43,068 nucleotides of DNA, taken from contig NZ_JACTUZ010000024.1 of assembly GCF_014490445.1 (NCBI RefSeq), positions 1 to 43,068 on the forward strand, in the 5' to 3' direction. This DNA comes from Pseudoroseomonas ludipueritiae (GTDB lineage: Bacteria > Pseudomonadota > Alphaproteobacteria > Acetobacterales > Acetobacteraceae). The notes under the pieces were generated by a model that saw nothing but the letters and a program-made list of their open reading frames with translations, had not been told where the DNA came from and did no database searches. Positions 1-43,068 of this stretch are shown here, one piece after another. Every line of letters starts with the position of its first letter. The first letter of the stretch is position 1. A program made the position numbers and the translations under genes.

Positions 1-41
1 GTGAGCCGCAGAACCGCCGCGTCGAAATCGTCCTGCGCTAA
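1..41 (+). CDS. OmpA-family protein, C-terminal fragment
   Basis: Only the last 12 codons and the stop (TAA at 39-41) lie in the window, read in the frame starting at base 3: EPQNRRVEIVLR. Tails of the form NRRVEI are typical of the OmpA C-terminal peptidoglycan-binding domain found in OmpA, Pal and MotB-like proteins of the outer membrane and periplasm. The call rests on this short tail and on a strong terminator directly downstream, which shows that a transcription unit ends here. A different frame stays open through this stretch to base 195, but it runs through the terminator hairpin and is not credible. The rest of the protein lies outside the window. Confidence 0.6.
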   Translation, partial: EPQNRRVEIVLR

Positions 42-54
42 GCAGGGCGGGATA

Positions 55-78
55 CGGGACGGGGCCAGCCCCGTCCCG
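55..78 (+). terminator. GC-rich hairpin after the OmpA-like gene
   Basis: A perfect 10-bp stem (55-64 with 69-78) closes a four-base CCAG loop, 13 bases after the stop codon. No T-run follows. It is probably a 3' stabilising hairpin or an auxiliary terminator working with the canonical one at 103-127. Confidence 0.5.
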
Positions 79-102
79 GCTATCGATCCATCGGAGAACT
101 CG

Positions 103-127
103 GGGCGCCGCAAGGCGCCCTTTTTTT
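103..127 (+). terminator. Rho-independent terminator
   Basis: A 7-bp stem GGGCGCC/GGCGCCC (103-109 with 114-120) with a GCAA tetraloop is followed at once by seven T residues (121-127). This is a textbook intrinsic terminator. It closes the OmpA-like transcription unit and separates it from the DUF1194 gene at 243. Confidence 0.92.
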
Positions 128-242
128 GCTTCACGTTCTCGTCAGTTCAGACCCGCCAAAGCCGCATGTTGCGTTGCACAATAGGTATGACCTAGTGTCC
201 CTTTGAGGAAAGCAGTCGAACGGTTTCCGACTGGAGGGACCG

Positions 243-1007
243 ATGTCGGGTTTCAATCAGGGCCGCCGCGGTATCATACGGGCGGCCGCCGGGCTGCTCG
301 CAGCCCCTGCCCTGCTGCCGGCGCGCCGCGCCAATGCCATGGAACCGGTGGACGTGGAGCTGGTGCTCGCGGTTGACGTCAGCCGCTCCATGGACCCGGA
401 GGAGCAGGAGCTTCAGTTCAACGGCTATGCCAAGGCCTTCCGCGACTCGCGGCTGGCGGAGGGCATCGCCAATGGGGCCATCGGCGCCATCGCCGTCTGC
501 TTCTTCACCTGGTCCGACTGGGACATGCAGAACCTGCTGGTGCCCTGGACACGCATCGACGGCGCCGCCGCCGCCCATCGCTTCGCCGATGCGCTGGACG
601 CCGCGCCGCGACAGGCATTTCTCTATACCTCCATCTCCGGCGCCATCGACTACGCCAGCCAGCTCTTTGGCCAGGGCTACGAGGGCACGCGGCAGGTGGT
701 CGATATCTCGGGCGACGGCATCAACAATTCCGGCCGCCCCCTGAAGGCGGCGCGGGCCGAGGCGCTGGAGCGTGGCATCGTGCTCAACGGCCTCGCTGTG
801 CTGGACCGCACGCCGCTGCCACCGCAATTCGCCAATCTGCAGCCTTCGCTCGATGACTATTACCATGACGAGGTGATCGGCGGTCCCGGCAGCTTCCTGA
901 TGGTGGCCGAGGGCTTCAGGGCCTTCGAGGGCGCGGTGCGCCGCAAGATCATCCGCGAGATCGCGCTGAATGCGCCGGGCCCGCGAATCGAGCGCGCTTT
1001 CGCCTAG
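243..1007 (+). CDS. DUF1194 (VWA-like) exported protein
   Basis: 254 residues. The N-terminus has a basic start with an RR pair at 8-9, a hydrophobic stretch and a likely cleavage site after ANA at 32, so the protein is predicted to be exported. The mature part opens with a von Willebrand factor A core: strand VELVLAVDVSRSMD carries a MIDAS-type DxSxS motif (D45, S47, S49). This arrangement is typical of DUF1194, a mainly alphaproteobacterial family of unknown function. A later DISGDGINNSG segment fits a VWA metal-site loop. The start has a good ribosome site, GGAGGG, 4 bases before ATG. A short inverted repeat (AGTCG/CGACT) sits just upstream of that site. Probable role: divalent-metal-dependent adhesion or interaction in the periplasm; the ligand is unknown. 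Confidence 0.85.
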   Translation: MSGFNQGRRGIIRAAAGLLAAPALLPARRANAMEPVDVELVLAVDVSRSMDPEEQELQFNGYAKAFRDSRLAEGIANGAIGAIAVCFFTWSDWDMQNLLVPWTRIDGAAAAHRFADALDAAPRQAFLYTSISGAIDYASQLFGQGYEGTRQVVDISGDGINNSGRPLKAARAEALERGIVLNGLAVLDRTPLPPQFANLQPSLDDYYHDEVIGGPGSFLMVAEGFRAFEGAVRRKIIREIALNAPGPRIERAFA

Positions 1008-1034
1008 CGCCGCGATGCGTCTGGCGCGGGGCTG

Positions 1035-1050
1035 GGCTGCCTTGGCAGCC
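1035..1050 (+). repeat. Short inverted repeat between DUF1194 gene and MFS gene
   Basis: GGCTGCC (1035-1041) and GGCAGCC (1044-1050) are complementary and separated by TT. They form a small hairpin 27 bases after the DUF1194 stop. No T-run follows, so termination is only possible. Confidence 0.35.
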
Positions 1051-1118
1051 ACGCCGCTCCGCGGGCAAGGTCCGGATGGGAAGCAACCCGATCCCCGCAT
1101 TGCCTGAGGAATGACTGG

Positions 1119-2483
1119 ATGACCCAGGAAACGGATGGCCTGCCGCCGTCGCGCCGCCTATGGGCGATGGCTGCCATCGCCGTTTCCATCACCCTGGCGG
1201 TGATGGACAGCTCGGTCGCCAATGTCGCCTTGCCGGCCATCGCGGCGGACCTGCAGGTCTCCCCGGCCGATGTCGTGCTGGTGGTCAACGCCTATCAGAT
1301 CGCCACCATCATGTCCCTGCTGCCCTTCGCCTCGCTCGGCGAGAAATTCGGGCATGAGCGGGTCTACCGCGCTGGGCTGGCGGTCTTCACCGCTTCCTCC
1401 CTGGCCTGTGCCCTTTCCTCCTCGCTGGAGATGCTGATCATCTCCCGCATCGCGCAGGGTTTTGGCGCGGCGGGGTTGATGAGCGTGAACACCGCGCTGC
1501 TGCGCTTCATCTTTCCGCAGAAGATGCTGGGGCGCGGCATCGGCATCAACGCGCTGGTGGTTGCCACGGCCTCCGTCGCCGGGCCGCCGATCGGCGCCGC
1601 CGTCCTGGGCGTGGCCCATTGGCCCTGGATCTTCGCGATCAACCTGCCGCTGGGCCTGCTGGCGCTGATCCTCACGCGCTTCCTGCCCTACACGCTCCGC
1701 AGCAACCGCCGCTTCGATGCCGCCAGCGCCCTGCTCTCCGCCGCCACCTTCGGCCTGCTGACCGTGGGTGTGGAGCAGTTCACGCGCGGCCAGCCCTGGT
1801 GGCTCCTGGCCCTCTTCATCCTCGGCTTCCTGGCCTGTGGCACGCTGCTGGTGCGGCGGCAGGCCGGGCGCACCGCGCCGTTGCTGCCAGTGGACCTGCT
1901 GCGGATTCCGGTCTTTGCCCTTTCGGTCGCCACCTCCATCTCCTCCTTCATGGCGCAGATGCTGGCCCTGGTGGTGATACCCTTCCTCTTCCAGCACGAT
2001 TTCGGGCTGACGGCGGTGCAGACCGGGCTGCTGATCACGCCCTGGCCGCTGGTGCTGATCGTGGTGGCGCCGCTCTCCGGACGGCTCGCGGACCACATCA
2101 ACCCCGGGCTGCTGGGCGGCATCGGGCTGGCTGCCATGGCGCTTGGCCTGGTGCTGATGGCGACGCTGCCGCCCGAGCCCTCCTTTGTGCAGATCGGCTG
2201 GCGCATGGCGCTCTGCGGCGCCGGCTTCGGCCTCTTCCAGAGCCCCAACAACCGCGTCCTGCTTTCCTCCGCCCCGCGCGAGCGCAGTGGCGGCGCCAGC
2301 GGCATGCTTTCGACATCGCGGCTGCTGGGGCAGACCTTGGGCGCCGCCCTGGCTGGCCTGGCCCTGGGGCCGCTGCTGGGCGGGCAGAATGGCGCCTCCC
2401 TGGCGCTGGCCCTGGCGGCCGCTATCGCCGGCTTCGCTTCCCTGGTCAGCTTCAGCCGCCTTGCCGCAACCCGCCGGGCCTGA
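1119..2483 (+). CDS. MFS transporter, DHA2 (EmrB/QacA) type
   Basis: 454 residues, almost wholly hydrophobic, with segments consistent with a 14-helix DHA2 drug:H+ antiporter of the inner membrane. Family marks are visible: a conserved acidic residue and motif in helix 1 (D30 in VMDSSVANVALPAI), a motif-A-like loop (GEKFGHERVYR) and the motif-B sequence RIAQGFGAAG. The start is supported by GAGGA 8 bases upstream of ATG. DHA2 members export antibiotics, dyes or toxic metabolites; the substrate cannot be read from sequence. It heads a same-strand series with a DUF3253 protein, an ABC exporter and a VOC protein. No regulator gene is adjacent. Confidence 0.88.
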   Translation: MTQETDGLPPSRRLWAMAAIAVSITLAVMDSSVANVALPAIAADLQVSPADVVLVVNAYQIATIMSLLPFASLGEKFGHERVYRAGLAVFTASSLACALSSSLEMLIISRIAQGFGAAGLMSVNTALLRFIFPQKMLGRGIGINALVVATASVAGPPIGAAVLGVAHWPWIFAINLPLGLLALILTRFLPYTLRSNRRFDAASALLSAATFGLLTVGVEQFTRGQPWWLLALFILGFLACGTLLVRRQAGRTAPLLPVDLLRIPVFALSVATSISSFMAQMLALVVIPFLFQHDFGLTAVQTGLLITPWPLVLIVVAPLSGRLADHINPGLLGGIGLAAMALGLVLMATLPPEPSFVQIGWRMALCGAGFGLFQSPNNRVLLSSAPRERSGGASGMLSTSRLLGQTLGAALAGLALGPLLGGQNGASLALALAAAIAGFASLVSFSRLAATRRA

Positions 2484-2538
2484 GAAGCCTTGAACCGCCG
2501 CCCAACCGCACCACCCTGCCAAGCATGAGCCGCATCAC

Positions 2539-2847
2539 ATGACCAGCCCCAGCAATGCCGACCTCGCCGCCGAGATCCTGCGCCGCACCGAGGCCCAGGA
2601 GCCCGGCAAGTCGATCTGCCCCAGCGAGGTCGCCCGCGCCTTCGCCCCGCCCGCCGGCACGCCAGGCGCCGAGGATGTCTGGCGCCCCCTGATGCCGCGC
2701 GTACGCAAGGCGGCGCTCGGCCTGCAGGCGGAAGGGCGCATCGAGATCCTGCGCAAAGGCAAGCCGGTGCCGGCGGATCAGGTGCGCGGCGTCATCCGCC
2801 TGCGCGCCGCGAGGGAGCCTTCCTCCGAACCTTCCACCGAGGGCTGA
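2539..2847 (+). CDS. DUF3253 domain protein
   Basis: 102 residues. The pattern fits DUF3253: a helical start (LAAEILRRTEAQ), GKSICPSEVARA, then DVWRPLMPRVRKAALGL and a short strand with GRIEILRKGKPV, ending GVIRLRAA. The fold resembles a small winged helix, and the biochemical function is unknown. The ribosome site is weak. A five-codon reading frame (2525-2542) ends across the ATGA start, which could couple translation but may be chance. The ABC transporter follows after 5 bases, so the two are very likely co-transcribed. Confidence 0.8.
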   Translation: MTSPSNADLAAEILRRTEAQEPGKSICPSEVARAFAPPAGTPGAEDVWRPLMPRVRKAALGLQAEGRIEILRKGKPVPADQVRGVIRLRAAREPSSEPSTEG

Positions 2848-2852
2848 ACCCG

Positions 2853-4601
2853 ATGCGCAGCCTTCTGCCTTTCCTGCGTGACGCCTGGGCACTGGCGCGG
2901 CCCTACTGGAACAGCGAGGAGAAGTGGAAGGCGCGCGGCTTGCTCGCCGTCATCATCCTGCTGAACCTGGCCATGGTCGGCATGAACGTGCTGCTGACCT
3001 ACTGGCAGGCCTCCTTCTACGACGCGCTGCAGAACAAGGACTTCACGGCCTTCAGCCAGCTCTTGCTCTGGGGCCACCGGCAGGAGGACGGCGATTTCAT
3101 GCCGGGCTTCTCCATCGTGGCGGCGCTGTTCATCGTGGTGGCGGTCTACCAGCTCTACCTCAACCAGGCGCTGCAGATCCGCTGGCGGCGGTGGCTGGTC
3201 GGCCACATGATGCACGACTGGCTGGACCGCCACGCCTATTACCGCATGGGCCTGACCGAGGGCGGCGCCGACAACCCGGACCAGCGCATCTCGGACGATA
3301 CCCGCCTCTACGTCAGCTCCACCCTCAATCTCGGGCTGGGGCTGATGAGCGCGGTGGTGACGCTGGTCTCCTTTATTGTCGTGCTCTGGGGCCTGTCGGG
3401 GCCCATGTCGGTCTTCGGCATCAATATCCCGGGCTACCTGGTCTGGGTGGCACTGATCTATTCGGCGGTGGGCACCTGGCTGGCGCATCTGATCGGCCGC
3501 AAGCTGATCGGGCTGAACTTCAACCAGCAGCGCGTGGAAGCCGATTTCCGTTTCTCGCTGGTGCGCGTGCGGGAGAACATGGAAGGCATCGCCCTGCATG
3601 GCGGCGAGCCGCAGGAGGAAGCGGGGCTGCGCGAACGCTTCGCGGCGGTGATGCACAACTGGTGGGCCATCATGACGGCCACCAAGCAGCTCACCTTCTT
3701 CACCGCCGGCTTCGGGCAGGTGGCGGTGATCTTTCCCTTCATCGTCGCAGCACCCGCCTACTTCGCGGGAAAGGTGGCGCTGGGCGCGCTGGTGCAGACC
3801 ACGCGCGCCTTCGGCGAGGTGCAGGGCGCCATGTCCTGGGCCGTCACGGCTTATGACGAGCTGGCAGCATGGCGCGCCACCGTGGACCGCCTGACCGGCT
3901 TCCACCTGGCCATGGCCGCCGCCCGCGCCGCCGGGGAGGAAGGCCCGCGTGTTACCCCCGGCACCGGCGATGCGCTCACCGCCGAGGGCCTGCGCCTCGC
4001 CCTGCCCAATGGCCGGGTGCTGACCGAGGATGCCAGCCTGCGCGTCGCACCCGGCGAGGCCGTGCTGATCACCGGCGCATCGGGCAGCGGCAAGTCCACC
4101 CTCTTCCGCGCCCTCTCCGGCATCTGGCCCTTCGGCAGCGGGCATATCCAGCAGCCGGAGGGCCAGGTGCTCTTCCTGCCGCAGCGCCCCTATATGCCGC
4201 TGGGCACGCTGAAGCGCGCCGTCTGCTACCCGCACGACCCTGGCCAGCACAGCAATGCCGAGGTCGCGGCCGCGCTGGAAAAGGCCGGGCTGGATGCCCT
4301 GGTGCCCCGGCTGGAGGAGTCCGATGCCTGGGAACGCCGCCTGTCCGGCGGCGAGCAGCAGCGGCTGGCCGTGGCGCGCGCCCTGCTGGTGAAGCCGCGC
4401 TGGCTCTTCCTGGATGAAGCCACGGCAAGCCTGGACCCGGCCGCCGAACGGACGCTCTATACCACCCTGCGGCGGGAGTTGCCGCAGGCCGCCATCCTGT
4501 CCATCGCGCATCGGCCGGCGGTTGCCGAATTCCACGACCGGGTGCTGCGGCTGGCCGATGGCAAGCTGGCGCCGGTCCAACCACAGGAGAGCCTCGCTTG
4601 A
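2853..4601 (+). CDS. ABC transporter, fused permease and ATPase (SbmA/BacA-like TMD)
   Basis: 582 residues. The N-terminal ~340 residues are a membrane domain of the SbmA/BacA/YddA type, opening with an amphipathic stretch and helices around 25-45, 90-110 and 160-210. The C-terminal ATPase has Walker A GASGSGKST near 407-415, signature LSGGEQQR near 498, Walker B RWLFLDEATASLD near 515 and the H-loop SIAHRP near 551. All catalytic elements are intact. This half-transporter should dimerise in the inner membrane. Relatives (YddA, ABCD-like) move peptides, acyl-CoA or vitamin derivatives; the substrate here is unknown. Its stop overlaps the start of the VOC gene by four bases (TTGA), implying translational coupling. 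Confidence 0.87.
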   Translation: MRSLLPFLRDAWALARPYWNSEEKWKARGLLAVIILLNLAMVGMNVLLTYWQASFYDALQNKDFTAFSQLLLWGHRQEDGDFMPGFSIVAALFIVVAVYQLYLNQALQIRWRRWLVGHMMHDWLDRHAYYRMGLTEGGADNPDQRISDDTRLYVSSTLNLGLGLMSAVVTLVSFIVVLWGLSGPMSVFGINIPGYLVWVALIYSAVGTWLAHLIGRKLIGLNFNQQRVEADFRFSLVRVRENMEGIALHGGEPQEEAGLRERFAAVMHNWWAIMTATKQLTFFTAGFGQVAVIFPFIVAAPAYFAGKVALGALVQTTRAFGEVQGAMSWAVTAYDELAAWRATVDRLTGFHLAMAAARAAGEEGPRVTPGTGDALTAEGLRLALPNGRVLTEDASLRVAPGEAVLITGASGSGKSTLFRALSGIWPFGSGHIQQPEGQVLFLPQRPYMPLGTLKRAVCYPHDPGQHSNAEVAAALEKAGLDALVPRLEESDAWERRLSGGEQQRLAVARALLVKPRWLFLDEATASLDPAAERTLYTTLRRELPQAAILSIAHRPAVAEFHDRVLRLADGKLAPVQPQESLA

Positions 4602-5443
4602 GCGCCATTCCCGCCCCCCGCTTCGACCATGTCGTGGTCTATGTGGAAGACCAACTCGATGCCTCGGCCGAAACCTATGCCCGGCTTGGCTTTCACCTGA
4701 CGGAGCGGGGGCACCACACGCTGGGCTCCTCCAACCACCTCGCCATCTTCGGCACCGATTACCTGGAGCTGCTGGGCTACGAGCCGGCGCGGATTACCAA
4801 GGATTCCGTGCTCTGGAACATGCCGAAGGGCCTGGGCGGGCTGGTCTTCAAGCCCGGTCCCGACGCCGGCTTCCGCGACGCCATCGTCGCGCGGGGCGTG
4901 CCGGCCGAGCCCTCCCGCGAATTCAGCCGCCCGGTGGAGCTGCCGGAAGGCACGCGCGATGCCAGCTTCCGCGTGACGCATCTGGCGCCTGAGGTGGCCT
5001 TCAATGGCCGGGTCTTCTTCTGCCACCATTTCACGCCGGAACTGGTCTGGCGCCCGGAGTGGCAGAAGCATGCCAATGGCGTCACCGGCATCGCCGAGTT
5101 CATTGTGGCCACGGCGGAGCCGGAGCGCGCCGCCGCGCCCTATCGCAAGCTCTATGGCGATGCGGCCTTCAGCACCGTGGATGGCGGCGTGGCCTTGCAG
5201 GCCGATCGTGGACGGCTGCTGATCCTGACGCCGGATGCCGCCCGCCGCCACCTGGGCGATGCCCTGCCGCCGCTGCCGGCCGATGGGCGGGATGCCATGG
5301 TCGGGCTGGTGCTGCGGACATCCTCCCTGGCGCAGGCACGGGCGGCGCTGCAGGCCGGCGGCGTGCCGGTGCGGGAAGAAGCCGGCCGCCTGATGGTCTC
5401 GGCGGCGGATAGCTTCGGGCTGGCGCTGGGCTTCACCGAGTAA
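4598..5443 (+). CDS. VOC family protein (glyoxalase-like domain)
   Basis: 281 residues with two vicinal-oxygen-chelate repeats. The first begins at FDHVVVYVEDQLDASAETYARLGFHLT and contains GSSNHLAIFGTDYLELLGYEP; the second follows near 150 (GVTGIAEFIVATAEPERAAAPYRKLYGD). This matches the Pfam Glyoxalase-like group, metal-dependent enzymes or binding proteins of mostly unassigned substrate. The start is TTG at 4598, overlapping the ABC transporter stop as TTGA. An AGGAGA ribosome site lies 7 bases upstream and no ATG fits the family N-terminus. Coupling to the exporter suggests that the two act on the same compound, which is inference only. Confidence 0.82.
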   Translation: MSAIPAPRFDHVVVYVEDQLDASAETYARLGFHLTERGHHTLGSSNHLAIFGTDYLELLGYEPARITKDSVLWNMPKGLGGLVFKPGPDAGFRDAIVARGVPAEPSREFSRPVELPEGTRDASFRVTHLAPEVAFNGRVFFCHHFTPELVWRPEWQKHANGVTGIAEFIVATAEPERAAAPYRKLYGDAAFSTVDGGVALQADRGRLLILTPDAARRHLGDALPPLPADGRDAMVGLVLRTSSLAQARAALQAGGVPVREEAGRLMVSAADSFGLALGFTE

Positions 5444-5451
5444 GGCGCAGC

Positions 5452-6153
5452 TCAGCCTGGCGCGAAGTAATCCGGGTATTCAGCCCGCACCGCCGGGATG
5501 CGGGCGAAGGTGGCGGAGAAATGCTGCCGCAACGCCGCCTCCACCGCCCGCCCGTCGCCCGCCAGGATGGCACGGGCGATGTTGCGGTGCTCAGCCAGCA
5601 CGGTTTCCATCTTGCCGGGGCTGGGCAGGTTCAGGCGCCGCAGCCGGTCCAGGTGGCCGCTGCGGCTGCGTACCAGGGCCCAGAGGCCCGGGATCTCCGC
5701 TGCCTCATAGAGCAGGGCGTGGAAGGCGTCGTCCGCCTGGGCGAAGCCTTCCTGCCCCAGCAGGCTTTCCTGTTCCGCCAGATGCGCTTCCAGCCGCGCG
5801 CCGAGTTCTGCCGGCGGCCCGGCGGCCAGGCGCTGCCCGACCTCCAGCTCCACCGCCATGCGCAGGAAATGCGCCTGCCGCGCATTGTCCAGGTCGATGT
5901 GCGCCACATGGGTGGAGGCGCTGGGCACCACCGTCACCAGCCCTTCGTCCTGCAGGCGAGTCAGTGCCTCCCGCACCGGGGTCTGGCTGACACCGAGCTG
6001 CGCCGCCAGTTGCGCGCGGGACAGCGGCATGCCCGGCGGCAAAGCCAGGGAGACGATGGCCTGCCGCAGATTGCCAAAGGCGATTTCGCCCGCCGACAGC
6101 CGGGGACCGATCGGCGCCAGCAGGGTCTCGGCGGAAGGGCGAGAGGCGGACAT
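5452..6153 (-). CDS. GntR-family transcriptional regulator, FCD domain
   Basis: 233 residues. An N-terminal winged helix-turn-helix (about 23-85) contains LSRAQLAAQLGVSQTPVREALTR, the hallmark of GntR proteins. The C-terminal helical FCD domain carries the usual metal/ligand positions (ADDAFHALLYEAA, LAEHRNIARAI, LRQHFSA). FCD members usually repress an adjacent catabolic operon and release DNA on binding an organic acid. The gene is divergent from the dehydrogenase-dehydratase-RraA operon and separated from it by 172 bases that hold good candidate operators, so that operon is its expected target. Its 3' end lies only 8 bases from the convergent VOC gene. Confidence 0.9.
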   Translation of the reverse strand: MSASRPSAETLLAPIGPRLSAGEIAFGNLRQAIVSLALPPGMPLSRAQLAAQLGVSQTPVREALTRLQDEGLVTVVPSASTHVAHIDLDNARQAHFLRMAVELEVGQRLAAGPPAELGARLEAHLAEQESLLGQEGFAQADDAFHALLYEAAEIPGLWALVRSRSGHLDRLRRLNLPSPGKMETVLAEHRNIARAILAGDGRAVEAALRQHFSATFARIPAVRAEYPDYFAPG

Positions 6154-6180
6154 GGGTGACTTCTAACGCAAATCCCCGAA

Positions 6181-6210
6181 ATCCGAAATATCGGATACTT
6201 GTCTGACGAC
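6181..6210. promoter_or_regulatory. Candidate GntR/FCD operators
   Basis: Two dyads sit side by side in the divergent intergenic region. ATCCGA-AATA-TCGGAT (6181-6196) is a perfect 6-bp inverted repeat. TTGTCTGACGA (6199-6209) is a near-palindrome of the TNGTnnnACNA type recognised by many FadR/FCD regulators. Both are 28-60 bases upstream of the regulator start and upstream of the operon, the expected place for autoregulation and repression. Confidence 0.55.
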
Positions 6211-6275
6211 TGGAGCGGGTCTAGGACTCCATGAACCGGCCGCGCCGCAGGCGAGAGCCACTTGTTCAGGGGAGT

Positions 6276-6329
6276 ATGGCCATGGCCGCATCGCGCTTTT
6301 CCATCGAACTTCTGGTGCCTGCCCGGTGA
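6276..6329 (+). CDS. Short upstream ORF (leader) overlapping the dehydrogenase start
   Basis: A 17-codon frame, or 15 codons if the second ATG at 6282 is used, reads MAMAASRFSIELLVPAR. AGGGGAG (6268-6274) precedes it at good spacing for the second ATG. Its TGA (6327-6329) overlaps the GTG start (6326-6328) of the dehydrogenase as GTGA, so translation of the leader could deliver ribosomes to a start that has no clear site of its own. It has no recognisable domain and is too short for homology. Its role is inferred to be coupling or attenuation, not a functional protein. Confidence 0.4.
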   Translation: MAMAASRFSIELLVPAR

Positions 6330-7282
6330 GCCCGCTCCCGCGCGTCCTCCTCGCCCGCAAGGTCACGCCCGCCGCTGAGGAGCGGGCCCGCCGCGACTTC
6401 GATACCCTGGTGGCCGACCACGACCTGAGCACGGATGAGGCCATCGAGGCCGCCGCGCGCCACAAGGCGGTGGCCATGGTGATCGGCGCTTCCGTGAAGC
6501 TGGATGCCGCCGCGGCCGCGCGGCTGCCGGATCATGTGAAGATCATCGCCAATACCAGCGTCGGTTACGACCACATGGACGCCGCGGCCGTGAAGGCGCG
6601 CGGCATCATCGTGACCAATACGCCGGATGTGCTGACGGATTGCACCGCCGACCTCGCCTTCATGCTGCTGCTGGCCGCCTGCCGCCGTGCCCATGAATAC
6701 GACGTGCTGATGCGCCAGGGCTGGGGCGTGAAGATGGGCTTTGGCGAATGGCTGAGCATGAAGCCGAGTGGCAAGACGCTGGGCATCGTCGGCATGGGCC
6801 GCATCGGCCGCGCCATGGCGGACCGTGCCCGCGGCTTCGGCATGCGCGTCCTCTACCACAACCGCAGCCGCCTGCCGGCCGAGCTGGAGAAGGGCGCCGA
6901 GTATTTCGAGTCGATGGACGCGATGCTGCCGCATTGCCAGATCCTCTCGCTGCACCTGCCCGCCGGCGGCGGCACGCTGATGACGCGGGAGGCCTTCGCG
7001 CTGCTGCCCAAGGGCGCCGTCTTCGTGAACACCGCGCGCGGCGCGCTGGTGGATGAGGATGCGCTGATCGAGGCGCTGAAGAGCGGCCATCTCTTCGCCG
7101 CCGGGCTCGATGTCTTCCGCAAGGAGCCTGACTACGACACGCGCTTCGCCGAATTGCCGAATGTCTTCCTGACGCCGCATATCGCCAGCGCCACGCAGGA
7201 GACGCGCGATGCCATGGCGATGCTGGCGCTCGACAACGTGGCCGCCATCTGCGCCGGCCGCCCTGCCCTCACCCCCGTCTGA
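6326..7282 (+). CDS. D-2-hydroxyacid dehydrogenase (glyoxylate/hydroxypyruvate reductase-like)
   Basis: 318 residues with the usual split substrate-binding and Rossmann domains. The NAD(P) loop GMGRIGRAMA begins near 156, and the catalytic triad is complete: R238 (NTARGALVDE), E267 and H285 (LTPHIASAT). Sequence style (VLLARKVTPAAEERARRDFD) fits the D-glycerate dehydrogenase/glyoxylate reductase group. The start is GTG; it matches the family N-terminus, and the only alternative upstream frame stops across it. First gene of a three-gene operon with an IlvD/Edd dehydratase and an RraA-like aldolase. It probably handles a 2-hydroxy or 2-oxo acid made or consumed in sugar-acid catabolism, such as glyoxylate/glycolate or hydroxypyruvate. 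The substrate is unproven. Confidence 0.88.
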   Translation: MSPLPRVLLARKVTPAAEERARRDFDTLVADHDLSTDEAIEAAARHKAVAMVIGASVKLDAAAAARLPDHVKIIANTSVGYDHMDAAAVKARGIIVTNTPDVLTDCTADLAFMLLLAACRRAHEYDVLMRQGWGVKMGFGEWLSMKPSGKTLGIVGMGRIGRAMADRARGFGMRVLYHNRSRLPAELEKGAEYFESMDAMLPHCQILSLHLPAGGGTLMTREAFALLPKGAVFVNTARGALVDEDALIEALKSGHLFAAGLDVFRKEPDYDTRFAELPNVFLTPHIASATQETRDAMAMLALDNVAAICAGRPALTPV

Positions 7283-7299
7283 ACGGAAGCCCTGCCGTC

Positions 7300-9051
<1,752 letters not shown>

Positions 9052-9061
9052 GGCACCGAAC

Positions 9062-9784
9062 ATGGCCTTGAACCCCGATACGCGCGCCAAGCTGAAGACC
9101 GTCAGCACCGCGACGCTCGCCACCGCGCTCTACAAGCGCGGCTTCCGCAACCAGATGATCCAGGGTGTGCAGCCCGTCGGCGGCAAGGCCAAGCCGGAGA
9201 CCATGGTGGGCGAGGCCTTCACGCTGCGCTACATGCCGGCGCGCGAGGACCTGAACCAGCTTTCCGTCTTCCGCGACCGCGGCCACCCGCAGCGCAAGGC
9301 GGTGGAGGAATGCCCGCCCGGCGCGGTGATGGTGATGGACAGCCGCAAGGACCCGCGCGCGGCTTCCGCCGGTGGCATCCTGGTGACGCGGCTGATGGTG
9401 CGCGGCGTGGCAGGCGTGGTGACCGATGGCGGCTTCCGTGACTCCGCGGACATCGCCGCCATGGACATCGCGGCCTTCCACACCCGCCCTTCCGCCCCCA
9501 CCAACCTGACGCTGCACCAGGCGATCGACATCAATGTGCCGATCGGCTGCGGCGATGCGCCGGTGTTCCCGGGCGACGTGATCGTGGGCGATGCCGATGG
9601 CGTCATCGTCATCCCCGCGCATCTGGCCGATGAGATCGCGGCGGAGGCGGTGGACATGACCGCCTTCGAGGATTTCGTGCAGGAGAAGGTGGGCGGTGGC
9701 CAGAGCATCCTGGGCCTCTATCCGCCGACCGACGAAAGCAACCTTGCCACCTTCGAGGCCTGGCGGAAGGAGAAGGGGCGCTAA
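9062..9784 (+). CDS. RraA-family protein, probable 2-keto-3-deoxy acid aldolase
   Basis: 240 residues of the RraA/HMG-CHA aldolase fold. The class II pyruvate-aldolase motif G-x20-R-D-x2-D is present: G105 leads to R126-D127 in GVVTDGGFRDSADIAAM, with D130. In HMG/CHA aldolase this Arg and Asp stabilise the pyruvate enolate and bind metal, so this copy looks catalytic and is probably not the RNase E inhibitor RraA. It is about 70 residues longer than E. coli RraA. Last gene of the operon with the dehydratase. I infer that it cleaves the dehydratase product to pyruvate and an aldehyde. GAGG 9 bases before ATG supports the start. Confidence 0.82.
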   Translation: MALNPDTRAKLKTVSTATLATALYKRGFRNQMIQGVQPVGGKAKPETMVGEAFTLRYMPAREDLNQLSVFRDRGHPQRKAVEECPPGAVMVMDSRKDPRAASAGGILVTRLMVRGVAGVVTDGGFRDSADIAAMDIAAFHTRPSAPTNLTLHQAIDINVPIGCGDAPVFPGDVIVGDADGVIVIPAHLADEIAAEAVDMTAFEDFVQEKVGGGQSILGLYPPTDESNLATFEAWRKEKGR

Positions 9785-9806
9785 GCGCCACCTCCCCCAC
9801 CCGCCC

Positions 9807-10163
9807 TCAGATCGCATCCAGGAAGCCGATCACCTCCTGGATGCGGCCTTCACCATCCAGCCGCAGCACATCGAAGCCCCGCGCCACCGGCGCGCCATCC
9901 CGTGGCGCCAGCGCCCAGGAGAAGCGCAGGAAGGGCCCGTGCCCATCTGGCGAGCCTTCCAGCGTGAAGCCATGGCCGGGGAAGCTGCCCCGCGCCGTCT
10001 CGATCATCTGCGCGATATGCGCGCGTCCCTCCGCCTGCATCAGCGGGTCGGCATAGCGCGCATCCTCGCTCCATCCCTGTGCCAGCAATGCCTGCCGCCG
10101 TGCCGGGTCGGCTTCGTTCCAGGCGTTGAGATAGGCTGCGGCAATGGCCTTGGGGTCGTGCAT
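9807..10163 (-). CDS. NTF2-like (SnoaL-type) protein
   Basis: 118 residues: AIAAAYLNAWNEADPARRQALLAQ, then WSEDARYADPLMQAEGRAHI and a C-terminal sheet ending VLRLDGEGRIQEVIGFLD. This is the cone-shaped NTF2/SnoaL alpha+beta fold used by polyketide cyclases, isomerases and ligand-binding proteins. The start at 10163 is fixed by AAGGAGAG 5-10 bases upstream; the frame stays open far beyond it, but that extension has no coding character. It is divergent from the XRE/MmyB regulator (120 bases apart) and may be its target. The function cannot be assigned more closely. Confidence 0.82.
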   Translation of the reverse strand: MHDPKAIAAAYLNAWNEADPARRQALLAQGWSEDARYADPLMQAEGRAHIAQMIETARGSFPGHGFTLEGSPDGHGPFLRFSWALAPRDGAPVARGFDVLRLDGEGRIQEVIGFLDAI

Positions 10164-10271
10164 GGCGTCTCTCCTTGCTGGCCGGGCCAGGCGCCCGGCA
10201 GCCGCATCTGAGAACTTCCGCCGCATCGGCGCGATAACCTCGGAGGTCATGGCCGCGCCGCGCCTGATGGC

Positions 10272-10284
10272 TAGACTGCCGGCA
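10272..10284 (+). promoter_or_regulatory. Candidate -10 element for a leaderless mRNA
   Basis: TAGACT (10272-10277) lies six bases before the ATG of the regulator gene, which has no ribosome site. Initiation 7 bases after this -10 would fall on the A of ATG and give a leaderless transcript. No convincing -35 is seen, so this is a tentative call. Confidence 0.35.
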
Positions 10285-11090
10285 TGTCCACCACGACCGC
10301 CCCCACCCTTCCACCAGCCGGCCATCTGCTGCGGGAATGGCGCCAGCGCCGCAAGCGCAGCCAGATGGACCTGGCCCTGGATGCCGAAGTCTCCACCCGG
10401 CACCTGAGCTATGTGGAAACCGGCCGCGCCTCGGCCAGCCGGGAGATGCTGCTGCGGCTGGCCGAGCATCTCGACATGCCACTGCGCCAGCGCAACCTGC
10501 TGCTGATGGCGGGCGGCTTCGCGCCGCATTACCCCGAGCGCCCCTTGCAGGCGCCGGACATGGCGGCGGCGCGCGGGGCGGTGGAGGCCATCCTGAAGGG
10601 GCACGAGCCTTTCCCTGCGCTGGCGGTGGACCGGCACTGGCACCTCCTGGCCGCCAATGCCGCCCTGGCACCCATGATGCAGGGCGCCGCCGCCCGGCTG
10701 CTGGAACCGCCCGTCAACGTGCTGCGCCTGAGCCTGCACCCGGAGGGGCTGGCCTCGCGCATCGAGAACCTGCCGGAATGGCGCGCGCATCTGCTGGAAC
10801 GGCTGCGGATGCAGGTGGAGCGTTCCGGCGACCCGGTGCTGGCGGCGCTGCAGGCCGAACTCGCCGCCTATCCTTGCCCGGCAGGCACGCCAGCGGTGGC
10901 GGCAGGCGGCATCGCGGTGCCGTTGCGTATCCGGCTGCCGGAGCAGTCGCGGGCGCTGAGCTTCCTCTCCACCACCACCGTCTTCGGCACGCCGGTCGAC
11001 ATCACCCTGGCGGAACTGGCGCTGGAATGCTTCTACCCGGCCGATGACGCCACCCGGCAAGCCCTGAGCATGGAGGCCCAAAGGCCATGA
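10284..11090 (+). CDS. XRE-type regulator with MmyB-like ligand domain
   Basis: 268 residues. The N-terminal HTH (about 10-70) contains LLREWRQRRKRSQMDLALDAEVSTRHLSYVETGRA, a classic XRE helix-turn-helix. The rest matches the MmyB-like ligand-binding domain: PFPALAVDRHWHLLAANAALAPM, VNVLRLSLHPEGLASRIENLPEW and a conserved end LSFLSTTTVFGTPVDITLAELALECFYPADD. MmyB-type domains are PAS-like and are reported to bind fatty-acid-like ligands. The stop overlaps the ATG of the ABM monooxygenase (ATGA at 11087-11090), so the two are coupled. It probably controls that gene, itself and the divergent NTF2-like gene. Confidence 0.9.
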   Translation: MSTTTAPTLPPAGHLLREWRQRRKRSQMDLALDAEVSTRHLSYVETGRASASREMLLRLAEHLDMPLRQRNLLLMAGGFAPHYPERPLQAPDMAAARGAVEAILKGHEPFPALAVDRHWHLLAANAALAPMMQGAAARLLEPPVNVLRLSLHPEGLASRIENLPEWRAHLLERLRMQVERSGDPVLAALQAELAAYPCPAGTPAVAAGGIAVPLRIRLPEQSRALSFLSTTTVFGTPVDITLAELALECFYPADDATRQALSMEAQRP

Positions 11091-11419
11091 GCGTCGTCTA
11101 TGAAATCCGCTTCACCGTGCGGCCCGAGCAACTGGACCGCTTCAACACGCTGTTGAACGGCGTGCTGGATGCCATGCGGGCGGAGGCCGGCTTCCGGAAT
11201 GCCGTGCTGCACCAGGACCCGCAGGACCCCTGCCGCTTCATGCTCTATGAAACCTGGGCGGATCACCAGCAGGTGGTGGAGGTGGAGATCCACCGTCCCT
11301 ACCGCGCCGAATGGCACGCGGCGCTGCCGGAGATCCTGGCAGCGCCGCGAGAAGTCTCGGTCTGGCAGCCACTGCGCGCCGATGGGCTCGGCGCGCAGCC
11401 CGCACTCAGTCGAAGCTGA
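11087..11419 (+). CDS. Antibiotic biosynthesis monooxygenase (ABM) domain protein
   Basis: 110 residues, one ABM ferredoxin-like domain: VVYEIRFTVRPEQLDRFNTLLNGVL, then EAGFRNAVLHQDPQDPCRFMLYETWADHQQVVEVEIH. The family includes the quinol monooxygenase YgiN and cofactor-free oxygenases acting on aromatic or quinone compounds; many members are uncharacterised. ATG overlaps the stop of the XRE/MmyB regulator by four bases. The 3' end overlaps the convergent amidase gene by 14 bases. The substrate is unknown. Confidence 0.85.
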   Translation: MSVVYEIRFTVRPEQLDRFNTLLNGVLDAMRAEAGFRNAVLHQDPQDPCRFMLYETWADHQQVVEVEIHRPYRAEWHAALPEILAAPREVSVWQPLRADGLGAQPALSRS

Positions 11420-12896
11420 GGAAGCCCGGCATGCCAGAGATCGGCGGGGCCGCGCGCAGCTTCGCCAGGTCCGGCACCGGCCGGGCCAGGGTGGCATCGC
11501 CTTCCACCGCCGCCTCGATGGCCGCCGCCACGGCGATCACCAGCGCATCGCCGCCGCGCGGGCCGACGATCTGCAGGCCGAAGGGCATGCCGGCCTTGTC
11601 CAGGCCCAGCGGCAGGCTGATGGCCGGGTGGCCCACCAGCGTTGCCGCATAGGCCGTGGCCAGCCAGTGGAAGTAGCTCTTGGTCGGCACGCCGTCGATC
11701 TCGGCCGGATACAGCTCGCTCCAGGGGCGGGGCGAGATGGTCATGGCAGGCGCCAGGATCACGTCCACGCCGCTGTCGAAGAACTCCTGCCAGCGGCGGT
11801 ACATCTGCGTCTGCAACACGCTGGCGCGCGCCACATCGGCGGCGGAATAGCCCCAGCCTTCCTCTACATTGGCCCGGACATTCGGGCCGACGCAGTTGGG
11901 GTCCTTCTTCACCCGATCGTTGAAGCCGGCCAGGAAGGACACGGCGCGCAGGATGGCGAAGGCTTCGTCGGCGCCCGAGCAATCTGGCGTCCGCTCCTCC
12001 GCCGAGGCAAACAACGGCGCGAGCGCGGCGGCGCGGGAAGCGAAGACCTCGCGGATATGCCGGTCGGTCGGCGCGAAGCCGAAATCCGGCGTGACGGCGA
12101 CGCGGAGGCCGGCAAGGTCCACCGCCGCATCCCAGGTCATGCCGCGCCGCACATCGACATCCGGCAGCGTATAGGCCAGCGGGTCCACGCCCTCGTCCCC
12201 CGCCATGGCGGAGAGCATCAGCGCCAGGTCGGCGGTGTTGCGCGCCATGGGGCCGAGCACGGAAAGGCCGGACCAGCCCAGCGCGCGCCGGCTGTTGGGC
12301 ACCAGCCCCGGGCTGGGGCGGAAGCCGACGATGCCGTTGAAGGCCGCCGGGTTGCGCAAGGAGCCACCGGTATCCGAGCCGGTGGCCAGCGGCACCATGC
12401 CCACCGCCAGCGCCACGCCCGAACCGCCGGAGGAACCCGCCGCCGAGCGCGTCGGGTCGAAGGGATTGCCCGTGGCGCCATAGACGGCGTTGCGGGTATT
12501 GGCCCCCGCGCCGAATTCCGGCGTGTTGGTCTTGCCCAGGATGACGCCGCCGGCATCCCGCAGGTCGGCCACATGGTGGTCGTCCTTGTCGGGCACATTG
12601 TCCTTGAACATCGGGCTGCCGAAGGTGGTAGCCAGCCCCGCCGTGGAATCCAGGTCCTTGATGCCCAGCGGCAGGCCGTGCAGCGCGCCCAGCAGGTCGC
12701 CACGCATCACGGCGGCCTCGGCCTCCTTCGCACTGGCGCGGGCGCCCTCCTCGTCCATCGCCACCATGGCGTTGACGGCGTGGTTCACCTCACCCACGCG
12801 CTTGATGCAGGATTCGAGCAGCTCGACCGGCGAAAGCTTCTTGGTGCCGATCATCTGCCGCGCCTGCACGGCGGAGAGGTCGCAGGGCTCAGTCAT
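11406..12896 (-). CDS. Amidase (amidase signature family)
   Basis: 496 residues. The Ser-cisSer-Lys triad is complete: K80 (GLPLGIKD), S155 in AGSSGGSG and the nucleophile S179 in [13 protein letters not shown]. Spacing of 75 and 24 residues equals that of fatty acid amide hydrolase. There is no signal peptide, so it is cytoplasmic. The start at 12896 ([13 protein letters not shown]) has GAGGA about 10 bases upstream. The gene follows the gamma-glutamyltransferase-like gene after 43 bases on the same strand and is probably its operon partner. The enzyme hydrolyses a carboxamide, but sequence alone does not separate aryl, acyl or aminoacyl amides. Confidence 0.9.
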
Positions 12897-12939
12897 GCAA
12901 GGCAAGTCCTCAATGGTCTCGGGGGATTCGGCGCCGGGC

Positions 12940-14547
12940 TCAGTAGCCCAGCGCGCAGCCGTCCTTCCGGGGGTCGGAACCACCCACCAGCACACCGCGC
13001 TCGCGGTCGATCAGGATGGCCTGGCCGCCGCCGTGCGGCTTGTCGATCAGCTCCGGCACATGGCCCATGCGGCTGAACTGGTCGATGACGGAAGCGGGGA
13101 TGCCGCGCTCCACCTGCAGCTTGCCGGCATAGGGGAAGAGGCGCGGCAGATCGAGCGCCGCCTGCACGTCCAGCCCGTATTCGAAGTGGTTGGACAGGAA
13201 CAGCGTCTGGCCCATCGGCTGGAAGTGGCCGCCCATGACGCCGTAGGGCATCAGCGGCTGGCCGTTCTTCATCACCATGCCGGGGATGATGGTGTGCATC
13301 GGGCGCTTGTTGGGCGCGATGCAGTTCGGGTGGCCTTCCTGCAGCCGGAAGCCGAAGCCGCGGTTGTGCAGCATCACGCCGCTCCGCTCGGCCAGGATGC
13401 CGGAGCCGAAGCTCTCGAAGAGCGAGTTGATGAAGGAGCAGACATTGCCCTCCTCATCCACCACGCAGAGATAGACGGTGTCGCGGTGCACCGGCAGCAG
13501 CTCGGCCAGCCCGGCCGGCGGCAGTTCCCGCATGGCGCGGGTATCGTCGATAATGGCGCGCAGCTGGGCGGTGTATTCGTCCGAGGTCAGCTTCGCCACC
13601 GGCACATCGGCCTGGGAGGGGTCGGCCAGGAAGGCATCGCGGTCCCGGTAGGCCAGCCGCGCCACTTCCACGTGCCGGTGCAGCCGAGTGGCCGAGAGCG
13701 GGCTGCCCGAGGGCGTCTCCATCCCGCCCAGCACGCCGAGCATCGAAAGCACCAGCACACCGGAGCCGTTGGGCGGGCACTGGAAGATGTCCAGGCCCTT
13801 CCAGCGCGCCTGGATCGGCTCGACGAATTCGGCCGCGTCCAGCCCCTTGGCGAAATCCTCCTCCGTATGGCTGCCGCCGGCCTCGCGCAGCGTCGCCACC
13901 ATGTCGGCCGCGATCTCGCCCTCATAGAAGGCGCGGGCGCCTTCATTGGCGATGGCGCGCAGCGTGCGGGCCAGGGCCGGCTGGCGGAACATGTCGCCGA
14001 TCTGCAGCGGCTGGCCGTTCTTCAGGAAGTGCCGTGCCGTTGCCTCGCGCTTGCGCAGCTTGGGCGCCGCCGCCTCCCAGTCCGAGGCCACGCGCGAATG
14101 CACCGGATGGCCTTCCTCGGCCAGCCGGATGGCCGGGGCCAGGATGCGGTCCATCGGCGTGCGGCCATAGGCGGCATTCAGCTTGGCCCAGGCAGAGATG
14201 GCACCCGGCACCGTGACGGAATGGGCCGAGGTCGCATCCATGGCCGAGAGCCCATCGGCGCGCAGCCGCTCCGGCGTCGCACCGGCAGGCGCGCGGCCGG
14301 AGCCGTTCATGGCCACCACCTTGCCCTGGCCCGCCGGCGCGTAGAGGCAGAAGCAGTCGCCCCCGATGCCCGTCGATTGCGGCTCCACCACCGCCAGCAC
14401 GGCGGCGGCAGCGATGGCGGCATCCAGCGCATTGCCGCCGGCGCGCAGAATATCGATGGCCGTCAGTGTCGCCGCAGGCATGGACGTCGCGGCCATGCCG
14501 CGGGTGGCGAGGACGGGGCTGCGGCCGGGGGAGTGGAAATCGCGCAT
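12940..14547 (-). CDS. Gamma-glutamyltransferase-family Ntn hydrolase
   Basis: 535 residues. The large-subunit part carries [28 protein letters not shown], the N-terminal GGT signature. The probable autocleavage and nucleophile residue is T357 in [16 protein letters not shown], the family's T-x-x-x-x-V-D block. The C-terminal segment [10 protein letters not shown] matches the GGT small subunit. There is no signal peptide, so this is likely a cytoplasmic GGT-like hydrolase (YwrD type), not the periplasmic glutathione enzyme. It leads the operon with the amidase and is divergent from csaA by 148 bases. The substrate is likely a gamma-glutamyl or other acyl amide. Confidence 0.88.
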
Positions 14548-14695
14548 CTAGAGACTCTCTCGGGGGTAAGGCGGGACCGTTCGGGGCAGGACGCTGACAC
14601 GGGAGGGCCGCCACGTCCATCCACCCTGGCCACCTTCGTCATCCCTTTGCCCATACCTCTTCCTCCCCGGGCGGGGACGCGCTATCCGGAACAGC

Positions 14696-15037
14696 ATGAG
14701 CAGCACCGCGACGATCCAGGATTTCGACCGCCTCGACATCCGCGTCGGCACCGTGGTCGATGCCCAGCCGCTGGAGGGCGCGCGCAAGCCCGCCCTGGCG
14801 CTGGATATCGACCTGGGGCCGGAGATCGGCATCAGGCGCTCCTCCGCGCAGATCACGGTGCATTACGTGCCGCACAAGCTCATCGGCCGGCAGGTGCTCT
14901 GCGTCGTCAACCTCCCACCCCGCAAGATCGCCGGCTTCGAGAGCCAGGTCCTGACCCTGGGCCTGCCGGATGCCGATGGCGGGGTGGTTCTTATTCGCCC
15001 CGATATCGCCGTACCCAACGGCGGCAGGATGTTCTGA
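14696..15037 (+). CDS. csaA: CsaA-like tRNA-binding (EMAP/OB-fold) protein
   Basis: 113 residues forming one OB-fold tRNA-binding domain: [25 protein letters not shown] opens it, and [39 protein letters not shown] and [16 protein letters not shown] complete the CsaA pattern. CsaA dimers bind tRNA and have been proposed as secretion-related chaperones in Bacillus. The start has no obvious ribosome site; TATCCG (14683-14688) lies 7 bases before ATG, so a leaderless start is possible. gpt begins 2 bases after the stop, indicating co-transcription. Confidence 0.88.
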
Positions 15038-15039
15038 AT

Positions 15040-15525
15040 ATGGTCCAGCCTCGTTACTACACCGTCTCCTGGGACCAACTTCACCGGGACGGCAAGGCTC
15101 TGGCCTGGCGGCTGGTGGAAAAGGGCCCGCTGAAGGGCATCGTCGCCATCACGCGTGGCGGGCTGATCCCGGCCGCCATCGTGGCGCGCGAGCTGGATTG
15201 CCGGATGATCGAGAGCACCTCCATCATCACCTATGATGAGGAAGTGAAGGGCGAGCCCGTGGTGGCCAAGCCCCCCACCGCCGCCGGCGACGGCGAGGGC
15301 TGGCTGGTGCTGGACGACCTGGTGGACACCGGCACCACCCTGAAGGTGGTGCGCAAGCTGCTGCCGAAGGCGCATTACGCCACGGTCTATGCCAAGCCGG
15401 CCGGCAAGCCGCTGGTCGATACCTTCGTGACCGAGGTGAGCCAGGACACCTGGATCCTCTTCCCCTGGGACACCGAGCAGCAGTTCGTGCCCCCCATCGC
15501 CAAGGCCAACGCCGCCGGCAAGTAA
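15040..15525 (+). CDS. gpt: Xanthine phosphoribosyltransferase
   Basis: 161 residues of the type I phosphoribosyltransferase fold. The PRPP-binding loop is [15 protein letters not shown], preceded by the flexible region with [17 protein letters not shown] and ending in [10 protein letters not shown], the tail typical of Gpt. The enzyme converts xanthine (and guanine) plus PRPP to the nucleotide in purine salvage in the cytoplasm. ATG at 15040 lies 2 bases after the csaA stop; AGGA in the end of csaA is a possible ribosome site. A far longer upstream reading frame exists but runs antisense to two certain genes. Confidence 0.92.
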
Positions 15526-15537
15526 GGCGGCGTGGCC

Positions 15538-15562
15538 CGGCGGGGGTTCAGTACCCCCGCCG
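15538..15562. terminator. Bidirectional hairpin between gpt and 2-hydroxyacid dehydrogenase
   Basis: A perfect 10-bp stem CGGCGGGGGT/ACCCCCGCCG (15538-15547 with 15553-15562) closes a five-base loop. The loop contains the stop codon of the minus-strand gene. It lies 13 bases after the gpt stop. There is no T-run on either side, but the symmetry and stability suggest a shared terminator for the converging genes. Confidence 0.6.
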
Positions 15563-16540
15563 CGTGTCTATCCGCTGCGGCATCGGCTGGCCGTCCCGCA
15601 TGGCGCGCAGGTTGCGGAACAGCACGTCCAGGCTGTTGTCGTTGTAGGTCATCGGGTCATCCGCCGACATATGCGGCGTGATCAGCAGGTTGGGCGCGGT
15701 CCAGAGCCGGTGGCCCGCCGGCAGCGGCTCCTGCGACGCCACATCGGTGATGGCGCTGGCCAGATGGCCGGATTCCAGCGCGTCGCAAAGCGCATCCTCT
15801 TCCCACACCGGCCCGCGGGCGATGTTGAAGACCTTGGCGCCGCGCGGCAGCAGGGCGAAGCGGCGCGCATCCATCAGCCCGCGCGTTTCCGGCGTCAGCG
15901 GGCAGGCCAGCACCAGGAACTCGGCTTCCGGCAGCACCTCGTCCAGCGCATCCTGGCCGACCACGCGGGCGCAGGCCGGGTGCGGCGCCGGCTTGCCGCG
16001 CACGCCGATGACGGTCATGCCGAACTGCGACGCACGCTCCGCGATGGCGCCGCCCAGCGAGCCCAGGCCCACAACACAAACCGTCCGCCCTGCCAGCACC
16101 GGACCGAAGCGCGGCGCCCAGACCTGCTTCACCTGGTCCTGCGCGAAGGTGGGGATGTGGTTGGCCAGCATCAGCAGCGCCATCAGGCCGAATTCGCCAG
16201 CCTTGGCGGCATGGGTGCCGCTGTTGTTCAGCAGCGCCACGTCCTGCGGCAGCCAATCGAAGGGCATCAGGCGGTCCACGCCGGCGGAGGTGCAGAAAAC
16301 CACCTTCAGCTTCGGCGCGGCGGCGGGCAGCGTGCCGGGCTTGAAGTCGCGCGCCAGCAGCTTGGTCCAGGTGACCAGCACATCGGCCTGGGGCAGCGCG
16401 GCCAGCCGGCCGGCCTCGTCATCGGCGAAGCTGACCTCGGTGCCGGCGAAATCGGGGTGGCGAGCCAGGGCCGCCTGCCACTGGGCCGGCGTGATGGCGA
16501 AGAGGGCCTCGCCCTCGGGATTCTGAATATGGATACGCAT
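15548..16540 (-). CDS. D-2-hydroxyacid dehydrogenase
   Basis: 330 residues. The catalytic residues of the D-2-hydroxyacid dehydrogenase family are present: R242 (FNIARGPVWEED), E271 and H290 (LITPHMSADD). The NAD-binding loop is VGLGSLGGAIAE near 157-168. The MSADDPMTYND stretch after the His is typical of a ring-substrate or phosphoglycerate-like subgroup of unclear specificity. The start at 16540 has GGGAGG 9 bases upstream; a TTG 12 codons earlier is less likely. Third gene after DAHP synthase and nicotinate phosphoribosyltransferase on the same strand. Its ribosome site lies inside the 3' arm of a long hairpin (16551-16596), which may restrain translation. Confidence 0.86.
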   Translation of the reverse strand: MRIHIQNPEGEALFAITPAQWQAALARHPDFAGTEVSFADDEAGRLAALPQADVLVTWTKLLARDFKPGTLPAAAPKLKVVFCTSAGVDRLMPFDWLPQDVALLNNSGTHAAKAGEFGLMALLMLANHIPTFAQDQVKQVWAPRFGPVLAGRTVCVVGLGSLGGAIAERASQFGMTVIGVRGKPAPHPACARVVGQDALDEVLPEAEFLVLACPLTPETRGLMDARRFALLPRGAKVFNIARGPVWEEDALCDALESGHLASAITDVASQEPLPAGHRLWTAPNLLITPHMSADDPMTYNDNSLDVLFRNLRAMRDGQPMPQRIDTRRGY

Positions 16541-16550
16541 GGCCGGCAGC

Positions 16551-16596
16551 CTCCCGGCGGGGGCGGGTGGCGTCAAGCCATCCTCCCCGCCGGGAG
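16551..16596 (-). promoter_or_regulatory. Long hairpin overlapping the ribosome site of the dehydrogenase
   Basis: Perfect 12-bp inverted repeat CTCCCGGCGGGG (16551-16562) / CCCCGCCGGGAG (16585-16596) with a 22-base loop. On the minus-strand mRNA the 3' arm contains most of the GGGAGG ribosome site of the downstream dehydrogenase, whose ATG ends at 16540. It starts two bases beyond the stop of the nicotinate phosphoribosyltransferase gene. It could act as a terminator-like element or as an RNA switch for polar expression. Confidence 0.6.
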
Positions 16597-16597
16597 C

Positions 16598-17752
16598 TCA
16601 ATTGCCGCGCTTGCGGGCGCCGTTCTTGCGCAGCAGGAACTCGCGGCCGAGCTTCACCCGCGCCTGCCCGTCGTAGTCGACGATATCGGCGGTGGCATAG
16701 GTCTCGCTCCAGGTATTGGGGATGAAGCTGCCGGTGCCGACCACGTCGATCGGCGCCCGCGCCTCGTTCATCACCCGGCACTTCGACACCCCGAAGCCGG
16801 AGGAGGCGACGATGCCGACCTTGGGAAAGCCCGCCTCGTCCAGCGCCTCCCGCATCCGCCAGACGGCAGCGGCGGAGACACCGGTGCCGACCAGGTGGCG
16901 CAGCTCCGTCTCCGAGCGGTAGCGGCGGATGGCGCCAGGGGCATGCCGCTCCAGCACCGCATAGGATTCCGCCGGGTCGAGCCCTTCCAGGAAGCGGCCG
17001 CCATGGGTGTCCAGCCGCACCGAAAGCCGCCCCGCCGCCGCGAGATCCTTGAAGTGGCGGGCGACTTCCAGGCCGTCCGTGACCTCCCGCCCGAAATAAT
17101 CCACGAGGACGGTGAGGTTGTCCTCCGGGTAGGTCTCGTGGAACATCTCGGCGGCGCGCAGCGTGCTGCCGGCGTAGCCGATCAGCGCATGCGGCATGGT
17201 GCCGAAGCCCCGCGCATTGCCGAACCAGTGCGAGGTGACATCGGTGGCATTGCCGATGAAGCCCTTGGCTCCTTCCCGCTTGGCGGCGGCGGAACCGACG
17301 GCGGCGGCATAGCCCATCATTTCCTGCATCTCGGCGCCGGCGCAGTGCCGGGCCTCCATGGCCAGGAAGGCGGCGCCTGGCAGTTCCAGGCACATCTGAT
17401 AGGCGTTATGCGCCGCGACGCAGGCCGGGCCCAGCTTCTGGAGATAAAGCGTCTCCAGATCCGCGAGCTGGGTGAAGGCGCCGGTGATGTAGAGGATCGG
17501 GTCGCCCGCCCCTACCCACTCGCCTTCCTTGTGCATCAGCTCGACATCGATCTGCGTGCCACGCTCGGCGGCGATGGTGGCAAGCCATTCCATCACCAGC
17601 CGGGGCGCCGAGACAACCGGACGGCGCAGAAACACCGCATAGGTGACGCGGCAATCGCCGAAGCGCGCCACGATCTGCTTGGTCCGGTTGAAATAGACGT
17701 CCGTGTGACTGGCGATATCCGCTTCCACCGGCAGCGGGGGCATCGCTCCCAT
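16598..17752 (-). CDS. Nicotinate phosphoribosyltransferase
   Basis: 384 residues. It resembles the NAPRTase family: TDVYFNRTKQIV at the start, MEARHCAGAEMQEMMGYAAAVGSAAAKREG in the middle, IVASSGFGVSKC and the phosphate-site segment IDVVGTGSFIPNTWSETY near the end. It should make nicotinate mononucleotide from nicotinate and PRPP in NAD salvage. I chose ATG at 17752, which shares one base with the DAHP synthase stop (TGATG); a GTG one codon earlier is also possible. Tight coupling to an aromatic pathway gene is odd functionally and may only reflect operon packing. Family confidence is high; preference for nicotinate over related bases is inferred. Confidence 0.83.
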   Translation of the reverse strand: MGAMPPLPVEADIASHTDVYFNRTKQIVARFGDCRVTYAVFLRRPVVSAPRLVMEWLATIAAERGTQIDVELMHKEGEWVGAGDPILYITGAFTQLADLETLYLQKLGPACVAAHNAYQMCLELPGAAFLAMEARHCAGAEMQEMMGYAAAVGSAAAKREGAKGFIGNATDVTSHWFGNARGFGTMPHALIGYAGSTLRAAEMFHETYPEDNLTVLVDYFGREVTDGLEVARHFKDLAAAGRLSVRLDTHGGRFLEGLDPAESYAVLERHAPGAIRRYRSETELRHLVGTGVSAAAVWRMREALDEAGFPKVGIVASSGFGVSKCRVMNEARAPIDVVGTGSFIPNTWSETYATADIVDYDGQARVKLGREFLLRKNGARKRGN

Positions 17753-19131
17753 CACTGGGCGGCGATCAAGGGGAACTGGCTACCCTCCGGGCGGCGGGCC
17801 TTCAGCTCCTCCGCCACCAGGAAGGCCAGCTCCAGCGCCTGCTCGGCGTTCAGGCGCGGGTCGCACTGGGTGGCGTAGTTGGCGGCCAGGTCCGCCTCCT
17901 TCAGCCCATGCGCGCCGCCGAGGCATTCGGTGACGTCATTGCCCGTCATCTCGACATGCACGCCGCCGGGCCAGGTGCCGGCCTCGCCATGCGCGTCAAA
18001 GAAGCCGCGCACCTCGGCCAGGATGCTATCGAAGGAGCGGGTCTTGTAGCTGCCGGCGGTATGCGTGTTGCCGTGCATGGGGTCGCAGATCCAGACCACC
18101 TCGCGCCCGGCATCGCGCACCGCGCGCAGCAGCGGCGGCAGCTTTTCCGCCACCTTCTGGGCCCCCATGCGGGTGATCAGCGTCAGGCGGCCCGGCTCGT
18201 TGGTCGGGTTCAGGACCTCGGTCAGCCGCACCAGCTCGGAAGCATCCGTGGTCGGGCCGACCTTCAGGCCCAGCGGGTTCTTCACGCCGCGCAGGAACTC
18301 CACATGCGCGCCATCCGGCTGCCGCGTGCGGTCGCCGATCCAGAGGAAGTGGGCGGAGCAGGCGTACCAGTCGCCGGTGGTGGAATCCACGCGGGTCAGC
18401 GCTTCCTCATAGGGGAGCAGCAGCGCCTCGTGGCTGGTGTAGAACTCGGTCTCGCGCACCTGCGGCGCCTCGCTCATGCCGCAGGCGGCCATGAAGCGCA
18501 GCGTCTCGTCGATGCGGGCGGCCAGGTCCTGGTAACGCTCCGCCAGCGGGGAGCGGGCGACGAAGCCCAGGTTCCAGCGATGCACCTGATGCAGGTCGGC
18601 ATAGCCGCCGGTGGCGAAGGCGCGCAGCAGGTTCAGCGTGCCGGCCGACTGCATATAGGCGAATTCCATCCGCGACGGCTCGGGCAGCCGTGCCTCGGCG
18701 GAGAATTCCGGGCCGTTGATGATGTCGCCGCGATAGGAGGGCAGCGTCACGCCATCCTGCGTCTCGGTATCCGAGGAGCGGGGCTTGGCGAACTGGCCGG
18801 CCATGCGGCCCAGCTTCACCACCGGCAGCCCGCCGCCGAAGGTCAGCACCACGGCCATCTGCAGCAGCACCCGGAAGGTGTCGCGGATCACATTGGCCTT
18901 GAAGTCAGAGAAGCTCTCTGCGCAGTCGCCGCCCTGCAGGATGAAGGCATTGCCCTGCCCCGCCGCGGCCATGGCCTTCTTCAGGCGCCGGGCTTCACCG
19001 GCAAACACCAAAGGCGGAAAGCCGGCGAGCTTCGCCTCCATCGCCTTCAGCTTCACCGTGTCCGGATAATCTGGCACCTGCCGGATCGGCATTTCGCGCC
19101 AGCTCCCGGGCTGCCACCCGCGCACCGTCAT
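17752..19131 (-). CDS. Class II 3-deoxy-7-phosphoheptulonate (DAHP) synthase
   Basis: 459 residues, typical for the class II enzymes of alphaproteobacteria, actinobacteria and plants. Metal ligands are recognisable: Cys in [10 protein letters not shown], His in CDPMHGNTH, Glu in GGVHVEMTG and Asp in [36 protein letters not shown] is a PEP/E4P-site block. The enzyme condenses PEP and erythrose 4-phosphate as the first committed step of the shikimate pathway. The start has TGAGG close upstream of ATG. It heads a run with nicotinate phosphoribosyltransferase and a hydroxyacid dehydrogenase. Class II enzymes are usually feedback-controlled by aromatic compounds; no leader peptide is seen upstream. 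Confidence 0.93.
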
Positions 19132-19254
19132 GACCTCAGGTTTCCTCGTTCAAACCATAGTGGTTGTCACGATAGACCGATGGCGGGCCGAAGGGCTACC
19201 GCACATGCGCAATTATGGCGCGGGGCAGCCTTGCGGCCCGGCGCCGCCTGTGCC

Positions 19255-20187
19255 TCAACCCGGCTGGCGGCGCGGAGCCAGGGCGCCGCTGGCGGCCACC
19301 ACCCCGGCGATGATCAGGGCGCAGCCCAGCAGTTCCGGCCAGCCCGGCACCTCCCCCAGCAGCAGCACCGCCACCGCCACCACAGCGGCAGGCGTCAGGG
19401 CCGTGATGGCGGAGGTGCGGGCAGCGCCCAGGTGCCGCACCGCCGTGGTGAAGGTGATCAGCGCCACCACCCCGGCCATGACCCCCTGCACCAGCACCTG
19501 CCGCAGCAGCACGGGCGTGGGCGTGGCCTGATAAGCCGCCCGGATCTCCCCGGCGGCGAGGGGCAGCAGCAGCACCACAGACCAGAAGCCGACAAAGGCC
19601 GCCGCCTCGGTGCCCGTCAGGCCGCTGCGGCGGAAGAAGACCGTATAGACCGACCAGGAGAGCGCGGCGCAGAGGATCAGCAGATGCCCACGCCAGCCGC
19701 CACCGGCGAGGTCCAGCAGGCCGGAGCCGGTGATGGCCAGCACCCCGGCCGTGATCAGCACCACGCCCGCCGCCCGGATGCCGCCGATCCTTTCCCGGAA
19801 CACCAGGGCGGAAAGCAGGGCGATGAACATCGGCAGGGTGCCGGTCAGCAGCGGCCCGGCCTCCGCCGCCGGGGCGAAGTGCAACCCGTAGAGCACCAGG
19901 AACTGGTAGGGCAGCCCGGCGAAAAGCAGCCCCAGCAGCGCCAGCTTCGGCGCCCGGCGCGGGACCAGCCGGATGCGCCACCACCAGGGCGCCAGCAGCA
20001 GCGCGGCGGTGCCGAAGCGTACCAGCGCCAGCAGCGCCGGGCTTAGCGGCTGCGCGCCGGCCATGGCGAAGCGGCTACCGATGATCCAGGTGGTCCACAT
20101 CGCCACCGTCAGCAGCGCCGCCGCCAACCCGGCACGGAAGGACGGCACGAAGCCATCGCCGCCTGAAGCGGGGGTGGCCTTGGTCAC
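19255..20187 (-). CDS. DMT-superfamily (EamA) permease
   Basis: About 310 residues with ten predicted membrane helices in two EamA repeats: helix 1 LAAALLTVAMWTTWIIGSRFA, repeat-1 end PLLTGTLPMFIALLSALVFRERIGG, repeat-2 end SAITALTPAAVVAVAVLLLGEVPGWPELLG. EamA proteins export amino acids and small metabolites across the inner membrane. No ATG fits. GTG at 20187 is my choice; an in-frame TTG at 20208 is the alternative, and neither has a strong ribosome site. Same strand as PhoD upstream and DAHP synthase downstream, with gaps of 90 and 123 bases, so co-transcription is uncertain. Confidence 0.82.
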   Translation of the reverse strand: MTKATPASGGDGFVPSFRAGLAAALLTVAMWTTWIIGSRFAMAGAQPLSPALLALVRFGTAALLLAPWWWRIRLVPRRAPKLALLGLLFAGLPYQFLVLYGLHFAPAAEAGPLLTGTLPMFIALLSALVFRERIGGIRAAGVVLITAGVLAITGSGLLDLAGGGWRGHLLILCAALSWSVYTVFFRRSGLTGTEAAAFVGFWSVVLLLPLAAGEIRAAYQATPTPVLLRQVLVQGVMAGVVALITFTTAVRHLGAARTSAITALTPAAVVAVAVLLLGEVPGWPELLGCALIIAGVVAASGALAPRRQPG

Positions 20188-20277
20188 GCAGGGGGTTCCG
20201 TCAGGCAATGGGACAGTGTCTCTGCCGTTTCCTCCGCCTTCTCTAGCTCAGGGCCAAGCCGGCCGGAACCCCTTCCT

Positions 20278-21873
20278 TCAGGCCGGTTGCGGCCCCGGGC
20301 GCCCATCTTCCACCACGAAGCGCCCCCGGTCCTCTCGCGCCGCGCCAGAGGTGGAGACCTGCGCCACGGCCCGGAAGGTGGCGGTGAAGCTCTCCGGCGA
20401 CACCTCATGCAGGGTGTAGCCGCGCCGGTTGTTGATGAAGGCGAGATGCGGATTACGCGCCAGCACCCGCGCGCTGGAAGGCCGTGCCTCGGACCCATCG
20501 CCGCCGGAGGAAATGGAGGTGGCGGTGAACTCGGTGCCCGTGGCCAGGCTGTCCTCCCGGTCGTGATCGAGGTGCAGGGTGCCGGCCAGGGCCATGTGCA
20601 TGTCGCCCGAGACCACCACCAGATTTGGCACGCCTTGCAGCGCTTCCAGCACGCGGCGCCGGGCGGCGGGGTAGCCGTCCCACTTGTCCATCGCCAGGCG
20701 CGGCTCGGCATCCCGGCCGGAATCCAGCCGCAGCATCGGCACCTGCTGCGCCAGCAATTGCCAGCGGGCCTCGCTGCGGCCCAGGCCATTGGCCAGCCAG
20801 GACTGCTGCGCCGGGCCAATCATCTGTGCAGCGGGGTCCTGCTGCGCGGCGCAGATGGGCTTCACCCCATCGCCACAAGACTGGTCGGTGCGGAAGGAGC
20901 GGGTGTCCAGCACCGCGATATCCAGCAGCCGGCCATAGCGCAGGGCACGGTAGGCCTTGATCTCCGGCCCGCGCGGCAATTGGGCGCGGCGCAGCGGCAT
21001 GTGCTCGTACCACGCCTGGAACGCGGCCTGCTTGCGCAGGGCGAAGACCTCCGGCGGCACGGCGGGGCGGTTGGGGTTGCCGCCATCGTCCTGGCTGAAG
21101 GGACCGGCCCAGTTGTTCTGCACCTCGTGGTCGTCGAAGGAGGGCAGGAAGGGATGTGCCGCATGCGCCGCCGCGAGATCCGGGTCGAGCTTATACAGCG
21201 CGTAGCGGGCGCGGTACTCGTCCAGCGACAGTGGCTCTGGCCCGTTATGCGGGCGGATGGCGCTGGCGCTGCGGCCGGATTCATAGATGTAGTCGCCGTA
21301 GTGGAAGACGAAGTCGAGGTCCTCTTCCTCCGCCACATGGCGCCAAGCGGTGTAGAGCCCGTGCTGGTAGTTCTGGCAGCCCGCATTGACGAAGCGCAGC
21401 CGCGCCGGGGCGGCATCCACAGCCGGCGCGGTGCGGGTGCGCCCGGTGGGCGAAAGCCATTCCCCCAGGCGGAAGCGGTAGAAATACGGGCGGCCGGGTC
21501 GCAGCCCACCAACCTCGGCGTGCACGGCATGGGCCAGCTCGGGCCGCGCCAGTTCCTCGCCCGTCGCGGCGAGGGTGGTGAAGCCGGGGTCTTCCGCCAC
21601 CTCCCAGCGCACCGGGATGGCGACGCGTGGCATGCCTCCGCCCGCCAGCGGCTCCGGCGCCAGCCGGGTCCAGAGCACCATGCCATCGGGCCAGGGATCG
21701 CCGGAGGCCACGCCCAGGGTGAAGGGGTCGCGCGGCAGGGCCGGCGCGGCCAGGGCGTGGCGGGCGGAGGGCGGCTGCAAGGCGGCCAGGGCCGCCATGC
21801 CAAGCCCGCCGCGCAACAGGCTACGGCGGGAGAGTTCCAGGATATGGCGGGCGGTGCTGTCCATGCCGCCCAT
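20278..21873 (-). CDS. phoD: PhoD-like alkaline phosphatase/phosphodiesterase
   Basis: 531 residues. The N-terminus has a twin-arginine signal (SRRSLLRG at 15-22, then a hydrophobic stretch ending near ALAAPA), so the folded enzyme is exported by Tat with its metals. PhoD marks follow: FTLGVASGDPWPDGMVLWTRLAPEP, HYGDYIYESG, LPSFDDHEVQNNWAGP, AVLDTRSFRTDQ and VVSGDMHMALAG, supplying the Asp, Tyr, Asn and His ligands of the Fe-Ca site. It hydrolyses phosphomono- or diesters in the periplasm for phosphate scavenging. A 7-4-7 direct repeat at 21899-21916, 26 bases upstream of the start, looks like a PHO box and predicts PhoB control. Confidence 0.9.
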   Translation of the reverse strand: MGGMDSTARHILELSRRSLLRGGLGMAALAALQPPSARHALAAPALPRDPFTLGVASGDPWPDGMVLWTRLAPEPLAGGGMPRVAIPVRWEVAEDPGFTTLAATGEELARPELAHAVHAEVGGLRPGRPYFYRFRLGEWLSPTGRTRTAPAVDAAPARLRFVNAGCQNYQHGLYTAWRHVAEEEDLDFVFHYGDYIYESGRSASAIRPHNGPEPLSLDEYRARYALYKLDPDLAAAHAAHPFLPSFDDHEVQNNWAGPFSQDDGGNPNRPAVPPEVFALRKQAAFQAWYEHMPLRRAQLPRGPEIKAYRALRYGRLLDIAVLDTRSFRTDQSCGDGVKPICAAQQDPAAQMIGPAQQSWLANGLGRSEARWQLLAQQVPMLRLDSGRDAEPRLAMDKWDGYPAARRRVLEALQGVPNLVVVSGDMHMALAGTLHLDHDREDSLATGTEFTATSISSGGDGSEARPSSARVLARNPHLAFINNRRGYTLHEVSPESFTATFRAVAQVSTSGAAREDRGRFVVEDGRPGPQPA

Positions 21874-21898
21874 CCTGCCATGCTTCAGCCTGACAGGG

Positions 21899-21916
21899 GA
21901 TGAAGCGCAGATGAAG
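21899..21916 (-). promoter_or_regulatory. PHO-box-like direct repeat upstream of phoD
   Basis: On the minus strand the heptamer CTTCATC is repeated exactly, separated by TGCG (11-bp period), 26 bases upstream of the phoD ATG. PhoB sites are two CTGTCAT-like heptamers with a 4-bp spacer. The TCAT core and the geometry match; the first bases of the heptamer do not. Confidence 0.5.
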
Positions 21917-21922
21917 TCCTGC

Positions 21923-23374
21923 TCAGCGGCCGCGCGTCACCAGCCGGCCGGGCTTGGCGCCCGTCGCCTTGCCCTCGGCGAAGGAAACCACGCCATTGGC
22001 CCAGACCTGCTCAATGCCCAGGCTCATCTGCACCGGGTTCTCGAAGGTGGCGTTGTCGATGACGGTGTTGGGGTCGAACAGCACGAGATCGGCATAGGCG
22101 CCCTCGCGGATCACGCCACGGTCCACCATGCCGAAGACCTGGGCGCAGCGGCCGGTCATCTTGTGCACCGCCGTCTCCATGTCGAAGAGGCCAAGCTGGC
22201 GAGAATAGAAGCCCAGCACGCGCGGAAAGGTGCCCCAGAGGCGCGGATGCGGCTTGGCGTCATGCGGCAGGCCGTCAGAGCCGATCATGGAAAGCGGATG
22301 GCGCATGATGCGGCGCACATCCTCCTCGTCCATCTGGAAGGTCACGGCGCCGGCGGGCAGCAGCCGCTCGGCCGCGCCGCGCATGTCGGTGTTCCAGCCG
22401 CGCGCGATCTCGGACAGGTCGCGCCCCGCCATTTCCGGGTAAGGCACGGACCAGCTGATCAGCACGCGGGTATCCGCCCGCACCTTCTCCGGCATCAGCA
22501 CGGTGGAGCCGGCGGGATAGGGATACATGTCGAAGGCCACTTCCTGCATGGAAGCGGCGGCCTCGATCAGCGCCAGGGTCTGCACGCTGCGGCCGTAATT
22601 CTCCGGCATCGAGCACTTGTGATGGCTGATATGGACCGGCAGGCCCAGCCGCGTGCCGATGCGCAGCGTCTCCTCGATCGAGGCCAGGACATGGTCGGCC
22701 TCGTCGCGCATGTGGCTGGTGTAGAGGCCGTTGGTGGTCTTCAGCGCCTCACCGACCGCGATCACCTCCTCGGTCGTCGCCGCCTTGTTCAGCGGATAAT
22801 AAAGGCCGGTGGAGAAGCCCGAGGCGCCCTCGGCCAGGGACTGCTTCAGCCGCGCGTGCATGCGGTGGATCTCGCTATCCTTGGCCGGGCGGTGCACGTC
22901 GCCCTCCATCGCCTCCACCCGCAGCGTCTGGTGTCCGACCAGGGCATAGGTGTTCACCTCGCTGCCCTGCTTCTTCAGCGCATCGGCATAGTCGCCGAAG
23001 CTGTCGAAGGTCCACCACTGCTCATCGCCCAGCAGGTCCAGCGGCGCCGGCGGCCGCTTGGTGGTATGGCGCATGGGCGCGAGGCTGATGCCGCAATTGC
23101 CCACCACCACGGTCGTCACGCCCTGGCTGATCTTGCAGAGCGTGCAGGCCGGGCCGCAGAGCACCGCGCGGTCGTCATGCGTATGCGCGTCGATGAAGCC
23201 GGGCGCGAGGGCCTTGCCGGTGGCGATGATCTCGCGGTCCGCGCTGGCGCCGCCGAGGTCGCCGACCGCCACGATACGGTCGCCGGTGACGCCGACATCG
23301 CCGAGGCGCCGGGGCGCGCCGGTTCCATCGAAGATCGTGGCATCGCGGATGATGATGTCGCAGCGCAGCGCCAT
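21923..23374 (-). CDS. N-acyl-D-amino-acid deacylase (amidohydrolase superfamily)
   Basis: 483 residues. After the N-terminal beta-sandwich (DIIIRDATIFDGTGAPRRLGDVGV) the metal motif FIDAHTHDD gives H64 and H66, and VGNCGIS gives C94, the bridging Cys typical of D-aminoacylases. Later motifs SHMRDEAD, HISHHKCSMPENYG and the catalytic Asp in MIGSDGLPHD complete the (beta/alpha)8 zinc site. C-terminal ADLVLFDPNTVIDNATFENP closes the sandwich. It releases D-amino acids from N-acyl derivatives and is cytoplasmic (no signal peptide). GAGGA lies upstream of ATG. It is divergent from the penicillin-acylase-family gene (158 bases), suggesting shared control. Confidence 0.9.
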   Translation of the reverse strand: MALRCDIIIRDATIFDGTGAPRRLGDVGVTGDRIVAVGDLGGASADREIIATGKALAPGFIDAHTHDDRAVLCGPACTLCKISQGVTTVVVGNCGISLAPMRHTTKRPPAPLDLLGDEQWWTFDSFGDYADALKKQGSEVNTYALVGHQTLRVEAMEGDVHRPAKDSEIHRMHARLKQSLAEGASGFSTGLYYPLNKAATTEEVIAVGEALKTTNGLYTSHMRDEADHVLASIEETLRIGTRLGLPVHISHHKCSMPENYGRSVQTLALIEAAASMQEVAFDMYPYPAGSTVLMPEKVRADTRVLISWSVPYPEMAGRDLSEIARGWNTDMRGAAERLLPAGAVTFQMDEEDVRRIMRHPLSMIGSDGLPHDAKPHPRLWGTFPRVLGFYSRQLGLFDMETAVHKMTGRCAQVFGMVDRGVIREGAYADLVLFDPNTVIDNATFENPVQMSLGIEQVWANGVVSFAEGKATGAKPGRLVTRGR

Positions 23375-23532
23375 GGCAGGCAGTCCTCAGGTCACACAGG
23401 AGGCGCGGATCATGCATCGGGTATGCCGGTTGATCCAGCCATCCCGCTACGATCAGGCCGCCTTGCGCGGATTGCGCATCTCTCCCCTGCCCCCTAGCCT
23501 GCCGCCGCTACAGAGAGCGGGAAGCCTGCCCC

Positions 23533-25908
23533 ATGACCGACGCCACGCCCCCCACCGCCACGCGGGAAACGATCACGCTGGAAGGGCTGAAGGCCCCCGC
23601 CAGCATCGTGGTGGACCGCTGGGGCGTGCCGCACCTGCGCGCGGAATCCGAGGCCGACCTCTGGTTCATCCAGGGCTTCAACGCGGCGCGGGACCGGCTG
23701 TGGCAGATCGACCTCTGGCGCAAGCGCGGCCTGGGGCTGCTGGCGGCCGACTTCGGCCCCGGCTACCTGGCGCAGGACCGCGCCGCGCGGCTCTTCCTGT
23801 ATCGCGGCGATATGGACGCCGAATTCGCCGCCTATGCGCCGGATGCGCGCGTCATCTGCGGCGCCTTCGCCGCCGGCATCAATGCCTATGTCGATCTTTG
23901 CGAGCGGGAGCCCGGGCGCCTGCCGCCCGAGTTCACGCAGATGGGCACGAAGCCCGCGCATTGGGCCGCCGACGACGTGGTGCGCATCCGCACCCATACC
24001 CTGACGCGCAACGCGCTCTCCGAAGTCATCCGCGCCGCCGTGCTGGCGCGCGCCGACCTCGCCACCGACCTGCTGCGCAAGGATATCGAGCCGATGCGCG
24101 AGCCGACCCGGCCGGAAGACCTGGACCTCGGCAGCCTGGAAACCGCCTGCCTCGATATCTTCAAGCTCGCCACCGCGGCGGTGACCTTCAGCCCGGAGCG
24201 CCTCGCTGCGCCGCTGGAGGACTGGCGCCGCTGGGCCCAGGTGGCGGATAGCGGCGAAGTGATGCGCAAGGCCGAGATGGAAGGCTCCAACAACTGGGCC
24301 GTGCATGGCAGCCGCACCGAAAGTGGCCGCCCCATCCTGGCCAGCGACCCGCACCGCGCCCATGCAGCGCCGGGCCTGCGCTACATCGTCCATCTGGAAG
24401 CGCCGGGCTTCAACGCCATCGGCGCCGGCGAGCCGGCGGTGCCGGGCATCTCCATCGGCCATAACGGCACGGCGGCCTTTGCCCTGACCATCCATGGTGC
24501 CGACCAGGAAGATGTCATGGTCTACGAGACCATCGGCGATGGCAGCAGCTATCGCTACGGCGACGGCTATGAGCCGATGATCGAGGAAATGGCCGAATTC
24601 ACCGTGAAGGGGCATGAGACGCAGAGCCTGCCGCTGCGCTTCACCCGCCACGGCCCCATCATCGCCGAGGCGCCGGGCCGCGCCGTCGCCGTCCGCACCG
24701 TCTGGTCGCTGCCGGGCTCCGCGCCTTACCTGCGCAGCCTCACCGGCATGCGCGCCACGACGCTGGAGGATTACCAGGAGGCGATGCGCGGCTGGGGCAC
24801 GCCCTCGGTCAACCAGGTCTACGCCGATACCTCCGGCACCATCGCCTGGATGCCCGCCGGCTACGCGCCGCAGCGCCCCAACTGGGATGGCCTGCTGCCC
24901 ATGCCGGGCGATGGCCGCTACGAATGGTCCGGCCTGCTGGACCCGGCGGAATACCCCACCATCGTCAATCCGCCGGAAGGCTTCGTCGCCTCCGCCAATG
25001 AGCAGAACCTGCCGGCGGATTGGCCGCACGAGCAGAAGATGTTCGGCTTCGAGTGGACCGAGGCTTCCCGCGCCCGCCGCATCCGCGAGGTGCTGGGGCG
25101 GATCGGCATCAACGAGCAGCCGCTGCACCGCGTGGAGGATTCGGCGGCGCTGCAGACGGATGTTCTGTCCATCCCCGCGCGGCGGCTTTGCGCGCTGCTG
25201 CTGCGCCTGCCGCGCAGCGGTGCGGCGCCGGAACTCTGGGCGGCGCTGACACTGCTGGAGGAATGGGACCACCAGTTGCGCGCCAACAGCGCCGCCGCCG
25301 CGCTCTTCGAGGTCTTCCTGGCGAAGTTCCTGAAGCCGCGGATGCTGGAGGCGCTGGTGCCCGATGCCTCGCTGCGCCCGCTGCTGCTGCCGCAGGACAA
25401 TGAAGTGCTGCTGCGCGTGCTGGAGCAGCCCGACAACCGCTTCGGCACCGACCCGGCGGCGGGGCGCGATGCGCTGCTGGCAAGCTGCCTGACCGATGCC
25501 TTCCGTGATTGCGAGAAGCGGATGGGCGCCTCCCCCTCCGGCTGGGAATGGGGCAAGCTGCACCACGGTTATTTCCAGCATGCGCTTTCCGGCCTGCCGG
25601 ATGCGCCCGCGCATCTGGATGTCGGGCCGTTGCCGGTGGGTGGCAGCGCCTCGACGCCGATGCATACGGGCTACCGCCCCAGCGACTTCCGCGCCATGTA
25701 CGGCGCCTCCGTGCGGCTGGTGATGGATGTCGGCGAGTGGGACAAGAGCATCGCCATCAATGCGCCGGGCCAGTCGGGCGACCCGCGCTCCCCGCACTAT
25801 GCGGACCTGGCGCCGAGCTGGTCGCGCGGCGCCTATGTGCCGCTGCTGTATTCGCGCGACGCGGTAGATGCGATGGAGATGCAGCGGATCGAACTGATCC
25901 CCGGCTGA
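23533..25908 (+). CDS. Penicillin acylase (S45) family Ntn hydrolase
   Basis: 791 residues. The precursor layout of peptidase family S45 is visible: an alpha-chain-like N-terminus (VVDRWGVPHLRAESEADLWFIQGFNAARDRLWQIDLWR), a linker, then the autocleavage site EGSNNWAV with the presumed nucleophile S252, and beta-chain motifs GRPILASDPHRA, GISIGHNGTAAFALTIHGAD and RFTRHGPIIAE. Family members deacylate beta-lactams, acyl-homoserine lactones or other N-acyl compounds. Most are periplasmic, but no signal peptide is seen: the start MTDATPPTATRETITLEG is polar. The GGGAAG ribosome site fits this start. It is divergent from an N-acyl-D-amino-acid deacylase, hinting at N-acyl amino-compound catabolism. 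The actual substrate is unknown. Confidence 0.9.
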   Translation: MTDATPPTATRETITLEGLKAPASIVVDRWGVPHLRAESEADLWFIQGFNAARDRLWQIDLWRKRGLGLLAADFGPGYLAQDRAARLFLYRGDMDAEFAAYAPDARVICGAFAAGINAYVDLCEREPGRLPPEFTQMGTKPAHWAADDVVRIRTHTLTRNALSEVIRAAVLARADLATDLLRKDIEPMREPTRPEDLDLGSLETACLDIFKLATAAVTFSPERLAAPLEDWRRWAQVADSGEVMRKAEMEGSNNWAVHGSRTESGRPILASDPHRAHAAPGLRYIVHLEAPGFNAIGAGEPAVPGISIGHNGTAAFALTIHGADQEDVMVYETIGDGSSYRYGDGYEPMIEEMAEFTVKGHETQSLPLRFTRHGPIIAEAPGRAVAVRTVWSLPGSAPYLRSLTGMRATTLEDYQEAMRGWGTPSVNQVYADTSGTIAWMPAGYAPQRPNWDGLLPMPGDGRYEWSGLLDPAEYPTIVNPPEGFVASANEQNLPADWPHEQKMFGFEWTEASRARRIREVLGRIGINEQPLHRVEDSAALQTDVLSIPARRLCALLLRLPRSGAAPELWAALTLLEEWDHQLRANSAAAALFEVFLAKFLKPRMLEALVPDASLRPLLLPQDNEVLLRVLEQPDNRFGTDPAAGRDALLASCLTDAFRDCEKRMGASPSGWEWGKLHHGYFQHALSGLPDAPAHLDVGPLPVGGSASTPMHTGYRPSDFRAMYGASVRLVMDVGEWDKSIAINAPGQSGDPRSPHYADLAPSWSRGAYVPLLYSRDAVDAMEMQRIELIPG

Positions 25909-25939
25909 CCAGCCAAACCGGCGGGGAAAGGAGGAGCGG

Positions 25940-26743
25940 ATGACGATCTTTCTTTGCAAGGCCTGCGGCACCTCCTACCCGGATGCGCCGCACCCCCCCG
26001 CCCATTGCCCCATCTGCGAGGATGAGCGGCAATATGTTCCCGCCAGCGGCCAGGCCTGGATCTCGCGTGAGGCATTGGCCGAGGGGCATGTGAATGCCTG
26101 GCGCCAGCACGAGCCCGGCCTGCTGAGCGTGCAGACCATGCCCGCCTTCGCCATCAACCAGCGCGCCTTCCTGCTGCGCACGCCCGCCGGGAATATCCTG
26201 TGGGACTGCATCGCGTTGCTGGATGACGCGACAAAGGAACTGGTGCGTGGCCTGGGCGGGGTGAGGGCCATCGCCATCTCCCACCCGCATTACTACACCA
26301 CGATGCAGGACTGGGCCGCTGCCTTCGGCGCCACGGTCCACCTGCATGCCGCCGACCGTGAATGGGTGATGCGTCCCGATCCCGCCATCCACTTCTGGGA
26401 CGGCGAGACGCTGGAAATCCTGCCCGGCGTTACGCTGATCCGCGCCGGCGGGCATTTCGCCGGCGGCACCGTGCTGCACTGGGCTGGCACCGAGGATGGC
26501 GCGGGCGCGCTGCTGCCGGGCGACATTGTGCAGGTGGCGCCAGGCGCGCGCCGCGTTTCCTTCATGTGGAGCTACCCCAACATGATGCCCCTGCCCGCCA
26601 CCGAGATCCGCCGCGTGGCGGCGCGGCTGGCACCCTGGCGCTACAGCCGCATCTACGGCGCCTTCAAGGGGCAGGAGGTCCTGGCGGATGGGCCGGAGAT
26701 CGTGGCCCGCTCCGCCGCCCGGTATATCGAGCTGCTGGGCTAG
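25940..26743 (+). CDS. Metallo-beta-lactamase-fold protein with N-terminal zinc ribbon
   Basis: 267 residues. The first 30 residues hold a CxxC-x13-CxxC knuckle (C6, C9, C23, C26: FLCKACGTSYPD and HCPICED), a rubredoxin-like zinc or iron site. The rest is an MBL fold, but the canonical HxHxDH is HPHYYT (H115, H117, then Y118-Y119). The next ligands are H172 (GGHFAGG) and D195 (LLPGDI), and the last His is absent (IYGAFKGQEV). It may bind one metal or none. The ribosome site AAAGGAGGAG is strong. It follows the penicillin acylase gene by 31 bases and is probably co-expressed. The function is unknown. Confidence 0.83.
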   Translation: MTIFLCKACGTSYPDAPHPPAHCPICEDERQYVPASGQAWISREALAEGHVNAWRQHEPGLLSVQTMPAFAINQRAFLLRTPAGNILWDCIALLDDATKELVRGLGGVRAIAISHPHYYTTMQDWAAAFGATVHLHAADREWVMRPDPAIHFWDGETLEILPGVTLIRAGGHFAGGTVLHWAGTEDGAGALLPGDIVQVAPGARRVSFMWSYPNMMPLPATEIRRVAARLAPWRYSRIYGAFKGQEVLADGPEIVARSAARYIELLG

Positions 26744-26753
26744 GGAGCGGCCT

Positions 26754-27254
26754 TCACCACTCGATCGGCCGCCAGAGCGACACCGGCGGCGATTCCTTGG
26801 CGCGGATCGCCGCCTGCAATTCCGTTTCCAGGGCCGAGAGGAAACGGGACTTGTCGGAACCCTGCATCGGCGCCGGGCCGCGCGTGGTGGCGCCGGTGGA
26901 GCGCAGGTGCTCCGCCACCGCCCGCCCGGCCAGGGCGCCGCCGATATTGTCGGTGGTCCAGACCGTGCCGTTATGCTTCAGCGCCCGCGCGCCCTTGGCC
27001 AGGCAGCGGGAAGCGAGCGGGATATCGGCGGTGACGCAGACATCATGCTCGGCGATATGCTCGGCGATCCAGTCATCCGCGATATCGGCGCCTTCGGACA
27101 CGATGACGCGCTTCACCCAGTCCACCTCCGGCAGGCGGATGCCGCGCGCCCCGTTGCTGACCACATGCACGATGAGGCCGAGGCGCTCCGCGACGCGGAA
27201 CACCTCGTCCCGCACCGGGCAGGCATCGGCGTCGATGTAGACTTCAGGCTTCAA
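26754..27254 (-). CDS. YaiI/YqxD family (DUF188, UPF0178) protein
   Basis: 166 residues: the start VYIDADACPVRDEVFRVAERLGL, then DIADDWIAEHIAEHDVCVTADIPLASRCLAKGA and AEHLRSTGATTRGPAPM, which is the full DUF188 pattern. The fold is PIN/NYN-like with conserved acidic residues (D8, D10 and a later DIPLA Asp), so a nuclease activity has been suggested for the family but is unproven. The start is TTG at 27254, overlapping the upstream amidohydrolase stop as TTGA; no ATG fits. The 3' end lies 10 bases from the convergent MBL gene. Confidence 0.87.
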   Translation of the reverse strand: MKPEVYIDADACPVRDEVFRVAERLGLIVHVVSNGARGIRLPEVDWVKRVIVSEGADIADDWIAEHIAEHDVCVTADIPLASRCLAKGARALKHNGTVWTTDNIGGALAGRAVAEHLRSTGATTRGPAPMQGSDKSRFLSALETELQAAIRAKESPPVSLWRPIEW

Positions 27255-28528
27255 CCGGCCACATCCGCCAGCCAGCGGGTGACCACGGCGCAGGCGGCGG
27301 AGAAATCCTCCATCCGCATCGCCTCATGCGGGTTGTGGCTGCCATTCTGGTTGCGCACGAAGAGCATGCCGGCCGGGATACCCGCCGCCGCGAAGGCCGC
27401 CGCGTCATGCCCGCCGCCGGAAGCCATCTCCGTGTGCCGCACGCCGATGGCTTCCGCCGCGCGCGCCAGCCCGGCCCGCACCCCGGCATCCATGGGAGAG
27501 GCGGTGGAGCCCGTCTCCGGACCCAGGTCGAACGTCACGCCGCGCCGCGCCTCGATCTCCGGCACCAGCACGGCGAGCCGCGCGAAGATGGCATCGACGC
27601 TGGCCGGGTTCACGCTGCGCACGTCCAGCATGAAGGTGGCCTCGCCCGCGATCTTGGTGAAGCCGGCTTCCTCGGTGGTGGCCATGGTGCAGAAGGTGCA
27701 GACCAGCTTGTGGCCATGCGCTTCCAGCAGCGCCCATTCCTCGTCCAGGCCCAGCGCCAGTTCCGCCAGGGCGATGGCGGCGTCACGGCGGTAGCGGCGC
27801 GGGGTGCCACCAGAATGGTTGTATTCGCCCAGCACCCGCCCCTGCCGCAGGCGGCGGGAACCGGGGATGCCGGTGACAACCGCCACAGGGATTTCCTCGG
27901 CGTCCAGCACCGGGCCCTGTTCGATATGCACTTCGAGGAAGGCGGCGGTGTTGTCCGGCGTCACCACCTTCTCGCCACGCACGGCGAAATCGGGGTCGAA
28001 GCCCTCTTCCCGCATGTGGTCGGCGAGGCTGCGGCCGGTGTCCTGCCGCTTCACCTCCAGCTCGGCGGCCTTCAGCATGCCCAGCGCGCCACGGCTGCCG
28101 GGATAGGAGGTGGGGAACCAGGCCCCCGCCTCTTCCGCCCGCGTCGCCATGACGGTGATGTCGCGGCTGGGGCGGAAGCCGGCGCGCTTCAGCCCGGCCA
28201 CGGCGGCCAGCCCCGCCAGCACGCCGGCGGCGCCGTCGAAATTGCCGCCTTCCTTCACCGAATCCAGGTGGCTGCCCAGCAGCACCTTCTTCGCCGCCCG
28301 GTCGGTGCCGGGCAGCGTCATGTAGAGGTTGCCGACCGGGTCGGCCTGCACGTCCAGCCCCAGCGCCTCGGCTTCCCGCCGCGCCAGGTCATGCGCCATC
28401 CGCTCCCCGGCGCCATAGGCGTCACGGGTGACGCCCAGGCCGTCGGTGCTGTTGGCACGCAGCTCATCGAACAACCGCGACGCCAGATCCATGTCCGGCG
28501 TCAGGTTGCTGCGGAGAGTCTCAGACAC
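27251..28528 (-). CDS. M20-family amidohydrolase (carbamoylase/allantoate hydrolase type)
   Basis: 425 residues from GTG at 28528. Di-zinc ligands are H87 and D98 (LLGSHLDSVKEGGNFDGAAG), E132/E133 (TRAEEAGAWFP), a His in FLEVHIEQGPVLD and a late His in SHNPHEAMRMEDF. The VHIEQGPVLD block is diagnostic of N-carbamoyl-L-amino-acid hydrolases, allantoate amidohydrolases and beta-ureidopropionases. They cleave a carbamoyl group in the cytoplasm. GTG at 28528 overlaps the SDR stop by 8 bases and gives the usual MSETLR-like start; an ATG six codons earlier also exists. SDR, this gene and the DUF188 gene overlap serially, so they form one operon. The substrate is unknown. Confidence 0.87.
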   Translation of the reverse strand: MSETLRSNLTPDMDLASRLFDELRANSTDGLGVTRDAYGAGERMAHDLARREAEALGLDVQADPVGNLYMTLPGTDRAAKKVLLGSHLDSVKEGGNFDGAAGVLAGLAAVAGLKRAGFRPSRDITVMATRAEEAGAWFPTSYPGSRGALGMLKAAELEVKRQDTGRSLADHMREEGFDPDFAVRGEKVVTPDNTAAFLEVHIEQGPVLDAEEIPVAVVTGIPGSRRLRQGRVLGEYNHSGGTPRRYRRDAAIALAELALGLDEEWALLEAHGHKLVCTFCTMATTEEAGFTKIAGEATFMLDVRSVNPASVDAIFARLAVLVPEIEARRGVTFDLGPETGSTASPMDAGVRAGLARAAEAIGVRHTEMASGGGHDAAAFAAAGIPAGMLFVRNQNGSHNPHEAMRMEDFSAACAVVTRWLADVAG

Positions 28529-29309
28529 AGCCAACAACCCCGCCATCGATCAGGTGGATGCGGCCGGTCGTATAGGCGGCGCGGTCGGAGGCCAGGAAGG
28601 CGCCCATGGGGCCGAACTCGGCGGGCTCGCCATAGCGGCCGGCCGGGATGGTCTTGCTGCGGGCCTCGATGATGTCCTCGGCCGTCTTGCCGGCCTTCTG
28701 CGCCGCGCCGGCCGCCAGCTCGATGCTGCGGTTGGTGCGGATGGCGCCGGGGGCCAGGATATTGCAGGTCACGCCCTCGCCCGCCACTTCGGCGGCCAGG
28801 GTCTTGTTCCAGCCCACGATGGCGGCGCGCAGGGTGTTGGACAGCGCCAGGTTCGGCAGCGGCTGCACCATGCCGGAGGAACCGATGGCGATGACGCGGC
28901 CCCACTTCTGCGCCCGCATGGCCGGCAGCACCCGCGTCGCAACTCGGATGGGGGAGAGCACGATGCGCTGGAACCAGGTGGTCAGGTCTTCCTGCTTGAT
29001 GTCGGCGGCCGTGCACTGCGGCGGGCCACCGTGGTTGAGCACCACAATGTCGATGCCGCCCAGCTCGGCCGCGGCCTTGTCCACCAGCGCGTCCATCTGC
29101 TCGCCATAGGCGACATCGGCGGGGATGCCGACAGCCTTGGAAGCACCCAGCGCCTTCAGCTCGGCCGCCACCTTGTCCAGGCTCGCCTGTTCGCGGCCCG
29201 AGACGGCAATGGCCACGCCCTCGGCGGCCAGCGCATCGGCCACCGAGCGGCCCAGGCCCTTCGAGCCACCCATCACCAGGGCGCGACGCCCCTTGAGACC
29301 AAGATCCAT
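28521..29309 (-). CDS. Short-chain dehydrogenase/reductase with atypical active site
   Basis: 262 residues. The Rossmann motif GGSKGLG (14-20) and the VVLNHGGPP block (89-97) are present. The catalytic Ser region AIGSSGMVQP is kept, but the YxxxK pair reads SNTLR: the Tyr position is S157 and the Lys position R161. The C-terminus NILAPGAIRTNRS and ending IHLIDGGVVG are normal. Such proteins form a known SDR subgroup, often annotated as oxidoreductase without proven activity. ATG at 29309 has GGGAG 8 bases upstream; the longer open frame beyond it is not coding. First gene of an overlapping operon with the M20 hydrolase and DUF188 gene. Confidence 0.84.
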   Translation of the reverse strand: MDLGLKGRRALVMGGSKGLGRSVADALAAEGVAIAVSGREQASLDKVAAELKALGASKAVGIPADVAYGEQMDALVDKAAAELGGIDIVVLNHGGPPQCTAADIKQEDLTTWFQRIVLSPIRVATRVLPAMRAQKWGRVIAIGSSGMVQPLPNLALSNTLRAAIVGWNKTLAAEVAGEGVTCNILAPGAIRTNRSIELAAGAAQKAGKTAEDIIEARSKTIPAGRYGEPAEFGPMGAFLASDRAAYTTGRIHLIDGGVVGCV

Positions 29310-29458
29310 CTGCTTTTCTCCCGCAAGCACAGCCGTGCGATTCCGCGCGGACGGTGAACGCAACGCGGGGTGAAGGCAAGCCCACCCCCCTTGGCGGCGG
29401 CGGCGCCCGCCCGCAAGCTGGCCACCGAACCGCGCCATGCCAGGGAGGCCGAACACCG

Positions 29459-30433
29459 ATGTCCAAGCCGCTGCTGCTGCTGACCCGCCATTTTCCCCCG
29501 GCGGTGGAAGCCCGCGCCGCCCGCGACTACGCCACCATCCCCAATGCCGCCGATACGCCGATGACGGGGCCTGAGATCGTTGCCGCCGCACGGCAGGCCG
29601 AGCCCGCCGGCATCCTCTGCGCCGCCGGGGATGCGCTGAATGCCGAGACCATCGCGGCATTGCCGGAGAGCGTGCGGATCATCGCCACCTTCAGCGCCGG
29701 CACGGACCATATCGACCTAGGGGCGGCGGCGGCGCGCGGCATCCCGGTGGCGAATACGCCGGACGTGCTGAGCGTCGCCACCGCCGAAATCGCCATGCTG
29801 CTGATCCTTTCCGCCGCCCGCCGCGGTGGCGAGGCCGAGCGGATGGTGCGGGCCCGCCAATGGACCGGCTGGGCGCCGACGCAGCTCATGGGCGTGACGC
29901 TGGAAGGCAAGGTGCTGGGCATCCTCGGCATGGGCCGCATCGGACAGGCCCTGGCGCGCATGGCGCGTGGCTTCGGCATGGAGATCCATTACCGCAACCG
30001 CCGCCCATTGCCGGAGGCTGAGGCGCAGGGTGCCACCTATCACGACAGCGACGAGAGCTTCCTCGGCGCCATCGACGTGCTGTCCATGCATATCCCCGGC
30101 GGCGCGGCCACGCGGCATTGGCTGGACGCGCGGCGCATCGCCCTGCTGCGCCCCGGCGCCATCGTGGTGAATACCGGGCGCGGCTCCACGGTGGATGACT
30201 CGGCGCTCTGCGCGGCGCTGGAAAGCGGGCATCTGCGCGCGGCCGGGCTCGATGTCTTCGACGGCGAGCCACGGATCTTCGAAGGCTACCACAGCGCCCC
30301 CAATGTCGTGCTGTTACCCCATCTGGGCAGTGCCACGGTGGAGACGCGCGATGCCATGGGCTTCCGTGCCCTGGACAATGTCGATGCCGTGCTGTTGCGC
30401 GGCGAGGCACCGCCTTATCCGGCCACAACATAG
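29459..30433 (+). CDS. D-2-hydroxyacid dehydrogenase (D-glycerate dehydrogenase-like)
   Basis: 324 residues. Catalytic R241 (VVNTGRGSTVDD), E270 (FDGEPR) and H288 (LLPHLGSAT) are intact, and the NAD(P) loop is LGMGRIGQALAR near 156-167. Overall style (LLLLTRHFPPAVEARAARDY, TFSAGTDHIDLGAAAARGIPVANTPDVLS) places it near glyoxylate/hydroxypyruvate reductases. ATG at 29459 has AGGGAGG about 10 bases upstream. It is divergent from the SDR operon by 149 bases and is followed by the AT-rich leader of the sulfonate-binding protein. Third enzyme of this family in the window; the paralogues differ enough to expect different substrates. Confidence 0.88.
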   Translation: MSKPLLLLTRHFPPAVEARAARDYATIPNAADTPMTGPEIVAAARQAEPAGILCAAGDALNAETIAALPESVRIIATFSAGTDHIDLGAAAARGIPVANTPDVLSVATAEIAMLLILSAARRGGEAERMVRARQWTGWAPTQLMGVTLEGKVLGILGMGRIGQALARMARGFGMEIHYRNRRPLPEAEAQGATYHDSDESFLGAIDVLSMHIPGGAATRHWLDARRIALLRPGAIVVNTGRGSTVDDSALCAALESGHLRAAGLDVFDGEPRIFEGYHSAPNVVLLPHLGSATVETRDAMGFRALDNVDAVLLRGEAPPYPATT

Positions 30434-30442
30434 TGGATTATC

Positions 30443-30471
30443 TTATTTCACTATAAATTACCGATTAAACT
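30443..30471 (+). promoter_or_regulatory. Candidate promoter in an AT-rich stretch
   Basis: TTATTT (30443-30448) and TAAACT (30466-30471) are 17 bases apart in the only strongly AT-rich stretch of the area (30433-30498). An ATAGTG/CACTAT inverted repeat (30430-30435 with 30449-30454) and a TTACCG direct repeat (30458, 30474) overlap it and could bind a regulator such as a CysB-type activator. Tentative. Confidence 0.35.
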
Positions 30472-30498
30472 ATTTACCGGCGTATCGGAATCGTTAAT

Positions 30499-30521
30499 CC
30501 TGTCACCGGCTTGGTGACAGG
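30499..30521 (+). promoter_or_regulatory. Leader hairpin overlapping the ribosome site of a short ORF
   Basis: Perfect 9-bp stem CCTGTCACC/GGTGACAGG (30499-30507 with 30513-30521) with a GGCTT loop. No T-run follows, which argues against a simple terminator of the upstream dehydrogenase gene. Its last bases are part of the AGGAAG ribosome site (30519-30524) of the short ORF starting at 30531. Confidence 0.6.
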
Positions 30522-30530
30522 AAGCGGCCC

Positions 30531-30599
30531 ATGTCCGATCCGATCCGCATTTTCATCCGGCCCTGGAAAACGGGACGCAGACGATGTCGGCGGCACTGA
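30531..30599 (+). CDS. Candidate leader peptide upstream of the sulfonate-binding protein
   Basis: A 22-codon frame begins MSDPIRIFIRPWKTG and ends RRRCRRH. AGGAAG lies 6-8 bases before ATG, better than at many real genes here. The tail uses AGA, CGA and TGT in a row, codons that should be rare at this GC content, including the single Cys codon. It stops 40 bases before the start of a sulfonate-type binding protein. The peptide has no known domain. I infer a regulatory leader that senses Cys or Arg charging, not a functional protein; conservation would decide. Confidence 0.45.
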   Translation: MSDPIRIFIRPWKTGRRRCRRH

Positions 30600-30632
30600 A
30601 CCGACCTCTCCTTCCGTTCTGCCGACAAGAGG
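30585..30632 (+). promoter_or_regulatory. Candidate attenuator: competing RNA pairings around the ribosome site
   Basis: TGTCGGC (30585-30591, at the leader Cys codon) can pair with GCCGACA (30621-30627). GTCGG in the same place can instead pair with CCGAC (30601-30605). CCTCT (30605-30609) is complementary to the ribosome site AGAGG (30628-30632) of the binding-protein gene. These pairings largely exclude one another, the layout expected of a translation-sensing switch. Confidence 0.4.
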
Positions 30633-30639
30633 CCTTGCC

Positions 30640-31593
30640 ATGACCGATATCGTGATCCGGCGCCGCGCCACGCTACTGGCCGCCGCCGGAATTCTCGCCG
30701 CCCCCGCCATCCTGCGCGCGCAATCCCTGCCCGTGCTGCGCGTGGGCAACCAGAAAGGCGGCATCCGCTCCCTGCTGGAGGCTTCCGGGCAGGCGCGCGA
30801 CCTGCCCTTCCGCATCGAGTGGAGCGAGTTCCCCGCCGCCGCACCCTTGCTGGAGGCCCTGAATGCCGGCGCTCTGGATGTGGGCAGCCAGGGCGACCTC
30901 GCCTTCCTCGGCGTCTATGCCAATGGGGCGCCGATCCGCGCCGTCGGCGCCACGCGGGCCGAGGCGCGCAGCCAGGCCATCCTGGTGCCCGGCGACAGCC
31001 CGATCCGCAGCCTGGCGGACCTGCGCGGCCGCAAGGTGGCCGCCAACCGCGGCGGCTGGGGCCAGTACCTCGTCCGCGCGGCGCTGAAGGATGCCGGCAT
31101 CGACCCCGCCGAGGTGACACAGGCGGCGCTTGGGCCGATGGATGCGGCGCTGGCCTTCCGCTCCGGCTCAGTCGATGCCTGGGCGATCTGGGAACCTTAT
31201 GTGGCCATTGAGGTGGAAAGCTTCGGCGCCCGCGTGCTGCGCGACGGCACAGGGCTAACGCCTACCGTCAGCCTGACCTCGGTGCATGTGGACACGCTGA
31301 AGGACAAGCGGCCGCTGTTGCAGGAATTCCTGGTGCGGCAGCAGCGCGGCTGGGACTGGGCGCGGGGGAATGTCCCCGCCTTCGCCCGCAGCACCTCGGC
31401 TCTCACCCGCATTCCGGAGCCGCTGCTGCGCCGCGCTTACGAGAACCAGGCCACCAAGGCTGTCCCGGTGGATGCGGCCCTGGTGGCGGAACTGCAGCAG
31501 GCCAGCGATCAGGCCGTGCAGTTCGGGGTGCTCTCCCGCGCCATCTCGGTGGCAGAAGCCTTCGATACCAGCTTCACCCTGGCCGCCCGCTAA
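30640..31593 (+). CDS. ABC-type sulfonate/taurine-like substrate-binding protein
   Basis: 317 residues. The signal sequence has basic RRR at 7-9, a hydrophobic core and probable cleavage near AILRA-QS, with a twin-arginine flavour. The mature protein starts LPVLRVGNQKGGIRSLLEASG and contains FPAAAPLLEALNAGALDVGSQGDLAFLGVYANGAPIRAVG, RGRKVAANRGGWGQYLVRAALKDAGI and SVDAWAIWEPYVAIE, the SsuA/TauA-type NMT1-like fold. It should bind alkanesulfonates or related ligands in the periplasm. ATG at 30640 has AGAGG 7 bases upstream. No permease or ATPase gene is adjacent, so its transporter must lie elsewhere. The 3' end overlaps the convergent TetR gene by 20 bases. Confidence 0.87.
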   Translation: MTDIVIRRRATLLAAAGILAAPAILRAQSLPVLRVGNQKGGIRSLLEASGQARDLPFRIEWSEFPAAAPLLEALNAGALDVGSQGDLAFLGVYANGAPIRAVGATRAEARSQAILVPGDSPIRSLADLRGRKVAANRGGWGQYLVRAALKDAGIDPAEVTQAALGPMDAALAFRSGSVDAWAIWEPYVAIEVESFGARVLRDGTGLTPTVSLTSVHVDTLKDKRPLLQEFLVRQQRGWDWARGNVPAFARSTSALTRIPEPLLRRAYENQATKAVPVDAALVAELQQASDQAVQFGVLSRAISVAEAFDTSFTLAAR

Positions 31594-32167
31594 CCGGCAC
31601 CCAGGCGTCGATCAGCTTTTCGGCATTGGCGGCGGCGGCACCGGCCGGCCCGCCATCGCCGAAGATCTGACCGGAAACAAAGACACCCTCCATCAACAGC
31701 AGCAGGCCGTCGCCCAGCGCCGCCGGGTCGGTGGCGCCCATGGCGGCCGCCATCTCGCGGAGCGTGGCGCGGAGCTGCCGCTTATGGGCTTCGCTGACCA
31801 GGCGGGCGGGATGACCGGCCTCGGGGTACTCGACGGCGGCATTGGTCAGGCCGCAGCCACGATAGCCATCCCGCATCGCGCGTTCCCCGACCCCGCGCAG
31901 GAAGGCCAGGATCTGGGCCCGCGGGTCGCCAGGATGGGCCGCCCGCGCCGCATCGAAGCGCCCCCAGAAGGCATCGCAGTAATCGCGCAGGTAGGTTGCC
32001 GCCAATTCGTCCTTGGAGGAAAAGGCGCGGTACAGGCTGGGCTTGGTGACGCCGGCGCGATGGACGATCTCGTCCACCCCCACCGCCCTGATGCCGGCCC
32101 GGTAGAAAAGCTCGGCCGCGGTCTGGCGGATGCGGGCGGCGGCGCTGGGCTTGGCGGTCGTGCTCAT
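31574..32167 (-). CDS. TetR-family transcriptional regulator
   Basis: 197 residues. The N-terminal HTH spans about 8-55: AARIRQTAAELFYRAGIRAVGVDEIVHRAGVTKPSLYRAFSSKDELAATYL, the standard TetR pattern. The C-terminal ligand domain contains GCGLTNAAVEYPEAGHPARLV and resembles YcdC/TetR_C types acting on small hydrophobic or organic compounds. The gene is divergent from the MFS carrier with 73 bases between starts. That gap holds two matching palindromes, so it almost certainly represses the carrier and itself. Confidence 0.9.
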   Translation of the reverse strand: MSTTAKPSAAARIRQTAAELFYRAGIRAVGVDEIVHRAGVTKPSLYRAFSSKDELAATYLRDYCDAFWGRFDAARAAHPGDPRAQILAFLRGVGERAMRDGYRGCGLTNAAVEYPEAGHPARLVSEAHKRQLRATLREMAAAMGATDPAALGDGLLLLMEGVFVSGQIFGDGGPAGAAAANAEKLIDAWVPVSGRPG

Positions 32168-32182
32168 GTGTGCGGATCGGCC

Positions 32183-32212
32183 TTGACGATGTTACCGATC
32201 GGTACGTACTCT
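32183..32212 (+). promoter_or_regulatory. Promoter of the MFS gene with embedded operator
   Basis: TTGACG (32183-32188) and TACTCT (32207-32212), 18 bases apart, resemble sigma-70 -35 and -10 boxes. The perfect palindrome TACCGATCGGTA (32193-32204) sits inside the spacer, so a bound TetR dimer would block RNA polymerase. Confidence 0.6.
32193..32204. promoter_or_regulatory. TetR operator 1
   Basis: Perfect 12-bp palindrome TACCGATCGGTA in the gap between the divergent tetR and MFS starts. A second, 9/12-matching copy lies 34 bp away centre to centre (32227-32238). Confidence 0.65.
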
Positions 32213-32226
32213 GCGATTCAGCAACG

Positions 32227-32238
32227 TACCGGTTAGTA
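32227..32238. promoter_or_regulatory. TetR operator 2
   Basis: TACCGGTTAGTA matches operator 1 at 9 of 12 positions and lies two bases before the MFS start codon. In longer form GTACCGGTTAGTAAC (32226-32240) it replaces the place where a ribosome site would be. Confidence 0.55.
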
Positions 32239-32240
32239 AC

Positions 32241-33512
32241 ATGCATATAGTCCAGCGTAGGCCTTTTGGCCAGAAATACGCCTTCGTGGTCGTGGGCGTG
32301 ATCTTCCTGGCACTGCTCGCGGCCGCCGGCCTGCGCGCCACGCCGGGCGTGCTGATCCTGCCGCTGGAGGAAGCCTTCGGCTGGGGCCGCGCCACCACCG
32401 CGCTCTCCGCCGGCATCGGCATCTTCCTCTACGGCATGGTGGGGCCTTTCGCGGCGGCGCTGATGACCACCTTCGGGCTGCGCCGCACGCTGCTCTGCGC
32501 CCTGGCGCTGATGGCGGCCTCCACCGCCGCCAGCAGCTTCATGACCCAGCCCTGGCACCTGATCCTGAGCTGGGGCGTGTTTTCCGGCATCGGCAGCGGC
32601 GCGGTAGCCATTGTGCTGGGCGCCACCATCACCAACCGCTGGTTCTCCACACATCGCGGCCTGATCATGGGCGTGCTGACCGCCAGCACCGCCACGGGCA
32701 GCCTGATCTTCCTGCCCATCCTGGCCTCCCTGGCCGAGGCCGGTGGCTGGCGCCCGGTGGTGCTGACCGTGTCGGCCGTGGTGGCCGCCGTGATCCCGCT
32801 GGTCTGGTGGCTGGTGCCGGAGAAGCCGGCCTCGGTGGGGCTGGTGCCCTATGGCGCCCCTCCGGGCTTCGTGCCGCCGCCGCCGCCCACCGGGCTGCTC
32901 TCGATCACCTTCGGCAGCCTAAAGCGCGCCGCGCGCACCCGCGCCTTCTGGTACCTCTTCGCCACCTTCTGGGTCTGCGGCTTCACCACCAACGGGCTGG
33001 TGGGCACGCATCTCATCGCGCTCTGCGGCGACATGGGCATCCCGGAGGTGCGGGCGGCCGGGCTGCTGGCGCTGATGGGCATCTTCGACCTCGTCGGCAC
33101 CACCCTCTCCGGCTGGCTGACCGACCGCTACGACCCGCGCAAGCTGCTGTTCCTGTATTACGGGCTGCGCGGCCTGTCCCTCATCTACCTGCCTTACTCC
33201 GATTTCTCGCTCTACAGCCTTTCCATCTTCGCGGTCTTCTACGGGCTGGACTGGATCGCCACCGTGCCGCCGACGCTGCGGCTGGCCACCGATGCCTTCG
33301 GGGAACGCGATGCCCCCATCGTCTTCGGCTGGATCGCCGCTGGCCACCAGATCGGCGCCGCCAGCGCCGCCTTCCTGGGCGGGCTGCTGCGCGACACCCA
33401 GGGCGACTACCTGACCATGTTCGTGCTGGCGGGCGTGACGGGACTCGTGGCGGCCGGCATCTCCCTGGCCATCCGGCGGGAGCCGGTGGCGGCCGTGCCG
33501 GTCAGCGCATAG
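32241..33512 (+). CDS. MFS transporter (oxalate/formate or monocarboxylate antiporter-like)
   Basis: 423 residues with 12 predicted helices. It begins FGQKYAFVVVGVIFLALLAAAGLRATPGVLILPLEEAFGW and has GSGAVAIVLGATITNRWFSTHRGLIMGVLTASTATG, a pattern common in the OFA/MCT branch of MFS. The central loop is proline-rich (YGAPPGFVPPPPPTG). The C-terminal half has GIFDLVGTTLSGWLTDRYDPRKLL, a motif-A copy. The likely cargo is a small organic anion, in keeping with a regulated uptake or efflux carrier. No ribosome site precedes ATG; operator 2 occupies that place. Regulation by the divergent TetR protein is strongly suggested. Confidence 0.87.
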   Translation: MHIVQRRPFGQKYAFVVVGVIFLALLAAAGLRATPGVLILPLEEAFGWGRATTALSAGIGIFLYGMVGPFAAALMTTFGLRRTLLCALALMAASTAASSFMTQPWHLILSWGVFSGIGSGAVAIVLGATITNRWFSTHRGLIMGVLTASTATGSLIFLPILASLAEAGGWRPVVLTVSAVVAAVIPLVWWLVPEKPASVGLVPYGAPPGFVPPPPPTGLLSITFGSLKRAARTRAFWYLFATFWVCGFTTNGLVGTHLIALCGDMGIPEVRAAGLLALMGIFDLVGTTLSGWLTDRYDPRKLLFLYYGLRGLSLIYLPYSDFSLYSLSIFAVFYGLDWIATVPPTLRLATDAFGERDAPIVFGWIAAGHQIGAASAAFLGGLLRDTQGDYLTMFVLAGVTGLVAAGISLAIRREPVAAVPVSA

Positions 33513-33593
33513 ACGGCGTGGCGGCGGGCGGCTGGACAGGCCCCGCCGCCCTGCCCACCATGGCCCTCGCTCCCCGCTGAAAGATAGCCCGCC

Positions 33594-34223
33594 ATGATGT
33601 TCGACTTCGCCACCACCTCGCCCAACAACCGCTACAAGCTGCTGACGGCGACAGTGGTGCCGCGCCCCATCGCCTGGGTGGTGACGCAGGACGCGCAGGG
33701 CGGCATCAACATGGCGCCCTTCTCCTTCTTCAACGCCTTTTCCAGCAATCCGCCGGTGCTGGGCGTCTCCATCGGCGGGCCGCATACGGATAAGGACACC
33801 CTGGCCAATATCAGGGCCACCGGGCAGTTCGTGGTCTGCCTGGTGCCGGAATCGGCGGTGCATGCCATGAACATCACCGCCATCGACCTGCCGCCCGAGG
33901 TGGATGAGATGGCGGAAGCCAAGCTCACCCCGGTGCCGAGCAGCCTGGTCAAGCCGCCCCGCGTCGCCGAAAGCCCCGTGGCCTTTGAATGCGAGACGCA
34001 TCAACTGGTGCCGCTCGGCGGCAATACCCTGGTGCTGGGCACCATCCTGGCCGCGCATGTGCAGGACGACTGCGTGCTGGACGCGGCGAAATGCTACGTG
34101 GACACGCCGAGGCTCGGGCTGATCGGCCGCATGCATGGCGGCGGCGGCTATGCCCGCACCACCGACATCATCAACGTGCCGCGCATTCCGCTGGCGGATT
34201 GGCAGGCGCGCGACAAGGGCTGA
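33594..34223 (+). CDS. Flavin reductase-like FMN-binding split-barrel protein
   Basis: 209 residues: NNRYKLLTATVVPRPIAWVVTQDAQGGINMAPFSFFNAFSSNPPVLGVSIG is the FMN-binding start of this family, followed by KDTLANIRATGQFVVCLV and the SPVAFECETHQLVPLGGNTLVLGTILAAHV dimer region. Such proteins reduce flavins or act as flavoenzymes on unknown substrates. It lies 81 bases after the MFS carrier on the same strand and may be co-regulated with it. The start MMFDF has only a weak ribosome site (AAAGA). Confidence 0.85.
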   Translation: MMFDFATTSPNNRYKLLTATVVPRPIAWVVTQDAQGGINMAPFSFFNAFSSNPPVLGVSIGGPHTDKDTLANIRATGQFVVCLVPESAVHAMNITAIDLPPEVDEMAEAKLTPVPSSLVKPPRVAESPVAFECETHQLVPLGGNTLVLGTILAAHVQDDCVLDAAKCYVDTPRLGLIGRMHGGGGYARTTDIINVPRIPLADWQARDKG

Positions 34224-34230
34224 AAACGCC

Positions 34231-34265
34231 GATGGCGGCAGGCGCTTTCCGCACCCGCCGCCATC
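34231..34265. terminator. Inverted repeat between converging genes
   Basis: GATGGCGGC (34231-34239) and GCCGCCATC (34257-34265) form a perfect 9-bp stem around a 17-base loop in the 63-base gap between the flavin reductase and GT4 stops. A shared terminator without T-run is likely. Confidence 0.5.
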
Positions 34266-34286
34266 GCATCGTGGAAGGCTTTGGCC

Positions 34287-35351
34287 TCAGTTGCCGCCGG
34301 CGACAGCCCGCAGGCGCGGCGACTTCTTGGCCTCGATCAGCTCCTGGTACAGGTCCACATAGTCCTGCGCCATGCGGCGGGCGGTGAAGCGCTCGTCGAA
34401 GCGCTGGCGCACGCGGGCGCGGTCCAGTTCCGGCAGGCGCTTCAGGGCGGCCAGCGCCTCTTCCTCGGTCTCGACGATGAAGCCGGTCAGGCCGTCCTCC
34501 ATCACCTCGGGCACCGAACCGTGGCGGAAGGCGATGACCGGCGTGCCGCAGGCCATGCTCTCGATCATCACCAGGCCGAACGGCTCGGGCCAGCGGATCG
34601 GGAAGAGCAGCGCGTGGGCGCCGGAGAGGAATTCCGGCTTCTGGTCGTCGTTGATCTCGCCAATGAATTCGACATCGCCGATGGAGAGCAGTGGCTTGAT
34701 CTCGCTGTCGAAATAGGCCTTGTCCGCATTGTCGACCTTGGCGGCGACCTTCAGCTTCATGCCGGCGGCGGCGGCGATGCGGATGGCGCGGTCCAGCCCC
34801 TTTTCCGGCGAGACGCGGCCCAGGAAGGCAAGATAGTCGCGCTTCACGTCCAGCGGCTTCAGGCGCTCAGCCGGCATGCCGTGCAGGATGGTGCGCGCCC
34901 AGTTCAGCTGCGGGATCGGCAGCCGCTGGTGGTCGGAGATCGAGACAAAAGGCGTATGGGCATAGGTGCCATAGATCTCGCCGAACTCGGGCAGGTCCAG
35001 GCGGCCGTGCAGCGTGGTCAGGAAGGGCGTGTTCTGGCGGTCCAGCAGGCCCAGCGGAAAATAGTCGATGTGGGAATGGATGACGTCGAACTCGCCGGCG
35101 CGGCGGCCAACCGTTTCCACCATGCGCATGTAATGCGCCACCCAGTCCTTCACCGTCGGGTCCAGGCGCAGGGCCTCCGGCCGCATGGCGGCCAGCTTCG
35201 CGCTGGTGACCGAGTCGCCGCTGGCGAAAAGGGTCACCTCATGGCCCATCGCGACCAGTTCCTCGGTCAGCGAATGCACCACCCGCTCGGTGCCGCCGTA
35301 AAGCTTCGGCGGAACGGCCTCGAACAGCGGAGCGATTTGCGCGATACGCAT
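34287..35351 (-). CDS. Family 4 glycosyltransferase
   Basis: 354 residues with a GT-B fold. The N-terminal domain opens MRIAQIAPLFEAVPPKLYGGTERVVHSLTEELVAMGHEVTLFASG, with GEFDVIHSHIDYF and the acceptor-side His. The donor domain has FLGRVSPEKGLDRAI and the GT4 signature EPFGLVMIESMACGTPVIAFRHGSVPEV, including the E-x7-E motif. It uses a nucleotide sugar; close relatives are annotated as sugar or glycogen-like transferases. The start at 35351 has AAGGA 7 bases upstream. It is divergent from otsA with 257 bases between starts; a partnership in osmolyte or stress carbohydrate synthesis is plausible but unproven. Confidence 0.87.
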   Translation of the reverse strand: MRIAQIAPLFEAVPPKLYGGTERVVHSLTEELVAMGHEVTLFASGDSVTSAKLAAMRPEALRLDPTVKDWVAHYMRMVETVGRRAGEFDVIHSHIDYFPLGLLDRQNTPFLTTLHGRLDLPEFGEIYGTYAHTPFVSISDHQRLPIPQLNWARTILHGMPAERLKPLDVKRDYLAFLGRVSPEKGLDRAIRIAAAAGMKLKVAAKVDNADKAYFDSEIKPLLSIGDVEFIGEINDDQKPEFLSGAHALLFPIRWPEPFGLVMIESMACGTPVIAFRHGSVPEVMEDGLTGFIVETEEEALAALKRLPELDRARVRQRFDERFTARRMAQDYVDLYQELIEAKKSPRLRAVAGGN

Positions 35352-35608
35352 GAAACATTCCTTCCCACGGCCCGCCGAAGTCACGGGTCGCATGAACTAC
35401 GACGATACTGGAAATGGGCGCGGCCCTCTGGCCAGCCCTCAAGAGCTCCCGTACCCAATTGCAACATAGAAACCGAATATGGCGGAATATAGGCTCGGTT
35501 CTGACCTGATCCGGGCGCCCACGCCTTTAAAATTGCCGTAGCCCGGCGCAATTCCGCCCAAATTGCACCTGCCAATCACCCCGTCATCACTTCGACAGGG
35601 CGCATCCC
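35352..35608. other. Divergent intergenic region between GT4 gene and otsA
   Basis: This stretch is less GC-rich than its flanks around 35455-35545. It has a GAATAT direct repeat with 10-bp period (35475, 35485) and several AATTGC motifs. On the minus strand TATATT is a possible -10 for the GT4 gene, without a matching -35. No GGAAC/CGTT pair of the EcfG stress type was found. The otsA ATG has no clear ribosome site. Confidence 0.4.
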
Positions 35609-37005
<1,397 letters not shown>

Positions 37006-37009
<4 letters not shown>

Positions 37010-37965
37010 CGGAAGAGGTAATCGGCCGGCAGGCCCAGCCGCAGGCAGGCCTGCACCGGGGCGGCGGAGGGCAGCAGCAGCCGGTCCGCCGCCGCGCAGG
37101 CCCGCCGCACCAGCGGGCGCTCCCATGGGCGCAGGCCCAGTTCCGGGCCAAGACCAAGGCGGCCGCGGACCCAGTCCGGCGTGGCCTCCACCGCCGCGCG
37201 CACCAGCAGCGCCTGGAAGGGCCGCAGCGCCGCCGGCAGCGCCGGGGCATGGCGCATCAGGTCCAGGAATTCGAAGACGATGGGCGAAGGCTCCAGCCGT
37301 TCCGCCATCGCGGCAAAGAGCGCCTGCCGCTCGGCTTCCGAACCCGGGGCATCGGTGGCGCCGTAGAGCCGCGCGGCGGGCAGCGCCTCGGCATAGAGCC
37401 GGTCCATCTCCTCCCCTGCCAATGGCCGGAGGTAGCGGTGATAGGCTTCCGCGAAGCCGAAGGTGGCAGTGACCTGCACCCAGTTCAGCAAGGCCGGATC
37501 ATTGGCGCGATAGGATTGGCCGGCAGGGGTCTGGCCGGTGACACGGTCATGCGCCCGCACCACGCCCGCGATCATCGCCTCCGCCTGGCTGCGGGCGCCG
37601 TAGACGGTGACCATGGCGGCAAGGCCCGTGCGCTGTAGCCGCCGCACCGGCGCGCTCCGGAAGGAGGAATGTTCCCACACTCCGCTCCGCACCCCGGGCT
37701 CCGCCAGTTCCAGGATCACCGCCGTCACGCCGCCGATGAAGAGCGAGACCGGGTTCTTGAAGACACGCCAGGAGAGTGAATCCGCCGGGATCAGCGCGGG
37801 CTCGCCGGGCGGCTGGCGGAAGTCGAAGCCGGGGCCATCCGGCGGCTGCATCAGGTCGCGGGCGCGGGTGTCGAGCCAGCGGGTCAGGACAGCAGGCAGG
37901 CGCAGCGGCGATAACAGGCGGCGCGGCTGGCCGCTTGCGCGGTGCAGAAGACGCGCATCGCTCAT
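37006..37965 (-). CDS. MpaB-like oxygenase family (DUF2236) protein
   Basis: 319 residues. The pattern fits DUF2236/ER-bound oxygenase MpaB: SWRVFKNPVSLFIGGVTAVILELAEPGVRSGVWEHSSFRSAPVRRLQRTG, then VRAHDRVTGQTPAGQSYRANDPALLNWVQVTATFGFAEAYHRYLRPL. The conserved His/Asp residues (EHS, AHDRV, AYHRY) may bind a heme or metal as in latex-clearing protein Lcp, which shares the domain. The biochemical role in bacteria is mostly unknown. The start ATG at 37965 has only a distant AGG. A perfect 12-bp palindrome lies 70 bases upstream (38035-38046). It overlaps otsA by four bases, tail to tail. Confidence 0.82.
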
Positions 37966-38034
37966 GGGCGCGCACCTGGAGCGGGGCAGTCACTCTCGGG
38001 CATCGCATATCTCCTCTCCGCTGGCCCGGCGCCT

Positions 38035-38046
38035 TTCCCTAGGGAA
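38035..38046. promoter_or_regulatory. Perfect palindrome upstream of the MpaB-like gene
   Basis: TTCCCTAGGGAA is a 12-bp perfect dyad located 70 bases upstream of the DUF2236 start, where an operator would be expected. No matching second copy is seen in the window. Confidence 0.35.
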
Positions 38047-38123
38047 CACGCCGAGGTCACGCTCAGGCAGGAGATGGGGAGGGACGCGCCGGCATGGCCG
38101 GGCGATCCCGCACAGTTGTGAGA

Positions 38124-38378
38124 TCAGCTCTCGGAGGCGCGGAAGTAGCGGATCAGGTCGATCTCATCGGCCGTTGCCTTGGCTTCGGCGATGAAGGTGG
38201 AGAGCATGTCCTCAGCGAGGTCCTGCAGCACGCCCAGAGGATACTTGGCGACGATGCAGGCCATCAGGCAGAGGGCCGGCATCCGCGTATCCTCGGCGCC
38301 CTCCTGAAGAACGCGGCTGGTGATCTCCCACGCCAGATCGAGATCCGATAGCGGCGGGGCATATTGCAGGGCGCTCAT
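38124..38378 (-). CDS. Unrecognised 84-residue protein
   Basis: 84 residues, acidic and predicted largely alpha-helical: LDLAWEITSRVLQEG, then a two-Cys hydrophobic stretch (MPALCLMACIVAKYPLGVL), then DLAEDMLSTFIAEAKATADEIDLIRYF. I do not recognise a family. Coding status rests on AGGAAGG about 7 bases before ATG, a sensible protein composition and a striking palindrome array upstream (38411-38480). No signal peptide or clear membrane helix. It lies between the MpaB-like gene and tRNA-Glu with no obvious functional partner. Confidence 0.65.
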   Translation of the reverse strand: MSALQYAPPLSDLDLAWEITSRVLQEGAEDTRMPALCLMACIVAKYPLGVLQDLAEDMLSTFIAEAKATADEIDLIRYFRASES

Positions 38379-38410
38379 CCGGGTACCTTCCTGGTCGGCC
38401 CTTTCTTAGC

Positions 38411-38480
38411 CGATTTCACGATCACGTGATCGTAAGTTGTCGTAAGCTTTTCCGACAAAACGATCAAGTGGTCGCCAGCA
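38411..38480. promoter_or_regulatory. Palindrome array upstream of the 84-residue protein
   Basis: ACGATCACGTGATCGT (38418-38433) is a perfect 16-bp palindrome. A degenerate copy ACGATCAAGTGGTCGC (38460-38475) lies 42 bp away centre to centre, four helical turns. Between them TTGTCG/CGACAA (38437-38442 with 38453-38458) forms another dyad, and CGTAAG is repeated at 10 bp spacing (38431, 38441). The region begins 33 bases before the start codon of the minus-strand gene. It looks like a cooperative operator. Confidence 0.6.
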
Positions 38481-38545
38481 CCCGATGCGATGAGCCCAAA
38501 GCACAGCCCGGGCTTCGAAGATAAGCAGGCAGCGGGAAGGTGTCA

Positions 38546-38646
38546 GCCTCCCCATGCGGGGCAGGCAACAGACCGGTTCCCCAGTGAGGGGAACTCATCG
38601 ACAATGGTGGTGGATTTCTGCCGCTATTCTCGAACCGCGAAGCGGC
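38546..38646. repeat. Cluster of small hairpins downstream of tRNA-Glu
   Basis: GCCTCCCC/GGGGcAGGC (38546-38566, one bulge), GTTCCCC/GGGGAAC (38576-38594, loop AGTGA) and GCCGCT/AGCGGC (38620-38646) lie in the 171 bases between the operator array and the tRNA 3' end. The last could terminate the tRNA transcript, though no T-run is present. No ORF or known RNA family was recognised. Confidence 0.35.
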
Positions 38647-38650
38647 GAGA

Positions 38651-38726
38651 TGGCGTCCCCTAGGGGATTCGAACCCCTGTTACCGCCGTGAGAGGGCGGT
38701 GTCCTAGGCCTCTAGACGAAGGGGAC
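38651..38726 (-). tRNA. tRNA-Glu (anticodon CTC)
   Basis: The minus strand folds into a full cloverleaf of 76 bases with encoded CCA. The acceptor stem GTCCCC pairs with GGGGAC, the D-arm contains TCTAGAGGCCTAGGA, the anticodon stem CCGCC/GGCGG holds the loop CTCTCAC with CTC at 38690-38692, and the T-arm is AGGGGTTCGAATCCCCT. It decodes GAG. A promoter-like pair is seen just upstream at 38745-38773. Confidence 0.96.
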
Positions 38727-38744
38727 TTCGTTGGGCGTGGCGGG

Positions 38745-38773
38745 CTTCTAACCGCCCTGGCGGCGCCGATCAA
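38745..38773 (-). promoter_or_regulatory. Promoter of tRNA-Glu
   Basis: On the minus strand TTGATC (38768-38773) and TAGAAG (38745-38750) are 17 bases apart. Transcription would begin about 12 bases before the mature tRNA 5' end, a normal tRNA precursor leader. Confidence 0.5.
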
Positions 38774-38832
38774 GGTGCCTTCTGACTGTCACGGAAGAAA
38801 ATTTTCACCCGCCCCGCCAGAAGGACCCGGCA

Positions 38833-39132
38833 TCACTCTCCCAGCCGCACCTCGCCCGTCTGGCGCAGGCTCTGCGGGTCCAGCAGCAGCACACGGCCGC
38901 CATCCGGCCGCTCCACCCAGACCGCCAAGCGGCCTTCCAGCGTGGCGATGCCGGCGATGCGGCTGCCGGCGGGCTGCCGCAGGGCCAGTTCCGTGCTAGC
39001 ACCGGGCACAACACGATCATTCACCCCTTTTGCGGCCTGCCCCATGCGCTGGATGGCCAGGAACACCAGCGCCACCGTGGCTACCACGATGAGCACGCCC
39101 ATGACGGACACCAGAATCTTGAGCGCGCGCAC
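38833..39132 (-). CDS. Small single-span membrane protein, DUF6476-like
   Basis: 99 residues: ALKILVSVMGVLIVVATVALVFLAIQR is one N-terminal transmembrane helix, followed by a soluble part (IAGIATLEGRLAVWVERPDGGRVLLLDPQSLRQTGEVRLGE) that looks like a small beta-sheet. The pattern recalls DUF6476, a small alphaproteobacterial family often next to an RluA gene, as here. The GTG start at 39132 is preferred because GGAGG lies 5 bases upstream; GTG at 39138 is the alternative. It overlaps the divergent pseudouridine synthase start by about 32 bases if that gene begins at 39101. The function is unknown. Confidence 0.7.
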   Translation of the reverse strand: MRALKILVSVMGVLIVVATVALVFLAIQRMGQAAKGVNDRVVPGASTELALRQPAGSRIAGIATLEGRLAVWVERPDGGRVLLLDPQSLRQTGEVRLGE

Positions 39133-40132
39133 TGACACCTCCACGGAAACTGCCTTGCCGGCGGAAGCCTTCACCCTGCCCGCCAGCGCCGAGGCCGCGG
39201 GGCAGCGGGTGGACCGCTTCCTGGCGGCGGGGATAGGCACGCTCTCCCGCTCCCGCGTCAAGGCGCTGATCGAGGCCGGGCAGGTGCTGCGGGACGGCGC
39301 CCCGGTGGCCGACCCTTCCGAACCGGTACGCGCCGGCGCCACCTACAGGGTGGAGGTGCCGCCCGCCGCGCCGGCAACCCCGCAGGCGCAGGACATTCCG
39401 CTGACCATCCTCTTCGAGGACCGGCACCTGATCGTGCTGGACAAGCCGCCGGGGCTGGTGGTCCACCCTGCCCCCGGCAACCAGGACGGCACGCTGGTGA
39501 ACGCCCTGCTGGCCCATGCCGGAGATGAGCTGGCGGGCATCGGAGGGGAGAAGCGGCCAGGCATCGTGCACCGGCTGGACAAGGACACGTCCGGCGTCAT
39601 GGTCGTGGCCAAGACCGAGCGGGCGCATCAGGTGCTCTCCGCCACCTTCGCGAGCCGGGAGGCGCTGGAGCGGTCCTACCTCGCCCTGGCCTGGGGCGTG
39701 CCCGGCGCACCGAATGGCGAGGTGGATGCGCCGATCGGCCGCCACCCGACCGACCGCAAGCGCATGGCCGTGGTCACCCGCAACGGCAAGGACGCCCTTA
39801 CCCGCTACAGCACCGAGCGGGCCTGGGGCACCGCCTGCGCCCTGCTGCGCTGCCGCCTCGCCACGGGGCGGACGCACCAGATCCGCGTGCATCTGGCGCA
39901 TCTGGGCCATCCCATCGTGGGGGACCCCGTCTATCTCAAGCGCGTGCCTGGCAGCGCCAAGGCCCTGCCCACCCCTGCGCGCGATGCATTGCTGGCCTTC
40001 CCCCGCCAGGCATTGCATGCGGAGTCACTCGGCTTCCGGCACCCTGTTACCGGAGAAAACCTGCGCTTCACCACCCCGCTGCCGCAGGATTTCAAGCACT
40101 TGCTCGCATTGCTGGATGGTAACGGCGGGTAA
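39101..40132 (+). CDS. RluA-family pseudouridine synthase
   Basis: 343 residues. An S4 RNA-binding domain (about 33-85: AGQRVDRFLAAGIGTLSRSRVKALIEAGQVLRDG) precedes the catalytic RluA domain. The active-site motif HRLDKDTSGVMVVAKT gives D160, with VVHPAPGNQDGTLVNALL before and ATGRTHQIRVHLAHLGHPIVGD after. RluC/RluD-type enzymes isomerise uridines of 23S rRNA; the exact site cannot be read. The start is uncertain: ATG at 39101 overlaps the divergent DUF6476-like gene, while TTG codons at 39119 or 39152 would shorten or remove that overlap. An intrinsic terminator follows the stop. Confidence 0.9.
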   Translation: MTDTRILSARTDTSTETALPAEAFTLPASAEAAGQRVDRFLAAGIGTLSRSRVKALIEAGQVLRDGAPVADPSEPVRAGATYRVEVPPAAPATPQAQDIPLTILFEDRHLIVLDKPPGLVVHPAPGNQDGTLVNALLAHAGDELAGIGGEKRPGIVHRLDKDTSGVMVVAKTERAHQVLSATFASREALERSYLALAWGVPGAPNGEVDAPIGRHPTDRKRMAVVTRNGKDALTRYSTERAWGTACALLRCRLATGRTHQIRVHLAHLGHPIVGDPVYLKRVPGSAKALPTPARDALLAFPRQALHAESLGFRHPVTGENLRFTTPLPQDFKHLLALLDGNGG

Positions 40133-40159
40133 CCCGACTATTACAGTCGGGATTTTCTT
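40133..40159 (+). terminator. Rho-independent terminator of the pseudouridine synthase gene
   Basis: CCCGACT/AGTCGGG (40133-40139 with 40145-40151) with an ATTAC loop starts directly after the TAA stop and is followed by ATTTTCTT. Confidence 0.85.
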
Positions 40160-40186
40160 GCGAAACCCTCCGCCCCTTGATATCGT
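40158..40186 (+). promoter_or_regulatory. Candidate rpoH promoter
   Basis: TTGCGA (40158-40163) and TATCGT (40181-40186) are 17 bases apart, each matching the sigma-70 boxes at 4 of 6 positions. They lie about 180 bases upstream of the rpoH ATG, leaving a long 5' leader. No sigma-32 type pair with correct spacing was found. Confidence 0.4.
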
Positions 40187-40364
40187 TCTCCCAGTCGCCA
40201 ACGCCGGGTGCCACACCAATGGCGCGGCCGCCGGACCCGTCCCGTCGTGACTGCGGGGCAAGTGCGGTGCGTCAGGGCCCAGCGGGGTGCGACCCGGACA
40301 GATGACCTGCTCCGGGGCTCGCCGTCACAGGGGCTCCCGGCAGGTGCAGGAGGCAGATGCAACC

Positions 40365-41255
40365 ATGGCTTCCACTACGTCTTCGATGATTCCGATCGCC
40401 CCTGAGGGCAACCTCTCCCGCTACCTGCAGGAGATCCGCAAGTTTCCCATGCTCACGCCGGAGGAAGAATTCCGGCTGGCCAAGGCGTGGAAGGAGGCCG
40501 GTGACCAGCAGGCCGCCCATCGTCTTGTTACCTCCCACCTGCGCCTCGTCGCCAAGATCGCCATGGGCTACCGCGGCTACGGCCTGCCGGTGGGCGAGCT
40601 GATCAGCGAAGGCAATGTCGGCATGATGCAGGCGGTGCGCCGCTTCGATCCCGACCGTGGCTTCCGCCTGGCTACCTATGCCATGTGGTGGATCCGCGCC
40701 GCGATCCAAGAGTACATCCTGCATTCCTGGTCGTTGGTGAAGATGGGCACCACCGCCGCGCAGAAGAAGCTGTTCTTCAATCTGCGCCGGCTGAAGGGCC
40801 AGATGGCCGCCCTGGAAGAGGGCGACCTGAAGCCTGAGCAGGTGGAAAAGATCGCCCATGTGCTGCAGGTGCCGGAACAGGACGTGGTGTCCATGAACCG
40901 TCGCCTGGCCTCGCCGGACAACTCGCTGAACGCGCCGGTGCGCGCCGACAGCGAGGGCGAGTGGCAGGACTGGCTGGTGGATGAGAGCGAGAGCCAGGAA
41001 ACCGAGATCGCGGAACGGGAGGACATGTCCAACCGCCGTGAACTGCTCGGCGAGGCGCTGAAGACGCTGAATGAGCGTGAGCGCCACATCCTGATCGAGC
41101 GCCGGCTGAAGGACGAGCCCACCACGCTGGAGGAGCTGTCCCAGCAGTACAACATCAGCCGCGAGCGCGTGCGGCAGATCGAGGTCCGTGCCTTCGAGAA
41201 GCTCCAGAAGAGCATGAAGACCCAGATCATGGAGCGTCGGCTGACGGTGGACTGA
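40365..41255 (+). CDS. rpoH: RNA polymerase sigma-32 factor
   Basis: 296 residues. The RpoH box QKKLFFNLR (133-141) is exact, which separates it from other sigma-70 members. Region 2 is LVTSHLRLVAKIAMGYRGYGLPVGELISEGNVGMMQAVRRFDPDRGFRLATYAMWWIRAAIQEYI, and region 4.2 has TTLEELSQQYNISRERVRQIEVRAFEKLQ. It directs polymerase to heat-shock promoters and in alphaproteobacteria also responds to oxidative stress. ATG at 40365 is preceded by AGGAGG 11 bases upstream; the frame is open further but that part lacks coding sense. The leader is long (over 170 bases), which would allow thermosensor or Hfq control, though I could not prove a fold. A bidirectional terminator follows. Confidence 0.96.
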   Translation: MASTTSSMIPIAPEGNLSRYLQEIRKFPMLTPEEEFRLAKAWKEAGDQQAAHRLVTSHLRLVAKIAMGYRGYGLPVGELISEGNVGMMQAVRRFDPDRGFRLATYAMWWIRAAIQEYILHSWSLVKMGTTAAQKKLFFNLRRLKGQMAALEEGDLKPEQVEKIAHVLQVPEQDVVSMNRRLASPDNSLNAPVRADSEGEWQDWLVDESESQETEIAEREDMSNRRELLGEALKTLNERERHILIERRLKDEPTTLEELSQQYNISRERVRQIEVRAFEKLQKSMKTQIMERRLTVD

Positions 41256-41275
41256 TCCACCGGAACGGCGGACAC

Positions 41276-41320
41276 AAAAAAAGGGGCTCGGCCTGCGAAG
41301 GCCGCGCCCCTTCTCTTTTT
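41276..41320. terminator. Bidirectional terminator between rpoH and purA
   Basis: A stem GGGGC-t-CGGCC / GGCCG-c-GCCCC (41283-41293 with 41300-41310, one mismatch) has an A-run before it (41276-41282) and a T-rich tail after it (41311-41320). Each strand therefore has a hairpin followed by Ts. Confidence 0.92.
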
Positions 41321-41326
41321 GGCGCC

Positions 41327-42616
<1,290 letters not shown>

Positions 42617-42618
42617 GG

Positions 42619-43068
42619 CTATGCGTTCTCCTCGATCGGCGCGGCAACGGTGCCGCGCAGGATGTGGCTGCACCGCAGGCTCTGCGGTGTGTCGCTGTCG
42701 GACAGGGCAGCCAGGGTGATGAAACCTTGCGCGCGCAGGGCGGCGGCCGCGGCGGCATCGGCGCCGCGCGGGATGAAGACGCGGGGCGGCTCCGCGGGCG
42801 GCGCCACGGCCCGGCCGACCACATCGGGGTAGAGCGTCATGCCGGTGGCAGGCTCCTCCCCGCTCATGTAGCGGCCGCCGCGCGCCAGTTCCCCGGTATT
42901 GCCGGGGCCATAGAGCGTGAAGGCGACGCCCACGTGATAATGCAGGCCACGGAACTCCACCGGGTCCAGCGTGATGCGCAGGCCGGGCGCGCGGGCACGG
43001 ATGGCGGCCACGATGGCGGCGGCATTGTCGGCGATGGCGCGGGCGGCGGGCGGCAGCTCGGCGGCGGC
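42619..43068 (-). CDS. hisZ: HisZ, ATP phosphoribosyltransferase regulatory subunit (3' part)
   Basis: The C-terminal 149 residues are in the window and the frame stays open to its right edge, so the 5' part is missing. [32 protein letters not shown], then [28 protein letters not shown], match the HisRS-like core of HisZ, which binds histidine and activates short-form HisG in the first step of histidine synthesis. The C-terminal [28 protein letters not shown] is the small anticodon-like end. The hisZ-purA order is common in alphaproteobacteria and supports the call. An internal GTG at 43011 could be mistaken for a start. Confidence 0.9.

Follow-up and report, generated by a model that had tools for sequence, protein, structure and literature searches.

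The window, the whole analysed stretch of 43,068 nucleotides, carries on its forward strand ssuA, the gene for an aliphatic-sulfonate ABC transporter substrate-binding protein (30640..31593; TIGR01728, 186.7 bits against a cut-off of 163.5). Permease and ATPase genes are absent beside it. The left synteny anchor is a D-2-hydroxyacid dehydrogenase gene (29459..30433, forward strand; PF02826 and PF00389). The right anchors are a TetR-family regulator (31577..32167, reverse strand; PF00440) and an MFS transporter (32241..33512, forward strand; PF07690). The elements of the leader region lie between the dehydrogenase gene and ssuA, all on the forward strand.

The region begins with an AT-rich intergenic stretch (30434..30498), presumed from its sequence to be the promoter region. 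An earlier note on this DNA had called it promoter-like. Its AT content agrees with this, whereas a sigma-70 scan found no consensus promoter in the leader region. A perfect inverted repeat of 9 bp with a 5-nt loop follows (30499..30521), a candidate RNA hairpin or DNA operator. A base-by-base check placed its arms at 30499-30507 (CCTGTCACC) and 30513-30521 (GGTGACAGG). The 3' end of the repeat supplies the first bases of AGGAAG (30519..30524), the predicted Shine-Dalgarno sequence (SD) of an upstream leader ORF (uORF), which is kept in the nearest relative. The uORF (30531..30599) has 22 codons, encodes MSDPIRIFIRPWKTGRRRCRRH, starts with ATG at 30531 and stops with TGA at 30599. Its final codons are CGC AGA CGA TGT CGG CGG CAC. 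The stem, AGGAAG, 22-codon ORF and tail codons that the earlier note had named, and the coordinates it had given, all proved correct base by base.

The proposed stalling site within the tail is CGATGTCGG (30582..30590), consisting of the rare arginine codon CGA, the rare cysteine codon TGT and the arginine codon CGG. In 13 window ORFs collected with a crude rule, CGA accounts for 2.1% of the Arg codons and TGT for 13.5% of the Cys codons. The best stem around the stop codon (30586..30605) pairs GTCGG with CCGAC and holds the uORF stop in its loop. The uORF is located directly upstream of ssuA on the same strand, with 40 nt between its stop and the ssuA start (ATG 30640). AGAGG (30628..30632) is, by its sequence, the ssuA ribosome-binding site. 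The 22-residue peptide had no NCBIfam or Pfam match, and Rfam gave nothing over 30400-30760 even at E 10. At gathering scores, Rfam matches the window in a single place, a tRNA gene (38654-38726, reverse strand).

Cysteine-codon ORFs before ssuC

The earlier note had read the uORF as a cysteine-codon leader before a sulfonate-uptake gene. This type of leader recurs: Cys/Arg-tailed uORFs precede ssuC, the permease gene with which intact ssu operons begin, in discovery and held-out loci. The SsuC of a relative (genome G008) was used as query against 397 family genomes and had a match in 106; 30 listed loci were scanned as the discovery set. Their uORFs include MRHAPRVPGPGPRLARRCRCRA (Belnapia), a frame ending in FAKRCRRP (Roseococcus pinisoli) and MKLNPPMAIGAFREPASAMCCRTA (Plastoroseomonas hellenica). 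Further uORFs before ssuC are MGPVPMCRACCRCRVRTGRAAPGLPG, MNDTPSRAAPFGHRRGCCRG, MNDTPPHAAPFCCRPALCRG, MMMSCPHAPPRPCCRGC and MHHSVALLDLRLARGRTGRRMRCRR. In roseomonads, the tails of these short ORFs before the stop read RCRR, CCRG, RCRCRA and similar. The window's own genome has a second ssu operon (G000:C49, L253) with the uORF MMHRTGHRMRGTGPGCRARASYGRCRRRR, tail GRCRRRR. This contig C49 holds ssuC and an ssuA homologue, and its transporter might serve the window SsuA.

For counting, a regular expression asked for RCR, CCR, CRR, CRG, CCP or CRC among the final 10 residues of a uORF 10-50 residues long. It was composed once the 30 discovery loci had been read, and 11 of these fail it. The remaining 19/30 ssuC upstream regions compare with 0.5 on average and at most 2 in 200 sets of dinucleotide shuffles and with 0 on the antisense strand. 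Windows of 300 nt further downstream on the same strand, within the genes, matched in 6/120 cases, which is above the shuffle rate. At least two Cys in a uORF were present at 22 of the same 30 loci (shuffle mean 6.2, maximum 13; antisense 7), and clustered Cys or RCR at 15 (shuffle mean 0.6, maximum 4; antisense 1). The held-out set comprised 40 further SsuC matches, scanned with the unchanged expression; contig-edge and many lower-ranked matches were left out. The closer loci matched in 6/20 cases (shuffle mean 0.77, maximum 3; antisense 0) and the more distant loci in 0/20 (shuffle mean 0.76, maximum 5; antisense 2). The held-out hit L283 (MLFTPNLPCRRCTSTLLA) may be a chance match. With the looser measure of at least two Cys, the closer loci scored 13/20, not clearly above chance (8.5 ± 1.8, maximum 13), and the more distant loci 6/20 (9.2).

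Control genes of the same genus gave 0/15 for sulfate-binding and 0/29 for cysK-type loci (antisense 1/15 and 2/29); two of the cysK loci (L340, L353) do not start at the cysK match, leaving 27 sound ones. The cysK-type loci L355 and L356 satisfied the looser criterion only, and the L355 frame lies inside a gene that is open in another frame. The loci are related, so none of these counts is independent. Together, discovery, held-out and control counts assign the signal to the closer roseomonad ssu operons. The uORFs very probably constitute a family of cysteine-codon leader ORFs before ssu operons.

Several other searches yielded candidates that were rejected. The nucleotide pattern CGATGTCGGCGGYNNTGA had a match in 79/299 family genomes; among the 30 loci listed, nine were near cysK and were discarded because the same bases encode, antisense, SAADIA inside a long open frame in 9/9 cases. 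These mimics of the leader tail beside cysK belong to a divergent gene (L064-L066, L073, L086, L089, L090, L092, L093), which we take to be an Rrf2-type regulator. A degenerate RCRR pattern was too common, with 114-138 matches per genome in three genomes. Weak peptide matches in the own genome (L002-L004) were dropped as chance.

The anatomy of the leaders was studied on 30 collected leaders, mostly picked for Cys tails and including the window, relatives and spacers, which inflates the following figures. Cys accounts for 52 of 617 codons. The last Cys is located 2-3 codons before the stop in 25/30 leaders (range 0-10); in the frames before ssuC of G008 and Roseomonas sp. KE0001, it is 6 and 10 codons away. 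The Cys codons are TGT in 42 and TGC in 10 cases, compared with TGT in 12/108 in the ORFs of four loci (Fisher 2.5e-18, not corrected for relatedness or selection). This bias may reflect an RNA-sequence constraint. The stop hairpin was evaluated as the best stem with the stop codon in its loop, against 500 shuffles of the downstream bases. In 32 leaders the mean score was 15.47 (shuffles 12.86 ± 0.57, maximum 14.47), and 30/32 leaders reached a score of at least 12 (shuffles 21.9 on average, maximum 28). The stem sequences vary: GCGGC/GCCGC, GTCGGGGC/GCCCCGAT, GGCGGC/GCCGCC, CGGGC/GCCCG and others.

Leaderless starts were examined in 20 hand-picked leaders in two groups, 15 of the 30 discovery loci and 5 held-out positives. 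The −10-like box TANNNT ends 6-9 nt before the ATG in 19/20 (mononucleotide shuffles: mean 1.4, maximum 5). At other distances it was found in 1/20 (15-20 nt before ATG) and in none (25-30 nt). An SD-like tetramer was present in 1/20. With the box at this distance and hardly any SD, the tested ssuC leaders are probably leaderless. Outside these 20, L239-L242 and L246 have SD-like tetramers, and the Belnapia and Roseicella leaders have an SD; two analyses placed the L248 start codon differently. Nine leaders were aligned over their first 12 codons; of the pairwise codon differences, 62/162 were synonymous in the coding frame against 28/141 and 28/142 in the shifted frames. A promoter-side element TTTGGGAAA-N5-CTCTTT occurs exactly once in 5/17 genus genomes (G016, G010, G014, G005, G006), always upstream of an ssu operon and its ssuC leader (L307-L311).

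These features also bear on a very unlikely reading in which the Cys/Arg tails are an RNA or protein-binding sequence (TGTCGCGG, or CGATGTCGG plus hairpin) and not translated. In its favour, TGTCG is common to many leaders, the stop hairpin exceeds chance and the Cys codon choice is skewed to TGT. Yet Cys also occurs as CCPA, CCRTA, MCRACCRCR and PCCRGC in differing sequence contexts. The start codon 6-9 nt after a −10-like box in 19/20, the synonymous excess in the coding frame and the missing signal on antisense strands and in shuffles of the same regions argue for translation. As compared across genomes, the data show a leader family with its Cys placement, codon bias and stop hairpin, and a −10-like box just ahead of the start codon in many ssuC leaders.

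Relatives and origin of the window leader

The nearest relative is Pseudoroseomonas wenyumeiae (L035/L133), with 97% SsuA identity and the uORF homologue VPHPIRIFIQPWRQGCRRCRRH. It keeps 18/18 stem bases, the SD, the ORF frame and the tail RRCRRH before the stop; in the loop, only 1/5 bases is the same. The sequence before the stem (30434-30494) is 73.8% identical, and the flanks overall 74-78%. The P. wenyumeiae uORF has two Cys with RR between them, the window uORF a single one. Between the two uORFs, 7 codon changes are non-synonymous and 3 synonymous, in comparison to 10 and 62 in ssuA. Constraint on the peptide thus appears limited to its tail, whereas ssuA is under purifying selection as judged from its codon changes. 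Conservation of the ORF, named in the earlier note as a check, accordingly seems to hold for the tail and not for the rest. Conservation of the stem, named likewise, is borne out by P. wenyumeiae and by a double-sided change in G008.

In G008, gene order recognised by sequence is dehydrogenase (the same gene as in the window, left of ssuC in locus L236), ssuC, ssuB (L236 5225-5974), a spacer, ssuA, TetR and MFS, the last two in the same place by protein sequence. Among NCBIfam models, NF008470 matches the G008 SsuC best, at 258 bits, which falls short of the cut-off of 347. In the window and in P. wenyumeiae the order is the same minus ssuCB. Before the G008 ssuC, at the matching place, lies the palindrome CTGTCGCCGG-ACCCGA-CCGGCGACAG, which differs from the window in one pair, A-T to G-C, changed on both sides. 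It is followed by an SD-like GGAGA and the uORF MPDPDRSPRDTACHRGGRP, whose stop overlaps the ssuC start. The 5' half of the window leader matches this region weakly in sequence (16/1000 shuffles as good); position and the palindrome with its double-sided change support the match. Part of the window uORF with its surroundings (30537..30606) aligns with the G008 ssuB-ssuA spacer, with synteny on both sides; without the shared core, 1/1000 shuffles was as good.

In our reading, ssuCB were lost by a deletion that fused the beginning of an ssuC leader to a Cys-bearing spacer frame before ssuA. The window uORF would be an SD-led chimera, with SD, hairpin and start from the ssuC leader and the Cys frame from the spacer before ssuA. 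The designation of ssuA as an orphan in the earlier note was right: the G008 synteny shows that ssuCB were lost in the window lineage, and this left ssuA without its partners.

CGATGTCGG is present before ssuA in G008 (MRPALSFRGRCRRR), in Roseomonas sp. KE0001 (G009/L136; MRRPRRERCRGG) and in P. oryzae (L153), where the frame MERCRRG stays open into ssuA. It is identical in 5/5 aligned segments before ssuA, which had been chosen for having it. P. vastitatis (L143), where ssuB also lies just before ssuA, lacks CGATGTCGG. Three relatives have a second Cys-bearing short frame between ssuB and ssuA besides the one before ssuC (L236 5974-6018; L136 and L153 before ssuA).

The conserved elements could instead be DNA sites, with the palindrome as an operator at the transcription start, control by a transcription factor and an incidental uORF. 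In keeping with an operator, the perfect inverted repeat shows covariation with G008. TTAATC stands immediately before it, and some ssuC promoters have TTTGGGAAA-N5-CTCTTT, once each in 5/17 genomes. We consider this reading quite improbable. The pattern TGTCACC-N5-GGTGACA occurs in 2/17 genus genomes, at one place in each, and is absent from the other 15, which argues against an operator of wider use. Nor would an operator lead one to expect Cys codons at 2-3 codons from a stop. Operator and leader layers may act together.

Proposed mechanism and known attenuators

The 22-codon ORF likely encodes a leader peptide through which sulfonate uptake responds to the supply of Cys-tRNA, as a member of the Cys/Arg-tailed family. 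A ribosome would translate the leader and, with charged Cys-tRNA scarce, would stall on the rare TGT 2-3 codons before the stop. The stall point would be at the foot of the hairpin whose loop holds the stop codon, and the hairpin would stay open. Expression of the downstream gene would presumably rise. With ample cysteine, the ribosome would finish and leave, the hairpin would re-form and expression would be low. A Cys a few codons from the stop, at the hairpin foot, is the geometry expected if a waiting ribosome keeps the hairpin open. The earlier note had named low Cys-tRNA or slow Arg decoding as the signal. Cys-tRNA sensing is the part that fits, and slow Arg decoding is inseparable from it: CGA adjoining TGT is common to the five aligned segments before ssuA, and across the 30 collected leaders the recurring feature is a Cys codon near the stop.

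RNA folding was less favourable to the competing helices of the earlier note. Their complementarity is real (TGTCGGC at 30585-30591 with GCCGACA at 30621-30627; CCTCT at 30605-30609 with AGAGG at 30628-30632), but TGTCGGC/GCCGACA loses to another pairing in the window. This pairing, which the earlier note did not name, CGATGTCGG at 30582-30590 with CCGATATCG of ssuA codons 2-5, has a probability of 0.99-1.0 in the window and of 0.22 or less in P. wenyumeiae, where TGTCGGC/GCCGACA is kept and wins. In the other three spacer homologues the core pairs elsewhere. Since the dominant pairing differs between window and homologues, neither the helices of the earlier note nor CGATGTCGG/CCGATATCG form a conserved switch. 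Masking the bases beneath a modelled stalled ribosome had no consistent effect either. In 24 leaders, mean start-site accessibility was 0.433 free, 0.432 with a ribosome stalled at the last Cys and 0.445 at the stop, without significant difference. A modelled stall lowered SD accessibility in the window from 0.59 to 0.08; in P. wenyumeiae it rose from 0.50, to 0.56 with the stall at the last Cys and to 0.82 with the stall at the first. The overall fold of the window leader is unexceptional (z −1.66; 11/200 shuffles as good). For two sets of ten whole leaders, the shared structures computed with alifold came to −16.4 and −2.2 kcal/mol. Intrinsic terminators, sought as a hairpin with a U-run, numbered 0 in the window (30380-30760) and in the ssuC leader of the own genome (L253 1150-1520). 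The C-rich spacer was rejected as a Rho site, as its skew is not specific to leaders: C over G skew was on average 0.29 in leader spacers, 0.25 before 21 cysK genes and 0.01 before 14 sulfate-binding genes.

The family before ssuC may be real and the window copy a decaying by-product without regulatory role, kept since little time has passed. This would suit the excess of non-synonymous over synonymous changes in the uORF pair (7 to 3), the single Cys of the window peptide, the orphan ssuA without permease and ATPase genes beside it, and the modelled stall that fails to free the SD. We regard it as rather unlikely. All 18 stem bases, SD, frame and the RRCRRH end are kept while the flanks are only 74-78% identical, ssuA shows 62 synonymous and 10 non-synonymous changes, P. 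wenyumeiae has two Cys codons, and the ssuC and ssuA homologue on C49 could provide a transporter for the window SsuA. The window copy probably still works as a leader; this is less certain than the family, since the copy arose by recent fusion and contains one Cys codon. A wider scenario has, in our view, an even chance: leaderless Cys-sensing leaders for sulfonate uptake evolved independently in Roseomonas relatives, in parallel to the mycobacterial ones and with a preferred layout of a rare TGT 2-3 codons ahead of a stop in a hairpin loop; some operons carry two sensors, before ssuC and internally before ssuA; and in the window lineage the ssuCB deletion fused both into one functional, SD-led sensor for the orphan binding protein.

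Transcription attenuators of the trp/his type have their regulatory codons towards the end of the leader ORF. The leaders described here share this position and differ by the lack of a terminator hairpin with U-run in the window region and in the own-genome ssuC leader. In translational attenuators of the ermC/cat type, a stalled leader ribosome opens the start of the next gene. This principle is also stated in PMC13236596. The proposed stall would likewise open the next start, and no intrinsic terminator was found; the proposed signal is Cys-tRNA and not a drug, and unmasking of the SD by the stall was not borne out by folding.

Leaderless polycysteine short ORFs are, reportedly in work by Canestrari et al. 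from 2020, cysteine-responsive attenuators of mycobacteria. In passages of other papers, leaderless ORFs with contiguous Cys codons are described as controlling the genes behind them through attenuation, with elongation being cysteine-dependent (PMC9031893), the mechanism is termed translation attenuation (PMC13236596), and six cysteine-rich sORFs of M. tuberculosis were analysed and predicted to be regulatory (PMC9094748). As far as these excerpts describe them, the mycobacterial attenuators resemble the leaders studied here by a short Cys-codon ORF before sulfur-supply genes and by the leaderless type of start, for which 19/20 tested ssuC leaders have the −10-like box and 1/20 an SD. Measured against the same excerpts, the Roseomonas leaders are from Alphaproteobacteria, precede sulfonate uptake and have an Arg-flanked, often single Cys, mostly at a distance of 2-3 codons from the stop, which itself sits in a hairpin loop. 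With its SD and 5' hairpin, the window copy departs from that leaderless start. Neither the window uORF nor that of P. wenyumeiae has contiguous Cys codons; CC does occur in some ssuC leaders. A further survey mentions an attenuator element upstream of a sulfonate ABC operon, likewise before the transporter operon (PMC2965389). By its title, it deals with premature terminators, none of which was seen here in the two scanned regions.

Among the titles listed from open-licence literature, none reported Cys-codon leaders of this kind in Roseomonas or before alphaproteobacterial ssu operons. If the proposal is true, cysteine-sensing leader ORFs extend from mycobacteria to Alphaproteobacteria and to sulfonate scavenging. 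The system offers a clear test of operon control by a leaderless leader ORF and of a rare codon kept at the sensing position. A regulatory ORF remade by a deletion is a natural experiment, with close relatives representing the states before and after. An Arg-flanked Cys with the stop 2-3 codons further on, inside a hairpin loop, is a searchable motif for unannotated leaders.

Other ssuA loci

Sets of 30, 78 and 23 ssuA loci, partly overlapping, were scanned. Cys-tailed frames in L042, L141/L217, L154, L192 and L221 looked like chance, and the other ssuA loci scanned had no convincing leader; many of these ssuA follow directly on another gene. Searches of plasmids gave seven Bradyrhizobium SsuA, all below 60% identity, and no leader. 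In L061 (G039), a frame ending in SPWRACRR before its stop is located 91 nt before ssuA and is a possible further leader directly before this gene. Tandem ssuA genes, the second directly behind the first, were present in L134, L141, L142, L146, L149, L151, L152 and L154.
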